DNA of 64,000 bases from Calothrix brevissima NIES-22 (GTDB lineage: Bacteria > Cyanobacteriota > Cyanobacteriia > Cyanobacteriales > Nostocaceae). Under the pieces are notes generated by a model that was not told the origin of the DNA, made no database searches, and worked only from the letters and a program-made list of their open reading frames with translations. The DNA is taken from positions 5,445,963-5,509,962 of the forward strand of contig NZ_AP018207.1 in the NCBI RefSeq assembly GCF_002367995.1, written 5' to 3'. A program made the translations under genes and the position numbers. Within the stretch, counting starts at the first letter, position 1; each line of letters begins with the position of its first letter. Of the stretch, positions 1 through 64,000 are shown piece by piece.

Positions 1-1065
1 TTCTGTACTTTCTTGTTGCCACTTCAAAGTATAAAAATGTTCAGCTTTCATTCTCATTAATAACTGAGATTCAGCAAATATTTGTGCCTTTTGCAACTCT
101 AAGAAGTAATTTAATAACGATGCTTCATCTTCTTCCATTTGATAATATGGCAGTTCTAAAAGTAAGCGGAAATGAGCATAAATTTCTTCTTTATGCTTAA
201 TCGCGGCTTCATTGGGATATTTACATCTTAGGGTGAAGGTAAAAGGAATTTTACTAGCTACTCTGTCTACCAGATATCCTAGAGCATCTTCTTGCTGCTG
301 TGCTTGAATATCGGATGCTGATGGACAATGAAAGACAATAAAGAACTGTTCAGAATTATATTTATTAGCATATAGCGATATCTGCTCAAACTGCTCATCA
401 AATTTTTCACAATCTAGTAAATCTAAAGCAGTATTGCCTAGAATAACGCTGGTCATTGTGGAAAGATAAAAATGATAAATATTAGCATCAGACAGGGAAT
501 ATTCCTTTTCATCGTCGCTATCATCAGCAGTAATATTCGTAGTAAATTTTTGATTAGAAGCTTTAGGTATAAACCCGCTACCTTTATATTGATATTTCCT
601 GATCAACTCATAATTTAAAATTTTGACAACAATATCCGAAAAGAAATCTTCTTTTTGTGGTATCAGAAAAATTCCTACTGGTTGATTTGAGTCTAAACAT
701 ACCTGAAAGCGTTCATATTCTTGCTCAGAAACAAAATCAAACAAGTAATAGAAAAAATCATGTTTAACTGGAATGGTATCGCTTAATTTCGCTAAAATTG
801 CCGCCGAATCAGCCGATTTATTCTCTGGAGTGACACCTTTAATCGAAATCGCTAATTTAGTATCTAAAGGAGTGTTTAAATCAAATATTGGCTCAGTGTT
901 AAGTTCCAAATCATCGAGAGCATGATTAAAATTATCGACAAAGGCTTGACTGCGGCGCTGATAGCCAAATTGCTCCATAATAGTTTTAACTCGCAGACTT
1001 TTTTTAGTTCTTCCAGTTCGCTGCAGTTCATTTTTGATGGCGCGTAAGTAGGCTGTATATGACAT
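1..1065 (-). CDS. Partial hypothetical protein, C-terminus outside window
   Basis: An open frame runs from an ATG at 1065 on the minus strand off the left edge, so 355 codons are visible and the C-terminus is missing. It begins MSYTAYLRAIKNELQ. The first ~60 residues are basic and look helical (YLRAIKNELQRTGRTKKSLR). The rest is acidic and mixed alpha/beta with no signal peptide or membrane segment. A stretch near residues 200-215 is Asp/Glu-rich (ADDSDDEKE). I do not recognise the family, and saw no P-loop, HTH signature or nuclease motif. The basic start followed by a regulated-looking body would fit a DNA-associated or defence-type protein, but that is only a guess. The reading frame itself is convincing because it stays open for over 1 kb with normal codon use. 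Confidence 0.75.
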   Translation of the reverse strand, partial: MSYTAYLRAIKNELQRTGRTKKSLRVKTIMEQFGYQRRSQAFVDNFNHALDDLELNTEPIFDLNTPLDTKLAISIKGVTPENKSADSAAILAKLSDTIPVKHDFFYYLFDFVSEQEYERFQVCLDSNQPVGIFLIPQKEDFFSDIVVKILNYELIRKYQYKGSGFIPKASNQKFTTNITADDSDDEKEYSLSDANIYHFYLSTMTSVILGNTALDLLDCEKFDEQFEQISLYANKYNSEQFFIVFHCPSASDIQAQQQEDALGYLVDRVASKIPFTFTLRCKYPNEAAIKHKEEIYAHFRLLLELPYYQMEEDEASLLNYFLELQKAQIFAESQLLMRMKAEHFYTLKWQQESTE

Positions 1066-1085
1066 TATGTGCTTTTTACTCTGTC

Positions 1086-1160
1086 TAACTTAAGTGAGTC
1101 TCCCCACAGGGAGCAATAATATAATTCCCCAAGCTATATGTATAGTTAACTTAGGTGAGT
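1086..1160. repeat. Direct repeat pair between divergent genes
   Basis: TAACTTAAGTGAGT (1086-1099) recurs with one change as TAACTTAGGTGAGT (1147-1160), 61 bp apart. It lies between the divergent partial gene at 1065 and the permease gene at 1273. The position would suit a regulator binding twice, or a small duplication. No known operator was recognised. Confidence 0.4.
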
Positions 1161-1272
1161 AAGCGTTATATAAAGGCAGAAGTGAAGATTGGTTAGGAAA
1201 ACTTTACTGATTGTTACAAAATTCCCTTGCTTCAGCCTCTCTACTAGCCCCTAACCCCTAACCCTAGCAGTT

Positions 1273-2181
1273 GTGTTGGAAATTAGCAGACGACACAGAA
1301 ACCGCAGATGGTATATCACAGAAAATATGGCTGGATATCTATTTATGATGCCTGCCATTTTGGTTTTGGGGATTTTTGTCGTACTTCCAATTCTTTACGC
1401 TGTCTTTCTTTCTCTACATAAAGTTCAGCTTCTCGGCGGTATTGAATATCAGTTCATCGGGTTTCGCAATTTCACGCGCTTAGTTGAAGATGAACGGGTG
1501 TGGATTGCGTTGAAAAACACAGCCGAATACGTTGCAATTGTTGTACCCGCCCAAACTATTCTCGCTTTAATTCTCGCTGTCACCCTGAATTCTGGGATTC
1601 GCGGACAAAATTGGTGGCGCATTCTCTACTTTTTACCCACAGTTACATCCTCAGCCGTGTTGACGCTGATTTTCATGTGGATTTATAACACCGATGGGCT
1701 ACTTAATGATGTTCTTGGTGCTGTAGGTTTACCTAGATACAACTGGTTAGGCGATCCAGCAGTTGCCCTCAAAGGGATTATGATCATGAATATTTGGTCA
1801 ACAGCGCCGTTTTACATGGTAATTTACCTAGCGGCGTTGCAAGATATCCCCCAGTCACTTTATGAAGCTGCTGAACTCGATGGGGCAAATAGTTGGCAAA
1901 AGTTGATTCATGTTACTATCCCCATACTCCAGCCTGTAACTTTCTTTGTGGTGGCGATGGGAGTAATTGGGACTTTTCAGTTATTTGACCAATCTTATAT
2001 TTTTTCTGCTGGTACTGGCGGCCCTAATAATGCGACGTTAACGGTGGTGTTACTAATTTACCAAGCTGTATTTCGGAATTTACAGATGGGTTATGCAGCT
2101 GCGATCGCTTTTTTATTATCCGTCATCATTATTGCGATCGCTTTAATTCAACGGCGAATTTTTGGAGGTGACAAACTGTGA
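1273..2181 (+). CDS. Sugar-type ABC transporter permease (MalF/UgpA-like)
   Basis: This is an inner-membrane permease of the carbohydrate-uptake ABC family (binding-protein-dependent transport, MalF/UgpA branch). About 302 residues give six membrane segments. The EAA loop that contacts the ATPase is clear near residues 195-215 (EAAELDGANSWQKLIHVTIP). The start is uncertain: GTG at 1273, TTG at 1276, or ATG at 1327 (MAGYLFMMPAI) are possible, and none has a strong ribosome site. The stop overlaps the start of the next permease by 4 bp, so both are translated together. Neither a substrate-binding lipoprotein nor a MalK-type ATPase is adjacent, so the substrate cannot be read from context. Confidence 0.9.
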   Translation: MLEISRRHRNRRWYITENMAGYLFMMPAILVLGIFVVLPILYAVFLSLHKVQLLGGIEYQFIGFRNFTRLVEDERVWIALKNTAEYVAIVVPAQTILALILAVTLNSGIRGQNWWRILYFLPTVTSSAVLTLIFMWIYNTDGLLNDVLGAVGLPRYNWLGDPAVALKGIMIMNIWSTAPFYMVIYLAALQDIPQSLYEAAELDGANSWQKLIHVTIPILQPVTFFVVAMGVIGTFQLFDQSYIFSAGTGGPNNATLTVVLLIYQAVFRNLQMGYAAAIAFLLSVIIIAIALIQRRIFGGDKL

Positions 2182-3014
2182 CTCCCATCTCTCGCTTTTC
2201 CTGGCTAAAACTGCTGCTATATGCCTTACTCACAGTCTATGCCATCATCACTATCATTCCCTTTGTTTGGGCACTCTCCGCTTCATTTAAGCCCCTATCA
2301 GAAATTGTCAGTGGCGAGCCTAATTTAATACCACAAAATTTCACTTTTGACAACTATAAGCAAATATTTTTACAAGAGCCATTATTTTGGCGTTGGCTAT
2401 TTAACAGCGTATTCATCGCCTTGAGCGTAACTATTTTAAATTTACTGCTCAACTCAATGGCAGGCTACGCCTTAGCTAGATTGAGCTTTGCTGGCAAACG
2501 CTTTTGGTTTTTACTGATTTTGGCAGTTTTAGCAGTTCCTGCCCAGATTACACTCATACCCACCTTTTTGATTTTAAAAGCGATTGGCTGGCTTAATAGT
2601 TACCAAGGGATGATTGTACCTAGTATGGTCAATGCCACATTCATTTTTATGATGCGGCAGTTTTTCGTTAATTTTCCTAAAGAATTAGAAGAAGCTGCCC
2701 AACTTGATGGTCTAAGTACTTTAGGAATTTTTCGGCATATTGTCTTACCCTTAGCCAAACCAGCTTTAGCAGCCCAAGCAGTTTTTGTCTTCATGGGTAG
2801 CTGGAATAATTTTTTGCTACCTGTAGCCATTTTATTTGACCCAGAAATGTTTACCCTGCCTTTAGGATTAAACAGCTTTAAAGGTCAATACATCAGCTAT
2901 TGGAACTACATTATGGCAGCTTCAATGGTCTTCACCCTCCCAGCTTTAGCCATCTACGCCTTTTTCAACCGCTACTTTATTCAAAGTGTCACATTTACTG
3001 GAGGGAAGGGGTAA
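2178..3014 (+). CDS. Sugar-type ABC transporter permease (MalG/UgpE-like)
   Basis: This second carbohydrate ABC permease (278 residues, about six membrane helices, MalG/UgpE branch) pairs with the upstream gene to form the channel. Its EAA loop reads EAAQLDGLSTLGIFRHIVLP around residues 174-193. It starts at a GTG that overlaps the upstream stop (GTGA), typical of translational coupling. After the stop the sequence runs directly into simple repeats, so the operon appears to hold only the two permeases. In many cyanobacteria one shared ATPase encoded elsewhere serves several such permease pairs, so the missing ATPase need not mean loss of function. Confidence 0.9.
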   Translation: MTPISRFSWLKLLLYALLTVYAIITIIPFVWALSASFKPLSEIVSGEPNLIPQNFTFDNYKQIFLQEPLFWRWLFNSVFIALSVTILNLLLNSMAGYALARLSFAGKRFWFLLILAVLAVPAQITLIPTFLILKAIGWLNSYQGMIVPSMVNATFIFMMRQFFVNFPKELEEAAQLDGLSTLGIFRHIVLPLAKPALAAQAVFVFMGSWNNFLLPVAILFDPEMFTLPLGLNSFKGQYISYWNYIMAASMVFTLPALAIYAFFNRYFIQSVTFTGGKG

Positions 3015-3175
3015 GGGGCATTGGGCATTGGGCAATTCAATTTTGGATTTTGGATTTGCGATTTTGGATTGGGTTTGAATCTAAAATCTAAAATCTAAAA
3101 TCTAAAATTCATTGTCCTCCTTGTCCCCCTTGTCCCCCTTGTCCCCCTTGTCTCCCCTGCCCCCTACCCCCCTGC
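3015..3175. repeat. Short tandem repeats (AAATCTAAAATC and GTCCCCCTT types)
   Basis: After the permease operon there are three simple blocks: GGGCATTGGGCATTGG, then GATTTTGGATTT with its complement AAATCTAAAATCTA, then several copies of the 9-mer TTGTCCCCC. The same motifs recur elsewhere in this window, the 9-mer in opposite orientation near 12.26 kb. Such short tandem repeats are typical of Nostocales spacers. The rest of the spacer to 3303 shows nothing clear. Confidence 0.8.
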
Positions 3176-3303
3176 CCCTCTGCTTACCTAGTGCCCACGA
3201 TCCCCACTGTAACTAGAACAGTATTTTGAGCGACAAATTGCACTCTTAACGTGATATTGGTATTACAGCGACTTAATCTCTATATATCAGTTAACAAAAC
3301 ATT

Positions 3304-3498
3304 ATGGGTTTTGCAGACCTATCAATCGCAGAGATAGCAGCAGACTACAGTATGACTGTGGACAAAGGGTTTTCTCTGTATAACCACCTCTTAATTGCCG
3401 ATAAACACCAAAAAACCCGTTTGGCGTTGGCGGCTGCAAAGGCAATTATTTCGCAATTATCGTCTGAGAAATACCCAAAAGGTACTAGCACCTGTTAG
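3304..3498 (+). CDS. Small hypothetical protein
   Basis: This is a 64-codon frame starting MGFADLSIAEIAADYSM. The first 50 residues look like a small helical domain with the pattern AEIAADYSMTVDK...TRLALAAAKAIISQL. I have an uncertain memory of similar short cyanobacterial proteins with an IF2-N-like or HTH-like fold. The tail (SSEKYPKGTSTC) is not helical and might reflect a changed C-terminus. No good ribosome site precedes the ATG. It lies upstream of psbV in the same direction, with a 123-bp gap. The gene could be a diverged member of a conserved small family. Function unknown. Confidence 0.5.
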   Translation: MGFADLSIAEIAADYSMTVDKGFSLYNHLLIADKHQKTRLALAAAKAIISQLSSEKYPKGTSTC

Positions 3499-3621
3499 GT
3501 GTTAGCAAAGCCACCTCCAGGGCTATCTTGGACTTGGATTCATGGCAAAAAACAATTAACAACATAGAGATTGAGTAACGCTAACTAGCTGTGTTGAGTG
3601 TCAAAATCTTTAAGGGGAAAC

Positions 3622-4113
3622 ATGTTTAGAAGATTAATTGGCGTGGTTGTGGCTACTGTTTTACTAACGTTTCAGCTGATTGTCGGTAGCGCAACAGCCC
3701 TAGAATTGGATGCAGCCACCCGTACCGTACCGTTAAACGATAACGGTGGTACCATTACTCTCAGCTTAAAGCAAGTCAAAGAAGGTAAAACTTTATTTCA
3801 GTACGCTTGCGCTCAATGCCACGTTGGGGGTGTTACCAAGACTAACCAAAACGTAGGGTTGGAACCAGAAGCACTAGCACTGGCTACACCAAACCGTAAC
3901 AATATTGAAGGTTTGGTTGACTACATGAAGAATCCTACTACCTATGATGGTGAAGAGGAAATTTCCGAATTACACCCCAGCACCAAAAGTGCAGATATTT
4001 TCACAGAAATGAGAAATTTGACCGATGATGACTTAAAAGCGATCGCAGGTCATATTCTTCTACAACCTAAAATTCTTGGCGATAAGTGGGGAGGCGGCAA
4101 AATTTACTACTAA
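3622..4113 (+). CDS. psbV: Photosystem II cytochrome c-550
   Basis: PsbV is an extrinsic lumenal subunit that stabilises the oxygen-evolving cluster of photosystem II. I start it at ATG 3622 because AAGGGG sits just upstream and the protein then opens with a standard signal peptide (residues 1-26, ending SATA). The mature protein begins LELDAATRTV. A covalent heme site CAQCH is at residues 63-67. The axial ligand His118 (LHPST), which matches mature His92 of the family, is present. A longer frame from GTG 3598 adds eight residues that do not fit. The C-terminus GDKWGGGKIYY is typical. A broken paralogue lies immediately downstream. Confidence 0.97.
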   Translation: MFRRLIGVVVATVLLTFQLIVGSATALELDAATRTVPLNDNGGTITLSLKQVKEGKTLFQYACAQCHVGGVTKTNQNVGLEPEALALATPNRNNIEGLVDYMKNPTTYDGEEEISELHPSTKSADIFTEMRNLTDDDLKAIAGHILLQPKILGDKWGGGKIYY

Positions 4114-4280
4114 AGCCAGTAGTTAGTACTGAGTACTGAGGTCTGAGATCTGGGTGCTGAGTAACGGAACTAGGGATTTGGGAAGACCCACTCTCATATC
4201 CCCACTTCTGTAACAATCAGCACTCAGAACTTGGAACTCAGTACACTTTGCCCCATTAACACTATTTCAGCTAGCTGCTA

Positions 4281-5045
4281 ATGCTATATCGGTTATTTGC
4301 GCGTTATCTATTTCTAGTTCTACTGATTGTCTTATTGGTCGATCACAGCAGTACTTTACCTGCTCAAGCTGCCAATATCGATGCTTATAAGGAAAGCTAG
4401 CTGAAAACCCTTGAGAAACAGCAACGCAGTTGCGCTTTTCGTACTTCAGGCAAGGGGACAGCAGTTGCGCGACTGCCGGGAAACCCGTCCAACGCACTGC
4501 CTCATGAAAGCCGCGCTTCAGGTGTTTAGGCCTGGGTCACGTTTGGGTAAAATTAAATATAACAGGAACGGTAATCAACCTGTATAAAAACCTAAGTGCC
4601 TAACGGCAATCTGTACCTTGACAATTGAAGATATGGGGTTCTATTCCATAGTTCTAGTTCCTGCCCAGGAATAGGTAAAATCTACCCTTCGGGAACGCTG
4701 CGCGAACATGGGGGCTAGACGACACAGAATTTAAACAAACAAATTCTTTGGAGTAATCCAACTACCGCTCTTGCCTCGGAAAGTTAAAGCTTGAGGAGAG
4801 AACCACCTCTAGTTTAGATACCGCAAGAGGTCTAATCTAAGTGGACTCGTTGAATCAAGAATCCCTATGGCTTTAGCCCAGGGAGTGTCAAGCGTCAGCC
4901 CATGACATACGATGGTACTCAAGAAACCTATTGGTGTCGCAAGTTAACCCCTGATTTTCTCTCCCAACAACAAGTGGAAAGTTTAGCCGCTTTCGTTCTT
5001 ACCGCCGCAAAAAAAGCTCCTGGTTGGGGTCAAGAAGATTTTTAG
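4281..5045 (+). pseudogene. psbV2: Disrupted psbV2-like cytochrome c gene
   Basis: The 5' part (ATG 4281 to about 4388) encodes a signal peptide like that of PsbV2 proteins: MLYRLFARYLFLVLLIVLL, ending PAQAANIDAY. It then hits a stop at 4398-4400. From 4899 to the stop at 5045 a frame encodes the C-terminal part: PMTYDGTQETYWCRKLTPDF, ending APGWGQEDF. The YDG and APGWG motifs are typical of the end of PsbV2. About 80 codons between them, including the CxxCH heme site, are missing and replaced by roughly 500 bp of IS605-type and repeat DNA. No functional cytochrome can be made. The genuine psbV just upstream is intact, so photosystem II should not suffer. Confidence 0.85.
4401..4898 (+). mobile_element. 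IS605/IS607-type remnant inside psbV2, tnpB lost
   Basis: The insert carries no transposase frame. Its right end (about 4845-4892) has the arrangement I associate with cyanobacterial tnpB elements and their guide-RNA scaffold: TTGAATCAAG, a hairpin CCCTatGGCTttAGCCcAGGG (4863-4883), then AGTGTCAAG. The left part has small hairpins (GCAACGCAGTTGC near 4421) and a dispersed cyanobacterial repeat (GGGAAACCCGTCC near 4478). The left boundary is uncertain, anywhere between 4389 and about 4400. If the scaffold were transcribed, the bases after 4893 would act as a guide matching psbV2 sequence. This is inference from the end structure only. Confidence 0.65.
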
Positions 5046-5302
5046 ACATCTACAGCTAAATTTATCTAGACAAAAAATATTGATTTTGGTGATCATACTA
5101 TAAATTTACTTTGATTGGCTGAAGTATACACATTATTTTCGGTTAAATTTATTTAAGTATTTTTACCCGATTGCCTAAATTTCTACTAGAGAAATAGAGT
5201 TCATTATTAAAAAAAATTCATCTACGACAGATTGTCATATTTGGCGTATTTTTTATTTAAAATGGGGAAGGGAAAATTAAAACCATTTGTTAGGAGAACG
5301 CC

Positions 5303-5719
5303 ATGAAATTAATTGCGTCTAGCCTGCGGCGCTTTAGCCTAGCTGTATTGACAATTCTTTTAGTTGTTAGCAGCTTTGCTGTTTTTACTCCCAGCGCATC
5401 TGCTGAGACTTATCAAGTCAAACTAGGTAGTGATAAAGGACTACTACAATTTCAACCCAGCAAGATCACCATAAAACCAGGTGATACTGTTGAATGGGTG
5501 AATAACAAGCTGGCTCCTCATAACGTAGTGTTTGACGCTGCTAAAAACCCCGCGAAAAGCGCTGATTTAGCTAAATCTTTATCTCAAACTAAGCTGTTGT
5601 TGAATCCAGGTCAAAAAGTAAGCACCACCTTCCCCGCAGACGCGCCTGCTGGTGAATACTCCTTCTACTGCACACCTCACCGTGGCGCTGGTATGACTGG
5701 TAAAGTCATTGTTGAATAG
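5303..5719 (+). CDS. petE: Plastocyanin
   Basis: Plastocyanin carries electrons from cytochrome b6f to photosystem I or oxidase in the thylakoid lumen. The 138-residue precursor has a signal peptide cleaved after ASA at residue 34. The type-1 copper ligands are visible: His73 (APHNVVF), Cys123, His126 and Met131 (YCTPHRGAGM). The start is supported by TAGGAG nine bases before ATG. The gene stands alone, with its own upstream AT-rich region, and is followed about 415 bp later by petJ, which encodes the functional replacement. In cyanobacteria this pair is usually switched inversely by copper; no operator is visible to me. Confidence 0.98.
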   Translation: MKLIASSLRRFSLAVLTILLVVSSFAVFTPSASAETYQVKLGSDKGLLQFQPSKITIKPGDTVEWVNNKLAPHNVVFDAAKNPAKSADLAKSLSQTKLLLNPGQKVSTTFPADAPAGEYSFYCTPHRGAGMTGKVIVE

Positions 5720-5819
5720 CTAGAGACAGCTAGATAATAGATGATTTCCTTGCTTGAGTGGCAAATTAGCCTCTAGCAATCCATCATCAACCTAGAGTGA
5801 TGACAATTTATAGATAATG

Positions 5820-5899
5820 AGCGGTGTCGAGTCTCATCCCTGCCTAAAATGCTAAACATTGCATAGGCTTGTTAACAGAGGGGGTAACTCGCCACCGCT
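5820..5899 (+). ncRNA. Candidate structured RNA between petE and petJ
   Basis: The 414-bp spacer holds an 80-nt region that folds into nested stems. AGCGGTGTCGAG (5820-5831) pairs with CTCGCCACCGCT (5888-5899), 12 bp with one mismatch. Inside, CCCTG pairs with CAGaGGG, GCCTA pairs with TAGGC, and TGC pairs with GCA. No U-run follows, so it is not a plain terminator. It matches no riboswitch I know. It could be a petJ leader element, a processed sRNA or a repeat of structural DNA type. The strand is assumed. The flanks of the spacer show nothing else. Confidence 0.35.
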
Positions 5900-6133
5900 A
5901 ACTTTTAGGGGATTTATGGAAAAATAATGGGAATCCTATTGAATTTTTTCAATGTAAGATTACAGATAAATTGAAGATTTCTGCGCTTAATAATGTTTGT
6001 GCATTACAGAAATCAGCGCTTCATAGGGTAGAGTACACATAGCATTTGGTAATCTCTCAGGCTTCTAGCAGCCATAGAAAACTTACTGGAGAAGGTTTTG
6101 CAGTTGCCGAATGGTTGTTGCGAGGAGAATATC

Positions 6134-6490
6134 TTGAGAATACTTGTGAAAATACCTTTATTTATACTTCTGTTGGCGATCGCCTTTTTTAGATTCACAT
6201 TCATTTTGCCAGCATTCGCTGTTGAAGCATCAGAAGGAGCCAAAATCTTTGAGGCTAATTGTTCTTCTTGCCATATAGGTGGCGGTAACATCCTTATTAG
6301 CCATAAAACCCTAAAAAAGGAGGCATTATCGAGTAACCTCGAAAATTATAACCAAGAAGGTATTAAAGCAATTATTAACCAAGTAAAAAACGGCAAAAAT
6401 GCCATGCCTGCCTTTAAAAACAAACTCAGCAATGAGGAAATTCTCCAAGTAGCCGCCTACGTCTTTCAAAAAGCGGAAACAGGGTGGTAA
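6134..6490 (+). CDS. petJ: Cytochrome c6 (c-553)
   Basis: This soluble lumenal cytochrome replaces plastocyanin between b6f and photosystem I. I choose the TTG at 6134 because GAGGAG lies directly upstream and the product then opens with a normal signal peptide (cleavage after AFA, residue 29). A longer frame from TTG 6098 adds a polar extension that would spoil the signal. The precursor is 118 residues with the heme site CSSCH at 43-47 and the Met ligand at 91 in the typical context NAMPAFKNKL. The C-terminal helix AAYVFQKAETGW is standard. Simple repeats follow the stop. Confidence 0.95.
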   Translation: MRILVKIPLFILLLAIAFFRFTFILPAFAVEASEGAKIFEANCSSCHIGGGNILISHKTLKKEALSSNLENYNQEGIKAIINQVKNGKNAMPAFKNKLSNEEILQVAAYVFQKAETGW

Positions 6491-6495
6491 TTAGA

Positions 6496-6703
6496 TATTG
6501 GGCATTGGGCATTGGGCATTGGGCATTGGGCATTGGGGAGTGAGTGTGTTGCGCGGGTTTCCAAGGCACTCCGTTGGGCGGCTTCGCCGACTTGAAGGAA
6601 GTGCCGCCGCGTTGTAGCAACTGGCGTCATTGGGCATTGCAAGAGTAATTATACCTCTCCTCTGTTCCCTAGCCCCTAGCCCCTAGCCCCTAGCCCCTAA
6701 CCC
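6496..6703. repeat. Tandem GGGCATT repeats and dispersed GC-rich repeat
   Basis: Five copies of ATTGGGC (6497-6535) are followed by a GC-rich dispersed repeat (about 6550-6625, GCGGCTTCGCCGAC) ending AGCAACTGGCG. A run of TAGCCCC copies closes it at 6668-6704. Related GC-rich blocks recur near 4470, 9300, 21310 and 30460. Confidence 0.8.
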
Positions 6704-8290
6704 CTATTTGCTAGAAGTTTCTCGTTCTTCTCTGAGTTGACGTAACTGCTGGATGAGTTTCTTACCAGGTTCGACAGTGGGAGTTGGCTGGCTGGTGTTG
6801 TTCTCAGGTGCGGGTGATGGTTTCACAGTAGCGGCTGGTGTCGCTACAGGCTTAATTGTATTTACTAAATTGGGGAATGGAGAAGCTGTTACTGTTGGTG
6901 CAGATCCAGGCTTAATTCTATTGATTAATGAATTGGATTGAGGTTTGCCAGTTGTTTCCGGTGCTGGTGCAGGCTGATTATTCTTGAATGGCAGATTTAA
7001 TACTGGTTTGGGGCTTGTTCCCGTTGTCGGTGCAGGTTGATTGTTATTGACTGGCAGATTTAATACTGGTTTGGGGCTGATTCCCGTTGCAGGTACAGGC
7101 TGATTATTGTTGACTGCGGGAGTTGATAAGGGTTTAATAGTATCCGCCGATGCTGGCTGTTGAGTATTTCCACTGGCGGTATTATTACTATTTTTGAACT
7201 CTAAACTAAATGGGTAATGAGCGATTTGGCGATCGCGCTGTGGTGGATTCGCCTTAAAATACTCTTGTGCTTTGACTTGCAATGCACGATTGGAAGAGTC
7301 TTCAAATTTAATATCTAATACGCCTTCCGGCCCTACTACTAATCGCCCTAACACCAAACCTTGTACATCAGGTTTATCTGTAGTAATGCTGTCACGAATC
7401 ACACTTTTTTCTACAGCAGTGGGGTACTGTTGTTGAACTGTTTTTCTCAGGTCTTCGTAAGATTTTATCTGGGCGATCGCCTTTTCTGTTCCTGATGTAG
7501 ATGTATTAGATCCTACCCCTGTTGTCGCTGTAGCTAAATTATTTCCAGCTGGTGTATTGGTGTTAATTCCAGCTAATAGCTGTCCGTTTTGAGAACCTGA
7601 AGCTGTATTATCGCCTGTTGGTGTATTTTGTGCCGTATTAATTGTATCTCCTGGTGTACCAGGCATGGAATTAATCGGTAATGGTGCAGGAGAAGTTGGT
7701 AAACCAGCTGGTAATTTTCCTGCCGGAAATACTGGTAAGCCACTTCTTACTAAAGGCTGGGATTGTCCCAGGGCTATATCCTTGCTGCTATAACGCGCAA
7801 TTGATGAAGAGAATTTGTTTCTAGTATTCAGATCTGAGGTATCCAATCCCAAATCTTTTTTCGAGTATGTCCGTAAAGACTGCTGTTTTGGCAGGGCAGA
7901 AATACGGTAATTAGTAGGTGATGAGGGGATAGGTTCCAACATCATCTGACTCGGATTCGGCGCAGGTGGTGCTGGTGGTAAAGCCGATAAATTAGTTTGT
8001 CCGCCAAAATTCAGCTGGGGAATTTGCGATTGTTGTAGCTGAACTGGAGATGGAGGAAGAGTTGTCGATGTTCCCGGAATTTCTGGTAGCCGTTTTTGAT
8101 CGGCTTGGCTTAATTCCATCATCCCAATGGGTTTGGATGATGCGACTTCTTTGGTTTTATTGGAATCTACAGGTACTAAGGGCACAATCAAGGCAATAGC
8201 ACCATGAATTCCCACAGATGCGATCGCGGCTATCCCAGTTGGTTGGGATAATACTTCTGGTAGATTTCTTAGTAGGGAGACGTAAGACAT
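6704..8290 (-). CDS. Proline-rich TonB-like envelope protein
   Basis: The protein has 528 residues. A membrane anchor lies at about 22-40 (GIAAIASVGIHGAIALIVPL), followed by a long Pro/Asn/Ser/Thr-rich linker. A folded domain at ~275-370 (IAQIKSYEDLRKTV to IAHYPFSLEF) resembles the TonB C-terminal fold, with the GRLVVGPEGVL strand pair and a PPQRDRQIAHYPF end. After it come further disordered repeats: a 21-residue unit NNNQPxPxTGxSPKPVLNLP present about 2.5 times. TonB transmits energy to outer-membrane transporters. The long tail after the TonB-like domain is unusual, since the domain normally ends the protein. No ExbB/ExbD or receptor is adjacent. It is transcribed towards petJ. Confidence 0.6.
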   Translation of the reverse strand: MSYVSLLRNLPEVLSQPTGIAAIASVGIHGAIALIVPLVPVDSNKTKEVASSKPIGMMELSQADQKRLPEIPGTSTTLPPSPVQLQQSQIPQLNFGGQTNLSALPPAPPAPNPSQMMLEPIPSSPTNYRISALPKQQSLRTYSKKDLGLDTSDLNTRNKFSSSIARYSSKDIALGQSQPLVRSGLPVFPAGKLPAGLPTSPAPLPINSMPGTPGDTINTAQNTPTGDNTASGSQNGQLLAGINTNTPAGNNLATATTGVGSNTSTSGTEKAIAQIKSYEDLRKTVQQQYPTAVEKSVIRDSITTDKPDVQGLVLGRLVVGPEGVLDIKFEDSSNRALQVKAQEYFKANPPQRDRQIAHYPFSLEFKNSNNTASGNTQQPASADTIKPLSTPAVNNNQPVPATGISPKPVLNLPVNNNQPAPTTGTSPKPVLNLPFKNNQPAPAPETTGKPQSNSLINRIKPGSAPTVTASPFPNLVNTIKPVATPAATVKPSPAPENNTSQPTPTVEPGKKLIQQLRQLREERETSSK

Positions 8291-8581
8291 AGCAGTTACC
8301 GTTCACTCAGCTCAATTGCAGTTGACTATCAATAAATTATTTTTCAGGCTCTAAATTATTTATCCGGTTGTACTCTATTCGGTTACGGATGCTTTCCTCT
8401 AAAAATCATAGCTTTGTCTGTTGAGCACAAAACGGCTAAATTGCCATTTTTTTAAGTTTTATTTTTGTAATAAAGTAATATTGTAATTCAAAGTGGGCAT
8501 TGCTGACTGAGCAACTAAAAAGCGATCGCGTCAAATTCTCATAAATTGCCTAGATTCTCGTCAAATCTTTAAATCAAGCAA

Positions 8582-9274
8582 ATGCCTCTACCCACAGTTA
8601 TTTTACCTGGATATTTAGAAAGCGCGATTGCTTATCGCCAACTGGAACAATCTTTACAACAGTTAGGTTTTCCCTCAGTCACAGTTCCCTTGCGTCGTCG
8701 GGATTGGTTTGCCTTAATTAGCGGTAGGCCTGTAACGCCTATTGTCCAGCAACTCGATTTCACAGTTAAACAGATCTTACAAAAATATAACTGTTCGCAA
8801 ATTAACTTAATTGGCCATTCTGCAGGTGGTTGGATATCGCGGATTTATTTAGGCGAGAAACCTTACGGACGCAATCCACTTGCATCTTCTCTTTGGCAAG
8901 CTCACCCTTTAGTCGCCAATTTAATTACCTTAGGTACACCCCATATTAGCCAAGAACGCTGGACGCGCTGGAATTTAGATTTTGTTACCAACAATTACCC
9001 CGGAGCGTTTTATCAAAATATTCGTTACGTATGTGTCGCTGGTAAAACCATTTTTGGTCAAAGGCGACGCGGTAGTTGGTTAGCTTACAGTAGTTACCAA
9101 TTAACCTGCGGTCAAGGTAACACTTGGGGAGATGGCATCACACCTATTGTAGCTGCTCATCTTGATGGTGCAGAAAATCTTGTGATTGAAGGCGTTAACC
9201 ATTCGCCTAGAAGCCCTGGTATTTGGTACGGTTCGCCAGAACCCTTAAAAATTTGGTCACAATATTTGGCTTAA
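8582..9274 (+). CDS. Alpha/beta-hydrolase, lipase-like
   Basis: This 230-residue hydrolase of the EstA/DUF676-like lipase branch is predicted soluble. The oxyanion-hole region appears as VILPGYLES at residues 5-13. The nucleophile elbow GHSAGG is at about 80-85, giving Ser82. The catalytic His is likely in GVNHSPRSPG near the C-terminus and the Asp in WGDGITP. No signal peptide is seen. The gene stands alone between two unrelated genes and starts at an ATG after an AT-rich leader. Likely substrate is an acyl ester or lipid; nothing in the sequence fixes it. Confidence 0.8.
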   Translation: MPLPTVILPGYLESAIAYRQLEQSLQQLGFPSVTVPLRRRDWFALISGRPVTPIVQQLDFTVKQILQKYNCSQINLIGHSAGGWISRIYLGEKPYGRNPLASSLWQAHPLVANLITLGTPHISQERWTRWNLDFVTNNYPGAFYQNIRYVCVAGKTIFGQRRRGSWLAYSSYQLTCGQGNTWGDGITPIVAAHLDGAENLVIEGVNHSPRSPGIWYGSPEPLKIWSQYLA

Positions 9275-9572
9275 TTCATTGAAAGCGGCGGGAAACTCGA
9301 TCCCCTTGTGCTTGGAGAGGGAGAACCGCCCCGCCGCCTTGGGGTATTGGGCATTGGGCAATATCAGAAACACACCGGATAAATCTCCTTGAGTCGCGGT
9401 TCATCTCCTGCTTAAAAGCGCTTGTTTTCTTATGCTTCCACTATGTTTTGATAGAACTTTATCTATCACAAGCATGATTATCATAAATTCTAATTTAATT
9501 AGATTTTTTAATATTTCTTAGTTAAAATCGTAATATTAATACACATTTACATCATGTAAAGAGGTGTCAGCC

Positions 9573-10202
9573 ATGCAAAGTACCCAGTTCGATAGGATTT
9601 TGCGGCGACTAGCGACCATATTATCAGTCGTAATTTTGACATTGTGCTTGATTGACCTCACTACGGAAGTTTTACTGTCTTTTTATTACGAACCAACAGC
9701 AGGCGGTGCTTATCGGTCATTGAAAACAATCGATACTACCGTAGCTTATGGTTGGTTATTTCATAAAGCACATGAATTTGCTGGTAATAGTGTAATTGCG
9801 ATCGCCTTAATTCAACTTGTAGTCATGTTTTTAGGTAGACAATTCCGCAAGAGTTGGTTAACTGCTTGGATTAGCGGAATTTTCTTTACCCTCAGCGCGA
9901 TCGCTCTTGATTGGACAGCTATGCTTCTCGACTGGACTCAAGAAGGCTACTGGCGGTTCATGATTGAGTTAGGAAGTATCGAAGCCATTCCTGTCATCGG
10001 CGGACAATTACGGAATATCCTGGTAGGTGGCGACGCAATTAATACCATCACAGTCCAGCACCTTTACGCTTTAAACAGCTATATTATTTCCCCCATTGCT
10101 TTATTGCTGGCGATCGTGCATTTATCTGCTTTACTGTGGCAAGAGAAAGAAATATACAGCAACTTGCATCAACTTCCAGCAGCTTCACTAGTGGAAAGTT
10201 GA
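9573..10202 (+). CDS. Divergent cytochrome b6 paralogue
   Basis: The 209-residue membrane protein aligns without gaps to the PetB core: FYYEPTAGGAYRSL, GWLFHKAHEFAG, a GYW motif and EAIPVIGG match b6 positions. Start ATG 9573 follows GAGG; a GTG at 9564 is less likely. Four His ligate the two b hemes in PetB. Here only two are kept: His67 (equals His86) and His183 (equals His202). Gln81 replaces His100 and Asn168 replaces His187, while spacing is exact (101 and 102 residues). The N-terminal Cys that binds heme c is also absent. His163 lies nearby and might substitute. Its 3' end overlaps the antiporter gene on the other strand by 34 bp. Role unknown. Confidence 0.75.
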   Translation: MQSTQFDRILRRLATILSVVILTLCLIDLTTEVLLSFYYEPTAGGAYRSLKTIDTTVAYGWLFHKAHEFAGNSVIAIALIQLVVMFLGRQFRKSWLTAWISGIFFTLSAIALDWTAMLLDWTQEGYWRFMIELGSIEAIPVIGGQLRNILVGGDAINTITVQHLYALNSYIISPIALLLAIVHLSALLWQEKEIYSNLHQLPAASLVES

Positions 10203-12088
10203 GCCAGCTTTGCTAAAGGAACCTCTTCTACCTCAGGTAAAGTTTCCAGTGGTAGACGAGTAGACTTACTTCCACCAGATAAACGTTTAAGAAGATTTGG
10301 TCTGGGGTCATGTAACAGGTAGATAATGCGATCGCCTACTTCCCATTCTTGATTAACAGGCATTACCTGTAAACGTTGTTCCCTTTCCAACAACAGAGGT
10401 ACTAAAATCCCAGTCCGAATCTTTTCTTGGATGTGATCCTGTTGACTTGCAAATTCCAACTCACTCAGCGTTGTCGTTCCCAGTTTCACCCGCCCATCAT
10501 TCAAATACTCATTCCAAGTTTTAATCGCCAAGTCTGAGACAAAAGCTTGATTAACTTTACTCGTTGCCGAATTATTAGCTTGTGGATCGCGCGGATAAAC
10601 CGCTAACACGCGCGGCGGGTTAAATTCCTCAGCCGCCCGTTGCGCCAAAACAAAATTTACCTCACCATTACTAGTCATCGCCAAAAAAGTGCCCATCGAT
10701 GCTAATCCCGCCTCTTCTAACACATCTGTATCTAAGGCACTACTAGCAATTACGCGCAAATTCTGGGCTTCAGCTTGAGCAAAGCAATCTGGGTCTGTAT
10801 CAATCATCACCACATTTTCCCCCCGTTCTTGAAAGAATCGGGCAATCAACAGACTCAACGGATTGCAACCGACAATTACCGCCCCAGTCGCCTCTTTTGA
10901 AGTAATTTGCAGCCACTTAGCAATCTGTCCGGCTGTGAGTCCTTGGCAAACAACAGTCATGATAATGGTCAAGAAAACCAGAGCTTTAATCGCATCGCCC
11001 CCATTAATACCGCGTTGCGTCAAGGAAATGGCAAATAAAGACGCCACAGAAGCCGCCACAATTCCTCTAGGTGCAACCCAGCTTAAAAATAATTTCTGTC
11101 GCCAATTTAAGTCACTATTCCAGGTACATAACAGGATGTTAATCGGTCTCACGACAAACATCAGCACCAAAACCGTGAGTAAACTACCCCAACCTAAAGC
11201 AAACACGCTGGCAATAGATAAATCGGCTGCAAGTAAGATAAATAGTACAGAAACGCTGAGAATTGTTAATTGACCTTTAAAATGGCGTAAAAGTCGTTCC
11301 TCTGGTACCGAAGAGTTAGCGAATACCGCCCCAGCCACAACCGTTGTCATTACGCCCGACTCACTGCGAATAGTCTGCGCTAAGGTAAACAGACCCCAAA
11401 GTATAGCCAGTACCACCAAATTTTTCAATTCAAACGACAGAAAATTAGCTCGTTTGAAAATCAAACTCATTAAATAACCACCAGCTGCGCCAATAGTTCC
11501 ACCTACAGCCAGACGCATCAGCAAACCGATGATGGCATTTAACGGGTCTGCATCGCCGTTTAAAATCGTATCCAAGACCACGAACGCCAAAATTGCGCCA
11601 ACTGGGTCAATTAATACCCCTTCGCCTTCTAGTAGGGTGGCTACTTGGCGATCGACGTTAATTTGTTTCAGCAGGGGATTAATGACTGTGGGGCCTGTAA
11701 CCACAATTATCGAGGCGTAGAGAAACGCAATATTCCAGGGAAACTCTCCCAACCAGTGAGCCGCCATACTTCCACCTAGCAGCGTCACCAGCGTTCCTAG
11801 AGTAACTAGCAATTGTAGGCTGACAGAAACCCTACCCAACTCACGCAAATCCAGGTTTAGTCCACCCTCAAACAAAATTATTGCCGTTGCGAGAGCGACA
11901 ATCACTTCCAAACCCGTACCCAGCAAATGCGGGTGCAATAGACCTACACCATCAGACCCCAGCAAAATGCCCAACAACAGCAATAATACAATGCTGGGTA
12001 CCCGGAGATAGGCAGCCAGGACTTGGGCGCTAATACCTGCAAAAACAGCAGTCACCATCTGTAAGGTGATTTCAAAAGATGCTTCCAT
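10169..12088 (-). CDS. CPA1-type sodium/proton antiporter with RCK domain
   Basis: The 639-residue protein has an N-terminal membrane domain of about 12 helices (residues ~10-400) of the Na+/H+ exchanger family, with LFEGGLNLDL and an acidic pair in the EGEGVLIDPVGA segment. A cytoplasmic TrkA-N/RCK-like Rossmann domain starts at about 405 (VIVGCNPLSLLIARFFQERG) and ends the nucleotide strand in IDTD. A further TrkA-C-like region follows. It exchanges monovalent cations for protons at the cytoplasmic membrane and probably senses nucleotide or cation through the RCK domain. It runs convergently with the b6-like gene and overlaps its end. The ion specificity cannot be read. Confidence 0.88.
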   Translation of the reverse strand: MEASFEITLQMVTAVFAGISAQVLAAYLRVPSIVLLLLLGILLGSDGVGLLHPHLLGTGLEVIVALATAIILFEGGLNLDLRELGRVSVSLQLLVTLGTLVTLLGGSMAAHWLGEFPWNIAFLYASIIVVTGPTVINPLLKQINVDRQVATLLEGEGVLIDPVGAILAFVVLDTILNGDADPLNAIIGLLMRLAVGGTIGAAGGYLMSLIFKRANFLSFELKNLVVLAILWGLFTLAQTIRSESGVMTTVVAGAVFANSSVPEERLLRHFKGQLTILSVSVLFILLAADLSIASVFALGWGSLLTVLVLMFVVRPINILLCTWNSDLNWRQKLFLSWVAPRGIVAASVASLFAISLTQRGINGGDAIKALVFLTIIMTVVCQGLTAGQIAKWLQITSKEATGAVIVGCNPLSLLIARFFQERGENVVMIDTDPDCFAQAEAQNLRVIASSALDTDVLEEAGLASMGTFLAMTSNGEVNFVLAQRAAEEFNPPRVLAVYPRDPQANNSATSKVNQAFVSDLAIKTWNEYLNDGRVKLGTTTLSELEFASQQDHIQEKIRTGILVPLLLEREQRLQVMPVNQEWEVGDRIIYLLHDPRPNLLKRLSGGSKSTRLPLETLPEVEEVPLAKLAQLSTSEAAGS

Positions 12089-12248
12089 GTTGTAGATTTT
12101 GAGCGATAAATATCAAAATCTTTTGTAAAGAAGAGTAAATATTACCTCTAAAGGGTACAACATCACACCCTTTTTCGTGATTAAAATCAAATTTTTTTCC
12201 ATACTTAGTTTCTTATAATACTATATTTTCATTTGGTTGGCAAAAAGG

Positions 12249-12440
12249 ACGGTGGGGCATGGGACAAGGGGGACAAGGGGGACAAGGGGGACAAGGGGGA
12301 CAAGGAGGACAAGGGGGACAAGGAGGACAAGGAGGACAAGGAGGACTAATGACCAATGACCAATGACCAATGACCAATGACCAATGACCAATGACTAATG
12401 ACTAATGACCAATGACTAATGACTAATGACTAATGACTAA
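12249..12440. repeat. Tandem 9-mer and 7-mer repeats
   Basis: About eleven copies of the 9-mer GGGGGACAA or its GGAGGACAA variant (12259-12345) are followed by a run of 7-mers AATGACC and AATGACT (12347-12440). This is the longest such block in the window and lies in the 424-bp spacer between the antiporter and tRNA-Glu. The rest of the spacer is AT-rich without clear features. Confidence 0.9.
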
Positions 12441-12512
12441 AAATTTTTTTTGTAGAGACTGTTGACAACTTCTGAAAAATTGGTTAATTTATAAAAGGCT
12501 TGAGTCCGACGC

Positions 12513-12585
12513 GCCCCCATCGTCTAGAGGCCTAGGACACCTCCCTTTCACGGAGGTAACGGGGATTCGAATTCCCCTGGGGGTA
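12513..12585 (+). tRNA. trnE: tRNA-Glu (UUC)
   Basis: A complete cloverleaf is readable. The acceptor GCCCCCA pairs with TGGGGGT, and the anticodon arm CCTCC-CTTTCAC-GGAGG gives anticodon TTC. The T arm GGGGATTCGAATTCCCC is perfect and A85 is the discriminator. CCA is not encoded. In cyanobacteria this charged tRNA also feeds tetrapyrrole synthesis through glutamyl-tRNA reductase. Confidence 0.97.
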
Positions 12586-12645
12586 TTAAAAATAAAAGTG
12601 AACTGCGATCGGTAGTTTTACTTTTGGTCTATATCTAAAATTTAA

Positions 12646-12687
12646 AACCTATCCTAAGTTTTTGATGTGTACTTAGGATAGGTTTTT
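12646..12687 (+). terminator. Intrinsic terminator after tRNA-Glu
   Basis: A perfect 14-bp stem, AACCTATCCTAAGT with ACTTAGGATAGGTT, has an 11-nt loop and a run of five T. It lies 60 bp after the tRNA and would end its transcript. Confidence 0.85.
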
Positions 12688-12706
12688 GGTATTCACATTG
12701 ATTGAG

Positions 12707-12828
12707 GGGACATCCAATTTTTTAAATACCCAATAAATTTGTAGTGCGAGCATCTTGCTCGCTTTTGAACACCAGTGAGCAAGATGCTCACACTACGACA
12801 TATGGGTAATTTATTTTTTGTAAGTCCC
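12707..12828. mobile_element. MITE-like element, family A, copy 1
   Basis: A 122-bp element runs from GGGACATCC to GTAAGTCCC. Its ends are imperfect inverted repeats (GGGACATCCAATTTTTTAAA against GGGACTTACAAAAAATAAAT). The centre is a long palindrome, AGTGCGAGCATCTTGCTCGC and its complement. A near-identical copy is at 35434-35558. It has no coding capacity. Confidence 0.8.
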
Positions 12829-12834
12829 GATCGG

Positions 12835-13428
12835 CTACTGACTAGCTATTTGCTGGACACGTTGGTAAATAGCTACAAGATTTAACTGCAGATCTTTGGT
12901 GAGGCGATTTTCGATAATTGCGATAGGCATAGTGAGCTTAGGCCAAACTTGAATTGTGTAGCAGAGATTTGTACCTGTCATCTCACCGTTGGTATAAGGC
13001 TCTAAGCACCAACTACCAGAAAAGCCTTTAAAATCTCCTTCTACCATGCAGAATTTGATTTCTTGCAGGAATGATTCTTGCAAATCAAGCACTACACGGG
13101 CACAAAAGTTAAAGTTGAGTAAGCGTTGGGAACCTACTTGTTCAAGACGAATACCACCATCAGGATGATTTAACAGACAACTTTTAGCCAAATTAGGAAT
13201 GAAATCGGCTAAAGCTTCGTAATCGGTCAATACTTTCCAGATTTGCTCTACTGGATGGGGTATCTGGATTTTCGCGGTGATTTGTCGTTGTCTATCGGCG
13301 ATTTTTTCAATTTGGATATCTACAGATGGCGCAACACCTGTATCAAGGTTCAAATTGGGTTCTAGGCTGGTTTCGTCACTAGCGGTTTCAAAATTCATGT
13401 CCGCTTGAGTGTTAGGTTGTTCAATCAC
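12835..13428 (-). CDS. SRPBCC (START/polyketide-cyclase-like) protein
   Basis: This 197-residue cytosolic protein has a ligand-binding SRPBCC fold from about residue 45. Recognisable pieces are the first strand and helix (KIQIPHPVEQIWKVLTDYEALADF), the LEQVGSQRLLNFNF segment and a C-terminal helix (NRLTKDLQLNLVAIYQRVQ). Relatives include the COQ10/ribosome-toxin-like cyclase family and cyanobacterial proteins of unknown ligand. The first 40 residues are acidic and probably disordered. Its start lies inside the end of the upstream sensor kinase gene (8-bp overlap), so the two are translated together. That suggests the SRPBCC protein works with, or is controlled with, the sensor. Confidence 0.8.
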   Translation of the reverse strand: MIEQPNTQADMNFETASDETSLEPNLNLDTGVAPSVDIQIEKIADRQRQITAKIQIPHPVEQIWKVLTDYEALADFIPNLAKSCLLNHPDGGIRLEQVGSQRLLNFNFCARVVLDLQESFLQEIKFCMVEGDFKGFSGSWCLEPYTNGEMTGTNLCYTIQVWPKLTMPIAIIENRLTKDLQLNLVAIYQRVQQIASQ

Positions 13429-15484
13429 TTTCAGAATATAGTTTACTTTCGTCAGCGAACTGGGGTAGGGTCAAGGTAAAACAAATTTTGCTCAGATCGG
13501 AATCGGCAATTTGTGTACTCTCAACGGCAATTGTCCCATTTAAATGCTGCACAAGGGATTTGGCTAAAGCTAAACCTAAACCAGTCCCAGGAGTCCAGCG
13601 TCCTTTACCACGACGGAATTTGTCAAATATATAAGTCGCTTCTTCAGACGAGATTCCCCGTCCTGTATTAGTCACTTTAATAATAACTTGATCTACCAGT
13701 TGGTTAACTTGGTGATTGGCTTGTAACTCGACAATGGTGTCATGCTCTGAGTATTTACAAGCATTAGTCAACAACTCTTGGAGAATGCGGTCAAAACTTT
13801 CGATTTCCGTTTGCAGTTTTAAGGAATCTTTTGGTAAATCGAGAGTAATGCTGAGTGATTTCTCTGCTAGTTTGGTCTCGAAGGAAGCTGCTAAATCTTG
13901 AACTCTCGTATTTAAATCGATATTTTTAAATAGTGGAGTTGCTTGTTTTGACTCGAGTTTTTGGAGTGTGAGCAAGTCATTAATCAAGTTGATTTCTTTG
14001 CTACATTCCTGCTCTAAAATATCGAGATAGCGATTTTGCCGATCGGCGGTGATTCCTGGCAAGCGTAAATTTTTAATTGACATCATCATATTTGTCAATG
14101 GATAGCGCAAGCGATCGCTCATATTGCTCAAAAATTCATCTTTGAGTTCGTTGAGTTCTCGCAATTGCTCTACATATTGCCTTGTGCGTTCGTGCAATTT
14201 CGCTTGTAGTTCCAGGCTGCTTTGAAGTTTGGCTGTGCGCTCATCAACTAAATTTTGGACTTGTCGCAATGTTTGTGACTGAATAATCGCATTGCTGACT
14301 TGGGCACAAACCATTTCTACCAAATTTAATTCTGCTGCTTGCCAAGTACGAGCTGCTGCTTGCTGTAATACCAAAAATCCTAAGATTCTACCTTGACTTT
14401 CTAATGGCATTAACAGCATCGCTGGATATTGCTCAAATGCAAACTGTGGTGCAGCTGCTACAATATCTTTTTGTTCTGCATAGTCATTTATGACTATCGG
14501 TTTTACAGAGTCGGCGAAGATGTGTTGGCATAAGCCACACTCAGCAATCACAAATGATTGGTCATTTAAAATATCTGATGTACTGCTAGAAAGATTTTGA
14601 ATATCCTTAGTCCACTGTCTGACTATGGTGGCTTTAGCGTTAGGAATTTGTTTTTTCGTGCGATTGCGGAACAGGGGATCTGTATACTTCAACATAATAA
14701 ACAGTCCCCGATCTGCCTGTAGCGATTCTGCTGCTGAAGCGATCGCTAATTGCAGCATTTGATTTAACTCTAAATTGCTGCGGCTAAGTACAGTTAATTG
14801 CTTGATCAGGTTTTGATATTGATCGTTTTTTTGCAAAGACTGCTGTTGATCAGCGATCAACTGTGATTGTGCGACTTGCGCCACTGCGATCGCGCAAGAT
14901 GACTCGATACTTTTTAGCAGTAGTTGTTCCGATTGAGTCCAATTATGGGGATGAAATTTAATTAAGCTAATTACCCCATTATTTTTACCGCGAAATCTGG
15001 TAGGAATTGCCAAAACTGCTTTAATTGGTAATGGTAAAGATTGACAACCATTTTCCAGGCTTTTTTGAATAGTGGAAATGTCCTCAATATTTAAAGGTTC
15101 AGGCGCGCATTGAACTACATTCAGTTCCATGAGTAACTGTTCTGTGGAGAATATTTCCTCTGACTGCGGTAACCCTAGATATTCTTCATGACACCAATAA
15201 GCACTAGTGGATTCAGTAGATGGCTCGCTCATCACTGTCACTAAGCAACAATCTACCTCAAAGGTAGTTCCCAGGAGTTTCGCCAGTTCTTGCAGCATTA
15301 ATATCGTCGCTGGTTTGGTAGCGATGAGTTGATTAATCTGTTCTAACAACTGGTGGGCTGTTTCTTCCGGATGCTGCATCAGCTTGACTGGGTATGATTG
15401 TAGTCGATCTACGTCATCTGGGCACTGTGGTGGCGATGATAAACGCTTTTTCATTCCTGGTACGCTCTTGGATAACGACCCCAT
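13421..15484 (-). CDS. GAF-domain sensor kinase with Asp in place of H-box His
   Basis: The protein has 687 residues and no membrane segment. Two GAF-type domains span roughly 40-200 and 230-400. A coiled coil (~405-445) leads into a HisKA-like dimer domain and a HATPase domain at ~550-680. The ATP site is intact: N-box ELLTNACKYS, G1 VTNTGRGIS, F-box YIFDKFRRG and G2 GTGLGLALAK. The phospho-acceptor motif, normally SHELRTPL, reads SDRLRYPL, so position 457 is Asp. The codons sit exactly on a HIP1 octamer (14111-14118). It therefore cannot autophosphorylate on His in the normal way and may act as a pseudokinase or regulate a partner. It is co-translated with the SRPBCC gene downstream. Confidence 0.85.
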   Translation of the reverse strand: MGSLSKSVPGMKKRLSSPPQCPDDVDRLQSYPVKLMQHPEETAHQLLEQINQLIATKPATILMLQELAKLLGTTFEVDCCLVTVMSEPSTESTSAYWCHEEYLGLPQSEEIFSTEQLLMELNVVQCAPEPLNIEDISTIQKSLENGCQSLPLPIKAVLAIPTRFRGKNNGVISLIKFHPHNWTQSEQLLLKSIESSCAIAVAQVAQSQLIADQQQSLQKNDQYQNLIKQLTVLSRSNLELNQMLQLAIASAAESLQADRGLFIMLKYTDPLFRNRTKKQIPNAKATIVRQWTKDIQNLSSSTSDILNDQSFVIAECGLCQHIFADSVKPIVINDYAEQKDIVAAAPQFAFEQYPAMLLMPLESQGRILGFLVLQQAAARTWQAAELNLVEMVCAQVSNAIIQSQTLRQVQNLVDERTAKLQSSLELQAKLHERTRQYVEQLRELNELKDEFLSNMSDRLRYPLTNMMMSIKNLRLPGITADRQNRYLDILEQECSKEINLINDLLTLQKLESKQATPLFKNIDLNTRVQDLAASFETKLAEKSLSITLDLPKDSLKLQTEIESFDRILQELLTNACKYSEHDTIVELQANHQVNQLVDQVIIKVTNTGRGISSEEATYIFDKFRRGKGRWTPGTGLGLALAKSLVQHLNGTIAVESTQIADSDLSKICFTLTLPQFADESKLYSESD

Positions 15485-16249
15485 TTTTTTGCACCCAACC
15501 TCGTTGGCTTACTTAGTTATTCACCTTTTTTTATGTTTGGTGCACCCTGATGAATTACAAATCTTTAATGAAGACTTCTCTCACCTGTTATAGCCCCTTT
15601 CTATGTCAGATGACTAAGTATTTGGTATATTAAACGATTTTTTACACAAGTAATCAGATATCTAAGGATATACTAGAACACCTTTGCCAGATTGTGTTTA
15701 ACTCGCTCAGGTTCGGTTAATTTACTAACTTGGACATAGAATATCCTGTCTGTAACTATACATAAACCGTAATTTCTCTGGAATTGAAGCCAAAAGTCTG
15801 GCAGTGCCCCCCGTGTTAACACGGAGAACTAACTGGCAAATCATTATATTTTTTTCACAATTCCTGTTCTCAGTAAACTAAACCTCTATGGGTCTGTTTA
15901 AAGCTAAAATCCGATTTAGGCAGAGCTTTAGAAACAATGTAGATACCTACTTGCTTTTAAAAGCCAAGTATAGATGGGTATTGTTGCTTCACTCCTATGC
16001 TGAATAATCATTTATTTAATATGCTGATGATTTCGATCTGTCAAGTGATGTCAAACCCCCAGGGGGTAAAATAACGATCTTTCTCATCGCTGAACGATCG
16101 CGATCGCCCTCGATCAATTTCCTCATTACTTAATAGATGTTTCACAAGTTTGATATAAGATTTATTTATAGTTTAGATAAAATTCAATGCTGAATGCAGC
16201 TTAGTTTTCCGAATCAGTAATAACTAGGCTGCATTCAGATGTAGAAAAA
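15485..16249. other. Long non-coding spacer with palindromes
   Basis: No convincing gene is seen in these 765 bp. A short palindrome CCGTGTTAACACGG lies at about 15811. The inverted repeat TGAATGCAGC / GCTGCATTCA (16191-16235) lies just past the stop of the RHH gene and may terminate it. A double HIP1-like run (CGATCGCGATCGCCC) is near 16096. Confidence 0.5.
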
Positions 16250-16585
16250 CTAGCCAGCCAAACTGTCGATGCTTAGAGGAACCATATCGCCATTTCTTGT
16301 TAGTCCTAAAAGCATCGGCTGTTGTGGTTGAATGACTTGACCTGTGAGTACACAACGTTCTTCTTGTTGCGCCGTGGCTGCTATGCTCGCTCGGATATCA
16401 GTACGGGAAAATCGCGGTTTCCACTCACCGGATTTTTGCTGCACATAATTCCAGAGAATATCTCGAATTAAGGCTTGATATCCCTGATTTCCAGCAATAT
16501 CTTTGAGTTTCTCTTTGAGTTCTCGTTCTAAACGGATGCTGGTAACTTCCATATCGGTGGTTGGGGTGCGAGCGATTGTATGCAT
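16250..16585 (-). CDS. Small ribbon-helix-helix-like protein
   Basis: The 111-residue product has a ribbon-helix-helix-like core at residues 13-50 (VTSIRLERELKEKLKDIAG, then a second helix ALIRDILWNYVQQ), the layout of CopG/MetJ-type DNA-binding dimers. The C-terminal half (CVLTGQVIQPQQPMLLGLTRNGDMVPL) resembles a small beta domain seen in cyanobacterial relatives. It probably binds DNA as a dimer. No toxin partner is next to it, so an antitoxin role is unproven. A ribosome site GGAGAAA precedes the ATG. The target is unknown. Confidence 0.65.
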   Translation of the reverse strand: MHTIARTPTTDMEVTSIRLERELKEKLKDIAGNQGYQALIRDILWNYVQQKSGEWKPRFSRTDIRASIAATAQQEERCVLTGQVIQPQQPMLLGLTRNGDMVPLSIDSLAG

Positions 16586-16936
16586 GACTTTTTCTCCTTT
16601 AAGGTATGGACAGGATAGTAATACAAGTGTAGTATGTTTAAAGGAATGTTCAATAGGTGAAATTTTCTGTGAAATCCATTTTCCCCATCTCTACTTCTTT
16701 AGGTGCTACCAACTGCCGATCCAGTCGGGAATCAGCACTGTTGGGAGTGGAGTATTTTTTTATGGGTAATGGTGGCTACAAGTATGGGCAATTCACAGAC
16801 AGTAATTCTGATTTGAGAGATATCAGCATTGATGGGCTGAGTGCAAAACCACAACTAGACATAACAAGCGGGAGGTACAGGCGCAAGAGTCATACTGTAC
16901 CGATATAGACCAGAAAACTTTAAGGTCAATTTCCTA
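16586..16936. other. Spacer, possible very small frame
   Basis: A 48-codon frame from ATG 16762 to 16908 starts MGNGGYKYGQFTDS. It has no clear ribosome site or family, and I do not call it a gene. Nothing else is clear before the terminator. Confidence 0.3.
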
Positions 16937-16972
16937 CCCCCGCTTCAGAGAAACAAGAAGCGGGGGTTTTTT
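16937..16972 (+). terminator. Strong intrinsic terminator
   Basis: CCCCCGCTT pairs with AAGCGGGGG over a 12-nt loop and is followed by six T. It closes a plus-strand transcript just before the ribosome site (AAGGAG, 16976-16981) of the HNH-like gene. The upstream gene it would serve is not clear. Confidence 0.85.
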
Positions 16973-16988
16973 CATAAGGAGTCAAGCT

Positions 16989-17429
16989 GTGACGATCGCA
17001 ATGCAAGTGTTAGAGCAATATGTAGTGGTAATTCCTGAAAATTACTTACCACTGTTTCCAGTCAATATCAAGCCATCAAAACAATTCAATTTGGCGATAG
17101 CAGGCGGATTGATATTAGACGCGCTAAAACACATTGGGTTAAAAATTGCAGCTGGTGGACGTAAGGGTAAAGTTTCTGCTAATAGGCGAGAAATGTTGCG
17201 GCCAGACAATAACAGTTGCCAATATGGCGATAGTAACCAAAATCTAACACTAGAGCATGTCAGTTTGCGATCGCCTGGTGCTTCTTATACAGGGAATAAC
17301 TACCGCAACAGAAATCGCCGGATAACAAAGGCTGGTATGCGACTGCGTAGCCAACTCCAGCCGATTTTACCACCAACGATTTTTGTCTACAAACAGTTCT
17401 GGATCAATTTGCAAGCAAACCTGGAATAA
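16989..17429 (+). pseudogene. Degenerate HNH endonuclease-like protein
   Basis: The 146-residue frame keeps the skeleton of a common cyanobacterial HNH protein: ENYLPLFPVNIK at the start, then RREMLRPDNNSCQY, NLTLEHV, and a C-terminus AGMRLRSQLQPILPPTIFVYKQFW. The functional core is damaged. The usual CxxC (CQYCGS) is CQYGDS. The segment that should hold the second CxxC and the last metal-binding His (WDNVVTACxxCN) has collapsed to NNYRNRNRRITK. The acidic HNH residue pair is partly kept (LEHV). Missing residues in the N-terminal half suggest in-frame deletions. GTG 16989 has a good ribosome site at 16976-16981. Catalysis is very unlikely, though a translated, non-nuclease product is possible. 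Confidence 0.7.
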
Positions 17430-17445
17430 CAGGAGAGCAGAAGGA

Positions 17446-17835
17446 ATGCTGAAATTAACTTACACCGAAAGGAGCTTTTATTTAGAGTGCTTGAGTCTCT
17501 CGTTGGAAGAATGGGTAGCACAGCGAGTGATTTTAGCCTTACGAGTCGGTCAATCTCTTTGTGTTGAACCCAGTACAGCTTCCTTTTTGCTTCCTGTTGA
17601 TTTACCAGGAGTAGAAAGACTCAAATCTGAGGTGAAACGCAATGACAGTGAGATTATGGCACTGTCTACCTGTGATAGCGAATATTTAGAAGTCACCTTA
17701 CAGGGTTCTTGGCTATCCAATGGTTCGGAGGAGACTGTAGGCGTATTCGTCACCACCATGAGCGATCGCACCGAGTTCTTCTTGCAGAAAATTTGGCAAG
17801 AAGCGCAAGCTTGCGCCTCAGCAATGAGTGAATAG
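17446..17835 (+). CDS. Conserved-looking hypothetical protein
   Basis: This 129-residue protein starts at ATG 17446, chosen because AAGGA precedes it and the upstream part of the frame overlaps the HNH-like gene. The middle (EEWVAQRVILALRVGQSLCVEPSTASFLLPVDLPG) reads like a compact alpha/beta domain. There is no signal peptide or membrane helix. It follows the decayed HNH gene by 16 bp in the same direction and may be its old operon partner. I do not recognise the function; cyanobacterial genomes contain many similar short proteins. Confidence 0.65.
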   Translation: MLKLTYTERSFYLECLSLSLEEWVAQRVILALRVGQSLCVEPSTASFLLPVDLPGVERLKSEVKRNDSEIMALSTCDSEYLEVTLQGSWLSNGSEETVGVFVTTMSDRTEFFLQKIWQEAQACASAMSE

Positions 17836-17842
17836 GAGATAG

Positions 17843-17925
17843 TTGACTGTTGACGGTTGACAGTTGACAGTTGACAGTTGACAGTTGACAGTTGACTATT
17901 GACTATTGACTATTGACTATTGACT
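17843..17925. repeat. Tandem GTTGACA / ATTGACT 7-mers
   Basis: About ten copies of the 7-mers TTGACAG and TTGACTA run in tandem and extend into the last codons of the deacetylase gene on the other strand (stop at 17903), so the repeat contributes the C-terminus of that protein. Confidence 0.85.
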
Positions 17926-18793
17926 GTTGAATTTGTAATAGTTCGGGAACTGTGACAAATCTATAGCCTTGCTGTTTGAGTCTAGTAATGATTTCTGGTA
18001 AGGCTTGCACAGTTCTTGTGCGATCGCCTCCGCCATCGTGCATCAATACTATAGATCCTGGTTTGGCATCTCTGAGGACATTCTTGACGAATACTTGATA
18101 TTTAGCACGTGGATCGGTATCAGCAGAAGTTTGCGACCACATAATTACTGCATATTTTTGGCTTTTCGCATAAGTTGCTAATCCATTATTTAAAACACCT
18201 CCAGGAGGACGAAACAAACTTGTTTTGACTCCTGTAGTTTTATATATCAATTCGTTGGTGCGTTCAATTTCACTTTTGGCTGTGGCTAAATCCATACGGC
18301 GATACCAATGATGCCAAGTATGATTACCAATAGCGTGTCCTTCGGCTACTACTCGTTTAGCAATTTCGGGATTATTTTGTAAAGCTTGTCCTACCCAAAA
18401 AAATGTAGCTTTCACATCATTTTGTTTGAGAATATCTAGCATTTGGATTGTTGTCTTGGGCCAGGGGCCATCATCAATGCTCAAGGCAATAACTTTCTCG
18501 TTATTTTGCGGTTGGACATGATAAACAGTTTTTCCCTGAAAGGTTAACGGAACTGTAAAATTTAGGTTTTCTACTTTAGCTGGTGGCTGGGATTGGCTAT
18601 TAATTTGACTAGTTAAGTTTTCTTGGGAAACTGGAACGGGATTAACTTTAGTTGGTAGCTGGTGAGTTTTTAATTGTGGGGTAATACCCGCCGTCAAACT
18701 ACAAGCTGTCACAGAAAAAGCGATCGCGAATACAGTAATTATCTTGTGTTGCTGGTGGTGATTGTCTGTCACATGAGGTGCCCAAAAACTCAC
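17903..18793 (-). CDS. Polysaccharide deacetylase (NodB family), lipoprotein-like
   Basis: This 296-residue envelope enzyme would remove N-acetyl groups from cell-wall or surface polysaccharide. It starts at GTG 18793; an N-terminal hydrophobic segment ends VTACS, a fair lipobox, so it is probably a lipoprotein. The NodB domain (~105-285) has all motifs: IDDGPWP (metal Asp), HTWHH (metal His pair), RPPGG, and LMHDGGGDRT near the end. The gene is alone. Its last residues (IQQSIVNSQ) are written by a tandem 7-mer repeat, a sign that the repeat has grown into the gene. Confidence 0.92.
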   Translation of the reverse strand: MSFWAPHVTDNHHQQHKIITVFAIAFSVTACSLTAGITPQLKTHQLPTKVNPVPVSQENLTSQINSQSQPPAKVENLNFTVPLTFQGKTVYHVQPQNNEKVIALSIDDGPWPKTTIQMLDILKQNDVKATFFWVGQALQNNPEIAKRVVAEGHAIGNHTWHHWYRRMDLATAKSEIERTNELIYKTTGVKTSLFRPPGGVLNNGLATYAKSQKYAVIMWSQTSADTDPRAKYQVFVKNVLRDAKPGSIVLMHDGGGDRTRTVQALPEIITRLKQQGYRFVTVPELLQIQQSIVNSQ

Positions 18794-18849
18794 ACCATCA
18801 TAAGCGGAGTGGGGATTAGAGGCTAGAGGTTAGTGTGTGTTTGCAAACT

Positions 18850-18932
18850 CCAAAAGTAGGTTGGGTTAAACCAAGCGCAACCCAACGAAGTGATGTAAAT
18901 GTTGGGTTTCGTTCCTCAACCCAACCTACAAT
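18850..18932. repeat. Dispersed inverted repeat, GTTGGGTTTCG type
   Basis: TAGGTTGGGTTAAACC (18853) and its partner GGTTTCGTTCCTCAACCCAACCTA (halves of a stem) form a hairpin. Related copies lie at 26478-26573, 30431-30616, 56836-56875 and 59041-59073. It is a small palindromic repeat without coding content. Confidence 0.8.
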
Positions 18933-19054
18933 TAAGTCTAATTTAGAGTTTTAAAATATGCCCTAGGGGTTAGGGGTTAGGGTAGATAAGGGAAGGGGGA
19001 CAAGGAGGACAAATGACAAATGACAAATGACAAATGACCAATGACAAATATCTT

Positions 19055-20254
19055 TTAGCCTCTAGTACATGTGAGATATCTAAAGACAAAAAATATCAAA
19101 ATTGCAAATCCAACGCCTGTATAAAATACGCTATTTATCCCACCAATACTAAAAGCAATACCCATTAAAACAGGCCCTAAGGTTTGCCCTAAGCCAAAAA
19201 ATGTACCATTTACTGATAGTATTGTCGCAAGATATTCTTTTGGGGCTAAATCTGCTAATAGTGTTTGGATACTGGGAAAACCTAGCCCTAAACCGATACC
19301 AAAAATGGTGGTGGGAATTAATAAAAACCAAATACTTGGCATGAAGGGAACAATAGCAAGGGCTAGGGCATATAAAATAAACGATATTTGAATTAAATTT
19401 GTTGCGGGATATATTCTCGCTAATCTGCCTAACTGAGAAGATGAGATGATAATAGCAACAGAAACACTAGAAAGTAAAATGCCAATTACAGATGCTGGAG
19501 CTTTAAAAGTATCGTTAATTAATTGGGGGAAGTAAGTAACGTAGGCTCCGTAAAGCAGAACGAAGTTAGCTGCACTAGCGATAAATAATCCAAATAATCG
19601 GCGATTTTTGAGAATTTTAGCAGCATTTGTTAAATATTCTTGGAGATTGCGATCGCCTTTTGGTTCTGGATTCTTTAGTCCCAAAAATACAATTAATCCA
19701 ATAGGAATGGCTACAATTGGCAACAAAAACGGATAAAACCAACCTAATGTTGCTAATGCTCCGCCAATGGTGGGATAGCTGGCTGTACCTATACTGCTCA
19801 CACTGGCATTGTAACCCATTGCTGTCATGCGTCTTGCCCCTGTGTATAAATCACCGATTAAGGTGGTACTCAAAGATAGCAATGGCGCAGCACCAATTCC
19901 TTGTATTAACCGCAAAAATAGCAATAAATTAAAGTCACGCACTAAACCGCAAGCTGTACCAGCAATACCAAATAAAATCAAGGCTGGGACAATAATTTTT
20001 TTCCTGCCAATTCTATCAGCAAGTACACCAATAACTGGCCCTAAAACTAGAGCAGGTAATGTAAATGCTGTGACTAATAAACCTAAATTTTGCGGTTGAA
20101 TATTTAAGGCTTTGGCTAAACTGGGAAAAGCTGGAGTGACACTACTTACTCCTAGTACTGCAATTAAACTAATGGCGCAAACTATTTGAAAATTTAGTTC
20201 TAAATAAACAGGTTTTTGAGGTTCTAATTGCCTGATTTCATCTTCAGAATTCAT
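19055..20254 (-). CDS. MFS transporter
   Basis: The 399-residue membrane protein has 12 hydrophobic segments. The family loop between helices 2 and 3 is GVLADRIGRKKIIVPA (~residues 78-93), and helix 5 carries a GTASYPTIGGALATLGWFYPF segment typical of drug/proton antiporters (DHA1-like). It probably exports a small molecule using the proton gradient. The start ATG 20254 follows a weak ribosome site (CAGGGCAATTACC). No regulator is adjacent. The substrate is unknown. Confidence 0.88.
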   Translation of the reverse strand: MNSEDEIRQLEPQKPVYLELNFQIVCAISLIAVLGVSSVTPAFPSLAKALNIQPQNLGLLVTAFTLPALVLGPVIGVLADRIGRKKIIVPALILFGIAGTACGLVRDFNLLLFLRLIQGIGAAPLLSLSTTLIGDLYTGARRMTAMGYNASVSSIGTASYPTIGGALATLGWFYPFLLPIVAIPIGLIVFLGLKNPEPKGDRNLQEYLTNAAKILKNRRLFGLFIASAANFVLLYGAYVTYFPQLINDTFKAPASVIGILLSSVSVAIIISSSQLGRLARIYPATNLIQISFILYALALAIVPFMPSIWFLLIPTTIFGIGLGLGFPSIQTLLADLAPKEYLATILSVNGTFFGLGQTLGPVLMGIAFSIGGINSVFYTGVGFAILIFFVFRYLTCTRG

Positions 20255-20356
20255 GGTAATTGCCCTGATAATTATGATTTAAATAGTAAAGGCACAACAA
20301 ATAAAGTTGTGCCCCTACAAAGTGTCGCATTCAATGAATAACGGCGATATTAAATT

Positions 20357-21070
20357 TTATGCAGCAACTTTTTCTTCAAGTGGTTTAAAGGTTTTCTTGC
20401 TAGCGCCACAAATGGGACAATGCCAATCATCAGGAATGTCTTCAAATGCTGTACCAGGAGCAATACCAGAATCAGGATCGCCTGTCACAGGATCGTAAAT
20501 CATGCTGCATTGTCTGCAAATCCATTTACGGGTTTTTGGATCTTCTCCAGCTACTCTAGTAGCAGCTTGTCCGCCATTTAAAACTTCTAAAGCTTCAGCG
20601 TAGCGATCCGCGTGATAATTTTCGATGAATTTTAACAATCCAAAGCGATGTGCTGCTTCACGGAATGTATTAGCATGTTCGCTAGATTCTTGCGCTTGTT
20701 TAGTAAATTCTTCTGCTGCTGGATTGTCGCGATCGCGTTCGGCTGCGGCGGCAAACTCTGGATACATGGTAGTGTATTCATAAGTTTCACCTTCAATTGC
20801 TAAAGATAAACAACGAGAAACAATTGCTCGCTTTTGTTCGTCTGTTAAAGCATCTGGATCTTTGACTACAAGTTCTGGATGCAGCAATACAAAATGTGCA
20901 AAAGCATGAGCAGTTTCTTGTTCTGCTGTTTCTTTAAACAGTTTTGCTAAGTCTTTAAACCCAAGCTTATTTGCTACTTCAGCAAAAAACAGATACTTTC
21001 TGTTCGCCATCGATTCGCCACCAAAAGCAGCTTCTAAGTTTTGAAGAGTAGTAAAGTTTGACAAATCCAT
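20357..21070 (-). CDS. Rubrerythrin
   Basis: Rubrerythrin is a cytosolic peroxide reductase. The 237-residue product has a ferritin-like diiron domain (~1-165) with the helix motifs [28 protein letters not shown] and [16 protein letters not shown]-terminal rubredoxin domain (~180-230) has [10 protein letters not shown] and [11 protein letters not shown] supplying four Cys for one iron. The order is the classic one. It stands alone, preceded by a long AT-rich spacer that could hold a PerR-type control site, though I could not identify one. In heterocyst formers such proteins protect nitrogenase-containing cells from peroxide. Confidence 0.95.
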
Positions 21071-21863
21071 AATTTGGGGATGTTGGGAAAATGATATTTA
21101 CTGAGCGAAAACAGCAGCCAAAAGAGAATGAATGCGCATGTCTATAAAGAACTAGAAACGTTTTATACAACATTTTCTAGCACATATTTGCTCACCCATT
21201 TTATTAGCGGTCTCTTGGACATTATAGAACTGAAAGATTTTTCAGCTTCCAAATTATATCTTTGATTTATGAGATTGGGCATAGGGCATTGGGGATTGGG
21301 GAGGAACTGCCGAAAGGGTTCCCCGGCTCCCTCAGTAGCGTCATTGGGCATTGGGCATGAGTAATTAGTTATTTGTACCCTAGTTGTACTAATTAAATAT
21401 TTATCGCTAGTTGCCTATTGAGTAAAATTGTCTAGTGAAAATGTTAGGTACTAATTATGCTTCATTTTCAGACTGGGCAATTCCGCGATAGACAGAAATA
21501 TTTTATTTCATAGCCAGGACTAAAGTTCTAGCTACGATAACACTGCTAATTTACCGAATTCGGCGGAAAGCTAGCTCCATTCTCCGCGCAACTGGGTGGG
21601 GATGGATAGCCAGATGATGACAAAACCGTCTCTGAATTGAACTGATGTGTTGGTAGCCCCAACCTTAGCGGAACAGGTTGGGGTGCTTCACTTGATTGTA
21701 GAGTTACTTGGATACATATAAGTTAATAATAAAAATTTTAATTTCTATAAAAATGAGTGGAAAATTGCTCTTGTAACTGCAATTTCCACTCTAAATTTGG
21801 TGACTTATGGTGAAGATAACAAGACTGTGTTGAATGAGGTAAATCCGCAGATCAAAAGATAAA
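21071..21863. other. Spacer with dispersed repeats and two hairpins
   Basis: This 793-bp spacer holds GGGCATTGGG repeats and a GC-rich dispersed block (21275-21360). Two stable stems follow: GCTAgcTCCATtCTCC with GGGGATGGATAGC (about 21574-21616) and CCCCAACCT with AGGTTGGGG (about 21658-21685). Together they could form an RNA of about 130 nt, but no T-run or clear promoter supports it. No gene is seen. Confidence 0.4.
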
Positions 21864-22064
21864 TTAGCGGGATTCAGTTCCTTGATTTGGGCTACCAGCT
21901 ACGTTATCTTCGCCAGGTGCTTCTGGCTTGGCTGTTTCTTTAGCATCGCTTTTTTCGGCATCACCGGTTTTGCGAATACTATCTTCTAAAGGGGTTTGAT
22001 AGCCACCAGAAGCACTAGGAGTATTAGCTTCACTATTGGATTTTTGCTTTTGTTGTTCAGACAT
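21864..22064 (-). CDS. Small disordered hydrophilic protein
   Basis: The 66-residue product (MSEQQKQKSNSEANT...) is almost entirely Ser, Glu, Lys, Gly, Pro and Asn, with no hydrophobic core, so it is predicted disordered. It starts at ATG 22064 with GGAATT upstream. Its composition resembles stress-induced or hydrophilin-type small proteins. No family was recognised. The frame has plausible codon use and a clear leader, so I keep it as a gene. Confidence 0.55.
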   Translation of the reverse strand: MSEQQKQKSNSEANTPSASGGYQTPLEDSIRKTGDAEKSDAKETAKPEAPGEDNVAGSPNQGTESR

Positions 22065-22233
22065 AATGAGAATTCCTGTGATTAATTATGGCTACATTTT
22101 AAGAACCAAAGGATTGTAATTTTATCTATCTAGAATATGGTTCTGTTTGTTTCATATCTCTATCGGAAGTAATGTTTAATTAGGTTGTTACAGTTAAATG
22201 TAACTAGTAAAAAATCCTGATTTTGCATTGATA

Positions 22234-22734
22234 ATGCTACAGAATAATTTAGCTTTACCCTCTGGATGTATTGTCCGCCAAGCAATAGCTGAAGATAATT
22301 GGCAGATTCGATTGTTGGTTTTATCGGCTAAACTAGACCCAACCCAGTTACGCTGGCAGCAATTTTGGGTGGTGGAATGCGATCGCCAATTAGTAGCTTG
22401 CGGCCAGTTACGAAATTTTGCTGATATTCAAGAACTTGGTAGTTTAGTCGTGTCTAAAGCTTGGCGCGATCGCGGTTTGGGTAGTTTTCTCACCCAGCAT
22501 TTAATTAAGTCAGCCACTCAGCCGTTATATTTAGAATGTCTCGGTCAGCGCTTGGTAGAATTTTACCAGCGATTTGGTTTTGTCCAGGTGGCTTTTGAAG
22601 ATTTACCGCGATCGCTTAAACCAAAGTTTCGCTGGTCGGAATGGGGTAGAAAATTGATTCGAGTTCCTGTAGTCTTCATGCATTATCAAGGAACAGAGGC
22701 GCTTAATCTTACCAAACCCCCGTTAAAAGCATAA
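22234..22734 (+). CDS. GNAT-family N-acetyltransferase
   Basis: The protein of about 166 residues transfers acetyl from acetyl-CoA to an unknown amine. The GNAT acetyl-CoA loop (motif A) is LVVSKAWRDRGLGSFLTQHL around residues 70-90. Motif B follows with LYLECLGQRLVEFYQRFGF. I start at ATG 22234 rather than a TTG two codons earlier. It converges with the methyltransferase gene. Substrate unknown. Confidence 0.85.
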   Translation: MLQNNLALPSGCIVRQAIAEDNWQIRLLVLSAKLDPTQLRWQQFWVVECDRQLVACGQLRNFADIQELGSLVVSKAWRDRGLGSFLTQHLIKSATQPLYLECLGQRLVEFYQRFGFVQVAFEDLPRSLKPKFRWSEWGRKLIRVPVVFMHYQGTEALNLTKPPLKA

Positions 22735-22755
22735 ATTTCACCAAAAAACCATCAA

Positions 22756-23370
22756 TCAGCCTATTTTAGCAAAAATCGTCAGCAACACAGGCCCTAATAA
22801 ATAGTAGTGACCGACACAGCTTAATCCAGCAGCTGTACCCATTAGTTCCCGTTGTTCAGGACTATAAAATCTCACTTTCCCCAAAGCGCCCAAAGTCACA
22901 TTAAGTTCTGGCTGACTTTTAACCGTAGTGTCAACTAAATAAAACCTTCCACCAGGCGATAACACCCGCGCAACTTCGCTGAAAATCTGCTTCGGCTCTA
23001 AATAATGTAAAAAACTGATAGTGTTAAAAACAGCATGAAACTGACCATCAGCAAAAGGAAGAGACTCAGCTTTACCTTCAACAAAAATCAACCGGGGACG
23101 ATGGCGGTTACGCTGTCTCGCTACACGCACCATTTCTGGCGATAAATCTAATCCCGTACCGCGCAAATCAGGAAATTTAGCCGCCAGACGATCCAGCAAG
23201 CGACCAGTACCGCAGCCTAAATCTAGGACATGAGGTTGGGGTGGGAAATCAACATTTTCTAGCAAGCGTTTGTGGATACTTTGGTAAAACACTGAAGGTA
23301 AAAGCCTGTCATAGCTTGGGGCCCAAAGGTCAAAGGCTTGTTTTTTGTTAGTTATGAAGTCATTGGTCAT
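22756..23370 (-). CDS. Class I SAM-dependent methyltransferase
   Basis: This 204-residue soluble enzyme has a class I Rossmann fold. Motif I is VLDLGCGTGRLLDRL (~residues 48-62), motif II gives acidic LDLSPEMV, and post-motif II is FNTISFLHYLEP. The pattern matches methyltransferases of the UbiE/Methyltransf_11 group. The start region FDLWAPSYDRLLPS is common in cyanobacterial ubiquinone/menaquinone-type methyltransferases, but no pathway neighbour is present. Acceptor unknown. Convergent with the GNAT gene. Confidence 0.85.
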   Translation of the reverse strand: MTNDFITNKKQAFDLWAPSYDRLLPSVFYQSIHKRLLENVDFPPQPHVLDLGCGTGRLLDRLAAKFPDLRGTGLDLSPEMVRVARQRNRHRPRLIFVEGKAESLPFADGQFHAVFNTISFLHYLEPKQIFSEVARVLSPGGRFYLVDTTVKSQPELNVTLGALGKVRFYSPEQRELMGTAAGLSCVGHYYLLGPVLLTIFAKIG

Positions 23371-23870
23371 TTGTCAATAGTCAATAGTCAATAGTCAATA
23401 GTCAATAGTCAGACGAATCCGCGTTTTGATACGTAATTACAATTTCGGTAGGTTTGGGTTTCCCCGCCCTGGTTTGGGTTTCAATGTTACGTTTTAGATT
23501 GCAGTTTGGTATCAACAGTCAACACTTCGACAAGCTCAGTGCGTCGCAGTCAACCGTCAACCGTCAACAATATCCTTTTTGTAATGTAGCTTAAAGCTGA
23601 AAGTCTTGCATTTAGGCATAGACGAACGATCGCGTTCGGGTAAGCCTACTGAAAAATCGCCAAATTTGCGTGGCAATTTTATCAAGAAAGGCAGAGGGCA
23701 GGAGGCAGAAGGCAGAAGGGAATTCTGATTCCTGCCCTCTGCCACGACCGAAGGGAGTAAGGGTTTAAGACCCCCACCAAATTGAAAATTTGGTGGCTCT
23801 TGTTTAGGAGGGGTCAGAATCCCCTTCTAAACAAAACCTTCTGCCCTCTGCCCTCTGCCTTCTGCCTTCT
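23371..23870. repeat. Repeat-filled spacer with perfect hairpins
   Basis: Tandem TCAATAG 7-mers (23376-23411) are followed by AGGCAGAAGGCAG-type repeats and their complements. Two perfect stems lie between: CCACCAAATTgaaAATTTGGTGG (about 23776-23795) and a stem of GTTTAGgAGGGG with CCCCTtCTAAAC (about 23801-23832). They are REP-like palindromes. Beyond 23870 to 24111 the spacer is AT-rich with no clear feature. Confidence 0.75.
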
Positions 23871-24111
23871 TCAACTTCGGACGTTAGGATAAGAGCGACA
23901 ACAGATAAATCATCCGGAATACAGGTACTTAAGTGCGTAGTTAGATTTATCGCTAACAGCAAAATGCATCAGCCAAATTACTAACTAAAACTACTAACTA
24001 AAACTGCAAAGCGCGTGCATAAGTCTCAACAAACAAAACCTATATATTTTTAGGAAATTAAATCTACTAACTAAGCAGGCTTTGCAATTATAAAATACTA
24101 GGAGAAAAATT

Positions 24112-24399
24112 ATGTCATGCTTTACTCAAATTCTCTTACATCACGACTTTCTCTACCCAGTACGTCAATGGTTAGAAGGGATAGAAATTCATAACCGCAA
24201 ACTAGCTCATTTCTTATGTAAAGCTATTCCCGCCCAATGTCCATTTGAAAGAGATATTATACTTTTCGGTCGCACTTTAATGCACATTCCACCGATGTGT
24301 AAGTTAAATCCTCTTTATGAACAAGTGGTAACTTTGCGTTTTAAAGCTCTCTGTTATCTTGCGGATGAGTGTGGTGAAGATATTGCCGTATACTGCTAA
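24112..24399 (+). CDS. Mo-dependent nitrogenase C-terminal-type small protein
   Basis: The 95-residue product matches my memory of the cyanobacterial family named for a Mo-dependent nitrogenase C-terminal domain. Signature stretches are HHDFLYPVRQWLEGIEIHN, AHFLCKAIPAQCPFERDI, and LYEQVVTLRFKALCYLADEC. Four to five Cys are scattered, but no CxxC appears. The family occurs as a free-standing protein in Nostocales and is not itself a nitrogenase subunit. A good leader (AGGAGAAAAATT) precedes ATG 24112. No nif genes are nearby. Its role is not established. Confidence 0.75.
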   Translation: MSCFTQILLHHDFLYPVRQWLEGIEIHNRKLAHFLCKAIPAQCPFERDIILFGRTLMHIPPMCKLNPLYEQVVTLRFKALCYLADECGEDIAVYC

Positions 24400-24586
24400 A
24401 TCATGATGATTTTGTGATATTCCAGTCATCGGTAACCGCAGATTTACGGTTGTTACTGAATCCGAACTATACTAAGCTAACGGAGTACTAATTAGATGTC
24501 TAACTATTTAATAGTTAGTACCTCTCTAAAATGGGCGAGTCTGTATCTGTGCTAACCGTATTCTGCTGAAATTATCAACATCATCT

Positions 24587-25261
24587 ATGACGCACATCTT
24601 ACTGGTTGAAGATGAAGTCAAGCTAGCTCGATTTTTAGAATTAGAACTAAATTATCAGGGTTATCAAGTCAGTGTTGCTTACGATGGACTAACTGCCGTT
24701 ACCGCAGCACAGAAGTTACATCCAGAGTTAGTAATTGTAGACTGGACTTTACAAGGTTTATCCGGGTATGAAACCTGTCATCGCCTGCGAAGTATTGACA
24801 AAGGACTACCAATAATTTTATTAACCGTCAAGGATGAAACAAGCGATCGCATTGCAGGCTTAGATGCTGATGTTGACGATCGTTTAGTTAAACCCTTTTG
24901 TATTGAAGACTTAGTTACCATCATCCGGACTCATCTGCGAAAAAGCCAGATAAAGCATGGCACAGATATTTTAGAATTTGAAGACCTGAGTTTAAATCGT
25001 CTGACGCGCAAAGTATATCGAGGCCAGAGGTTGATTGAATTAACCGAACAGGAATTTGAGTTACTAGAATATTTACTGATACATCCGCGAGAGATTATCA
25101 CAAGCGATCGCATTTTAGCAGAAGTCTGGAGTCACAACTTTATCGCCGACTCTCAAATCGTGGAAATGTCTATTCGCTACCTCCGCCAAAAACTTGAAGC
25201 TAATAACGAAAAGCCTTTACTGCAAACCTTACATGGTATCGGCTACGTATTATACAATTAA
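24587..25261 (+). CDS. OmpR-family response regulator (orphan)
   Basis: The 224-residue regulator has a receiver domain (1-115) with the acidic pair Glu8/Asp9 and phospho-acceptor Asp52 (IVDWTLQG), and a winged-helix DNA-binding domain (~130-222, ELTEQEFELLEYLLIHPRE and the end TLHGIGYVLYN). The conserved segment before the receiver Lys, usually GADDYLVKPF, reads DVDDRLVKPF, so the switch region is atypical while the Lys is kept. There is no sensor kinase next to it. It resembles the RppA/NrsR-type regulator at 59287, which does have a partner. Confidence 0.9.
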   Translation: MTHILLVEDEVKLARFLELELNYQGYQVSVAYDGLTAVTAAQKLHPELVIVDWTLQGLSGYETCHRLRSIDKGLPIILLTVKDETSDRIAGLDADVDDRLVKPFCIEDLVTIIRTHLRKSQIKHGTDILEFEDLSLNRLTRKVYRGQRLIELTEQEFELLEYLLIHPREIITSDRILAEVWSHNFIADSQIVEMSIRYLRQKLEANNEKPLLQTLHGIGYVLYN

Positions 25262-25443
25262 TCCTGACTCTGACTAATCCCCTAAACTGCCTATTCTCTG
25301 GTTGTTTGGAGGATTCTTGTCGGCGGAGAAATTAAGTAAAACCAGTAGTTTAGAGGTTGCTTAGATTCTTATCTCACACTAATACAATTGAAAGTTAATT
25401 GTATTACGATGCGTAAAGTTAAAGTTGATTTTACGCGATCGCA

Positions 25444-26412
25444 ATGACCTATTTAGAAACAGCAGCAGAATTTTATCGTGAAGTTGCACAAACACCACAA
25501 GTGGGACTTTGTTGTGTCCAAAGTACACCTCTGCAACTACCAGGACTAAAAATGCCCTTGGCGATGCAAGAAATGAACTATGGTTGTGGTACTACTGTTC
25601 ACCCAACTGAACTAGCTAATCAACCTACCGTCTTGTATGTTGGCGTGGGTGGTGGGTTAGAAGCCTTACAATTTGCTTATTTTTCCCGTCGTCCTGGTGC
25701 TGTAATTGCCGTGGAACCAGTAGAAGCCATGCGCGAAGCAGCTACACGCAATTTAGAAATCGCCGCTCAAGAAAATCCTTGGTTTGATCCCAGTTTTGTC
25801 CAAATTTACGCAGGTGACGCTTTTAATTTACCCGTTGCTGATGCGGCTGTAGATGTTGTAGCACAAAACTGTCTTTTTAACATCTTTGAACCAGAAGATT
25901 TAACCCGCGCCTTAAAAGAAGCATATCGCGTTTTAAAACCAGGCGGACGTTTACAAATGAGCGATCCCATCGCTACTCGTGCCATACCTGCACATCTACA
26001 ACAAGATGAACGCCTCAGAGCCATGTGCTTATCTGGCGCACTAACATATCAAGATTATACACAATTGATTGTTAATGCTGGTTTTGGGCAAGTAGAAATT
26101 CGTGCCCGCCGTCCTTACCGATTACTAGATACTTTAACTTATAACCTAGAAGAAAATTTACTCTTAGAAAGTCTAGATTCTGTATCTTTTAAAGTTGCCA
26201 TACCCGCAGATGGAGCCTGTATTTTTACTGGTAAAACTGCAATTTATGCAGGTACAGAATCTTTATTTGATGACGGAGCAGGACATTTATTGCAGCGTGG
26301 TATTCCCGCAGCCGTGTGCGATAAAACTGCCGCTAAACTTGCAGCTTTAAAGCCAACAGAAATCATAGTTACTGATTCCACATGGCATTATGACGGTGGT
26401 GGTTGCTGCTAA
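25444..26412 (+). CDS. arsM: Arsenite methyltransferase of arsenosugar synthesis
   Basis: This 322-residue SAM methyltransferase should methylate arsenite to dimethylarsenical for arsenosugar synthesis. The SAM site is TVLYVGVGGGLEAL at about 60-73. The arsenic-binding Cys include Cys24 and Cys25 (GLCCVQS) and Cys48 (YGCGTT); a GGGCC end is characteristic of the ArsM branch paired with ArsS. Motif VLKPGGRLQMSDP is the usual post-motif of methyltransferases. It is followed, after one dispersed repeat, by arsS in the same direction. No ArsR repressor is seen nearby. Confidence 0.92.
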   Translation: MTYLETAAEFYREVAQTPQVGLCCVQSTPLQLPGLKMPLAMQEMNYGCGTTVHPTELANQPTVLYVGVGGGLEALQFAYFSRRPGAVIAVEPVEAMREAATRNLEIAAQENPWFDPSFVQIYAGDAFNLPVADAAVDVVAQNCLFNIFEPEDLTRALKEAYRVLKPGGRLQMSDPIATRAIPAHLQQDERLRAMCLSGALTYQDYTQLIVNAGFGQVEIRARRPYRLLDTLTYNLEENLLLESLDSVSFKVAIPADGACIFTGKTAIYAGTESLFDDGAGHLLQRGIPAAVCDKTAAKLAALKPTEIIVTDSTWHYDGGGCC

Positions 26413-26477
26413 CTTTTAACCACAAATTACTATCAATATTAGTAGTGGAATGACACAAATAAAATAGTGCATTAGAT

Positions 26478-26573
26478 GTAGGTTGGGTTGAGGCTTTGCG
26501 AAACCCAACATGAATTTCATAAACTCAACATAGATGCTGGTGTTGGGTTGACTTAAGGAAACCCAACCTACAT
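26478..26573. repeat. Dispersed GTTGGGTT inverted repeat
   Basis: GTAGGTTGGGTTGAGG and AACCCAACCTACA bracket a middle with a second GTTGGGTT copy. It separates arsM from arsS and is one of at least five such palindromes in the window. Confidence 0.8.
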
Positions 26574-26646
26574 TTTTTTGCAACATTTTAGCCTTGCCAC
26601 GCCCCTACAAAGATTAAAAGTTAATCTTATCGGAGACAAAATAAAA

Positions 26647-27654
26647 ATGCAGACTCAATCCTTAAATTCATTAGATATAACAGTAACACCATTTCAACAA
26701 AAGCTCAGTCAGCCGTTAACTAAAACAACTATATCTGTATTACAAATTAATTTAGGTAAACGCTGTAACCTAGCCTGTACCCACTGTCATGTAGAAGCTA
26801 GTCCAAAACGCACAGAAGAATTATCTCCAGAAATTTGCGAACAATTAATTGAATTAATTTACAAATTTCCCGAAATTCAAATTGTTGATTTAACTGGTGG
26901 CGCGCCAGAAATGAATTTTGGCTTTAAGCCATTAGTAGCCGCCGCTAAAAAAACAGGTAAACAGGTAATTGTGCGTTCTAATTTGACTATTTATTTTGTC
27001 GATGGCTTTGGCGATTTACCAGAATACTGTGCAGAAAATAAATTAAGAATAGTAGCTTCCCTACCCTGTTACCTAGCAGATAATGTAGATAAAATGCGCG
27101 GTGCTGGTGTTTTTGATGATTCTATTAAAGCTTTGCAGTGGCTAAATCGTCTTGGCTATGGAAAAGAATCAGATTTAATTTTGGATTTAGTTTATAATCC
27201 CCAATTACCCAAAGCAGAAAAATTTTCTTTGGCTCCCGAACAGACAAACCTAGAGAAAGCTTATAAAATGTTCTTGCAAGAACATTTCGATATAGTATTT
27301 AACAACCTCTTCACCATCACCAATCTACCAGTTGGTAGAACAAAAATGTATTTAGAACGTCAAAAATTGTCCGCCAGCTATTTGCAGTTTTTAGCATCTA
27401 ACTTTAATGCTGGCACAGTTGAGCATTTAATGTGTCGTAATCAATTATCGGTTGATTATTTAGGTAACGTTTATGATTGCGACTTTAACCAAATGATGAA
27501 TTTACCAGCAAAAAGCCATAATGGTGAAACTTTGACAATTGCTAGCTTGTTAGAGGCTGGTAGTTTAGATTTGATTGATGAGATTCAAACCGCAGCCTAT
27601 TGCTATGGTTGTACGGCTGGTTGTGGTTCTAGTTGCGGTGGCGCTTTAGTTTAA
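26647..27654 (+). CDS. arsS: Arsenosugar biosynthesis radical SAM protein
   Basis: ArsS is a radical SAM enzyme that attaches a 5'-deoxyadenosyl group to the methylated arsenical made by ArsM. The [4Fe-4S] motif CNLACTHC uses Cys40, Cys44 and Cys47. The next conserved stretch is HVEASPKRTE. The GGAPEMN segment binds SAM. A Cys-rich end CYGCTAGCGSSCGGALV is typical of the family and probably binds an auxiliary cluster. I choose ATG 26647 because the upstream part of the frame runs through the dispersed repeat. Length 335 is normal. The pair arsM-arsS indicates arsenolipid or arsenosugar formation. Confidence 0.93.
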   Translation: MQTQSLNSLDITVTPFQQKLSQPLTKTTISVLQINLGKRCNLACTHCHVEASPKRTEELSPEICEQLIELIYKFPEIQIVDLTGGAPEMNFGFKPLVAAAKKTGKQVIVRSNLTIYFVDGFGDLPEYCAENKLRIVASLPCYLADNVDKMRGAGVFDDSIKALQWLNRLGYGKESDLILDLVYNPQLPKAEKFSLAPEQTNLEKAYKMFLQEHFDIVFNNLFTITNLPVGRTKMYLERQKLSASYLQFLASNFNAGTVEHLMCRNQLSVDYLGNVYDCDFNQMMNLPAKSHNGETLTIASLLEAGSLDLIDEIQTAAYCYGCTAGCGSSCGGALV

Positions 27655-27775
27655 ATTTTAATTGATTTTTAATTTGCTTATTTGCTAGCACCACACTTCT
27701 GTGTCAGCAAAAGATCATTTTGTTACAAAGCTGTTAAGCTTGCGTTACATAGCATGAGTTCGGTTTATCATATCA

Positions 27776-27835
27776 ATAGTTAAGTCTCCTCACACCACAC
27801 CAAAGCCGTGGACTATTGTTAGTCTCACGGTTTTT
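27776..27835 (+). ncRNA. yfr1: Yfr1 small RNA
   Basis: The unpaired core CTCCTCACAC (27786-27795) is the hallmark of Yfr1, a small RNA found across cyanobacteria that pairs with outer-membrane mRNAs. A bent intrinsic terminator follows: CCGTG-GACT-attgtt-AGTC-t-CACGG (27806-27830) with TTTTT. A possible -10 (TATCAT, 27766) places the start near 27777, for about 58 nt. The base before the core is T instead of the usual A. The remaining spacer between arsS and 28278 contains GGGACTA-type repeats (27847-27875). Confidence 0.85.
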
Positions 27836-28278
27836 ATTTATGGGGCTAGGAGCTAGGGACTAGGGACTAGGGACTAGAGAGAATAGAAGAAAATCAAGTT
27901 ATGTAAATAATATGCCATGCCCAATGCCCAATGCCCAACTTTTTATAGATATTTGTTAAAAGAAACTGACATAAATATATCCTTAGACTTAAGCCGAATT
28001 AGCGATCGCATCTTGACAAATTTAGTTGTCTGCGAAAACTCCGATTTTTTACGGGAGTTTCCGAGGCTTTATCTACAACAATTCTCATGTAATTAACCAA
28101 ATAAATATCACTAAATTATGTGTAATTCATCCAAATTAGCGGTAAGCATATCGAGATAGTGAGCATATAAATACCCTCGTAAAAACACTATTGACTCCCT
28201 AAAAATCTCAGTCTAAATTGATAGTTAAGTCCTCTAAAGGACGAGTTAAAAAGCATCAGTTATTTAGGAGGTTTTCCT

Positions 28279-28653
28279 ATGATGATGATGATGATGAATG
28301 AATCCATGACAACGGAAATGCAAACCTGCATGGACGCTTGCATGGAATGTCACAAGATGTGTATGGAAACCATGACTCACTGCATGTCTATGTCTCAAGG
28401 CAAGCAGATGGACATGAAAATGATGAGCATGATGAGCATGATGCGCGACTGCGCGGAAATGTGCATGATGTGCATGAACATGATGATGAGTGGTTCCGAA
28501 TTCATGGGACGTACTTGTATGCTATGTGCAGAAATGTGCGATCGCTGTGCAATGGCTTGTGACGAAATGGGCGGTGATAAAATGATGGAATGTGCCGCAG
28601 CTTGCCGCAAATGTGCAGAAGCTTGCCGGATGATGCAAATGATGCCTGCTTAA
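28279..28653 (+). CDS. Cys/Met-rich four-helix copper-binding protein
   Basis: The 124-residue protein is about one quarter Met and has 19 Cys. Patterns such as CMDACMECHKMC, CAEMCMMC, CMLCAEMCDRCAMAC and CAAACRKCAEAC place Cys along helix faces, as in the DUF326/Csp copper-storage family. Csp proteins line a four-helix bundle with Cys thiolates to hold Cu(I). The Met excess, including six Met at the start and KMMSMMSMM, exceeds that of known Csp proteins and could add Cu(I) sites. AGGAGG lies before a row of ATG codons; the first, 28279, is taken. No signal peptide, so cytosolic. Confidence 0.85.
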   Translation: MMMMMMNESMTTEMQTCMDACMECHKMCMETMTHCMSMSQGKQMDMKMMSMMSMMRDCAEMCMMCMNMMMSGSEFMGRTCMLCAEMCDRCAMACDEMGGDKMMECAAACRKCAEACRMMQMMPA

Positions 28654-28692
28654 ATTCCATAACCAGCAGAAGTTTCTCTGCAACCTAATATT

Positions 28693-28725
28693 CAAGCGCT
28701 CAGGCTCAACAAGTCTGGGCGCTTG
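28693..28725 (+). terminator. Hairpin after the copper-binding gene
   Basis: CAAGCGCTCAG pairs with CTGGGCGCTTG across an 11-nt loop. There is no T-run, so it may slow or end transcription, or protect the 3' end of the mRNA. The next gene starts 15 bp later. Confidence 0.5.
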
Positions 28726-28740
28726 AAGTATATTTATAGG

Positions 28741-29541
28741 ATGAAGCACCTTAAATCTCGTTCTCAAGATTTGCGGAGTTTATTTGAGAACAACATCACG
28801 ATTGAATACGTAGCAGAACCCCTCAAAGCAGTGTCGGCAGAAGCTGAGGTAACAGAGGTGCTGCAATGGATGCAAGCACGCGACTTTGATGTGGTTGGTG
28901 TTGAGTCAGGTGATACCATCACTGGCTATGTAGAACGCGCCAACTTACACAAAGCAACATCGGGAAAAGTATGCAGCGATTATCAGCGCATATTTCATCC
29001 CAGAGAACTCATCGCTATTTCCACTCCACTGATGAAACTGCTACCAATTCTGCAACAAACTCCCCGATTATTTGTGCTGGATTGCAATCAAGTAACGGGA
29101 ATTGTTACCTGTGGCGATTTGCAAAAAGCACCTGCGAGAATGCTGTTATTTGGCTTAGTCACGCTGTTAGAAATGAATTTGCTGCGACTGGTGCGGCTTT
29201 ATTATGTAGATAATAGTTGGCAGAAAGTTTTAAAACCAGAACGTTTACAAGTCGCACAAAGATTGTGGCGCGAAAGCCAAGAAAGAAATGAAGCCACAGA
29301 TTTATTAGATTATCTGCAATTTTGCGATAAGCGCGAGTTAGTTTTAAATCAACCAGAATTGCTAGAACAACTAGGATTAAAATCCAAGCGATTTGGCGAA
29401 AGGTTTTTGAAATCAGCCGAACAGCTACGCAACCGATTAGCACATGCACAAAACTTAGTTAGCGGCTCCTCTTGGACAGATTTAATTTCTTTAGCCGAAG
29501 CGATGGAAAAATTATTGATTTTGTGTGAGGAAATCGAGTGA
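28741..29541 (+). CDS. CBS-domain protein with HEPN-like C-terminal motif
   Basis: The 266-residue protein starts at ATG 28741; a TTG at 28723 is less likely. Its N-terminal ~120 residues form a CBS pair (VSAEAEVTEVLQWMQARDFDVVGV, then LFVLDCNQVTGIVTCGDL), an adenine-nucleotide sensing module. The C-terminal half is helical and ends with LRNRLAHAQNLV, where R-x4-H matches the active-site motif of HEPN ribonucleases. The combination suggests a nucleotide-controlled RNase or a related non-catalytic helper. It sits downstream of the copper-binding gene in the same direction. Function is not established, and the HEPN assignment rests only on the motif and helical context. Confidence 0.65.
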   Translation: MKHLKSRSQDLRSLFENNITIEYVAEPLKAVSAEAEVTEVLQWMQARDFDVVGVESGDTITGYVERANLHKATSGKVCSDYQRIFHPRELIAISTPLMKLLPILQQTPRLFVLDCNQVTGIVTCGDLQKAPARMLLFGLVTLLEMNLLRLVRLYYVDNSWQKVLKPERLQVAQRLWRESQERNEATDLLDYLQFCDKRELVLNQPELLEQLGLKSKRFGERFLKSAEQLRNRLAHAQNLVSGSSWTDLISLAEAMEKLLILCEEIE

Positions 29542-29707
29542 TCATTACATAACATTGTAGAGACGCGATGAATCGCGTCTCTGATAAATGACAATGACAA
29601 CCCAGAATAACTATGGATAATATAGATAATAATGGCACTCTCCCGCCAGAGAACTAATGTGCTGACATAGGCATCGCAATATAAATGATTCCTGTCACTT
29701 AAACAAC

Positions 29708-29953
29708 CTAAATTTCCACCAAAGAGCGAACACTTAAAATTTCATGATTTCGCAGTGGTTTAATATCAGATAGAGGAACAATGACAACAGCTATTGATTC
29801 ACCAGTTGCATTGAATACTTCTAGAACACATCCTTGTTCGCCATTGTTGGGATGAGGAACAAAATCAATTAAAGTTGCTAAATCACCTTTTTTCAATTGA
29901 TATTCATCCAAGTCACGATTTAAAGCAACACGTTGGTATAGTTCAAAGTTCAT
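29708..29953 (-). CDS. DUF4926-family small protein
   Basis: An 81-residue protein starts at ATG 29953 (MNFELYQRVALNRDL), supported by GGAG six bases upstream. A longer frame from 30004 is inside the neighbouring gene. The pattern ALNRDLDEYQLKKGDLATLID is the hallmark of DUF4926. It overlaps the end of the DUF6883 gene by 11 bp and so is co-translated with it. The two are a recurring pair; I recall them as a possible toxin/immunity or TA-like couple but cannot show activity. Confidence 0.75.
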   Translation of the reverse strand: MNFELYQRVALNRDLDEYQLKKGDLATLIDFVPHPNNGEQGCVLEVFNATGESIAVVIVPLSDIKPLRNHEILSVRSLVEI

Positions 29954-30284
29954 TTGCAGACTCCTTGTTAGGTTTGAGGGTAATAAATTGAAACTTGCCA
30001 TCAACAGTCCTTTGTAGCCAAACTGTAATCACTGCTAAGTTTCGCCCCTTTAAGCTGATTAATTCACCAGTGACGCAATAGAACACCCCATATTCATTAT
30101 CTCTATCTTGTATTGCTTCTGTTGAATCTGCCAGTTGCCTAATTGCTGCTTTCAATAGTTCTGGGTTATCTTGTGTAAATCCAGCTTGGGCAAGAAACTT
30201 TGATTTATCGTCTTGTTCTCTTGGTACTAATAAGTAGCGGGTAATTTTTTCGTCTGCAATAATCGCATCAGGGGGAATTTTCAT
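29943..30284 (-). CDS. DUF6883-family protein
   Basis: A 113-residue protein beginning MKIPPDAIIADEKITRYLLV, followed by DDKSKFLAQAGFTQDNPELL and the end AVITVWLQRTVDGKFQFITL. These features match DUF6883, seen as a small free-standing domain and as a tip domain of polymorphic toxins. No signal peptide. Its stop overlaps the start of the DUF4926 gene, giving a two-gene unit transcribed leftward. Function unproven. Confidence 0.75.
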   Translation of the reverse strand: MKIPPDAIIADEKITRYLLVPREQDDKSKFLAQAGFTQDNPELLKAAIRQLADSTEAIQDRDNEYGVFYCVTGELISLKGRNLAVITVWLQRTVDGKFQFITLKPNKESANEL

Positions 30285-30430
30285 TTCTCATAACACCACA
30301 GATTTCCGTAACACTTTATCTCTCATCATGTTACAGTCTCTCGACTCACCGAATGCCCATGAGCTTGCGCTCGTTGTGCGATCGCCTTTGGGTACTTTGT
30401 AGAACGATACCGTTCAGTTAAGGATAAATG

Positions 30431-30620
30431 TAGATAAATGTAGGTTGGGGAGCCAGTGCGTTGCGGTGAGACCAGCGCTGCGGGAGGGTTTCCCTCCGCA
30501 GGCGACTGGCGAACCCGAAGGGGGGTTTCCACCGTTGTAGCAACTGGCGTTTGAACGAAGTGAAACCCAACAAAGCGCCGAAAATGTTGGGTTTCGTCCC
30601 TCAACCCAACCTACGTCTTA
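30431..30620. repeat. Compound dispersed repeat
   Basis: A GTTGGGTT inverted repeat (arms at about 30440 and 30595-30614) has been split by a GC-rich repeat containing GCGGTGAGACCAGCGC, GGTTTCCCTCCGC and AGCAACTGGCG. The nested arrangement shows one repeat inserted into another. A 92-codon frame on the minus strand is made only of this repeat and is not a gene. Confidence 0.75.
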
Positions 30621-30693
30621 CTTAATTATGTTTAACTACTTATTAATACAACTTGATACTTGATAAACAACCTCTAATTACAAATTACGAATT

Positions 30694-31437
30694 ATGTTGA
30701 CTTTCCCTGTTTATATCGGGATAGGTTCGTTGCGAATTCATCCACATATTTTATTTGAATCTTTAGCTTATGCTACTGCTTTTCGTTTATTAATAAAGCG
30801 TGTGCGTAAAGATTCAATTACACCTAGTCAACGTACTTCTGTAATTGTTGGGGGGATGATAGGTGCTTTAATTGGTGCCAAAATGTTGGTGTGGCTGCAA
30901 CATATTGATTTAATTTGGCAAAATCAACAGCAATTACTTTTACTCTTACTCCAAGGTAAAACAGTCGTCGGCGCACTTTTGGGGGGATTAATTGGCGTAG
31001 AAATTACCAAAAAAATTATTGGAATTCATCAATCTACAGGCGATGTATTTGTATTTCCCTTAATTTTGGGTACAGCCATCGGGAGAATTGGCTGCTTTCT
31101 CACCGGTTTGAGCGATCGCACTTACGGAATCGCCACCACATTACCTTGGGGTGTAGATTTTGGCGATGGTGTTCCCCGACATCCCACACAATTGTATGAA
31201 ATCTTATTTTTATTATTGTTAATTATATTCTTACGCTGGCGCAGCCGGTTTCAATATGAAAATGGCGAATTATTTAAATTTTATTTAATTTCTTATTTTG
31301 CGTTCCGTTTCTTGATAGATTTCATTAAACCTGATTTTCACCCATTTTTGGGATTGAGTGCTATTCAAATTGCCTGCCTATTAACAATCCTCTACTATCG
31401 CCGCAGTATTTTACAAATGTTTCAATTCAATAAATAA
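30694..31437 (+). CDS. Lgt-like membrane transferase lacking key residues
   Basis: This 247-residue, seven-helix membrane protein belongs to the prolipoprotein diacylglyceryl transferase family. It keeps the RHPTQLYE signature (~residues 165-172) and the GRIG part of the GRxGNFxN signature. It deviates at catalytic positions: GRIGNFING is GRIGCFLTG, so the Asn is Cys. The SFHGGLIGV loop, whose His is essential in true Lgt, reads ALLGGLIGV, with Leu in place of His. It therefore probably does not make lipoproteins, but may handle a phosphatidylglycerol-type substrate. The radical SAM gene 110 bp downstream and a small membrane protein form a unit with it. Confidence 0.8.
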   Translation: MLTFPVYIGIGSLRIHPHILFESLAYATAFRLLIKRVRKDSITPSQRTSVIVGGMIGALIGAKMLVWLQHIDLIWQNQQQLLLLLLQGKTVVGALLGGLIGVEITKKIIGIHQSTGDVFVFPLILGTAIGRIGCFLTGLSDRTYGIATTLPWGVDFGDGVPRHPTQLYEILFLLLLIIFLRWRSRFQYENGELFKFYLISYFAFRFLIDFIKPDFHPFLGLSAIQIACLLTILYYRRSILQMFQFNK

Positions 31438-31547
31438 TTTACATAATTTTCCATGATTTTCAGCTAGACATTGCTCACCCTACAAAACTTCTTCATCATT
31501 CCCTTCCTTCTGCCTTCTGCCCTCTGCCCTCTGCCTTATTTAATACC

Positions 31548-32966
31548 ATGCCTACCCGCAATTATTTATTTTACGCCTTAACTAATAGTGTTTGCTCAAA
31601 ATGTTTAGTTAAGGTAGAAGCGAAAATCATTTTTCAAGATGATTGTGTTTATTTAGTTAAACATTGCCCTACTCACGGAAAAGAAGAAGTTTTAATTGCT
31701 GATGATATTGAATATTATAAACAATCTCTAGAATTTATTAAACCAGGGGATATGCCCCTCAAGTTTAATACGCCAATTAAATATGGTTGTCCTTATGATT
31801 GTGGACTTTGCCCCGATCACGAACAGCATAGTTGTTTAACATTAATTGAAGTCACAGATAAATGCAATCTTTCCTGCCCAATTTGTTACGCTGATTCTGG
31901 CGCAGAAGAAATTTCCCAATTATCTCAGCAACCAAGACTGCATCGCAGTTTAGCACAAATTGAAAGTATGATTGATGCGGTAGTTGCTAATGAAGGCGAG
32001 CCGCAAATAGTACAACTCAGTGGTGGCGAACCTACGATTCATCCTGAGTTTTTTCAAATCTTGGATATTATCAAAACCAAGCCGATTAAGCATTTAATGA
32101 TCAATACCAATGGCGTGATGATCGCTAAGGATAAATCATTTTGCGATCGCTTGAGTCAATACATGCCCGGAATTGAGATATATTTACAATTTGATAGCTT
32201 TGAAGCCGCCGCTTTAAAAGAGTTACGCGGTGCAGATTTACGCCATATCAGAGAACAAGCAATAGCTAATCTCAATGAATATAATATTTCGACTACATTA
32301 GTTGTCACCCTCAAGAAAGGTTTAAATGACAGCGAAATCGGTAAAATCATCGAATATGCTTTACAGCAAAAATGCATCCGGGGTGTAACTTTTCAACCGA
32401 TACAAGCAGCCGGAAGATTAGCAGGATTTAACCCCAAACGAGACAGGTACACCTTAACAGAAGTTCGTCGCTCAATTTTAGAACAAAGTCCTTATTTTAA
32501 ACCGGAAGATATTCTTCCTGTTCCCTGTCATCCTGATTGCTTGGCGATGGCTTACGCCTTGAAATTAAATGGTAAAGTTATCCCGCTAACTGGGTTAATT
32601 AATCCAGATGTGTTTGTAAAAATTATGCCTAATAGCGTACTTTATGAACAAAATGAAGAATTAAAACAGCAAATTTTTCAACTATTTTCTACCAGCCATT
32701 CGCCTAATTCTGCTGCTTTATCACTCAAGCAGCTTTTATGTTGTTTACCCATGATAGCTGTACCAGAAGGTATTAATTACTCAAATGTATTTCGAGTAAT
32801 GATAGTTCAATTTCTCGACCCTTTTAACTTTGATGTTCGCTCAGTCAAGCGCTCTTGTATTCATATTGTACATCCAGATGGTAGGATAATTCCATTTGAT
32901 ACATTCAATATGTTTTATCGTGCAGGAAGTGCTGGATATCAGTTGGTTAATAACCGTACTGATTGA
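31548..32966 (+). CDS. Radical SAM protein, MJ0619/tetraether-synthase-like
   Basis: The 472-residue enzyme has the radical SAM cluster CNLSCPIC (Cys106, 110, 113). Flanking features match MJ0619/Tes-type proteins, which join lipid tails at sp3 carbons. There is a rubredoxin-like N-terminus (CSKC at 16-19, CPTHG at 40-44), a second cluster site CPYDCGLC (81-88), VPCHPDC near residue 327, and a C-terminal FLDPFNFDVRSVKRSCIHIV followed by HPDGRIIPF. In MJ0619-like proteins I recall PFCxYN after that; here it is PFDTFN, so one Cys is missing. No signal peptide. With the Lgt-like neighbour it probably modifies membrane lipids or a lipidated product. Substrate unknown. Confidence 0.8.
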   Translation: MPTRNYLFYALTNSVCSKCLVKVEAKIIFQDDCVYLVKHCPTHGKEEVLIADDIEYYKQSLEFIKPGDMPLKFNTPIKYGCPYDCGLCPDHEQHSCLTLIEVTDKCNLSCPICYADSGAEEISQLSQQPRLHRSLAQIESMIDAVVANEGEPQIVQLSGGEPTIHPEFFQILDIIKTKPIKHLMINTNGVMIAKDKSFCDRLSQYMPGIEIYLQFDSFEAAALKELRGADLRHIREQAIANLNEYNISTTLVVTLKKGLNDSEIGKIIEYALQQKCIRGVTFQPIQAAGRLAGFNPKRDRYTLTEVRRSILEQSPYFKPEDILPVPCHPDCLAMAYALKLNGKVIPLTGLINPDVFVKIMPNSVLYEQNEELKQQIFQLFSTSHSPNSAALSLKQLLCCLPMIAVPEGINYSNVFRVMIVQFLDPFNFDVRSVKRSCIHIVHPDGRIIPFDTFNMFYRAGSAGYQLVNNRTD

Positions 32967-33002
32967 ATTTGATCGAACGGTGTCATCTATAGGGTTAAAT
33001 TA

Positions 33003-33323
33003 ATGTCTCAAAGAAATGAAATTTTCCAAATTTTATTAGGATTATTTCTGATAGTTGGTTTACATTCATTAGCAATACTGATCATATTTGGCTTGGGTTG
33101 GCTTTCTGTGCAGATATTTGGTTCTAATAATTATTACTATTTAGGTATATGGTTAGTAGGCGCTTGGGGATTTTTTATCTGGCAAATGTTATATGTAATT
33201 CCCGTTTGTATTTGGCTGAGAAGACAACAGCGCGTAGCAATGATGAAAGGGGTAATTATTGGTGCAGTAATTACGGCTTTATTAAATGGTAGTTGTTTTT
33301 TATTAATATTTACTAATCGTTAA
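33003..33323 (+). CDS. Small membrane protein of the Lgt-like/radical SAM unit
   Basis: The 106-residue protein has three hydrophobic segments (about 10-35, 47-70, 82-104), and the middle part GSNNYYYLGIWLVGAWGFFIW is rich in aromatic residues. A short polar loop, WLRRQQRVAMMK, separates the last two. No catalytic motif is seen. It begins 36 bp after the radical SAM stop, in the same direction, so it likely belongs to that transcript. It may be a membrane scaffold for the modified lipid. I do not recognise a family. Confidence 0.7.
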   Translation: MSQRNEIFQILLGLFLIVGLHSLAILIIFGLGWLSVQIFGSNNYYYLGIWLVGAWGFFIWQMLYVIPVCIWLRRQQRVAMMKGVIIGAVITALLNGSCFLLIFTNR

Positions 33324-33414
33324 CTAATCGTTAATCAAGGGTAGCAAATCTCAAATCATTAAAGGGAACAATAAGGGAAGCAGAATTTTTGAATTTGCTT
33401 GAGATTAACCACCT

Positions 33415-35430
33415 ATGCAGCATCTACCCATGAGTCAAGAGCAAGAAACAGCATTGCAAGAAGCTGCGAATGAAAATACCCCTTCTGAGCGTTTGCGAGA
33501 GCTTGCGAAACTTAGTATAGAGTTAGCCAGGATAGTTGCACAAAATCCTGGCACTGATGCGGATATTTTACATGAATTAGGCTCATACGCTGACGCAAAA
33601 GTGCGACAGAATTTGCTGATGAATCCTAACATTCCGCCATCTCGACTAATGTTTTTAGCCAAGCTGTTTCCTAGACATTTATTTAGAAACCCAGCTATTG
33701 ATTTATTGATTTTAGAAAATCCCAATTTACTAGCTACAGCTTTTGATACAGTTTTACCTAATTTAATTAAACGGCAGATTGTACCAGTTTCGCTTTTAGA
33801 ATATGCCGCTAAATCTTCATCGGAAACAGTAAAATTAGCAGTCACGGTAAATAGCCAAACACCAAAAGCTACCCTTGAATATTTAGCATCTAGTAACAAT
33901 CAGCTTGTGGTAGAAGCGGCGCAAATGCATGTTAGTTGGAATGATGATGCTAATTGTGAAGATTGGCAAGAAATCGCCCAAATAGCAATAGATAATATAT
34001 TCAAAGATTGCTCAGAAGAATTTAAAGATGCAATTCAGCCAATCGCCAAAATAAATGAATTGCGATCGGATATTCCTAAACATCTTTTACGCTTTGTACC
34101 TTATAGACAAGCAGCATATCCAGAAAAGACTGTTGATGAATTAGAAAAGCTAGCACAGTCAGCTAACTCAAAAGAACGCCTAGTAGCTGCTGAACATCCT
34201 AATACCCCTGGTTATATTCTGGAACAATTACTAGAATCTGCTGATGGTAGTATCTTCTATGCACTGGCTAGTAATCCTAATGCTCCTGTTCATTTCTTAA
34301 AAAAACTTCTTGAGAAACCGGATCTTTATGAATTAGGTAGACGCATAGCGTGGAATCCCAACCTACCGTTGGAATTGCTAGAAGAGATGGCTGATTCGGA
34401 TCGTCATAATGCAGTTCATGAAGCGATCGCAGCTAACCCTCGAACACCTGTGTATATTCTGGCAAAACTCGCTAGTAATCAACGTTTGAAGGGTTATGTT
34501 CATCAAGCAATAGTTTATAACCCGAATACACCAGTCAGCTTGCTAGAAAAATTAGCACGCGATCGCGGCGATGATTACGTTGTTCTCAATAGAATTGCAA
34601 ACAATCCCAAAACACCGAAGCAACTTGTTCTCAGCTTACTATACCTGTTTGAACAAAGATATCTCGGCGGATACAGTTTAAATTCTGGTGTTGAAGAATT
34701 TGGTATGATGAATCCCCATGTTTCAGGTAATTTTTTGGAAAAATCATTAGAATGCCAAGAAAATACTTTAAAGACAGCATGGCACCAACAGTTTAAAGAT
34801 ACTGCTAATTCTAATTTAGCAGCAATTGCGCGTCATCCTAACTTACCTGAAAAGTCTTTAAAAAAGCTACTTTTAGAACACGAAAAAGACTTTATCCGAT
34901 ACGCTGCTTGCGAAAATCCTAATACACCAAATTTTATTGTGCAAATATGGGGAATAGATATTCTCAAAAACTTAAACAAAGGAATAGTTAATTTAGCAGT
35001 CTTGAAAAGAATAGCGTCTTCTCTCTACGCTAACCAAGAACTTTTAGCAGTCTTAGTTAACCATGAAAATCCTGAAGTACGTAAAGCAGCAGCCAGCAAT
35101 CCCTGTATTGACGATGCAATCTTAGCATCTTGCGAATCTTCACCTAATTATCAGCCAGGTGAGTTAGAATCCAGCCTTTATCCTGAAAGAGAACTCCTCA
35201 GCAAATGGGAACAAATTCCTCTATCTACTCGCCTCACAGTTTTATTAAATCCACAAGCACCAAGGGGAATTTTAGCCAAAACTGCTCGCTCTTTTTCTTG
35301 GTTAGAACGCTATGCGATCGCGCAAAATCCCAACACACCTACACAAATACGCCAAATTCTTACCCAAGATGGTAATCGAGTAGTACGTGCTGCGGCTAAT
35401 TTTACCAAGCCGTTGGAATTACCAGAATAG
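33415..35430 (+). CDS. Leucine-rich-repeat-variant (LRV) protein
   Basis: The 671-residue protein is built from LRV/HEAT-like 24-28-residue helical repeats with the consensus NPNTPxxxLxxLAxxxxxxV, seen from residue ~40 to the end (for example NPNTPVSLLEKLARDRGDDYV, HPNLPEKSLKKLL and NPNTPTQIRQILTQDG). LRV proteins form a right-handed helical solenoid and often mediate protein binding. The Azotobacter founder carries an N-terminal 4Cys iron-sulfur site; none exists here. The start could be ATG 33415 or 33430. A MITE lies 3 bp after the stop. It follows the lipid-type unit by about 90 bp but a shared role is not indicated. Confidence 0.88.
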   Translation: MQHLPMSQEQETALQEAANENTPSERLRELAKLSIELARIVAQNPGTDADILHELGSYADAKVRQNLLMNPNIPPSRLMFLAKLFPRHLFRNPAIDLLILENPNLLATAFDTVLPNLIKRQIVPVSLLEYAAKSSSETVKLAVTVNSQTPKATLEYLASSNNQLVVEAAQMHVSWNDDANCEDWQEIAQIAIDNIFKDCSEEFKDAIQPIAKINELRSDIPKHLLRFVPYRQAAYPEKTVDELEKLAQSANSKERLVAAEHPNTPGYILEQLLESADGSIFYALASNPNAPVHFLKKLLEKPDLYELGRRIAWNPNLPLELLEEMADSDRHNAVHEAIAANPRTPVYILAKLASNQRLKGYVHQAIVYNPNTPVSLLEKLARDRGDDYVVLNRIANNPKTPKQLVLSLLYLFEQRYLGGYSLNSGVEEFGMMNPHVSGNFLEKSLECQENTLKTAWHQQFKDTANSNLAAIARHPNLPEKSLKKLLLEHEKDFIRYAACENPNTPNFIVQIWGIDILKNLNKGIVNLAVLKRIASSLYANQELLAVLVNHENPEVRKAAASNPCIDDAILASCESSPNYQPGELESSLYPERELLSKWEQIPLSTRLTVLLNPQAPRGILAKTARSFSWLERYAIAQNPNTPTQIRQILTQDGNRVVRAAANFTKPLELPE

Positions 35431-35433
35431 CTA

Positions 35434-35558
35434 GGGACATCCAATTTTTTAAATACCCAATAAATTTGTAGTGCGAGCATCTTGCTCGCTTTTAAACATC
35501 AGCGAGCAAGATGCTCGCACTACTAGAGAATATGGGTAATTTATTTTTTGTAAGTCCC
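35434..35558. mobile_element. MITE-like element, family A, copy 2
   Basis: This 125-bp copy of the element at 12707 has the same ends (GGGACATCC, GTAAGTCCC) and central palindrome of GTGCGAGCATCTTGCTCGC. It is flanked by CTA on both sides, a possible target duplication. It sits right after the LRV stop codon. Confidence 0.85.
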
Positions 35559-35567
35559 CTATTACTA

Positions 35568-36122
35568 TTAACGCGGCTTGTTTATCGAGTCGCTTAACTG
35601 AGTTCCTGTGTAATTAGGTAACCAACCTTCTGCGGTGATAAAATAGCGTACTGCTTTAAAATTCAAGGATGCATTCGGACTACACCAATGTTCTACACCC
35701 GCAGGAATCACGAGATAATCTTGCGCTTGAACTAATAACTGAATCTGGCTACCATCTGGTTTGACAAAGCCAAAAATCATCTCTCCCGCTAAAACATAGA
35801 TAGGTTCAGCCGCAGTATGAGTATGATAGCGGCTGTAAGTGGCTATTAATGTCTCAATATGGGGGGAACCTGGGTGTATATTCAGTAAGTCACACCAAAG
35901 ATAGCCTGTTTCTTGCTGGAGAAATTCAAACACTCCATTATGTAGTTCTATGATGTAGCGCTTCTCGGATTCGGTAACAACGTCTTGATCGATTAAGTGG
36001 GGAAAAAGTAGCGATGTTCCTGGATCGTAGTGTTTTAAGTGAATGCCCAAAGGAGACAATTCACGGACTATTTCGCTTAAATCACTCTCGATTGTACCGT
36101 CATCCAGCAATAGGGTAGCCAT
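35568..36122 (-). CDS. mtnD: Acireductone dioxygenase-type cupin
   Basis: This 184-residue cupin matches acireductone dioxygenase of methionine salvage, which oxidises the dihydroxy-keto intermediate. Metal ligands are in order: His100, His102 and Glu106 (YHTHTAAEPIYV), then His145 (GVEHW). The strand LAGEMIFGF and LVIPAGVEHW are characteristic. The N-terminal ~60 residues form the alpha-helical lead-in typical of the family. Other salvage genes are not in the window, so its partner is encoded elsewhere. Confidence 0.85.
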   Translation of the reverse strand: MATLLLDDGTIESDLSEIVRELSPLGIHLKHYDPGTSLLFPHLIDQDVVTESEKRYIIELHNGVFEFLQQETGYLWCDLLNIHPGSPHIETLIATYSRYHTHTAAEPIYVLAGEMIFGFVKPDGSQIQLLVQAQDYLVIPAGVEHWCSPNASLNFKAVRYFITAEGWLPNYTGTQLSDSINKPR

Positions 36123-36463
36123 AACAGAAGCACTAATTCACCATTAAGAAAAGTATACTTAATTTTTATTTAATTAGCCATTATGCCGATAGGCAAACCG
36201 GAGTTGTTTATATGCATTCTCTGACATATAAGTTAGGTTGGTGTAACGAAAATACTGGCAAGGGCTGTCATTAGTCATTTGTCATTAGTCATTTGTCATT
36301 TTTCATTGGTAAGGAATTAAAGTCTATTTCCGTTTCGGAATATAGGTTGCTTTATTTATACTGGCTTACTTAGCATCCTGGAGAGTGGTGAAAAATATCG
36401 GTTTTGGCTGTTGGCTGTTGACGGTTGACGGTTGACTGTGGACTTTTGACTGTGGACTATTGA
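36123..36463. other. Spacer with TTGTCAT-type 7-mers
   Basis: Tandem TTAGTCATTTGTCAT copies lie at 36268-36300 and TTGACGGTTGACGG copies at 36412-36440. No gene or palindrome of note is seen. Confidence 0.6.
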
Positions 36464-36964
36464 TTATTGATTGTATAAACCGAAAGAAGACTTGGTTTCC
36501 CATTGATTATTGCTTCTTTCTAGATAGAGAATACTGGCATAATTTGGACTGGACGGACAATATACTGCTAATTGAATCAATGCTTGGGAAAAATCGGGAG
36601 AAAATCCTGGTCGAGTTAACCAATAAAAATTAGCCCAGCGATAATTGTAGTCAGCGCCCAATCGGTTAGCTTCTGCGTCAGAAATTAGGGTGACTTGAGA
36701 ATGAGCGATCGCATTTTTGAATAAGTATGGTTCCTGGTTTATCAATACCCAATCATCATAAGCCGCTTTCGGTACATTGTACGCGCCAGCAAAAAACGAG
36801 CCACACTTGGATAGCTTTGGAAAACTAATATCTTCCCAAGTAATTATTTCACTGTCACCTTTACGAGAAAAAATGCTACAAGAAGTTTCGATGAGGTAGT
36901 CTAGCCCCATTTGCTGACCTTTAATTAAGGTAGAGATAATCTGGGTTTCAAATTGCGATCGCAT
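36464..36964 (-). CDS. Hypothetical protein
   Basis: The 166-residue product is rich in Trp, Tyr and Phe (DYNYRWANFYWLTRPGF, YASILYLERSNNQW). It has no signal peptide or membrane segment. Its order is a short helical start, then beta-rich sequence with a Cys at residues 30 and 53 (TSCSIF, LSKCGS). I do not recognise the family. The frame has good codon use and is preceded by an AT-rich leader; it stands alone. It could be a small ligand-binding or phycobiliprotein-lyase-like fold, but that is speculative. Confidence 0.65.
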   Translation of the reverse strand: MRSQFETQIISTLIKGQQMGLDYLIETSCSIFSRKGDSEIITWEDISFPKLSKCGSFFAGAYNVPKAAYDDWVLINQEPYLFKNAIAHSQVTLISDAEANRLGADYNYRWANFYWLTRPGFSPDFSQALIQLAVYCPSSPNYASILYLERSNNQWETKSSFGLYNQ

Positions 36965-37269
36965 ATCTATAGCATTACGAAAAAATACATTAAATCAGTT
37001 ATAAAATATACTTAATTCTTTTTAAAATTAGTAATAAGATAGATGGTAGGGGCATGGCATTGCCATGCCCTCTAAAATATATTGAAGTGCTGCAAACAAT
37101 ATTTAAATTAGTATAAATTCATAAATAGCTGTATAACCTTGCAACCATAAGGTTTTGCGGCTGAGATGAGGTATAATTTAACATTGCTCAGAGAAATTTA
37201 TCAGCAACCTCTAGCGCGGATACTCTAACATATTAAGAAACACCACAATCGTTAATGGTAGAGGTATCA
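36965..37269. other. Spacer with perfect hairpin
   Basis: The stem GGGCATGGC with GCCATGCCC (37050-37070) is perfect with a 3-nt loop. A TAAGGTTTTGCGG segment follows at 37150. No gene is seen. Confidence 0.45.
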
Positions 37270-37452
37270 ATGGACGCTTTAGTGGAAACCCTAGAGACAA
37301 AATTGCGTCAGTGGAAGCCTGATGTTGCTGAACAGGTAAAACAATATGTAGCAGCAATTATCGAAATGGCTGACCAAGATGCGTTAGATATTCTCCATTC
37401 CAGGGATGCTGATCAACAAGCGTTAGACTCTTTTGAAGAATCTGCAAACTAG
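37270..37452 (+). CDS. Small helical hypothetical protein
   Basis: This 60-residue protein begins MDALVETLETKLRQWKP at ATG 37270, chosen because GAGG lies 5 bases upstream; ATG 37255 would add MVEVS. The product is acidic and predicted alpha-helical (EQVKQYVAAIIEMADQDALDIL). The end, ADQQALDSFEESAN, resembles an antitoxin-like or regulatory tail. No toxin gene is adjacent. The HAD gene follows by 65 bp. Confidence 0.6.
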   Translation: MDALVETLETKLRQWKPDVAEQVKQYVAAIIEMADQDALDILHSRDADQQALDSFEESAN

Positions 37453-37517
37453 CATGATACAGAAAAATTCTTGCCGGATGAGATAAGCTAACCAAAGCAG
37501 TTTTCATCCTCAAACCC

Positions 37518-38309
37518 ATGACCGCAAGTAGTCCCACAATTTTAGCCCTAGACTTTGATGGAGTGATTTGCGATGGATTAATTGAATATTTTGAAGTAGC
37601 ATGGCGTACCTATTGTCAAATTTGGTCGCCTGCTAATAAAATACCAGCTGATAACTTAGCTGCAAGATTTTATCGCCTCAGACCAGTAATTGAAACAGGT
37701 TGGGAAATGCCTGTTTTAATTAAAGCTTTAGTTGATGGTATTGATGATGACAAGATTCTTCACGAATGGGTAACTATTGCCCCACAAATTTTATTAGACT
37801 ATAAGCTACAAGCCAGAGAAGTTGCTGCCATTTTAGATAATTCTCGCGATCGCTGGATTGCTAACGATTTAGATGGTTGGTTAAGCTTGCATAGATTTTA
37901 TCCTGGCGTAATTGATAAAATCAAAGCCACTGTTGCCAGTAACATTAAGTTATATATCATCACCACAAAAGAAGGGCGTTTTGTGCAGCAGTTATTACAG
38001 CAAGCAGGTGTAGATTTAGCGCCCATAGTCATATTTGGTAAGGAAGAGAAGCGCCCTAAATACGAAATTATTCGGGAATTAATTCAAAATGCTGAATATA
38101 AACCTGTAATTTTGTGGTTTGTTGAAGATAGATTGAAAACTTTGGAGTTAGTAGAGCAGCAATCAGACTTAGCAGATGTGAAATTATTTTTAGCAGATTG
38201 GGGCTATAATACCCAAGCTGAGAGAGAAGCAGCGCAAAATAGCCAGCGTATTCAGCTAATATCTTTGTCTCAGTTTGGTCAAGATTTTTCTAGTTGGGTT
38301 GAGATATAA
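37518..38309 (+). CDS. HAD-family hydrolase
   Basis: The 263-residue soluble enzyme has the HAD signature: motif I DFDGVICDG (nucleophile Asp14, acid Asp16), motif II TTKEG near residue 155, the motif III Lys in KEEKRPK and motif IV WFVEDR. A helical cap lies between ~30 and 130. HAD enzymes are phosphatases or related hydrolases. Relatives in cyanobacteria are often of unknown substrate. It is downstream of the small helical protein and precedes a bidirectional terminator-type palindrome. Confidence 0.88.
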   Translation: MTASSPTILALDFDGVICDGLIEYFEVAWRTYCQIWSPANKIPADNLAARFYRLRPVIETGWEMPVLIKALVDGIDDDKILHEWVTIAPQILLDYKLQAREVAAILDNSRDRWIANDLDGWLSLHRFYPGVIDKIKATVASNIKLYIITTKEGRFVQQLLQQAGVDLAPIVIFGKEEKRPKYEIIRELIQNAEYKPVILWFVEDRLKTLELVEQQSDLADVKLFLADWGYNTQAEREAAQNSQRIQLISLSQFGQDFSSWVEI

Positions 38310-38332
38310 ACTGTGAGAAGTTGCTGCTTGTC

Positions 38333-38365
38333 AGATCCCCGACTTCTTCAAGAAGTCGGGGATCT
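38333..38365. terminator. Perfect palindrome between convergent genes
   Basis: AGATCCCCGACTTCTT pairs with AAGAAGTCGGGGATCT around a single base. It sits between the HAD and pentapeptide genes, both ending here, and could act in both directions. Similar palindromes are widespread in Nostocales. Confidence 0.7.
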
Positions 38366-38381
38366 AGCAACATGCCAATAT

Positions 38382-38888
38382 TTATTTACAACCTAAACTT
38401 TCGCGTGTAGAAACGCCAGTCACAGGGTTAATGCCATCAGCGCGATCGCATAATAAAGATACTTGATAGCGGTCAATTAATGCGTCTGTAAAATCAGCAC
38501 CAGTAATCTCCGCATTATAAAAGCGACTATTAGTCAAAGTTGCTTCTGTAAAAATGGCATTTTTTAAATTTGCACTATCAAAAGTTACGCGGTCAACTAA
38601 AGCACCAGTCAGGTTTGCATCTTGTAAATTAGCTTTTAATAAAACGCCTTTTGTGAGAATAGCATTTTTTAAATTAGCACCTTGAAAATTTGCTTCTCGC
38701 ATTTCTGCAGCGACAAATTTAGCACCAGCTAAATCAGTATAAGAAAAATCCCGTTTTTCTAAATGAGTATTGTTGTAATTAATCGTCTTTTCTTGTGCAA
38801 AAGCTGGTTTAGGAGTAAAAATTACCCATAAACCAGCTAATAGTAAAATAAGTATTAAACTCCAAAGGCGTAGCCAGAAATTTCTCAT
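38382..38888 (-). CDS. Lumenal pentapeptide-repeat protein
   Basis: A 168-residue precursor has a signal peptide at 1-31 ([18 protein letters not shown], ending PAFAQ) and a pentapeptide domain at ~45-145. The A(D/N)LXX pattern is clear ([26 protein letters not shown]). The right-handed beta-helix it forms usually serves protein-protein contact. The C-terminal tail has two Cys (LLCDRAD and SLGCK) that may form a disulfide, as in thylakoid-lumen TL20-like proteins. Predicted export to periplasm or thylakoid lumen. Its role is unknown. Confidence 0.88.
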
Positions 38889-38964
38889 AAATTTTTACCG
38901 AGTCAAAAGTCCCAAGTCACAATCAAAAGTTCTACTTAATATATTTTGAACCATTAACTATTGA

Positions 38965-39125
38965 CCCTCCGAATTTTAGATTTTAAATTTTGGATTTTGG
39001 ATTGTTTTTGGTGCAAGCACAGCCGTGGACGGAACAAATCTTAAATCGTCAATCTAAAATCTCCAAGCTGCATCCCTTTATGGGTGAAGTCAATCTAAAA
39101 TCTAAAATCCAAAATCTAAAATTGG
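38965..39125. repeat. ATTTTGGATTTT / AAATCTAAAATC repeats
   Basis: GATTTTAAATTTTGG and TTTTGGATTTTGGATT at 38972-39005 are met by AATCTAAAATCTCC and AAATCTAAAATCCA copies at 39053-39122, giving an imperfect long inverted repeat between the pentapeptide and LCP genes. Confidence 0.75.
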
Positions 39126-39143
39126 TTGACCCTTAACTCATGA

Positions 39144-40661
39144 CTACTTCCAATCCTTACCGATGCGAATTGTCAGGTCAGATTCTAAATCTCCAGTAGC
39201 GGAAACTTCAACTTGACCTAAACCAACTATTTTTTGGAGATTATCTCCTAATTCTCGGTTACCTTTTTGGACAATAATTTGTGTTTGACGTTGGGTATCA
39301 GGCCAATCTGGCACTGCGTAAACACTGGTGAAGCCTTTTTGTTTGAGATAATTGATAACTTTTTCAGTTAACTGCGGTTGATTAGAAGCATTTTGAATAG
39401 CAATTTTGAGTTTAGGTACCGATCGCGCATCAGCTTTGAGACCAGGTACATTTACCCCAACATAATCATTCAATAGGCTTTGTTGTCCAGTCATATTCAA
39501 CCAATAACTATTAGGATCTCGGCTGAAACGGCTGAAGCCACCAGGTAACACAGTCATTTGGAAATTATCTCGATCTTGATTGAGCGAGAAATTTACCAAT
39601 GCCATCATTTCTTCAATTTTCAGGTTGGTATCAAAATACTTCCGCATAATTCGGGTTAATTGCGGCAACCTCGGTAAAACAGTCGGACTATTTAGACGTT
39701 CAAATAACGCTTTAATTAGTGCTTGTTGCCGTTGGACTCTAGGGAGATCCCCTAAGCCTGGTTCGCGGTAACGCACAAATAGTTCTGCTTGTTCGCCGTT
39801 GAGGGTTTGCCAACCACTAACTAAACTCACAGATTTACCAACTGCATCTTGATATGACATGGCTTGAGGAACGAAAACTTCTACCCCACCCAATTGATCG
39901 ACTAATTGACGTAAGCCACTAGTCGAGATGCGGATATAGCGATCGATTGGTGCATTACTCAAAGTCCGGCTGATTACCCGTGCTGCTAACACAGGGCCGC
40001 CTTGAGCATTGGCATCGGATACTTTAGTTTGTTCCTTTGCTTCAGGGATGGCAATCATCGTATCCTTAGGAATGGAAAGCACTCTAATCGACTTATCGCT
40101 GGGGTTAAGCCGCGCCATCAGCATCGTATCGCTTTTACCAGCAAAACTTTCCGGTGAGCCATCAACAGCACCTTTAACTGGTTCAATCCCCATAATTAAA
40201 ATATTCATGGGTCTTGAAAGCTGATATTCGGAGATTTTGCCCCATAGCTCCCCAGGTAGAGGGATTTTTTGCTGGTCTTTAACTCCCAGACCTGTATCTT
40301 CTTCCGTTTGGTCGAGATTACTCCATAAAGGAGTCCACAACGCCAAGGTAGATACCAGTAAACCAGATAAAACAATCCCCAAAACAACTGTTAATACCCA
40401 TAACAGCCATTTCGGCATTGTTAAACCCAACCGTTCATAAAGCTGGTTGGGAATTTCACCTACAGACTCAACCACACCACGAGAAACATGAGTTTGTTCC
40501 TCTGGTTGAACTTCTGGTTCTGCTGCTGGTGCTGGTACTTCTGGCGATGCTACCTGATTTTCTGGACGCTGCAATTGTTGAGGTTTAACCCCATTTAACT
40601 CTAACTCTGCTACTTGTTGCGGCGTGATTTGATTTTCCGCCCATTGCATTTGTTTTATCAC
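39144..40661 (-). CDS. LytR-CpsA-Psr family cell-envelope protein
   Basis: The 505-residue protein has a disordered Pro/Glu-rich cytoplasmic N-terminus, a membrane helix at ~85-110 (LLWVLTVVLGIVLSGLLVST), an extracellular LCP domain at ~150-310 (PMNILIMGIE, GKSDTMLMARL, IPKDTM, RYREPGLGDLPRVQRQ) and a LytR_C-type domain at ~410-500. LCP proteins transfer polymer from lipid carrier to the wall; the Arg pair in RYREPGLGDLPR binds the pyrophosphate. GTG 40661 follows GGGGAG; the longer TTG 40679 is less likely. The divergent neighbour is a GDP-mannose enzyme, which fits surface polysaccharide. Confidence 0.9.
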   Translation of the reverse strand: MIKQMQWAENQITPQQVAELELNGVKPQQLQRPENQVASPEVPAPAAEPEVQPEEQTHVSRGVVESVGEIPNQLYERLGLTMPKWLLWVLTVVLGIVLSGLLVSTLALWTPLWSNLDQTEEDTGLGVKDQQKIPLPGELWGKISEYQLSRPMNILIMGIEPVKGAVDGSPESFAGKSDTMLMARLNPSDKSIRVLSIPKDTMIAIPEAKEQTKVSDANAQGGPVLAARVISRTLSNAPIDRYIRISTSGLRQLVDQLGGVEVFVPQAMSYQDAVGKSVSLVSGWQTLNGEQAELFVRYREPGLGDLPRVQRQQALIKALFERLNSPTVLPRLPQLTRIMRKYFDTNLKIEEMMALVNFSLNQDRDNFQMTVLPGGFSRFSRDPNSYWLNMTGQQSLLNDYVGVNVPGLKADARSVPKLKIAIQNASNQPQLTEKVINYLKQKGFTSVYAVPDWPDTQRQTQIIVQKGNRELGDNLQKIVGLGQVEVSATGDLESDLTIRIGKDWK

Positions 40662-40777
40662 AATTATCTCCCCACTCAACCACTCCCTAAAAGTTATGTT
40701 AATGCAAGCTACAAATATTGCCAGTAGATCAGCCCACTGTAAACTTGTAGTGTTCTTTAGTAGGTGTGTATGACAAA

Positions 40778-41842
40778 ATGACTAATCCATTGTTCCCCGT
40801 AATCCTTGCTGGTGGTAAAGGTGAGCGTTTTTGGCCATTGAGTCGTTATCGGCGACCCAAGCAGTTTTTAAGCCTTGATGGTAGCTCTAGGAGCCTACTA
40901 CAAGCAACAGCCGATCGACTGATAAATGTTGTCGGCGGATGGGATTCTTTGTTTGTCGTTACTTCTGCTTTGATAGCTGAAGGAGTGCGACAACAATTAC
41001 CGCAATTGCCGTCACAAAATTTATTAATTGAGTCTGAGGGAAGAGACACCGCCGCCGCCGTTGCTTGGACAAGTTTGGAAATCAAACAGCGCTATGGTGA
41101 AGACGCTGTTATCGGCTTTTTCCCTGCTGACCACTGGATTGACGACCAACAGGCATTTGCAGACACATTACATGCTGCAACCTCATTAGCGGCAAGTACA
41201 GAAGCGATTGTCACACTGGGGATCAAGCCAACTTTTCCTTCAACTGGTTACGGTTATATCGAACAAGGCGCAAAAATAGGTAGCTTTAATGAGTTGCCAG
41301 CTTATCACGTGAACCGCTTTACTGAAAAGCCCAACCGCGAAACGGCGGAATCTTTTTTAGCAACGGGACGTTTTAGCTGGAATAGTGGCATGTTCTTTTT
41401 TCGATCTGGGGTAGTTCTAAAAGAACTTTACACCCATGCACCGGAAATTATTGAACCTCTAGCACAAAATGGGCCTGATATTTACCCGCAATTACCTAAA
41501 AAAAGTATAGACTATGCTCTTATGGAAAAAACCAATCTAGCATACGTTTTACCAGTGTCATTTGGTTGGGACGATCTGGGCGATTGGAATGCAATTGAGC
41601 GCTTACTAAAAACAGAAGAGACTCCCAATGTGGAACTAGCTACCCATGTAGGTCTGGATACCAAAGGGTCACTGCTTTACGCCACCGATGCCGATGATGT
41701 AATTGTTACCATAGGCTTAGAGGATGTTGTGATTGTGCGCGATCGCAATGTCACCCTCATAGTCAAAAAAGACCGTACCCAGGAAATTAAGCAGATACTC
41801 AAAACAATCCAAAGCGATCCCCGATTTACCGACTTGCTATAG
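40778..41842 (+). CDS. manC: Mannose-1-phosphate guanylyltransferase
   Basis: The 354-residue enzyme makes GDP-mannose from mannose-1-phosphate and GTP. The nucleotide motif is LAGGKGERFWPLSRYRRPKQ at ~10-29. The FTEKPN motif that binds mannose-phosphate is near residue 175. The C-terminal left-handed helix part (ATHVGLDTKGSLLYATDADDV) is present, but no phosphomannose-isomerase domain follows, so it is the short form. ATG 40778 is selected over GTG 40766. Divergent from the LCP gene, it likely supplies sugar for exopolysaccharide. Confidence 0.92.
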   Translation: MTNPLFPVILAGGKGERFWPLSRYRRPKQFLSLDGSSRSLLQATADRLINVVGGWDSLFVVTSALIAEGVRQQLPQLPSQNLLIESEGRDTAAAVAWTSLEIKQRYGEDAVIGFFPADHWIDDQQAFADTLHAATSLAASTEAIVTLGIKPTFPSTGYGYIEQGAKIGSFNELPAYHVNRFTEKPNRETAESFLATGRFSWNSGMFFFRSGVVLKELYTHAPEIIEPLAQNGPDIYPQLPKKSIDYALMEKTNLAYVLPVSFGWDDLGDWNAIERLLKTEETPNVELATHVGLDTKGSLLYATDADDVIVTIGLEDVVIVRDRNVTLIVKKDRTQEIKQILKTIQSDPRFTDLL

Positions 41843-41966
41843 CTGTAAAAGTTAAAACCCTTGGCAGAGGTTAATATTCTGCTTATTTTATTATAACTAG
41901 GGTGAGGGGTAAGAGCTAGAGGCTAGGTGCATTTATCAGGTGCATTTATAAGTATTTAATAATTAG

Positions 41967-43682
41967 TTGTCTTTTTTAGATTCCTCGCGTCTCCCTCATC
42001 TTCTTTTGCCTCACTACTCCCCAATCGCCAAAAAAATGTTCCTCACTCAAACTGTTCCGCGTCAACGAGAAATTATTGAAGTAGTGCTGCGTAATGGCTG
42101 GGACTATATGCGCAGGCTACTAACTGGTGGTAAAGCTGATGAACCACAGTTACCCACACCGGCAGTCTTAAAAAATATTCTGGTGGATTTGGGGCCAGTT
42201 TATGTCAAACTCGGTCAGCTATTATCTACCCGTCCAGATTTACTCAGTGCTGGCTATATAGATGAACTTTCAACGCTGCAAGATGAAGTTCCCCCAGTTC
42301 CTTGGACGGAAATCGAGATTCTGTTACGCCAACAGTTAAAAGCACCGCTAGAACAAACTTTTAGAACTGTGAATCCCGTACCAGTAGCGGCGGGATCAAT
42401 TGCCCAAACCCATCGCGCTACATTAATTGATGGTAGAGAAGTCGCTTTAAAAGTACAACGTCCGGGGATCGACTTAACAGTTGCTCAAGATATTGCTTTA
42501 ATTCAAGGAATTGCCGATTTAGTCGCCAGGACGGATTTTGGGCGAAATAATGAAATTAAATCGATTGCTGAAGAATTCACCAAAGCCTTAGAAGCTGAAT
42601 TAGATTTTACGCGGGAAGCGGGATATACAGACCAACTGCGGCGGAATTTATCTAAGAGTAAATGGTACGATCCCCAGCAAATAGTAGTAGCGCAAATCTA
42701 TTGGGAATTAACTACAGAAAAATTAATGGTGATGGAATGGCTAGAAGGTGTGCCCATACTTTCAGCCCGGTTAAATAGTAATAATAATGGTAAAGATCCC
42801 GTTACAGAACGCAAAGAGATCACGAGTTTATTATTTAGAGTATTTTTTCAACAACTATATATAGATGGATTTTTTCACGCCGATCCCCATCCGGGAAATT
42901 TATTTTACCTTACAGATGGGCGGATTGCGCTGTTAGATTGTGGCATGGTAGGCAGACTCGATCCCCGCACCCAGCAGATTTTAACAGAAATGCTGTTAGC
43001 GATTGTAGATTTAGATGCCCAGCGATGTGCCCAGTTAACTTTACAGTTAGCAGATTCTAGCCAACCGGTGATTTTAGCGCGGCTAGAAAATGATTATGAC
43101 CGGATGCTGCGCAAGTATCTGAATGTGAATTTATCAGAAATTAATTTCAGTCAAGTAATTTACGAAATTTTGCAAGTCGCCCGGAATAATAAAATTCGCT
43201 TGCCGAGTAATATGGGCTTGTATGCTAAAACCTTAGCGAATTTGGAAGGGCTGGCGCGGGGATTTAACCCAGAATTGAATTTTGTTGAGGAAATTCAGCC
43301 GTTATTAACAGATTTATTCCGCCGTCAATTGGTTGGAGAAAATCCAGTGCGATCGCTCTTAAGAACCGCATTGGATCTCAAAAGCTTATCATTACAATCT
43401 CCCCGACAAATTGAACTGTTGTTAGATAGAGTAACATCGGAAACATTGCAGTGGAATTTATCGCTGCGGGGTTTAGATGGAATGCGCCGCACCGTAGATG
43501 ATGCTGCCAATCGGCTATCTTTTAGCATCCTCGTAGGTTCACTGATAATGGGAGCAGCAATTATATCTAACCATGCGCAAACAAGCCAGCTATCTTTTTT
43601 GAGTACGGTTTTGTTTGCTGTGGCTAGTTTTTTGGGGCTGTGGCTAATTGTGAGTATTTTGCGATCGGGTCGTTTAAAATAA
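41967..43682 (+). CDS. ABC1/UbiB-family atypical kinase
   Basis: The 571-residue protein is of the AarF/UbiB/ADCK family. It keeps the family marks: the KxGQ motif in YVKLGQLLSTRPDLL, the Ala-rich loop AAGSIAQTH, VALKVQRPG (ATP Lys), FFHADPHPGNLF and the metal site LLDCGMVG. Two membrane segments at the C-terminus (~525-565) anchor it. Members support quinone synthesis or lipid trafficking in thylakoid and plastid membranes. The TTG start is uncertain; ATG 42036 is an alternative. Next is an ABC ATPase, 5 bp downstream. Confidence 0.92.
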   Translation: MSFLDSSRLPHLLLPHYSPIAKKMFLTQTVPRQREIIEVVLRNGWDYMRRLLTGGKADEPQLPTPAVLKNILVDLGPVYVKLGQLLSTRPDLLSAGYIDELSTLQDEVPPVPWTEIEILLRQQLKAPLEQTFRTVNPVPVAAGSIAQTHRATLIDGREVALKVQRPGIDLTVAQDIALIQGIADLVARTDFGRNNEIKSIAEEFTKALEAELDFTREAGYTDQLRRNLSKSKWYDPQQIVVAQIYWELTTEKLMVMEWLEGVPILSARLNSNNNGKDPVTERKEITSLLFRVFFQQLYIDGFFHADPHPGNLFYLTDGRIALLDCGMVGRLDPRTQQILTEMLLAIVDLDAQRCAQLTLQLADSSQPVILARLENDYDRMLRKYLNVNLSEINFSQVIYEILQVARNNKIRLPSNMGLYAKTLANLEGLARGFNPELNFVEEIQPLLTDLFRRQLVGENPVRSLLRTALDLKSLSLQSPRQIELLLDRVTSETLQWNLSLRGLDGMRRTVDDAANRLSFSILVGSLIMGAAIISNHAQTSQLSFLSTVLFAVASFLGLWLIVSILRSGRLK

Positions 43683-43687
43683 GGCTT

Positions 43688-44668
43688 ATGCCGATAATTG
43701 TGGCTGAAAACCTCAGCAAATTTTATCCAGTGGCGGTCAAAGAACCGGGAATTAAAGGGACTCTTACCCACTTTTTCCGCCGCACCTACCGTTCTATTAA
43801 AGCAGTTCAAGATGTTTCCTTTGAAATCGCTACTGGGGAAGTAGTCGGTTTTTTAGGGCCGAATGGTGCAGGGAAAACTACTACACTGAAAATGCTAACG
43901 GGATTGATTCATCCTTCAAGCGGGAAGGTGAGAGTCGCCGGACAAATTCCCTTTCATCGCCAAGAAGCTTTTTTACAAAAGATTACCTTGGTGATGGGAC
44001 AAAAGCAGCAGTTGATTTGGGATTTACCTGCTTTAGATTCTTTGAGAATTAACGCTGCTGTTTACAATATTAGCGATCGCGAATTTAAACAGCGAGTTGG
44101 CGAATTATCCGAAATGCTATCTCTGGGAGGAAAGCTTAACCAACCAGTGCGGAAGCTATCTTTAGGCGAACGGATGAAAGCGGAACTTTTAGCCGCACTT
44201 TTACACCGTCCCCAGGTATTGTTTTTAGACGAACCTACCTTAGGATTAGATGTGAATGCGCAAGCAGGAGTCCGGGATTTTTTACGGGAGTACAATCAGC
44301 GTTATCAAGCAACTGTACTGTTGACTAGTCATTACATGGCTGACATTACGGCTTTATGTCAACGGGTGTTGTTGATTCATCAAGGAACGTTGATGTACGA
44401 TGGCAGCTTAGATGAACTTTTAGAACGTTTCGCACCTTACCGAGAAATTCATATTGAGTTAGCCCAATGTTTACCGCCAGAAAAACTCGCAATCTATGGT
44501 GAAGTGCAACTTTTAGAAGGGCGGAGTGTGAGTTTTTTGGTTCCCCAAGAGGTGCTGACGCAAACTGTGTCGCGGATTTTGGCTGATTTGGAAGTTGTGG
44601 ATTTAAAAGTAACTGAACCGCCTGTAGAAGAGGTGATTGGTAAGGTTTTTCAGGTGGGCGTGGTTTGA
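43688..44668 (+). CDS. ABC transporter ATP-binding protein (NatA-like)
   Basis: This 326-residue ATPase drives an ABC-2 type exporter. Walker A is GPNGAGKTT (~residue 60), the signature LSLGERMKAE, Walker B VLFLDEP, and the D-loop LGLD follow. The N-terminal insert with FRRTYRSIKAVQDV is common in export ABCs of the DUF2587/viologen class. I start at ATG 43688, which has AAGG upstream. It directly follows the ABC1 kinase with a 5-bp gap. No permease is adjacent; the next gene belongs to a restriction-modification cassette, so its partner is elsewhere or has been displaced. Confidence 0.9.
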   Translation: MPIIVAENLSKFYPVAVKEPGIKGTLTHFFRRTYRSIKAVQDVSFEIATGEVVGFLGPNGAGKTTTLKMLTGLIHPSSGKVRVAGQIPFHRQEAFLQKITLVMGQKQQLIWDLPALDSLRINAAVYNISDREFKQRVGELSEMLSLGGKLNQPVRKLSLGERMKAELLAALLHRPQVLFLDEPTLGLDVNAQAGVRDFLREYNQRYQATVLLTSHYMADITALCQRVLLIHQGTLMYDGSLDELLERFAPYREIHIELAQCLPPEKLAIYGEVQLLEGRSVSFLVPQEVLTQTVSRILADLEVVDLKVTEPPVEEVIGKVFQVGVV

Positions 44669-44743
44669 TATCAAGAGCGGCGCATTATTTTTCCAAATTG
44701 TAGGAGTCTGCAACACTGTTGTTAATTATTTTAGACTTTACCT

Positions 44744-44986
44744 ATGACGTATTCTGCTGATAACAACAGTTCTGATTTACTCTCTGTAACCGAAACTGCG
44801 CAGTTACTTGGTGTAACTCGTCAGCGAGTACACGAGTTAATTAAGAATGGTCAGATCATAGCTTGCAAACTGGGGCGTTATTACTACATAGAAACTGCGG
44901 AAGTAGACAGATATAAAAATCAGCCTACGGGAAAACCTTATCAACCCCGCAGTACCACTATGAAAATAAACTCTATTGACAATTGA
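44744..44986 (+). CDS. Helix-turn-helix protein of the R-M cassette
   Basis: An 80-residue protein whose first 60 residues carry a MerR/excisionase-type HTH: LLSVTETAQLLGVTRQRVHELIKNGQIIACKLGRYYYIETAEVDRY. It ends a few bases from the methyltransferase open frame and runs in the same direction. Its position fits a control protein for the cassette, although a phage-excisionase origin cannot be excluded. No integrase is nearby. Confidence 0.7.
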   Translation: MTYSADNNSSDLLSVTETAQLLGVTRQRVHELIKNGQIIACKLGRYYYIETAEVDRYKNQPTGKPYQPRSTTMKINSIDN

Positions 44987-45036
44987 CAAGAGAGTTTTTA
45001 CACTCAAACTATACAAACGTACTAAAGGTGAAATCG

Positions 45037-46026
45037 ATGCTCCCTTTTCAACTGATTGCGACTGATGTTGCTACTCAACAAGGATTGCAACAGGTGTACA
45101 AGAGTGAGTATGGAATCCTGTATCAGGGCGATTGTTTGAAACTTTTGTCAGCATTACCTAATGAGTCTGTAGATGTTGTATTTGCCGATCCACCCTTTAA
45201 TCTTGGTAAAGAATATGGTGAAGGTGTGAGCGATCGCATTGCTCCCGATGAATATTTAATCTGGTCGCAAAAGTGGCTGAGTGAAAGCATTCGAGTACTG
45301 AAACCCGGTGGTAGTTTATTTATCTTCAACTTGCCCAAATGGTGTATAGAGTATGGTGCATACCTGAATCGTCAGGGAATGTGGTTCCGCCATTGGATTG
45401 CTTGTAGAATGCCGAAAGCCTTTCCCAGAGGTAAGAAAATGTCACCTGCGCACTACGGACTACTTTATTACACCAAAGGGGAACCAGCAGTTTTTAATAA
45501 AGTTTACACGCCTATTCAAGTTTGCCGACATTGCGGTGGAGAAATTCGTGACTATGGCGGACATCGCAAAAAACTTAACGAACAGGGTATTAATTTAATG
45601 GATGTTTGGGATGCGCCAGAAGATCTTTGGGATGATACTTCAGAAGCTGACTCGAATGAAATTTTATGGACATTAACAGAAGAAATGTGGACAGATATTC
45701 CACCAGTTCGCCATCGCCAGCACAAAAAACGAGTTCCCAACGAACTTGCACCCATTATGTTAGAGCGAATTATTGCAATGGTCTCTAATCCCGGACAAAT
45801 TGTAGTCGATCCATTTGGCGGATCTGGGACTACATTTTATGCAGCAGAAAAACTACAACGTTACTGGATTGGTTGCGAAATTGGAGATACAGATCCAGCA
45901 GTAGAACGATTGACCGATTTGGCTAACGGAATTATAGAACAATGGGAATCGGCAAGGGGAAGCAAAAAATCAAAGCAACGCAAAACAACTGCATCACAAC
46001 AATTAACAATTCCCTTCTCAACATAG
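45037..46026 (+). CDS. Type II DNA methyltransferase (DPPF type)
   Basis: The 329-residue enzyme has the catalytic motif DPPFNLGKEY at residues ~51-60, motif I FGGSGTT near residue 256 and the end VDPFGG, the order of a beta-class N4-cytosine or N6-adenine DNA methyltransferase. ATG 45037 follows AAGGTGAAATCG; a longer TTG frame overlaps the HTH gene. It lies between the HTH gene and the endonuclease, which is on the other strand with its stop touching this stop. The target sequence cannot be read. Confidence 0.9.
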   Translation: MLPFQLIATDVATQQGLQQVYKSEYGILYQGDCLKLLSALPNESVDVVFADPPFNLGKEYGEGVSDRIAPDEYLIWSQKWLSESIRVLKPGGSLFIFNLPKWCIEYGAYLNRQGMWFRHWIACRMPKAFPRGKKMSPAHYGLLYYTKGEPAVFNKVYTPIQVCRHCGGEIRDYGGHRKKLNEQGINLMDVWDAPEDLWDDTSEADSNEILWTLTEEMWTDIPPVRHRQHKKRVPNELAPIMLERIIAMVSNPGQIVVDPFGGSGTTFYAAEKLQRYWIGCEIGDTDPAVERLTDLANGIIEQWESARGSKKSKQRKTTASQQLTIPFST

Positions 46027-46620
46027 CTAAATTAATGCACGGCCATCTGTGCCTTTAGCAAGTGTTGGTACATTGCTATCCACGCGATCGTGTTCAATGA
46101 CAAAGATTGCCAAAAACCCTTCTTGTAGCTGAACTGCACGCCAAACATCAAAGTATGGCTCTAATTCTTCGTAATTACCAATTCTATCAGTTAAGTAAGG
46201 ATAAATTTTCCTACTTGGAAGTACTAAAGCAGCGCCAAGAAAAACACCGCGCAGTAATCCAAGCAGCATTTTATTGATTGAGCGATGGCTAGAAGAAATA
46301 TTGCCAGTTTCCCACTCAAGAGCAAACAGATGATTATCAATTACTTTAGTAGCATCAACCTTTCCTGGTGATTTAGTCGCGTATTGAATGCGAGTTTCTA
46401 GATTCCATGCATATCTATCTCTTAATGCGATCGTGCAAGCTTCTTTAATGGGTTTCACACCATTACCATGCTTTGTCGGATTGATTGTAAAACTGGATGT
46501 ACCAGGAGGATGCACAATTAAAGAAATAGCATCACGGATTTCACTACGAATAATCGACCAATCATTTGATTCTTCAAAACTTCCTACACTAATTAAAGAA
46601 ACTTCTTGAACAATTTTCAT
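46027..46620 (-). CDS. BglII/BamHI-like type II restriction endonuclease
   Basis: The 197-residue protein shows the layout of the BamHI/BglII-like PD-(D/E)XK group. An acidic residue at GKVDATKVIDN is followed by ALEWETGNISSSHRSINKML, which gives an ExE-type catalytic pair and the NISSSHRSINKM signature of those enzymes. A basic start (NPTKHGNG) could touch DNA. It is encoded tail-to-tail with the methyltransferase, stops abutting. Together they form a type II R-M system. Specificity unknown. Confidence 0.75.
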   Translation of the reverse strand: MKIVQEVSLISVGSFEESNDWSIIRSEIRDAISLIVHPPGTSSFTINPTKHGNGVKPIKEACTIALRDRYAWNLETRIQYATKSPGKVDATKVIDNHLFALEWETGNISSSHRSINKMLLGLLRGVFLGAALVLPSRKIYPYLTDRIGNYEELEPYFDVWRAVQLQEGFLAIFVIEHDRVDSNVPTLAKGTDGRALI

Positions 46621-46707
46621 AACTAACTTTTACTTAATTTTATACGCAGGAGATTTAATATATTTTCTCCGAAAACTTTGCATGAATATAGCTAATTTTG
46701 AAATTGA

Positions 46708-46831
46708 TATAGCAATCTTATCTGAGTTGTGAAAATATTTTTTTAATGAACCGCCAAGACGCCAAGTACGCCAAGGATCAGAGAAAAAACAGAGCATTAG
46801 TAAATTTCACTAATGATTTAGGATTGCTATA
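46708..46831. mobile_element. MITE-like element, family B, copy 1
   Basis: The ends TATAGCAATCTTA and TAGGATTGCTATA are inverted repeats. The interior has ACGCCAAGTACGCCAAGG. Copies are at 57383 and, degraded, at 59980. It lies just downstream of the R-M cassette in a 338-bp spacer that has no other clear feature. Confidence 0.85.
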
Positions 46832-46958
46832 CATCAGGGGACAGCAGAATCTCACACTGAACTAATGACTGAGCATGAGGTGAGCACAAAACTGAGCACT
46901 TCTGCTAGAGAAACAGACCTACGCTGAATGTAGAAAACAATAGCGTAAGGTTACTAAT

Positions 46959-49403
46959 ATGACTCAAATTCTAGAACGCCAAGCTGGTGGCTTATATGTT
47001 CAAACTCCTAACCAACAGCAAATTGCTTTTCCCCTGAAGCATACGGAAGTACAAGCTAAGGTTATGGGTAATATCTCGCGGGTGGAAGTTACCCAAAGCT
47101 TTGAAAATCCTTTTACGACTACCCTAGAAGCTGTTTATATTTTCCCGTTACCGGATGAAGCGGCTGTTGATGATATGCTGATTCGCATTGGTGACAAAAC
47201 TATTAAAGGTAGTATTAAAAAGCGCCAAGAAGCGCAGCAAATTTACGAACAAGCGAAGCAACAAGGACGCACTGCGGGGTTACTGGAACAGGAACGGGAC
47301 AATATTTTTACTCAATCCCTGGCTAATATTAAACCTGGCGAACAAATTGATGTGATTATTCGCTACTCGGATAGTTTGAAATTTGAGGGTGGGAATTACG
47401 AATTTGTCTTTCCGATGGTGGTGGGGCCGCGTTATATTCCAGGAACGACTATCGAGGAAAATGCAGTTGGCGGTGGTTCGGCTTCTTTCCCGATGATGTC
47501 TAATCAAGATACGGATTTAGTACCAGATGCTTCGCGGTTGAATGCGCCGATTTTGCCTGCGGGGATGCGATCGCGTCATGATATTAATGTGACGGTAGAA
47601 ATTGATGCAGGTGTTGAGATTCATGATGTGAAGTCACCTTCTCACCAAATCCAAATTTCCTACGCACAACAGCGCGTAGTTGTAAAACTTGGGGGTGGCG
47701 ATACAATTCCCAACAAAGACTTGATTTTACGCTATCAAGTTGCAGGCGATCGCACTCAAGCAACCATTCTCAACCAAGCCGATGAACGTGGCGGACACTT
47801 TGCACTATACCTGATTCCGGCTCTTGAGTACCGTCCAGAACAGGTGGTTCCTAAGGATATGGTGTTTCTCATTGATAGATCTGGTTCTCAAAGTGGCGCA
47901 CCATTAATGCAATGTCAGGAATTGATGCGGCGATTTATCAATGGACTCAATCCTCATGACACTTTTAGTATTATTGATTTCTCCGATACCACTCAGCAAC
48001 TTTCGCCTGTTCCTCTCCCCAATACTTCACAGAATCGTGCTTTAGCAATTAATTACATCAATCGATTAAACGCAGGTGGCGGAACGGAGATGTTACGGGG
48101 TATACGCACTGTGTTAAACTTCCCAGTAACAGATTCCGGACGGTTACGCAGTATTGTACTGTTGACTGATGGCTATATTGGCAACGAGAACCACATCCTT
48201 GCAGAAGTTCAACGTCATCTCAAACCAGGAACACGTCTCCATAGCTTTGGTGCTGGTAGTTCGGTGAATCGCTTCTTACTCAATCGCATTGCGGAATTAG
48301 GAAGGGGTATTTCTCGCGTGATTCGCCACGATGAACCAGTTGATGAGGTGGTGAACAAATTCTTCAGCGCCATTAATAATCCGGTTCTCGCCAACATTAA
48401 TTTGCAATGGGAAGGTGATGGTGTAGCGCCAGTAATGTATCCTTCTACACCTCCTGATTTATTTGCGGAACAGCCGTTAGTGCTATTTGGGCGCAAATCA
48501 GATAGTCGTGGCGGTAAACTCCATGTTAGCGGGATTGTTGCGGGTGGTACGCGCTATCAACAAAGCTTTAATGTGAATTTTGAAACGGGTAACCCTGCTG
48601 TTGCTCAACTTTGGGGACGTTCCCGCATCAAGGATTTGATGAATCAGATGATGAATGGGGAAACTAAATCAGGGGTGGAAGCAGTGACGGATACTGCACT
48701 GACTTATCAACTGTTATCGCAGTACACCGCTTTTATTGCGGTGAGTGATGATGTCCGAGTTAATCCTGCTGAGGCTTCTATATCTGTGCAAGTACCTGTG
48801 GAAATGCCGGAAGGTATTAGCTATGAGGGAATATTTGGTAGTGCTGCGCCAGCAATGTTGAGTGTTCAGTCTGATGCAGCTGAGTTTTTAACACAAGCAA
48901 GAATGCAACCTGTTGCACCACCATCGCCAGCGCCGATGTCTCCTCCTCCGCCAATGGCTGCAATGCCAACAACAGCGATGCCTTATTTTGAGCAAACAGA
49001 GTTACCAAAAGTAGAAAGAAAAAGGGCTAAAAAGGAAGCTGAATCTGCGGTTCCCGGTGGAGCAAATTATGATGCAGAGTTAGAAGATTTAAAAAGCAAA
49101 CTATCAGGAATTGCTCCTGTTTGTCATCCGCAAATTTTGAGTGTGTCAGGATTGGATCAACAGATGATTGCTCTACTGACTCAACATTTACAATCTGTTC
49201 AGTTTGTTACTAGTTTTAATGGTGATTTAGTTTTTGATTTACAAGTAAATAAAGGACGAGTCAGACAGGTGGTGCTTGATGAGCAGTTGTCTACTTTTAA
49301 GGAAGAGACAATCATTGATATGATTAGGCGATCGCTCTTGACTTGGTTAGCGCCAAAGACGCTGACAACTACAGTGATTTTGACAATTAGAATTCAACCG
49401 TAA
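46959..49403 (+). CDS. VIT and von Willebrand factor A domain protein
   Basis: The 814-residue protein has an N-terminal VIT domain (~5-140, LYVQTPNQQQIAFPLKHTEV, FPLPDEAAVDDM) and a VWA domain (~295-465). The metal-ion site DRSGS begins at Asp306 and GGGTEM is kept. This is the architecture of inter-alpha-trypsin inhibitor heavy chains. A Pro/Ala/Met-rich linker (~645-700) leads to a C-terminal domain (~720-814) with VQFVTSFNGDLVFDLQVNKGR, resembling TonB/AgmX-type ends. There is no signal peptide. A terminator follows. It likely mediates protein binding; the ligand is unknown. Confidence 0.88.
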   Translation: MTQILERQAGGLYVQTPNQQQIAFPLKHTEVQAKVMGNISRVEVTQSFENPFTTTLEAVYIFPLPDEAAVDDMLIRIGDKTIKGSIKKRQEAQQIYEQAKQQGRTAGLLEQERDNIFTQSLANIKPGEQIDVIIRYSDSLKFEGGNYEFVFPMVVGPRYIPGTTIEENAVGGGSASFPMMSNQDTDLVPDASRLNAPILPAGMRSRHDINVTVEIDAGVEIHDVKSPSHQIQISYAQQRVVVKLGGGDTIPNKDLILRYQVAGDRTQATILNQADERGGHFALYLIPALEYRPEQVVPKDMVFLIDRSGSQSGAPLMQCQELMRRFINGLNPHDTFSIIDFSDTTQQLSPVPLPNTSQNRALAINYINRLNAGGGTEMLRGIRTVLNFPVTDSGRLRSIVLLTDGYIGNENHILAEVQRHLKPGTRLHSFGAGSSVNRFLLNRIAELGRGISRVIRHDEPVDEVVNKFFSAINNPVLANINLQWEGDGVAPVMYPSTPPDLFAEQPLVLFGRKSDSRGGKLHVSGIVAGGTRYQQSFNVNFETGNPAVAQLWGRSRIKDLMNQMMNGETKSGVEAVTDTALTYQLLSQYTAFIAVSDDVRVNPAEASISVQVPVEMPEGISYEGIFGSAAPAMLSVQSDAAEFLTQARMQPVAPPSPAPMSPPPPMAAMPTTAMPYFEQTELPKVERKRAKKEAESAVPGGANYDAELEDLKSKLSGIAPVCHPQILSVSGLDQQMIALLTQHLQSVQFVTSFNGDLVFDLQVNKGRVRQVVLDEQLSTFKEETIIDMIRRSLLTWLAPKTLTTTVILTIRIQP

Positions 49404-49434
49404 TGGTAAGTTAATTTAAGTTAAATTATCAATG

Positions 49435-49457
49435 CCGGGATTTATCCCGGTTTTTTT
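49435..49457 (+). terminator. Intrinsic terminator after the VIT/VWA gene
   Basis: CCGGGA pairs with TCCCGG over a TTTA loop, followed by seven T (49451-49457). It ends 54 bp after the stop codon. Confidence 0.8.
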
Positions 49458-49602
49458 ATAAATATTTTCTTGACTAGTGTACAAATATTCATCTTTCTAA
49501 GATTGCGCGATCGCACTACGCAATGAAAGATCAGTTTTGTAGCGCAGCAACACTTGCCAACTGGTCTTGACAAAAAATATATATGTGTTTATCTGACAAT
49601 AC

Positions 49603-50043
49603 CTAAGATTCAATTGTTTCAGTATCAGCTTCTATTTCTAAGCCAACTGATGTTTTTGTAGAATTTCCTGCAATAGCTTTACGGATTTCGTCTAGCTCTT
49701 CTTTAGCAACCCAATCACTAACAGGAGTAACTCTATACTCATCTGTGCGACCTTTACGCTTAGTTTGGGTAACAAAATTAGCTTTGATCAGAACTTTGAT
49801 TCCTTGTTGAGCCTTGCGTGTACTCATTTTGCAAATATCTGCTGTTTTTCGGAGACTTGCGAAGCAAACACCTTCAGGTTTGCCTCCAGTTCTGCGAACT
49901 ATATGAGCGTACAGTCGAAACTCATAAGGGTCTAATCCATACTCATCAAGGAAATTATGGACAAAAGCCACTGAAGAGGGAAGAGCGTTCTCAGCAGCCG
50001 GTGATTTAGATTGTTTCGATGAAACCCCATCTTTCGTTGACAT
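49603..50043 (-). CDS. Winged-helix DNA-binding protein
   Basis: The 146-residue protein has a disordered Ser/Lys-rich start and a helix-turn-helix core at ~35-115 (VHNFLDEYGLDPYEFRLYAHIVRRTGG, then ASLRKTADICKMSTRKAQQGIKVLIKANFV). This is the pattern of RepA/phage replisome-organiser-like and MarR-like winged helices. The KRKGRTDEYRVT segment is the wing. An acidic tail ends the protein. Possibly a plasmid- or phage-derived regulator. ATG 50043. Confidence 0.75.
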   Translation of the reverse strand: MSTKDGVSSKQSKSPAAENALPSSVAFVHNFLDEYGLDPYEFRLYAHIVRRTGGKPEGVCFASLRKTADICKMSTRKAQQGIKVLIKANFVTQTKRKGRTDEYRVTPVSDWVAKEELDEIRKAIAGNSTKTSVGLEIEADTETIES

Positions 50044-50501
50044 AATACAATACTGCGCCTGGACATCACTGGACGTAAGCTACCCATGCATGAAAAGGGT
50101 ATAGCTCTGTTATATATTATATTTATTATTTATTGTAGTTTTTAAAGGTATTACTTACGCTGCCATCAAAAATGCAAAAATTGTCTATGATCGCTTTTGT
50201 ATATAGATCACACTTGATAGTACTTACGTACTGTAGAAATTTATTTTCTCATCGTGGAGCAAATAATGATTTTCTAGATTATGATGATTGAAGCGGGCTT
50301 TCCAAAAAATAGCCTCTATCTAGCCAAAAAAATAACCCGGATTTACCCTAGCTAAGACATCAGACTTTTCAGATATCCAAGCTCTTAGGTTCGCCGAGCT
50401 AATTTGTTTATGTAGTCCTAGTTTATCACAATCTGAGAGCTTGGTGTCTTTGTTGGGTAAGAGGGTTTAGTTTTTTAAGTAAACAACTCAGGAGTAAAAA
50501 A
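50044..50501. other. AT-rich divergent spacer
   Basis: The 458 bp lie between two divergent genes. TTACTTACG and ACTTACGTA motifs recur (about 50150 and 50223). Nothing else is clear; the leader AGGAG (50491) serves the next gene. Confidence 0.5.
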
Positions 50502-50822
50502 ATGACCCAAGAAAGATTTAGCCAAGATAATTGTGATGCGGATATGAAAAATTTACAAATTGCGCCTTTAGAGGAGTCCAGTGAAGAAACTCAAATCCAA
50601 TACCTAGAAAATAACGAGAATAGTTTAGATACAAAAGTCAATCTTAACTTGCTAGGACAATGGATGAAGTCGATTGTTCCATTCTTAAAACCAGGTGGTA
50701 AAACTGTTGCCAAAATTCTGGCGCTGGGTATTGTTTCCATTCCACTTTTGATGATGAGCGGTAGTATATGGGTAGCTACCATCCTTGCAGTCGGATGTAC
50801 AATTGTAGCTATTTTTAAATAG
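50502..50822 (+). CDS. Small membrane-hairpin protein
   Basis: The 106-residue protein has an acidic N-terminal half (~1-50, EESSEETQIQYLENNENS) and a C-terminal pair of hydrophobic helices (~62-82 and 84-104, KILALGIVSIPLLMMSGSIW) separated by a short turn. The ribosome site AGGAG lies upstream. A perfect terminator follows. No family was recognised; its layout, a soluble acidic part anchored at the C-terminus, resembles small thylakoid or plasma membrane adaptors. Confidence 0.7.
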   Translation: MTQERFSQDNCDADMKNLQIAPLEESSEETQIQYLENNENSLDTKVNLNLLGQWMKSIVPFLKPGGKTVAKILALGIVSIPLLMMSGSIWVATILAVGCTIVAIFK

Positions 50823-50833
50823 TTCTATTTCAG

Positions 50834-50870
50834 CAACCACCCTGGAAACTTGTACTTAGGGTGGTTGTTT
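50834..50870 (+). terminator. Intrinsic terminator
   Basis: CAACCACCCT pairs with AGGGTGGTTG across a 14-nt loop, followed by TTT. It ends the transcript of the small membrane-hairpin gene. Confidence 0.75.
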
Positions 50871-50919
50871 AAACAAGGTATTTTTTAAGTCTGATTTGTG
50901 ATACAGTGCTTGCGATCGC

Positions 50920-51810
50920 ATGACTCGACAACCACACGACCAATTTGCTAAACAATATTTACAAGAGTTACTTTCCCCATTTGGAAATGTAGAAGTAAGC
51001 CGGGAAGTCACAGATGAAGTTCGCCAAGTAGATATCTTGTTTTCTCCCGTACCTTCCCCCAAAGCTGATGTGCGATCGCTTGGTTTACTTGGTAGAATTG
51101 CCACAACAGCCTCATTATTGGAACCGTTCCGCAACCAACCTAGTAAAACTGAGGTGCGTAATTGTCTGCTAAAGCTATTTTCCGTTTATGGAGAATTGCA
51201 ACGCAAAGCCAAGCGCGAAAATACATCTTTACCAGAGAATAACTTACCGCGCTTATGGATTTTGGCAACTACAGCTTCACCGACTTTGCTTGATAGTTTT
51301 AGCGCTAGATTAGATACAGATGATTGGCTAGCAGGTGTTTACTTTCTACCTGACTCATTCAGGACAGCAGTAGTGGCAATCAATCAGTTACCATTGACTA
51401 TTGAAACCCTCTGGCTGAGGATTTTAGGGAAGGGAGAAACGCAACGTCAAGCTGTTAGTGAATTACTTTCACTTCCTAAAAACAACCCATTACGGCGAAA
51501 TATCCAAGAACTGATTACCAGTTGGCGGATAACTGTCTTAAACCAAGAAAATTTTACGGAAGAGGATCAAGAGGTGATTATGAACTTATCGCAAGCTTAT
51601 TTAGAATGGCGAGAAGCTACACTACAAGAAGGACAAAAAGATGAACGTCGCCAAGTGGTAGAAAATTTATTGCGTGTCCGGTTTGGTTCCATAAATCAAG
51701 AATTGGAACGAGTAATTGAGCCTTTACTACAGTTACCACCGCAAGAGTACAGCCGCTTGTTATTAGAATTATCCCGTGATGAGTTGTTGGCAAGATTTAG
51801 CAGTAGTTGA
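50920..51810 (+). CDS. Rpn-like PD-(D/E)XK nuclease with DUF4351
   Basis: The 296-residue protein starts MTRQPHDQFAKQYLQELLSP, a familiar beginning of cyanobacterial Rpn/transposase-like nuclease proteins. EVSREVTDEVRQVDILFSP contains the acidic residue expected in the PD-(D/E)XK core, but I could not confirm a complete D-ExK set. The C-terminal 60 residues (QVVENLLRVRFGSINQELERVIEPLLQLPPQEY) match DUF4351. Rpn proteins promote DNA recombination in Escherichia coli; cyanobacterial forms are very abundant and uncharacterised. Confidence 0.8.
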   Translation: MTRQPHDQFAKQYLQELLSPFGNVEVSREVTDEVRQVDILFSPVPSPKADVRSLGLLGRIATTASLLEPFRNQPSKTEVRNCLLKLFSVYGELQRKAKRENTSLPENNLPRLWILATTASPTLLDSFSARLDTDDWLAGVYFLPDSFRTAVVAINQLPLTIETLWLRILGKGETQRQAVSELLSLPKNNPLRRNIQELITSWRITVLNQENFTEEDQEVIMNLSQAYLEWREATLQEGQKDERRQVVENLLRVRFGSINQELERVIEPLLQLPPQEYSRLLLELSRDELLARFSSS

Positions 51811-51921
51811 ATCAAACTTGAACATATTGAATAATTTGACGATATTTTTCTAATTTACCCATTTCCAAACCACCTCAAATTTTGTCTATCATCTGAGAAC
51901 GATTTTTATTTATTTCAGAAT

Positions 51922-52524
51922 TTATCCAATATGTTTGCTGACAAATTCGATTACTTCTGTGAGTCCTTGTTGGGTTTTTAAGTTAGTGAAAATAAAGGGT
52001 TTATCGCCACGCATTTTTTTTGCATCGCGTTCCATGACATTTAAATCTGCACCAACGTAGGGTGCAAGGTCGATTTTGTTAATTACTAATAAATCAGATT
52101 TAGTAATTCCCGGCCCGCCTTTGCGAGGAATTTTATCACCAGCCGCGACATCGATGACGTAAATTGTTAAATCTACTAATTCGGGACTAAATGTAGCTGC
52201 TAAATTATCGCCACCACTTTCTAAAAAGACTAAATCTAAGTTAGAAAATCGCTGTTCTAATTGTTCAATTGCAGCTAAATTCATCGATGCATCTTCGCGG
52301 ATTGCGGTGTGAGGACAACCGCCAGTCTCGACACCCAAAATGCGATCGCTTGCTAAAGCCTGAGAACGCACCAAAAATTGTGCATCCTCCTGAGTATATA
52401 TATCATTCGTCACCACCGCAATCTGATACTGCTCCCGTAGCGCCTTACATAAAGCATCTACCAACGCAGTCTTCCCCGAACCTACAGGGCCAGCAACCCC
52501 TATTCTAAATGTATTGTTTGTCAT
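51922..52524 (-). CDS. ureG: Urease accessory GTPase UreG
   Basis: UreG is the GTPase that provides energy for loading nickel into urease. The 200-residue protein has the P-loop [11 protein letters not shown] at ~residues 10-20, the switch [15 protein letters not shown], and the NKID base-recognition motif. The Cys-Pro-His metal motif is GGCPHTAI. It is transcribed with ureE and ureF (order ureE-ureF-ureG) after a repeat-filled 141-bp gap. The urease structural genes are not in the window. Confidence 0.96.
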
Positions 52525-52665
52525 TTGTCATTTGTCATTCATTGGGCATTGGGCATTGGGTAGACGCGATTAATCGCGTCTCTACAATAATTGTCCTCCT
52601 CTGCTTCCTCTCTTCCTTGGCGTCCTTGGCGTCTTCTCTGCGAGACGCTGCGCGAAGGCGGTACA
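52525..52665. repeat. Repeats between ureF and ureG
   Basis: GTCATTTGTCATT and GGGCATTGGGCATTGG tandem copies are followed by CCTTGGCGTCCTTGGCGTC and GCGAGACGCTGCGCGAAGG. The latter pair also sits within the family B elements. They break the ure operon, so the two parts might be transcribed separately. Confidence 0.75.
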
Positions 52666-53352
52666 TTAACTCCTAAATAACCTCGTATACTGCGTTTCAT
52701 GTTGCATACTAGCTAAAGACAAGCCCCAAGTACAACAGGCTAGTTCATCATCCTCTAAAGCTAAAATTTCTACCCCCACAACACTCAGTAATTCTTGTAA
52801 ATCCAGTAATAACATCTGTCCGGCGGTTTGCCCTAAAGGTATAATTTTTACACCAGCAGTAATTAAATTACTAGCCCAACTATGCAGATATCCTAGTAAA
52901 GCAGCTTTGATATCAATTTGCCAATGAGCCGCAGCAATGCCAAAAGCGATCGCATAATTACACCGATCTCCAATATTATTAGTAATAGATAAAATCTCTG
53001 GTTGTAGTTTACCAAGTAACTGGATAAGCGATCGCCCCATTTGCCAGCTAGAGGTGCGTAACTCTTCTGTTTCCCTAGCCGCAGATAACCAGCGATTCCA
53101 ATAAGCTAAAGCCTCTAAATCACCGATTTTCACCGATTTATAAGCGCGAATCATCACCGCCGCCTCTATTCTGATAGCACCATAACGCAGTTGCGAGGTT
53201 AACCATCCTTGAAGATTTTGCTGATTAACAATGATACCTTGTTCTACAAGAGTTTCTAAACCCTCAGAATAACTATATGCTCCCACCGGTAAAGCGGGGC
53301 TAGTCAACTGTAAAATTGATAAAAAAGAACTATCAGTGAGCATGATGTCCAT
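52666..53352 (-). CDS. ureF: Urease accessory protein UreF
   Basis: UreF is the helical scaffold that, with UreD and UreG, loads nickel. The 228-residue protein shows the family pieces: [20 protein letters not shown] at ~14-33 and [15 protein letters not shown]. The C-terminal Arg (RLFRS) is normal. The ATG at 53352 lies inside ureE (20-bp overlap); a second ATG at 53343 is possible. Translation is coupled to ureE. Function by homology is secure. Confidence 0.95.
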
Positions 53353-53773
53353 AAGCTCCCTGTTCTGGCTGAAAAGGTAAGATTTCTGCTTTAATTTCTA
53401 GCCCCAGTTGTTCCAACATTGTTTGTAAAACTGAGTCTGTGGATAAGCGTAAATAGTTAATTGTAATTTCTACAGGGACATGACGATTACCTAAATGGTA
53501 AGCTGCCCTGAGTAGTAACTGTGGTGTTTGGGCAAAAACTGTCAAAACCGGCTCTGGTTTCGCCGTAATCCTAATTAAATGACTTTGGCTTTCATCTTCG
53601 AGAATATCCCCATCTTGCAATACCGTACCTCTCGGTAAACGCAAAAATACAACTTTCCCATCTTCCGTCTCAAAGCGATGACGACTGCGGGTGCGTTCTT
53701 CCGCAGTCAGAGGAAGGGTAAAGCTAACTACAGCATCAGGATTGGGCGGTTTACGTTGGGTAAACGTCAACAT
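53333..53773 (-). CDS. ureE: Urease accessory nickel chaperone UreE
   Basis: UreE delivers nickel to the urease complex. The 146-residue protein has an N-terminal peptide-binding domain and a C-terminal metal-binding domain with the conserved [11 protein letters not shown] at ~97-107. It ends in a short His tail GHHAH, much shorter than the poly-His tail of Klebsiella. The end overlaps ureF. It starts at ATG 53773 and opens the ure cluster, next to the divergent P-type ATPase. Confidence 0.95.
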
Positions 53774-53896
53774 AATTGATCAACGAAAACTTTTAGGTAC
53801 TATACCAGCGATGTGCCCATGAATTCTTAGTCACTTTTCCATCACATTTATTTTTCATAATGTTGCTGCTTGGGTAATCAATATTGAGGTAACCAA

Positions 53897-56635
53897 ATGA
53901 CAGCAACATCTGAAAAAATTATGCCGCCTAATGAATGGCATCATCTACCTGCATCAAAGGTGGCGCAACATTTAGATACAAATCTACAAACAGGTTTAAC
54001 TTCAGATGAGGTGGTGAAACGGCGAGAACGTTTTGGTGCAAATGAACTTCAGGTTAAATCTGGAACCAACCCAGTCATAAGATTTCTGTTGCAATTTAAC
54101 CAACCGTTGCTGTACATTTTACTGGTTGCTGGTGCAATTAAAGCTTTAATCGGACAGTGGGTAAATGCTTGGGTAATTTGGGGCGTTACCTTAATTAATG
54201 CGATTATTGGTTTTATTCAAGAATCGAAAGCTGAAAGTGCGATCGCAGCTTTGGCTTCTTCAGTACAAACTAATGCCACTATTCTGCGCAACAATCAAAA
54301 GTTACAAGTTCCTTCAACAGAGTTAGTACCGGGAGATTTGGTACTCCTGACTTCTGGCGATAAAGTTCCCGCCGATTTGCGTCTGATACAATCGCGGAAT
54401 CTCCAAGTTAATGAATCAGCGCTGACTGGTGAATCGGTGGCGATTGAAAAAAATACCGCACCCCTTGAGGTTGATGCAGCTTTAGCTGAACGCAGCAATA
54501 TGGCTTACGCTGGTAGCTTTGTTACTTTTGGCACAGGTAAGGGAATTGTGGTGGCGATTGGTGAGGAGACGGAAACCGGGCGGATTTCCCAACTGATTGA
54601 GCAAGGAACCAGCTTAAAAACGCCTTTAACTCGAAAATTTGATAAATTTAGCCGCACCTTGTTATACATCATCCTGGGTATAGCAGCGCTGACGTTTGCG
54701 GTGGGGTTGGGATATGACAATTCTTGGGCGGGAATCTTTGAAGCGGCTGTGGCTTTTGTGGTGAGTGCGGTTCCTGAAAGCTTGCCAGCAGTAGTAACGG
54801 TGACATTAGCTATCGGGGTTTCCCGGATGGCGCGACGACATGCGATCGTTCGGAAGTTACCCGCAGTAGAAACTCTCGGCGGTGCTACAGTTATTTGTTC
54901 TGATAAAACTGGTACGCTTACCGAAAACCAGATGACTGTACAAGCAATTTATGCAGGTAGCGAACAATACACTGTTACTGGTGCGGGATATGCACCAGAA
55001 GGGGAAATTTTATGCGATGAACAGCCTATAGATGGGCAAAATTTCCCGGTTTTAACAGAATGCTTGAAAGCTGGATTGTTATGTAATGATTCGCACCTCG
55101 AACAAAAGGAAGGAGAATGGCAGGTTGTAGGCGATCCCACAGAAGGCGGATTGATTGTTGTAGCTGATAAAGCAGGATTGTATCGCCATCACGTAGAAAC
55201 AGAAATGCCCAGACTAGATGCAATTCCCTTTGAGTCTGAGTTTCAATACATGGCGACTTTGCATGAAAATAGAAGTCAGAAAAACTCTTCCAGAGTGAGA
55301 ACGGTTTACGTTAAAGGTTCGGTAGAGGCGATTCTCCAACGTTGTCAGCAGATGTTAGATACTGAGGGAAAAGCGATCGCGCTAAATCCTGAAATTATCC
55401 ATCAAGAAGTTGATATAATGGCGAATTTTGGCTTACGAGTACTAGCTTTTGCCAAAAAATCTCTAGCCAATGGGCAAAATTCAATCAATCGTGCAGATAT
55501 CGAGAATGATTTGGTTTTCTTGGGATTGCAAGGAATGATCGATCCACCGAGAACCGAAGCTATCACAGCAGTAGCAGCTTGTCAGGATGCTGGTATTCAG
55601 GTAAAAATGATTACAGGCGATCATGCTGTAACTGCAAAAGCGATCGCTCAAAGTATGGGCTTGAATAAAAATGGTGAAGTTCTCGCCTTTACAGGTAGGG
55701 AACTAGCCAATATGGATAATTCCCAACTAACTACAGCTATAGAAGATGGGGTAGTATTTGCCCGTGTTGCACCAGAACAAAAACTGCGCATCGTTGAAGC
55801 ACTCCAATCGAAAGGCGAAGTCGTAGCCATGACAGGAGATGGTGTCAACGATGCACCAGCACTCAAACAAGCAGATATTGGGATTGCGATGGGGGGTGCG
55901 GGTACAGAGGTAGCCAAAGAAGCCGCAGATATGATTTTGACTGATGATAACTTCGCTTCCATCGAAGCTGCGGTTGAGGAAGGGCGCACTGTCTATCGAA
56001 ATTTATTAAAAGCGATCGCCTTTACTCTACCTGTTAATGGTGGCGAATCGATGACGATTTTGATTAGTGTCTTATTTGCTAGGGAATTACCCATTTTATC
56101 TTTACAAGTTCTGTGGTTAAATATGGTGAATTCCATTGCCATGACTGTACCTTTAGCCTTTGAACCCAAATCGCAACGGGTAATGCAACAACCACCACGC
56201 AGCCCCTGCGAACCCTTACTTTCTCAAAGTTTAGTCAAACGTATTCTGGCAATTTCTATTTTCAATTGGATTTTAATTTTTGGTGTATTTGAATGGATAC
56301 AGCAAACTACAGGCAATACCGATTTAGCGCGAACAATGGCAATTCAAGCTTTAGTTGCTGGCAGAGTTATCTATCTTTTAAGTATTAGCAAATTAGGAAT
56401 TTTGTTAATTAATAAACTTCGTGGTGTGAAAGAAAAATTTACCAATGTATCAGCAATGGCAATTGGCATAGCCGCTACAATAATCTTGCAGATTATTTTT
56501 AGCCAGTGGAATGTAATGAACAGTTTATTTTCTACTGCGCCATTAAATTTAACTCAATGGTTAATTTGCTTGCTTATCGGCTTGCCAATGATTTTAGTCG
56601 CCATTCTAGTCAATCGTTTCGATCCTCTGAATTAA
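53897..56635 (+). CDS. P-type cation-transporting ATPase
   Basis: The 912-residue pump belongs to the P2-type group. The phosphorylated Asp336 lies in CSDKTGTLTENQ, TGES is at ~177 and TGDGVNDAPALKQADIGIAMG is near residue 650. The M4 motif PESLPAVVTV differs from the PEGLP of Ca pumps and is frequent in bacterial PMA1/PacL-like proteins. In M6 it has NMVNSIAMTVPLAF, not the TDGLPA of Ca pumps, so the ion (Na, Ca or other) is uncertain. Ten membrane helices fit. Divergent from ureE, no nickel link is shown. Confidence 0.92.
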   Translation: MTATSEKIMPPNEWHHLPASKVAQHLDTNLQTGLTSDEVVKRRERFGANELQVKSGTNPVIRFLLQFNQPLLYILLVAGAIKALIGQWVNAWVIWGVTLINAIIGFIQESKAESAIAALASSVQTNATILRNNQKLQVPSTELVPGDLVLLTSGDKVPADLRLIQSRNLQVNESALTGESVAIEKNTAPLEVDAALAERSNMAYAGSFVTFGTGKGIVVAIGEETETGRISQLIEQGTSLKTPLTRKFDKFSRTLLYIILGIAALTFAVGLGYDNSWAGIFEAAVAFVVSAVPESLPAVVTVTLAIGVSRMARRHAIVRKLPAVETLGGATVICSDKTGTLTENQMTVQAIYAGSEQYTVTGAGYAPEGEILCDEQPIDGQNFPVLTECLKAGLLCNDSHLEQKEGEWQVVGDPTEGGLIVVADKAGLYRHHVETEMPRLDAIPFESEFQYMATLHENRSQKNSSRVRTVYVKGSVEAILQRCQQMLDTEGKAIALNPEIIHQEVDIMANFGLRVLAFAKKSLANGQNSINRADIENDLVFLGLQGMIDPPRTEAITAVAACQDAGIQVKMITGDHAVTAKAIAQSMGLNKNGEVLAFTGRELANMDNSQLTTAIEDGVVFARVAPEQKLRIVEALQSKGEVVAMTGDGVNDAPALKQADIGIAMGGAGTEVAKEAADMILTDDNFASIEAAVEEGRTVYRNLLKAIAFTLPVNGGESMTILISVLFARELPILSLQVLWLNMVNSIAMTVPLAFEPKSQRVMQQPPRSPCEPLLSQSLVKRILAISIFNWILIFGVFEWIQQTTGNTDLARTMAIQALVAGRVIYLLSISKLGILLINKLRGVKEKFTNVSAMAIGIAATIILQIIFSQWNVMNSLFSTAPLNLTQWLICLLIGLPMILVAILVNRFDPLN

Positions 56636-56974
56636 TTGATAATTCATGCATATTACTACAGCAGATTATAAGTTAATCAGGTAAAGATAATCGTAGGCGC
56701 ATCGCATTGCCCTACTTGTCAACTTAAGCTAAAAATAGCCTCTGTCTTAACTTTGTCATCCGCCTTGGAATTCATTCCAAGGCTAATAGCCAAATTCTAC
56801 TAAAGTAGACTCAAGATTTTAAAGATATTTAGATAAATGTAGGTTGGGTTGAACGAAGTGAAACCCAACAAATCGCTGAAAATGCACCAACTTTATCATT
56901 TACACATATTCAGGACTGATTTTTAAATTTTTTGTAAACAAAAAAGGCGATCGCTTTCTAATTTATCAAAATCA
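56636..56974. other. Spacer with dispersed GTTGGGTT repeat
   Basis: A single GTAGGTTGGGTTGAACG arm with CGTTTCAC-type partner lies at 56836-56875. No gene is seen here. Confidence 0.5.
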
Positions 56975-57235
56975 AGTACTCATTTTCCTATTTTCAGTAA
57001 GCAAAAAGCCATTTCACCTTCTCATTAAGCCTTAACGAGTTCTCATTATTGTGTTTTCCGTAAGTGAAATACCATTTCACCTACTCAAAAAGCTTTATCG
57101 CCTACTCATTTAAGTAAATCGCGCACTCATTTTGGTGTTTTCCGCAAGTGAAAAGGTATATCGCCTACTAATTTAGGTAAATCACGCACTCATTTTAGTG
57201 TTTTCCGCAGGTAAAAACATATATTACTTGCTCAA
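56975..57235. repeat. Degenerate long-unit tandem repeat array
   Basis: The core GTGTTTTCCG recurs at 57051, 57135 and 57198, with a weaker fourth at ~56990 (TTTTCAGTAAGC). Each is followed by AAGTGAAA and a CACCTACTCA or CGCCTACTCA segment, then CATTT. Spacings of 60, 84 and 63 bp show indels. It is not a CRISPR because the between-core sequences are also similar. No coding capacity. Confidence 0.65.
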
Positions 57236-57382
57236 AAATGGCGCTGTTTGAAAATAAGCTGCTGTATAGCTACGCTTTGTTGTTTTTGGCTATCGCATTT
57301 TTTCTAAAAACAAATTGCGTAATCGAATATAAACACCTAATTCATAATTCATAATTCATAATTCTTGCCATGCCCTCTAGAA

Positions 57383-57507
57383 TATAGCAATCCTATCTGA
57401 GTTGTGAAAATATTTTTTTTGATGAACCGCCAAGACGCCAAGTACGCCAAGGTTGAGAGAAAAAACTGAGAGTTAGCAAATTTCATAAATGATTTAGGAT
57501 TGCTATA
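57383..57507. mobile_element. MITE-like element, family B, copy 2
   Basis: A 125-bp copy of the element at 46708 with perfect ends TATAGCAATCCTA and TAGGATTGCTATA and a nearly identical interior (CGCCAAGACGCCAAGTACG). Confidence 0.85.
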
Positions 57508-57550
57508 TACTGATGTAACGTAAATTTAATTTAAATTTAAATTACTTCCT

Positions 57551-57964
57551 TTATTTGCATAAATTATTTTTTTTCCTTTTGCCTAAAGCATCATAATCGC
57601 GACAATCAATAGCAGCTTTGGTTAAAACAATCGAAGGATTTACAGCACAATTAAGATATTTGTTGTTTATAAAAAATCGGCAATCTTTACATGGATAGTT
57701 TTCTAACTCTTTGATTTGTTTAGCTTCTGCCGCCAAATAGCGCTTATGAATAATAACTATCCAGCCCATTAATAACAATAAACAAGGAAGTAAAATTATC
57801 GATGGCTCTGTATTCAATTCTGCCCTTGTATTCTCACCAATTAAATTTTCAGAATCGTGTTTTTCACTTTTTAAACTTATTCTGGATATATTGTTTGCAT
57901 TCAAATTCAAATAAGAATTTAAATTTTCCGATGTATTTTGTTCTAAAATTTTATTTATTGTCAT
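57551..57964 (-). CDS. Membrane protein with Cys-rich C-terminal domain
   Basis: The 137-residue protein has an Asn-rich polar start, one membrane helix (~54-70, IILLPCLLLLMGWIVII), and a C-terminal domain with CKDCRFF, YLNCAVNP and IDCRDYD. The four Cys in CxxC...C...C spacing could bind zinc or an iron-sulfur cluster. A similar Cys-rich module occurs in many small cyanobacterial proteins I recall but cannot name. No signal other than the helix. ATG 57964. Confidence 0.65.
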   Translation of the reverse strand: MTINKILEQNTSENLNSYLNLNANNISRISLKSEKHDSENLIGENTRAELNTEPSIILLPCLLLLMGWIVIIHKRYLAAEAKQIKELENYPCKDCRFFINNKYLNCAVNPSIVLTKAAIDCRDYDALGKRKKNNLCK

Positions 57965-58212
57965 ATTATTTACCTCTAAGACAATTTATTTCCTCATATT
58001 CTGTTGGTTATTAATGAGAAATGTATATAAGAGCCAGTTGATTTATTGCCAATCAACAAAAATCTCATGTATATTAAATTTATAAAAAGAATGTGAATAA
58101 AAAGTGACAAAACAAATGCAGATAAAAATCTATACTTGAATTAAGTTATAATACTGATAACACTGTAAATCAATATTGATTGCACTTTGTCTGTTAACTA
58201 AGGAAGAAATGT

Positions 58213-58440
58213 ATGGGTAGCTTAGTATTATTGTTAATTGGCTTAGGAATTTTATTTTTAGCCTTGAGAACTAAAGATGAAATTAATCGTATTACTGCAT
58301 TGGTTAGCGGGATAATTTCCCTAATTTGGGGATTAGCTATAGCACCCTTAGCATTTCAATTATTCATAGAGATTTTTTCGGTTGTAGCGTCTTTCTCTGT
58401 TTGCGTGCGTTGTTTAGGTTGCGGTGTCAAAAGAGATTGA
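58213..58440 (+). CDS. Small membrane protein
   Basis: A 75-residue protein begins MGSLVLLLIGLGILFLALRT after AAGGAAG. It has two hydrophobic segments (3-17 and 28-62) and a polar joint KDEINRITAL. Its C-terminal 28 codons lie opposite the coding sequence of the gene on the other strand (overlap 58356-58440). I keep it because of the ribosome site and membrane composition. The last residues CVRCLGCGVKRD include CVRC and CLGC pairs. Confidence 0.55.
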   Translation: MGSLVLLLIGLGILFLALRTKDEINRITALVSGIISLIWGLAIAPLAFQLFIEIFSVVASFSVCVRCLGCGVKRD

Positions 58441-59015
58441 GTTTTCACTTGATAACTTATCAGCTTCCTGACATCTTCGCGAGATAAATTTAATAATTGT
58501 GCAATCTTGACTTCTAGACTTTTAACATCTGCTATTGGTAGTACAAAATGCAGCTTTGTCACAGAATTATTAGCTGTTATAACATCAACATAACTAAAAC
58601 CCTGCTCTTGGATAACTGCCGCTTTAATTGCGATTAAATTCAGCCGAAATTCCAAATTTAATTGCTGATTTACTGCCAATTTTTTGACTTCAGGAGATAA
58701 TCCTAATTGTTGAGCGATCGCTATTTCTATATCTTGCGAGTTAGGAATTTCTAATTCTAAGCTTTTCAAGAGAGAATTGCTCGTTTTGATAACAACTTGA
58801 GTAGATTTATCTTCTGGCTTTATTTCCCAATTAATTACTTTAAAATTCAAGGTTAGCGATACTTGAGGAAGGGTATCAGCTTGTAATTTATCTGGTGTTC
58901 GATAAGAGAAGCTTAATAATTGCTGTGTCACTAAATCGCCACCAGCCCAGAAAACAAATCCTACTAATAACAAAGATAGAATCAATAATAAGTTTCTCAG
59001 GCGGAAATGAAGCAT
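58356..59015 (-). CDS. Hypothetical membrane-anchored protein
   Basis: The 219-residue protein has one N-terminal membrane helix (8-24, LLLILSLLLVGFVFWAG), then a soluble, probably periplasmic or lumenal part with two related halves, each with a strand-rich stretch and a QLGLS/LLNLS segment (IAQQLGLSPEVKKL and IAQLLNLSREDVRKL). The halves resemble repeats of one small domain. It ends with a Lys/Glu/Thr-rich tail. Its 3' end overlaps the opposing small gene by 85 bp. Function unknown. Confidence 0.7.
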   Translation of the reverse strand: MLHFRLRNLLLILSLLLVGFVFWAGGDLVTQQLLSFSYRTPDKLQADTLPQVSLTLNFKVINWEIKPEDKSTQVVIKTSNSLLKSLELEIPNSQDIEIAIAQQLGLSPEVKKLAVNQQLNLEFRLNLIAIKAAVIQEQGFSYVDVITANNSVTKLHFVLPIADVKSLEVKIAQLLNLSREDVRKLISYQVKTQSLLTPQPKQRTQTEKDATTEKISMNN

Positions 59016-59040
59016 ATTTTTCTATTTAGTTAAGGATAAA

Positions 59041-59073
59041 TTGTAGGTTGGGTTGAGGAACGAAACCCAACAT
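59041..59073. repeat. Dispersed GTTGGGTT hairpin
   Basis: GTAGGTTGGGTTGAGG followed by AACGAAACCCAACAT makes a short stem. One of the window-wide family seen also near 18.85 kb. Confidence 0.8.
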
Positions 59074-59286
59074 TTCCGGTAACTACATATTTTAATATTT
59101 TTGACGCTCACTGAACCGTATTGAATTAGAGATAAATTATTCTATCTATCGATAGATATATTTAATTACGTAAATAAAATAACATTGAGAATATCAAATT
59201 AGATAGAAAACATAAATATAGTTAGCTTTTGTAATTTTAAAAAATATTAAACGATTTAATTACAAAGCTGTAACCTCAAAATTTTT

Positions 59287-59961
59287 ATGCGAATTTTACT
59301 AGTAGAAGACGACATTGAACAATTAGAACCACTACAAGGTATTCTCTCAGAAGCTGGCTATATAGTCGATGCTGCGGAAGATGGAGAAATTGCACAGTGG
59401 CTAATTTCCCAAAAAGATTATGATTTATTGATTGTGGATTGGATGTTACCCACAATTAGCGGCTTAAATTTATGTCGCCAGTATCGGCTATCAGGGAAAA
59501 ACGCACCAGTATTGATGTTAACTGCTAAAGACACCATACCTGACAAAGTTATGGGTTTAGATGCTGGTGCAGATGATTATTTAGTAAAACCTGCTGATTT
59601 AGTAGAATTATTAGCAAGAGTACGCGCTTTAGGAAGAAGAGTTCCTAATTGGCAGGGTGATAGTTTACGCATAGCCGATTTACAATTGCATGTAGCTGAA
59701 TTAATTGTAGAACGAAATCAAATCAAAGTAGAATTATCACCCCGTGAAGCGCAATTACTGGAATATTTGATGCGTCACCCCAATCAAGTTTTAACGCGCA
59801 ACCAAATTGAAGAATCTTTATGGGAATGCGGTATGGAACCAGAAAGCAACGCTTTAACAGTGCTAGTACGCAAATTGCGCCAACGTTTACAGATATTAGA
59901 TGCAGAAGATTGGATCAAAACAGTTTATGGTATGGGTTATCGCCTCAATTCTCAAAATTAA
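59287..59961 (+). CDS. rppA: OmpR-family response regulator (RppA-like)
   Basis: The 224-residue regulator has a receiver domain with Asp51 (IVDWMLPTISG) and a normal GADDYLVKP switch before its Lys, and a winged-helix DNA-binding domain (LSPREAQLLEYLMRHPNQVL to KTVYGMGYRL). It lies upstream of the histidine kinase at 60177 in the same direction, 215 bp apart with a diverged family B repeat between. The pair resembles cyanobacterial RppA/RppB (NrsR/NrsS), which respond to redox or nickel. The gene name is by resemblance only. Confidence 0.85.
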   Translation: MRILLVEDDIEQLEPLQGILSEAGYIVDAAEDGEIAQWLISQKDYDLLIVDWMLPTISGLNLCRQYRLSGKNAPVLMLTAKDTIPDKVMGLDAGADDYLVKPADLVELLARVRALGRRVPNWQGDSLRIADLQLHVAELIVERNQIKVELSPREAQLLEYLMRHPNQVLTRNQIEESLWECGMEPESNALTVLVRKLRQRLQILDAEDWIKTVYGMGYRLNSQN

Positions 59962-59979
59962 ATTAACAATCAAAAGTAT

Positions 59980-60106
59980 TATAGAAATCCTATTTCAGTT
60001 GCTAAAAATATTGATTTTTGCTGTTGACTGTTGACTGTTGACTGTTCACCGTTAAAATTCAACAAACCAGCTTGTAATATTTCACCAATTATTTAGGATT
60101 GCTATA
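59980..60106. mobile_element. Diverged MITE-like element, family B, copy 3
   Basis: The ends TATAGAAATCCTA and TAGGATTGCTATA match family B. The interior is different: it holds GACTGTTGACTGTTGACTG 7-mers. It lies between the response regulator and kinase genes. Confidence 0.6.
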
Positions 60107-60176
60107 GCTATTAATAAATAACAAATAACAACTGACAACTGACAACTGACAACTGACAACTGACAACTGACTAATT

Positions 60177-61439
60177 ATGTTTAATCGCAGCCGTCGCAAT
60201 CTGGCAAATTGGTTTACCCTGACAATGGGGAGTATTTTAATTATATTTGCGGCGGTAGTTTATTATTCGGAAGTCATTGATGAGTTGGAAGAATTGGATA
60301 GATTACTGTATAAAAAAACCATTGTTATGGCTGCAAATGTTAAGTTAGAGCAGCATAATGGACAGCAACAAGTAGACTTAGAACATGTACCATTATTAGG
60401 CAGTATGGTACTACCATTACCAGAGAGTCAACTAGTATATGCAGCTTGGTACGATAAACAAAAGCAACTAGTACAATTTTTTGGTACAATTCCGAGCGAT
60501 CGCCTTTTAGTCTCCGGTGGATTTGATACCATCAAAACTGATAGCAAAGTTTGGCTGCGTCAAGTAACCTTACCTGTATATCAAGATGGTGTATTGATTG
60601 GTTATTTGCAAGCAGCAATGCCAATGACAGCAACCGAAACCGCTTTAGCAGAATTTCGGCTAGTTTTGGCTATTTCCGTGCCCATTACCTTAGGTATAGT
60701 GGCGCTGACTGGTTGGTGGCTGGGGGGGTTAGCAATGCAACCAATTCGCCACAGTTACGATAGTTTGCAAAGATTTACTGCCGATGCTTCTCACGAATTG
60801 CGATCGCCTCTTACCGCAATTATTAGCAATGCTCAATACGGCTTTCTTTCCAACTCTACTGCTTTAGAGATCCAGCGTCAACGCTTCCACAAGATTTCTG
60901 ATATTGCTAAATCTATGAGTACTTTAGTCAACGATCTCCTATTTTTAGCACGCAATCAAAATCAATTACCCAAGGAATTTTTACAAGAAATTGACCTTAA
61001 AAATATACTTTTACAAATAACAGATGATTATCACAAGCAATCAGATGTACAACATCTAAGTTTAGTTTCCCACCTCCCAAATTATTCTATAAATATCCTT
61101 GGCGAACCTAATTTACTCCGGCAAGCAGTTATTAATATCCTGACTAATGCTTGTAAATATACTCCTGCTGGTGGTCAAGTTGAGTTAAACTTATTTACAC
61201 AATCACATTGGGCTATCATCAAAATAATCGATAATGGAATCGGCATTCCCGCAGAAGATTTACCTTATATTTTTGAGCGATTTTACAGAGTTGATAAAAA
61301 GAGATCGCGCAAAACTGGCGGTTTTGGTTTAGGATTAGCAATCGCTCAACAAATAATTCAATCTCATGGCGGTAAAATTATTATTAAAAGCCTCTTGAAA
61401 GAGGGAACATCTGTACAAATTATTTTGCCTATCAAGTGA
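60177..61439 (+). CDS. rppB: Histidine kinase (RppB-like)
   Basis: The 420-residue kinase has an N-terminal membrane helix (~14-30), a periplasmic loop of about 115 residues, a second helix (~160-185), then HisKA with phospho-acceptor His206 (DASHELRSPL) and HATPase motifs NILTNACKY, IDNGIGI and GFGLGLAI. All residues needed for autophosphorylation are present, which contrasts with the kinase at 13421. It should phosphorylate the RppA-like regulator upstream. The periplasmic part has no recognised sensor domain. Confidence 0.88.
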   Translation: MFNRSRRNLANWFTLTMGSILIIFAAVVYYSEVIDELEELDRLLYKKTIVMAANVKLEQHNGQQQVDLEHVPLLGSMVLPLPESQLVYAAWYDKQKQLVQFFGTIPSDRLLVSGGFDTIKTDSKVWLRQVTLPVYQDGVLIGYLQAAMPMTATETALAEFRLVLAISVPITLGIVALTGWWLGGLAMQPIRHSYDSLQRFTADASHELRSPLTAIISNAQYGFLSNSTALEIQRQRFHKISDIAKSMSTLVNDLLFLARNQNQLPKEFLQEIDLKNILLQITDDYHKQSDVQHLSLVSHLPNYSINILGEPNLLRQAVINILTNACKYTPAGGQVELNLFTQSHWAIIKIIDNGIGIPAEDLPYIFERFYRVDKKRSRKTGGFGLGLAIAQQIIQSHGGKIIIKSLLKEGTSVQIILPIK

Positions 61440-62501
61440 AATTTATTTCACTAATAATTGCAGCTTATATAACTACTAATAAGGGCTGTTGATAGCCAAC
61501 AGTCAACAGTCAACAACCCTCACGATTGATTGTGCAACTTAAAAGCAGAACAGCTTAAAAGTCTGGCTACTTTCTGCCATATCAATGGTCTCCTGAGATT
61601 ACAAAAGATTAACAAACATTCATTTAATGTTTGTTATTGCCAGTTATTAACCTAACAGTTATAGATAAAGACTTAATTCCTCTAAAGAAACACATCATTA
61701 AGTAAGTTTTTATCTAAAGGAGTAATTTTTTAATCTAAGTTGCTAGTAAAAAAACAATAAACAATAGCTATCTTAAAATTCCTTGTTGAGATTGGCTCAC
61801 AGCATAAAATGATTAACTCAACTATTAGGGCGTGTATTTCTACATCTCGTTTAGAAATGCTTTATGGTTAAAGCAAGTGTAATTATGAAGAAAATTACCG
61901 ACATGATGAGTAGCATAGGTATATATATACCTACTATAAGTGCTATAAGTACAATCAACCACATTAACTTTAACATGAGTAAAACTTGTATTTATTTCAG
62001 TTATTTTTGGCCTCAGTAGATGCACTATATGTAAACTTATAGCTGACTCAGCATAAAGTTTTAATAGTAAAATACACATAAATTATAAAGTTTGCGTAAG
62101 GATTCAGGTCGAACCTTAATAAACGTTCGGCTTTATTATCAGCAAGAACTTCGTGATGGTCGAAACCATACCAAAAATGGTGGTATTTCTACCGAAATTA
62201 GATAACAAATCCAATGGTAAGCTAATAATCATTTAAATTGCATTCCCGTGTCTCCCCTTCTCCCCGTCCCCGCGTCTTTCTGAGGCTAAGGATGATGCAA
62301 CTTAAAGGCGGATTAGCTTATTGCAGAAACTTTTAATAGGGTGCATCTCAGTTTTTATCCTTTGTCAGAATACAAGAGAGCCAAACGACATATATACTAC
62401 TTGTACCCCTATGTAATGATATATTTTATGCAATTGAAAATGACTATATTTTCTCCAATAACAAAGCTACTAAGCGAGCGCTTCTATTTGAGTAGTTAAA
62501 T
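61440..62501. other. Long spacer with palindrome and possible gene fragment
   Basis: No complete gene is seen in these 1062 bp. An 18-bp perfect palindrome TAGGTATATATATACCTA lies at 61916-61933. A short frame at 62092-62205 is described separately. An open frame on the minus strand (61840-62079) lacks support. The area 62210-62500 has nothing clear. Confidence 0.5.
62092..62205 (+). pseudogene. Possible PC4-like coactivator fragment
   Basis: A 37-codon frame without a good start encodes RTLINVRLYYQQELRDG and TKNGGIST. This resembles the core of PC4/SUB1-type single-stranded DNA-binding proteins (VxIRxYYxxDGxxxPTKKGI), with the C-terminal half missing. It may be a remnant or a chance match. 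It has no start ATG. Confidence 0.25.
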
Positions 62502-63710
62502 TTATCCAGCGATCGCAAAATCATATAATTGATGTGCCATTTGCAATTTAGAACAAGGGGGAATTTCTAGCTGTTTTCCTTGTTTATCTAAAAATATCGC
62601 TTGATTATTATCGCTACCAAAACCACTATCAGTTTTATCGATGGGATTAGCAACAATTACATCCAAATTTTTTCGCTGTAATTTATCTAAAGCAGGCGCT
62701 ACAATATCGCCAGTTTGAGCCGCAAATCCAATCAAACATTGATGCGGCTGCTTCATTTTTGCTAATTCGCTGACAATATCGGGTACAGATTCTAAAGCTA
62801 AAGATTCGGGAAGCGATCGCTTGGGTAATTTCTCGGTACTATAATCTCTAGGTTTCACATCCGCCACAGCTGCGGACATGACTATCATATCTGCACTCGT
62901 TAAATATTCCTGCATCACCTGCTGCATTTCTTCTGCATTAATCACAGGAATTGCTTGCACCCCCAAAGGTACATTCCAACTCGCCGGGCCATGTACTAAA
63001 GTAACATTAGCACCGCGATGAAGTGCAGCTTGTGCTAAAGCTAGTCCCATTTTCCCAGTAGAGGGATTGCCAATAAACCGCACCGGATCGAGAAATTCTC
63101 GCGTTCCCCCAGCGCTAATTAATACCCGCTTCCCAACTAAATCGCGTTTACCGCCAGTGTGCAATAAAGATTGAATATAAGCCAAAATTTCAGGGGGTTC
63201 AGCCATTCTCCCCGCACCGACGCGATCGCAAGCTAATAATCCCGATGCCGTACCCATACCATGATATCGCCTATCTGTCAATAGTTGCTGCCAATTGCGC
63301 TGAACTGCAAGCTGTTCCCACATATCTGTATTCATGGCTGGCGCTAACAGCACCGGACAGGTAGAAGCTAGTACAGTATTGGTAAGTAAATTATCCGCCA
63401 TACCATAAGTTAACTTGGCTAAAGTATTGGCTGTTAACGGTGCAATTACCAATAAATCTGCCCATTCACCCAATTCTATATGCAAAGGGCGAGAGTGAAC
63501 CGGTTGCCAAAATAGCTCGTCGGTATAGGCGCTATGACGAGAAAGAGTAGCTAAAGTCAGGGGTGTGACAAAAGCTTGCGCTGAATTCGTGAGAATTACA
63601 CGTACTTCTACCCCAGATTGAAATAGCCGTGAAACCAGTTCACAGACTTTATAGGCGGCGATACCGCCGCCTACACCGATGACAACCTTAGATAATTTGG
63701 GATTTAGCAT
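62502..63710 (-). CDS. coaBC: Bifunctional CoaBC (Dfp)
   Basis: The 402-residue enzyme makes 4'-phosphopantetheine: the N-terminal CoaC part (~1-190) decarboxylates phosphopantothenoylcysteine with FMN, and the CoaB part (~195-400) joins cysteine to phosphopantothenate. Motifs seen: PAMNTDMW, catalytic Cys in [12 protein letters not shown], the hinge [16 protein letters not shown] with NPSTGKMG and GFAAQTGD. The start is ATG 63710. The upstream DUF2555 gene, 69 bp away, is in the same direction and probably forms an operon with it. Confidence 0.96.
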
Positions 63711-63779
63711 GAGCGATCAGGGATGAGCAAATCAGAGTAAAATACCTACATCCTTAATCATTCATACTAGATCCTTTAT

Positions 63780-63992
63780 CTAAGCTTCATCGTAGGGTTC
63801 CAAGTCTAAGAGGTGGATATAGGGTTCAACTAACTCCGGACGCTGAAATGCGATCGCTCGCAGTAGATGCCAATCATTCAAACCCTCAAAAGCATTGCTA
63901 TAATTATCCATCTCCAGACGTGTAGCTAACTCTTCAACATCTGTCACAGTCATGGCAGCAATTTCTTTTCTGGAAATGCTTAGAGTTTTCAT
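63780..63992 (-). CDS. DUF2555-family small protein
   Basis: The 70-residue protein MKTLSISRKEIAAMT contains DVEELATRLEMDNYSNAFEGLNDWHLLRAIAFQRPELVEPYIHLL, a pattern specific to the cyanobacterial DUF2555 family. It is predicted helical and soluble. In relatives it commonly sits before coaBC, as here. Its role is unknown; conservation across cyanobacteria suggests a housekeeping function. Confidence 0.85.
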   Translation of the reverse strand: MKTLSISRKEIAAMTVTDVEELATRLEMDNYSNAFEGLNDWHLLRAIAFQRPELVEPYIHLLDLEPYDEA

Positions 63993-64000
63993 AATGCTTG

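Follow-up and report, generated by a model that had tools for sequence, protein, structure and literature searches.

A recurrent bacterial gene unit of an Lgt-like protein, a radical SAM enzyme and, usually, a small helix-end cysteine membrane protein is a candidate for membrane-lipid or lipoprotein modification

The window analysed here, a stretch of 64,000 nucleotides from Calothrix brevissima NIES-22, carries three close, co-directional genes for a paralogue of Lgt, a radical SAM enzyme (rSAM) and a small membrane protein (P0003). Is this arrangement a genuine unit, and what could such a unit make? All three open reading frames were confirmed on the + strand, separated by gaps of 110 nt (Lgt-like/rSAM) and 36 nt (rSAM/P0003). 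The cut-off of none of the NCBIfam models listed was reached by any of the three proteins, and a literature search retrieved no description of such a unit that we recognised. We know of no activity, product or structure for any member of the Lgt-like clade or the rSAM clade. The features are as follows.

30694..31437, + strand: Lgt-like paralogue, 247 aa, assigned by Pfam LGT match, alignment and fold
31093..31095, + strand: Cys134 codon of the Lgt-like gene
31548..32966, + strand: radical SAM enzyme, 472 aa, of the GDGT-MAS/Tes/TrsS superfamily, in a separate clade
31593..31676, + strand: rubredoxin/zinc-ribbon-like site of rSAM (C16, C19, C40, H43)
31788..31820, + strand: N-terminal auxiliary cluster site of rSAM (C81, C85, C88, H91)
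31863..31886, + strand: radical SAM cluster CX3CX2C of rSAM (C106, C110, C113)
32526..32900, + strand: C-terminal domain of rSAM
33003..33323, + strand: small membrane protein P0003, 106 aa, third part of the unit
33231..33320, + strand: C-terminal tail of P0003, comprising a basic run, a hydrophobic helix, small residues and Cys98 (33294-33296)

An Lgt-like gene is present at 74 of 80 rSAM loci. At 71 of the 80 loci searched it lies upstream of the rSAM gene on the same strand (66 of these 71 no more than 100 nt away, and 22 overlapping), and for three of the six loci that lack an Lgt-like neighbour a close copy lies at another place in the same genome. One genome, G004, encodes rSAM and a Cys protein without a close Lgt-like gene. 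In samples that each take in one centre genome already known to carry the unit, both genes were found in the identical 14 of 200 genomes of Bacilli, and among 146 cyanobacterial genomes rSAM was found in seven, with the Lgt-like gene nested in six of those seven. The outcome that the sequence-only reading had named as fatal to its unit, homologues unlinked in other cyanobacteria, did not arise. In a third phylum, an Lgt-like gene lies within 3 kb of all eight rSAM genes of the window clade (centre included) and, within flanks of ~1.5 kb, beside none of 18 other rSAM homologues. The two families show correlated protein distances (r 0.90 at n=70, with no correction for species descent). Because the same arrangement recurs in several phyla, a chance arrangement is excluded. 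The unit is spread over several bacterial phyla, including cyanobacteria (e.g. Cylindrospermum sp. NIES-4074, locus L006) and bacilli, and the genome comparisons demonstrate joint inheritance of the Lgt-like and rSAM genes, which almost always sit side by side.

No further gene family was found at a fixed place among the 80 loci; the next gene clusters near the unit occur at 17, 16 and 12 loci, at scattered places or antisense. A link to arsenic was considered, given arsM and arsS ~3 kb upstream in the window (25444-27654), and set aside as incidental, since none of the 80 loci has a close copy of either. Weak ArsS matches there (E 7e-7 to 1e-5) fall on the rSAM gene itself, and the single distant ArsM match (30%, L063) lies 6.5 kb off.

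The first protein matches the Pfam LGT domain with 114.1 bits (cut-off 24.9) and falls below the TIGR00544 equivalog cut-off for canonical Lgt (58.4 versus 118.9 bits), and its predicted fold matches E. coli Lgt (5azb, TM-score 0.63 by query). A second, canonical Lgt is encoded in the same genome (276.6 bits against Pfam LGT), hence the Lgt-like gene is additional to the housekeeping lgt. Two such Lgt-like genes are annotated 'prolipoprotein diacylglyceryl transferase family protein'.

Residues Y26, H103, N146, R143, R239, Y235 and G154 are essential in Lgt (excerpt of PMC13251419). By alignment, R143, R239, Y235 and G154 are kept as R131, R205, Y201 and G145 in 35 of 35 Lgt-like rows, and Y26, H103 and N146 are replaced in the window protein by H18, V92 and C134. 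The motifs ALLGGLIGV and GRIGCFLTG were confirmed, and the earlier statement that the essential His and Asn are lacking holds in that Asn146 has become Cys134 and no His occupies either place; His103, however, aligns with Val92 and not with the Leu that had been named. Across the clade, the H103 place is V, L, A, M or T, and the Y26 place is His in 30 of the 35 rows, Gly in two and a gap in three. Cys134 is present in 35/35 rSAM-partner rows (canonical rows, n=11: Asn 9, Cys 2), and the new residues Lys106, which is invariant, and Lys/Arg89 occur in none of the 11 canonical rows. According to the same excerpt, His103 is not universal in true Lgt, being Y, W or F in some, and the Asn146-to-Cys change is known from a few distant Lgt; M. 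smegmatis MSMEG_5408 has both Y26H and N146C (PMC13251419). Because both vary among true Lgt, Lgt activity would not be ruled out by the loss of these two residues alone. In the alignment the Lgt-like clade retains the phosphatidylglycerol-binding frame around an altered pocket, in which Cys134 and Lys106 are invariant; with His103 and Asn146 lost, transferase activity could also be gone and lipid binding alone remain. The short head domain was dropped as proof against lipoprotein substrates, as the canonical Lgt L109 has a head of 31 residues versus 32 and small heads occur in true Lgt (excerpt of PMC13251419).

In the radical SAM enzyme the motifs CNLSCPIC, CPYDCGLC, VPCHPDC (C327, C331) and PDGRIIPF were confirmed. 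The rubredoxin, N-terminal cluster and CX3CX2C sites are present in 31/31 rows of the rSAM clade, and C81/C85/C88/H91 correspond to C73/C77/C80/His of GDGT-MAS (excerpt of PMC9433317). In the C-terminal domain, C398, C399 and C437 are found in 31/31 rows and C327 in 30/31. S436 and D451 of the window enzyme stand where 24/24 covered rows of other clades have Cys, and Cys occurs at 436 in 0/31 and at 451 in 0/31 rows of the rSAM clade. Two of the three Cys ligands of the Tes C-terminal cluster, as inferred from conservation alone, are absent from the clade. That cluster is the proposed holder of the Tes radical intermediate.

The enzyme scores 308.6 bits against the TrsS model (NF045646, equivalog cut-off 490) and 274.8 bits against the Tes model (NF045702, cut-off 450). 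In a quick tree without bootstrap, the window clade has an SH-aLRT support of 99, and M. jannaschii Tes falls outside it with nine others (SH-aLRT 98). The predicted fold is best matched by GDGT-MAS (7tol, 7tom; TM-score 0.78 by query), the N-terminal cluster region (66-95) being of low confidence in the AlphaFold model. At the places of Met439 and Tyr459 the window enzyme has Val and Ile, and the clade rows have Met in 18/31 and Ile in 31/31; this was dropped as proof against Tes chemistry, as Met is found in 54 of 80 rows (the window and 79 loci, L021 left out) and the GDGT-MAS variants M439A and Y459F/L stay active (excerpt of PMC9433317). The trees place the Lgt-like clade on a branch apart from canonical Lgt, and the rSAM clade apart from Tes. 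As first proposed, both enzymes belong to lipid-handling superfamilies. The label 'Tes-like' proved too narrow for an enzyme that scores higher with TrsS than with Tes (both below cut-off), falls in a separate clade and has lost two of the three inferred ligands. As judged by sequence, the unit is neither a tetraether synthase nor a housekeeping Lgt.

P0003 has no Pfam or NCBIfam match. By a tail rule that was written after examples had been seen, a Cys-tail small membrane protein occurs at 67 of the 80 loci versus 17 of 7723 other ORFs, where a first, stricter form recognised it at 33 of the 80 loci only and some matches to the looser rule lie in frames that are possibly not genes (L011, L068, L076). 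In further stretches with the unit, the tail was found in 10 of 17 versus 0 of 748 other ORFs. It is missing or unrecognised at 13 of the 80 loci and in seven of the 17 further stretches, and a few of the 13 hold P0003 relatives that the rule missed. A tail profile at E <= 1e-4 gave matches beside the unit only: in four of seven unit-bearing genomes with tails outside the profile, in four of four with tails inside it, and in none of nine genomes without the unit. A many-substrate sorting tag is therefore unsupported, as the profile picked out one copy or a tandem pair by the unit, and no match stronger than E 0.15 at any other place in these 20 genomes. P0003 as an obligatory part was rejected, since in a set of 20 genomes chosen for having no clear P0003, 17 hold no relative at E <= 0.01 anywhere. 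Comparison of actinobacterial small proteins with P0003 by hhalign gave a probability of 28% and a score of 24.5, where the best of 30 column shuffles reached 13.7, and is only suggestive of homology. The tail counts establish that the cluster usually also encodes a small membrane protein with a terminal Cys on its final helix. In P0003 and its analogues the membrane Cys has lipobox-like surroundings and could be a lipid acceptor, although in the B-box tail type Ile or Leu, which is not a lipobox residue, precedes the Cys; P0003 may instead be a plain subunit.

The explanation that we prefer, tentatively and with somewhat less than even confidence, is a dedicated unit for modifying membrane lipids or lipoproteins, equipped with an Lgt paralogue of its own, a Cys-bearing client and a C-H-activating enzyme. 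The Lgt-like protein would still bind phosphatidylglycerol via its conserved Arg pair and move or present a diacylglyceryl group, for which the membrane Cys of the partner small protein would be the likeliest acceptor. The radical SAM enzyme would abstract H from a C-H that is not activated, in a lipid tail most probably and otherwise in the client, and then form a C-C or C-S bond. This would give either a small protein that bears lipid or a phospholipid that has been modified, and neither an archaeal tetraether nor a housekeeping lipoprotein. DAG-RiPPs, which combine peptide modification with diacylglyceryl transfer, offer a precedent (excerpt of PMC12636315). In line with the earlier reading, the unit does not qualify as an archaeal tetraether synthase or as an ordinary Lgt, but the 'not lipoprotein' half of that reading is unsupported given the setting of the membrane Cys. 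A bolder and unlikely form is a private lipoprotein pathway, in which the last-helix Cys of the client would serve as acceptor for a diacylglyceryl transferase whose Lys/Cys active site is new, and rSAM would join or functionalise the attached lipid tail (by C-C, or by C-S using sulfur of the cluster, on the model of the S-containing GDGT-MAS intermediate); aerobic bacteria would then have a lipid that is anchored to protein and possibly membrane-spanning or of thioether type.

Rather unlikely, though the strongest of the rivals and close to the sequence-only reading, is a unit acting on lipids alone, in which the two enzymes would remodel phospholipids (e.g. to cross-linked or otherwise tail-modified phosphatidylglycerol) with the small protein as a scaffold. 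The two enzymes do form an invariable core, the small protein being variable or missing, the lack of a further family at a fixed place means that the substrates may be universal (SAM, phospholipid), and the best fold match of rSAM, GDGT-MAS, is a phospholipid binder (excerpt of PMC9433317). The reduced C-terminal ligand set speaks against it, and it leaves the recurrent Cys tail unexplained. Nor do we know of a membrane-spanning lipid from the hosts of the unit, which also counts against it.

A RiPP-like system, with the small membrane protein as a precursor modified by rSAM (e.g. through a thioether or C-C bond formed in its tail) and lipidated or anchored by the Lgt-like protein, would suit the adjacent small proteins, which share their end, differ in their fronts and can be as short as 42 aa (L180), and has the DAG-RiPP precedent. 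It is nevertheless doubtful, as the residues past the tail Cys are hydrophobic and poorly conserved, no peptidase, transporter or other family recurs at a fixed place in the 80 loci, and the rSAM fold matches a lipid enzyme. Least probable is a TrsS-type enzyme with a non-lipid role, held at the membrane by a catalytically dead Lgt-like anchor. The top score of TrsS and the lost His103 and Asn146 equivalents would fit, but R131, Y201 and R205 are kept in 35/35 rows, the new polar invariants K106 and C134 are unexpected in a dead scaffold, and relatives of the TrsS-adjacent methyltransferases occur at only two of the 80 loci, more than 5 kb from rSAM.

Under the preferred reading of a dedicated modification unit, it probably makes a lipid, or a protein bearing lipid, that has not been described. 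Tes homologues have been recorded from bacteria by the hundred, with products that are unproven (excerpts of PMC8941075 and PMC11868695), and one bacterial clade of this superfamily now gains a partner that is constant and a client that is probable, and with them a testable product. The Lgt fold has here been adapted into a second protein alongside the housekeeping Lgt, a point of importance for annotation. If the client model is true, the unit would give cyanobacteria, bacilli and other phyla a further, new way of making lipid-bearing proteins.

Among known systems, Lgt (PF01790; E. coli 5azb) shares its fold and four essential residues with the Lgt-like clade, which differs in the loss of H103 and N146, the mostly His-filled Y26 place, the new Lys106 and Lys/Arg89, and its separate branch. 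Tes/GDGT-MAS (MJ0619; 7tol, 7tom) shares with rSAM the fold and the rubredoxin, N-terminal and SAM cluster sites; in rSAM, positions 436 and 451 have lost their Cys and 331 retains it in part only, C398/C399 are gained, Ile stands at the Tyr459 place, and M. jannaschii Tes belongs to another clade. TrsS (NF045646) resembles rSAM in that Cys327 aligns with a Cys that is an in-frame TGA (possibly Sec) in the TrsS-like L138, but its ligand set differs, and two TrsS-like genes adjoin a methyltransferase (best match the DVU_1556 model, below cut-off) with no annotated Lgt in their stretch; this neighbour is a TrsS trait as seen at those two genes, and is not known to form part of a published definition. 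Mss, a proposed bacterial membrane-spanning lipid synthase, is similar in the alkyl chain coupling proposed for bacteria, and the available part of that study describes screens of Mss and Ger, not of the Lgt-like/rSAM unit (PMC13274423). In DAG-RiPPs, too, a small peptide diacylglycerylated on Cys is modified by a metalloenzyme, but these rely on an MNIO enzyme together with the general lipoprotein pathway (excerpt of PMC12636315), whereas the unit described here combines a radical SAM enzyme with a private Lgt paralogue.

The unit proposed in the sequence-only reading and the nearby genes are as follows; every sequence motif named for the unit was found in the window proteins.

30694-33323, + strand: three ORFs of the unit, all +, encoding the Lgt-family protein P0001 (247 aa), the radical SAM protein (rSAM) P0002 (472 aa) and the membrane protein P0003 (106 aa)
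25444-27654, + strand: the arsenosugar-pathway genes arsM and arsS (NCBIfam 579/400 and 417.1/300 bits, both above cut-off)
28279-28653, + strand: Met- and Cys-rich protein, 124 aa
28723-29541, + strand: CBS-like protein, matching the anti-phage family NF053863 weakly, at 28.8 bits against a cut-off of 260

In Pfam, P0001 matched LGT (114.1 bits) and P0002 matched Radical_SAM and the zinc ribbon PF23545, while no match was obtained for P0003. In NCBIfam (version June 2026), none of the models listed reached its cut-off for any of the three proteins: P0001 scored 58.4 bits with TIGR00544 (cut-off 118.9), P0002, for which the best 25 of 59 models were listed, scored 308.6 with the related family TrsS (cut-off 490) and 274.8 with the tetraether synthase Tes (cut-off 450), and P0003 had no match. 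A canonical Lgt (276.6 bits) is also encoded in the genome.

At least 573 relatives of P0002 were confirmed, and the loci of the best 80, from cyanobacteria, Bacillota, Planctomycetota, Verrucomicrobia-type bacteria, Bacteroidetes and a few other bacteria, were analysed. An Lgt-like gene lies in the same stretch at 74 of these 80 loci, upstream on the same strand at 71 and downstream at three; 66 of the 71 upstream genes are within 100 nt of the rSAM gene, and 22 overlap it. For three of the six remaining loci (L008, L009 and L014), a 75-77% copy sits at another site of the genome; in L014 it is a fragment at a contig end. No close Lgt-like copy was found for the other three (L022, L024 and L070), in each of which the rSAM gene lies at most 88 nt from a contig end. 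Distances between the Lgt-like and between the rSAM proteins are correlated (Mantel r 0.90, n = 70; best of 1000 permutations 0.19), which is explained in part by shared descent.

In the window's phylum, a co-occurrence survey of 146 genomes that counted the window's own found the rSAM (E ≤ 1e-30) in seven and a close Lgt-like gene (at least 44% identity) in six, all within those seven; at this identity it was not found in the rSAM-bearing genome G004. Five of the six carry the two genes next to each other on a single contig (gap of ~550 nt in genome G032), and in genome G030 the Lgt-like gene is split across two contigs, its last part adjoining the rSAM gene ~100 nt from the contig end. In 200 genomes of Bacilli, the class of Paenibacillus sp. 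HGH0039 (the chosen centre, included), the rSAM occurs in 14 and the Lgt-like gene in the identical 14, side by side. A third phylum, that of genome G164 (119 genomes including G164), has 26 rSAM places in 22 genomes. Eight of these rSAM fall in the P0002 clade, and an Lgt-like gene lies within the ~1.5 kb flanks of seven and at 2.5 kb from the eighth, against 0 of 18 inside such flanks for the others.

In the plasmid collection, actinobacterial records (M. branderi, M. avium and Nonomuraea) contain a much more distant rSAM (27-33%) that also adjoins an Lgt-family gene (31-34%), with small membrane proteins between these genes in the two annotated records. In a quick Lgt tree of 47 rows, the actinobacterial Lgt-like proteins, the planctomycete forms and that of locus L107 lie on the same side of the branch splitting from canonical Lgt (SH-aLRT 97); in the rSAM tree, the actinobacterial rSAM did not group clearly with the P0002 clade. 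In contrast to the Lgt-linked rSAM, two TrsS-like genes (M. vanbaalenii and Halorarius) adjoin a methyltransferase gene, and the stretch examined contains no annotated Lgt. A second, distant Lgt-like/rSAM pair is present in the genome of locus L076 (Phycisphaera sp.; L180, 3110-5510), with a 241-aa ORF between the genes that is ferritin-like below threshold and two small membrane-protein ORFs upstream. The rSAM gene of locus L021, otherwise intact, has an in-frame TAG at codon 152, due to either a sequencing error or decay of this copy.

Relatives of P0003 were found at 37 of the 80 loci by direct tblastn and at 60 (E ≤ 1e-3), 59 of them directly downstream, by a profile iterated on those very 80 loci. 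At 17 of the 20 loci without a clear P0003, inspection by eye showed a different small membrane protein whose last helix contains a Cys. The type in Paenibacillus and Saccharibacillus, encoded upstream of the Lgt-like gene, combines a B-box-like zinc finger with one helix (Pfam B_box 26.8 bits in L082, above cut-off, and 22.4 bits in L080, below it), and the other types lie downstream. L180 encodes a 42-aa one-helix protein; in genomes G018, G010 and G004 the protein has 62-68 aa, and its N-terminal, lipoprotein-like signal ends in SEAC or TQAC. Common to these small proteins is a helix with one Cys at its outer end, as judged by the positive-inside rule, mostly after small residues (the tail).

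A first, strict tail rule recovered 33 of the 80 loci versus 17 of 7734 background ORFs. A second, omitting the first two residues of the scored span, recovered 67 of 80 at all three thresholds versus 45, 27 and 17 of 7723 background ORFs, and at the strictest threshold 14 of the 427 background ORFs having a hydrophobic end. It was further tested on 19 stretches with slightly wider neighbourhood limits, two being contigs already used. The tail was found in 10 of the 17 new stretches, two of which (L155 and L198) had shown it already in earlier profile searches, versus 0 of 748 other ORFs in all 19. Beyond these ten, a tail was recognised by eye in L189, and in L153 and L154 small membrane proteins containing Cys lie between the genes. 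In 20 genomes, a tail profile (E ≤ 1e-4) detected 8 of 11 that bear the unit, beside the unit only, and none of nine without it; as four of the eight had contributed to the profile, the independent score is 4/7.

Across the 80 loci, no family beyond the three parts is found repeatedly at one fixed position next to the unit; the ten largest short-ORF clusters are frames overlapping P0003, tail proteins themselves or lineage-specific. The arsM and arsS genes are not conserved beside the unit in other loci. The Met- and Cys-rich protein weakly resembles the copper-storage protein Csp1 (19.3 bits against a cut-off of 100) and matches DUF326 (26.1 bits, cut-off 20.4); a 77% relative is present in L006, upstream of the unit by several kb. 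In both L003 and L006, a relative of the CBS-like protein (86-90%) lies a short way upstream of the unit.

Of PDB entries, only E. coli Lgt matched the AlphaFold model of P0001 (mean pLDDT 90.1) at E ≤ 0.001 (E 1.6e-7, TM 0.63). Residues were compared between 35 partner-clade rows (two identical, and two being the copies not linked to the rSAM gene in L008 and L009) and 11 canonical Lgt. R131, G145, Y201, R205 and Q225 (P0001 numbering) are kept in all 35 and in nearly all canonical rows, whereas Lys106 (35/35 versus 0/11), Cys134 (35/35 versus 2/11) and Lys/Arg89 (35/35 versus 0/11) set the partner clade apart. The motifs used to argue that essential Lgt residues are missing are present, but the counterpart of His103 (E. 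coli numbering), given there as a Leu, aligns better with Val92; this place holds V, L, A, M or T in the partner clade and H (7), Y (3) or Q (1) in canonical Lgt. R143 and R239 of Lgt position the phosphate of phosphatidylglycerol (PMC13251419, in the text available) and are both essential (PMC4728403, likewise). Given the kept Arg pair and the new residues, lipid binding is likely retained in the P0001 clade and the reactive pocket altered.

The predicted model of P0002 (pLDDT 81.7) best matched GDGT-MAS, the MJ0619-type tetraether synthase (E 7.8e-35, TM 0.78), with which it shares the rubredoxin, N-terminal and SAM cluster sites. C-terminal Cys were compared in 31 P0002-clade and 25 outside rows, one of the latter incomplete. 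In the 24 covered outside rows, Cys is invariant at 331, 436 and 451, taken as the putative C-terminal cluster ligands; in the P0002 clade, Cys occurs at 331 in 20/31 and at 436 and 451 in 0/31, at 327 in 30/31 and at 398, 399 and 437 in 31/31. According to a proposal in the accessible part of PMC9433317, GDGT-MAS holds its first substrate radical on the C-terminal cluster in the form of a C-S bond. As judged by these positions, P0002 must handle radical storage differently or catalyse another reaction. The TrsS-like gene of L138 has an in-frame TGA (2413-2415), probably encoding selenocysteine, at the place of P0002 Cys327, which hints that this position is reactive.

These data are best fitted by a self-contained unit that acts on SAM, phospholipid and the small membrane protein it encodes. 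We rank first a model in which the small protein would be the client of a private lipoprotein-like modification, and second a pure lipid model. The order of steps, what the rSAM acts on and what is finally made are inferred.

In searches of the open-licence literature, no paper describing a link between an Lgt paralogue and a radical SAM enzyme was recognised; in the portions available of PMC7641849 and PMC8939145, both terms occur without such a link. Bacterial Tes homologues in general are already in print (PMC8941075 and PMC11868695, from the text available). Both enzymes belong to known superfamilies, while their combination, the altered sites and the proposed client are, as far as searched, undescribed.
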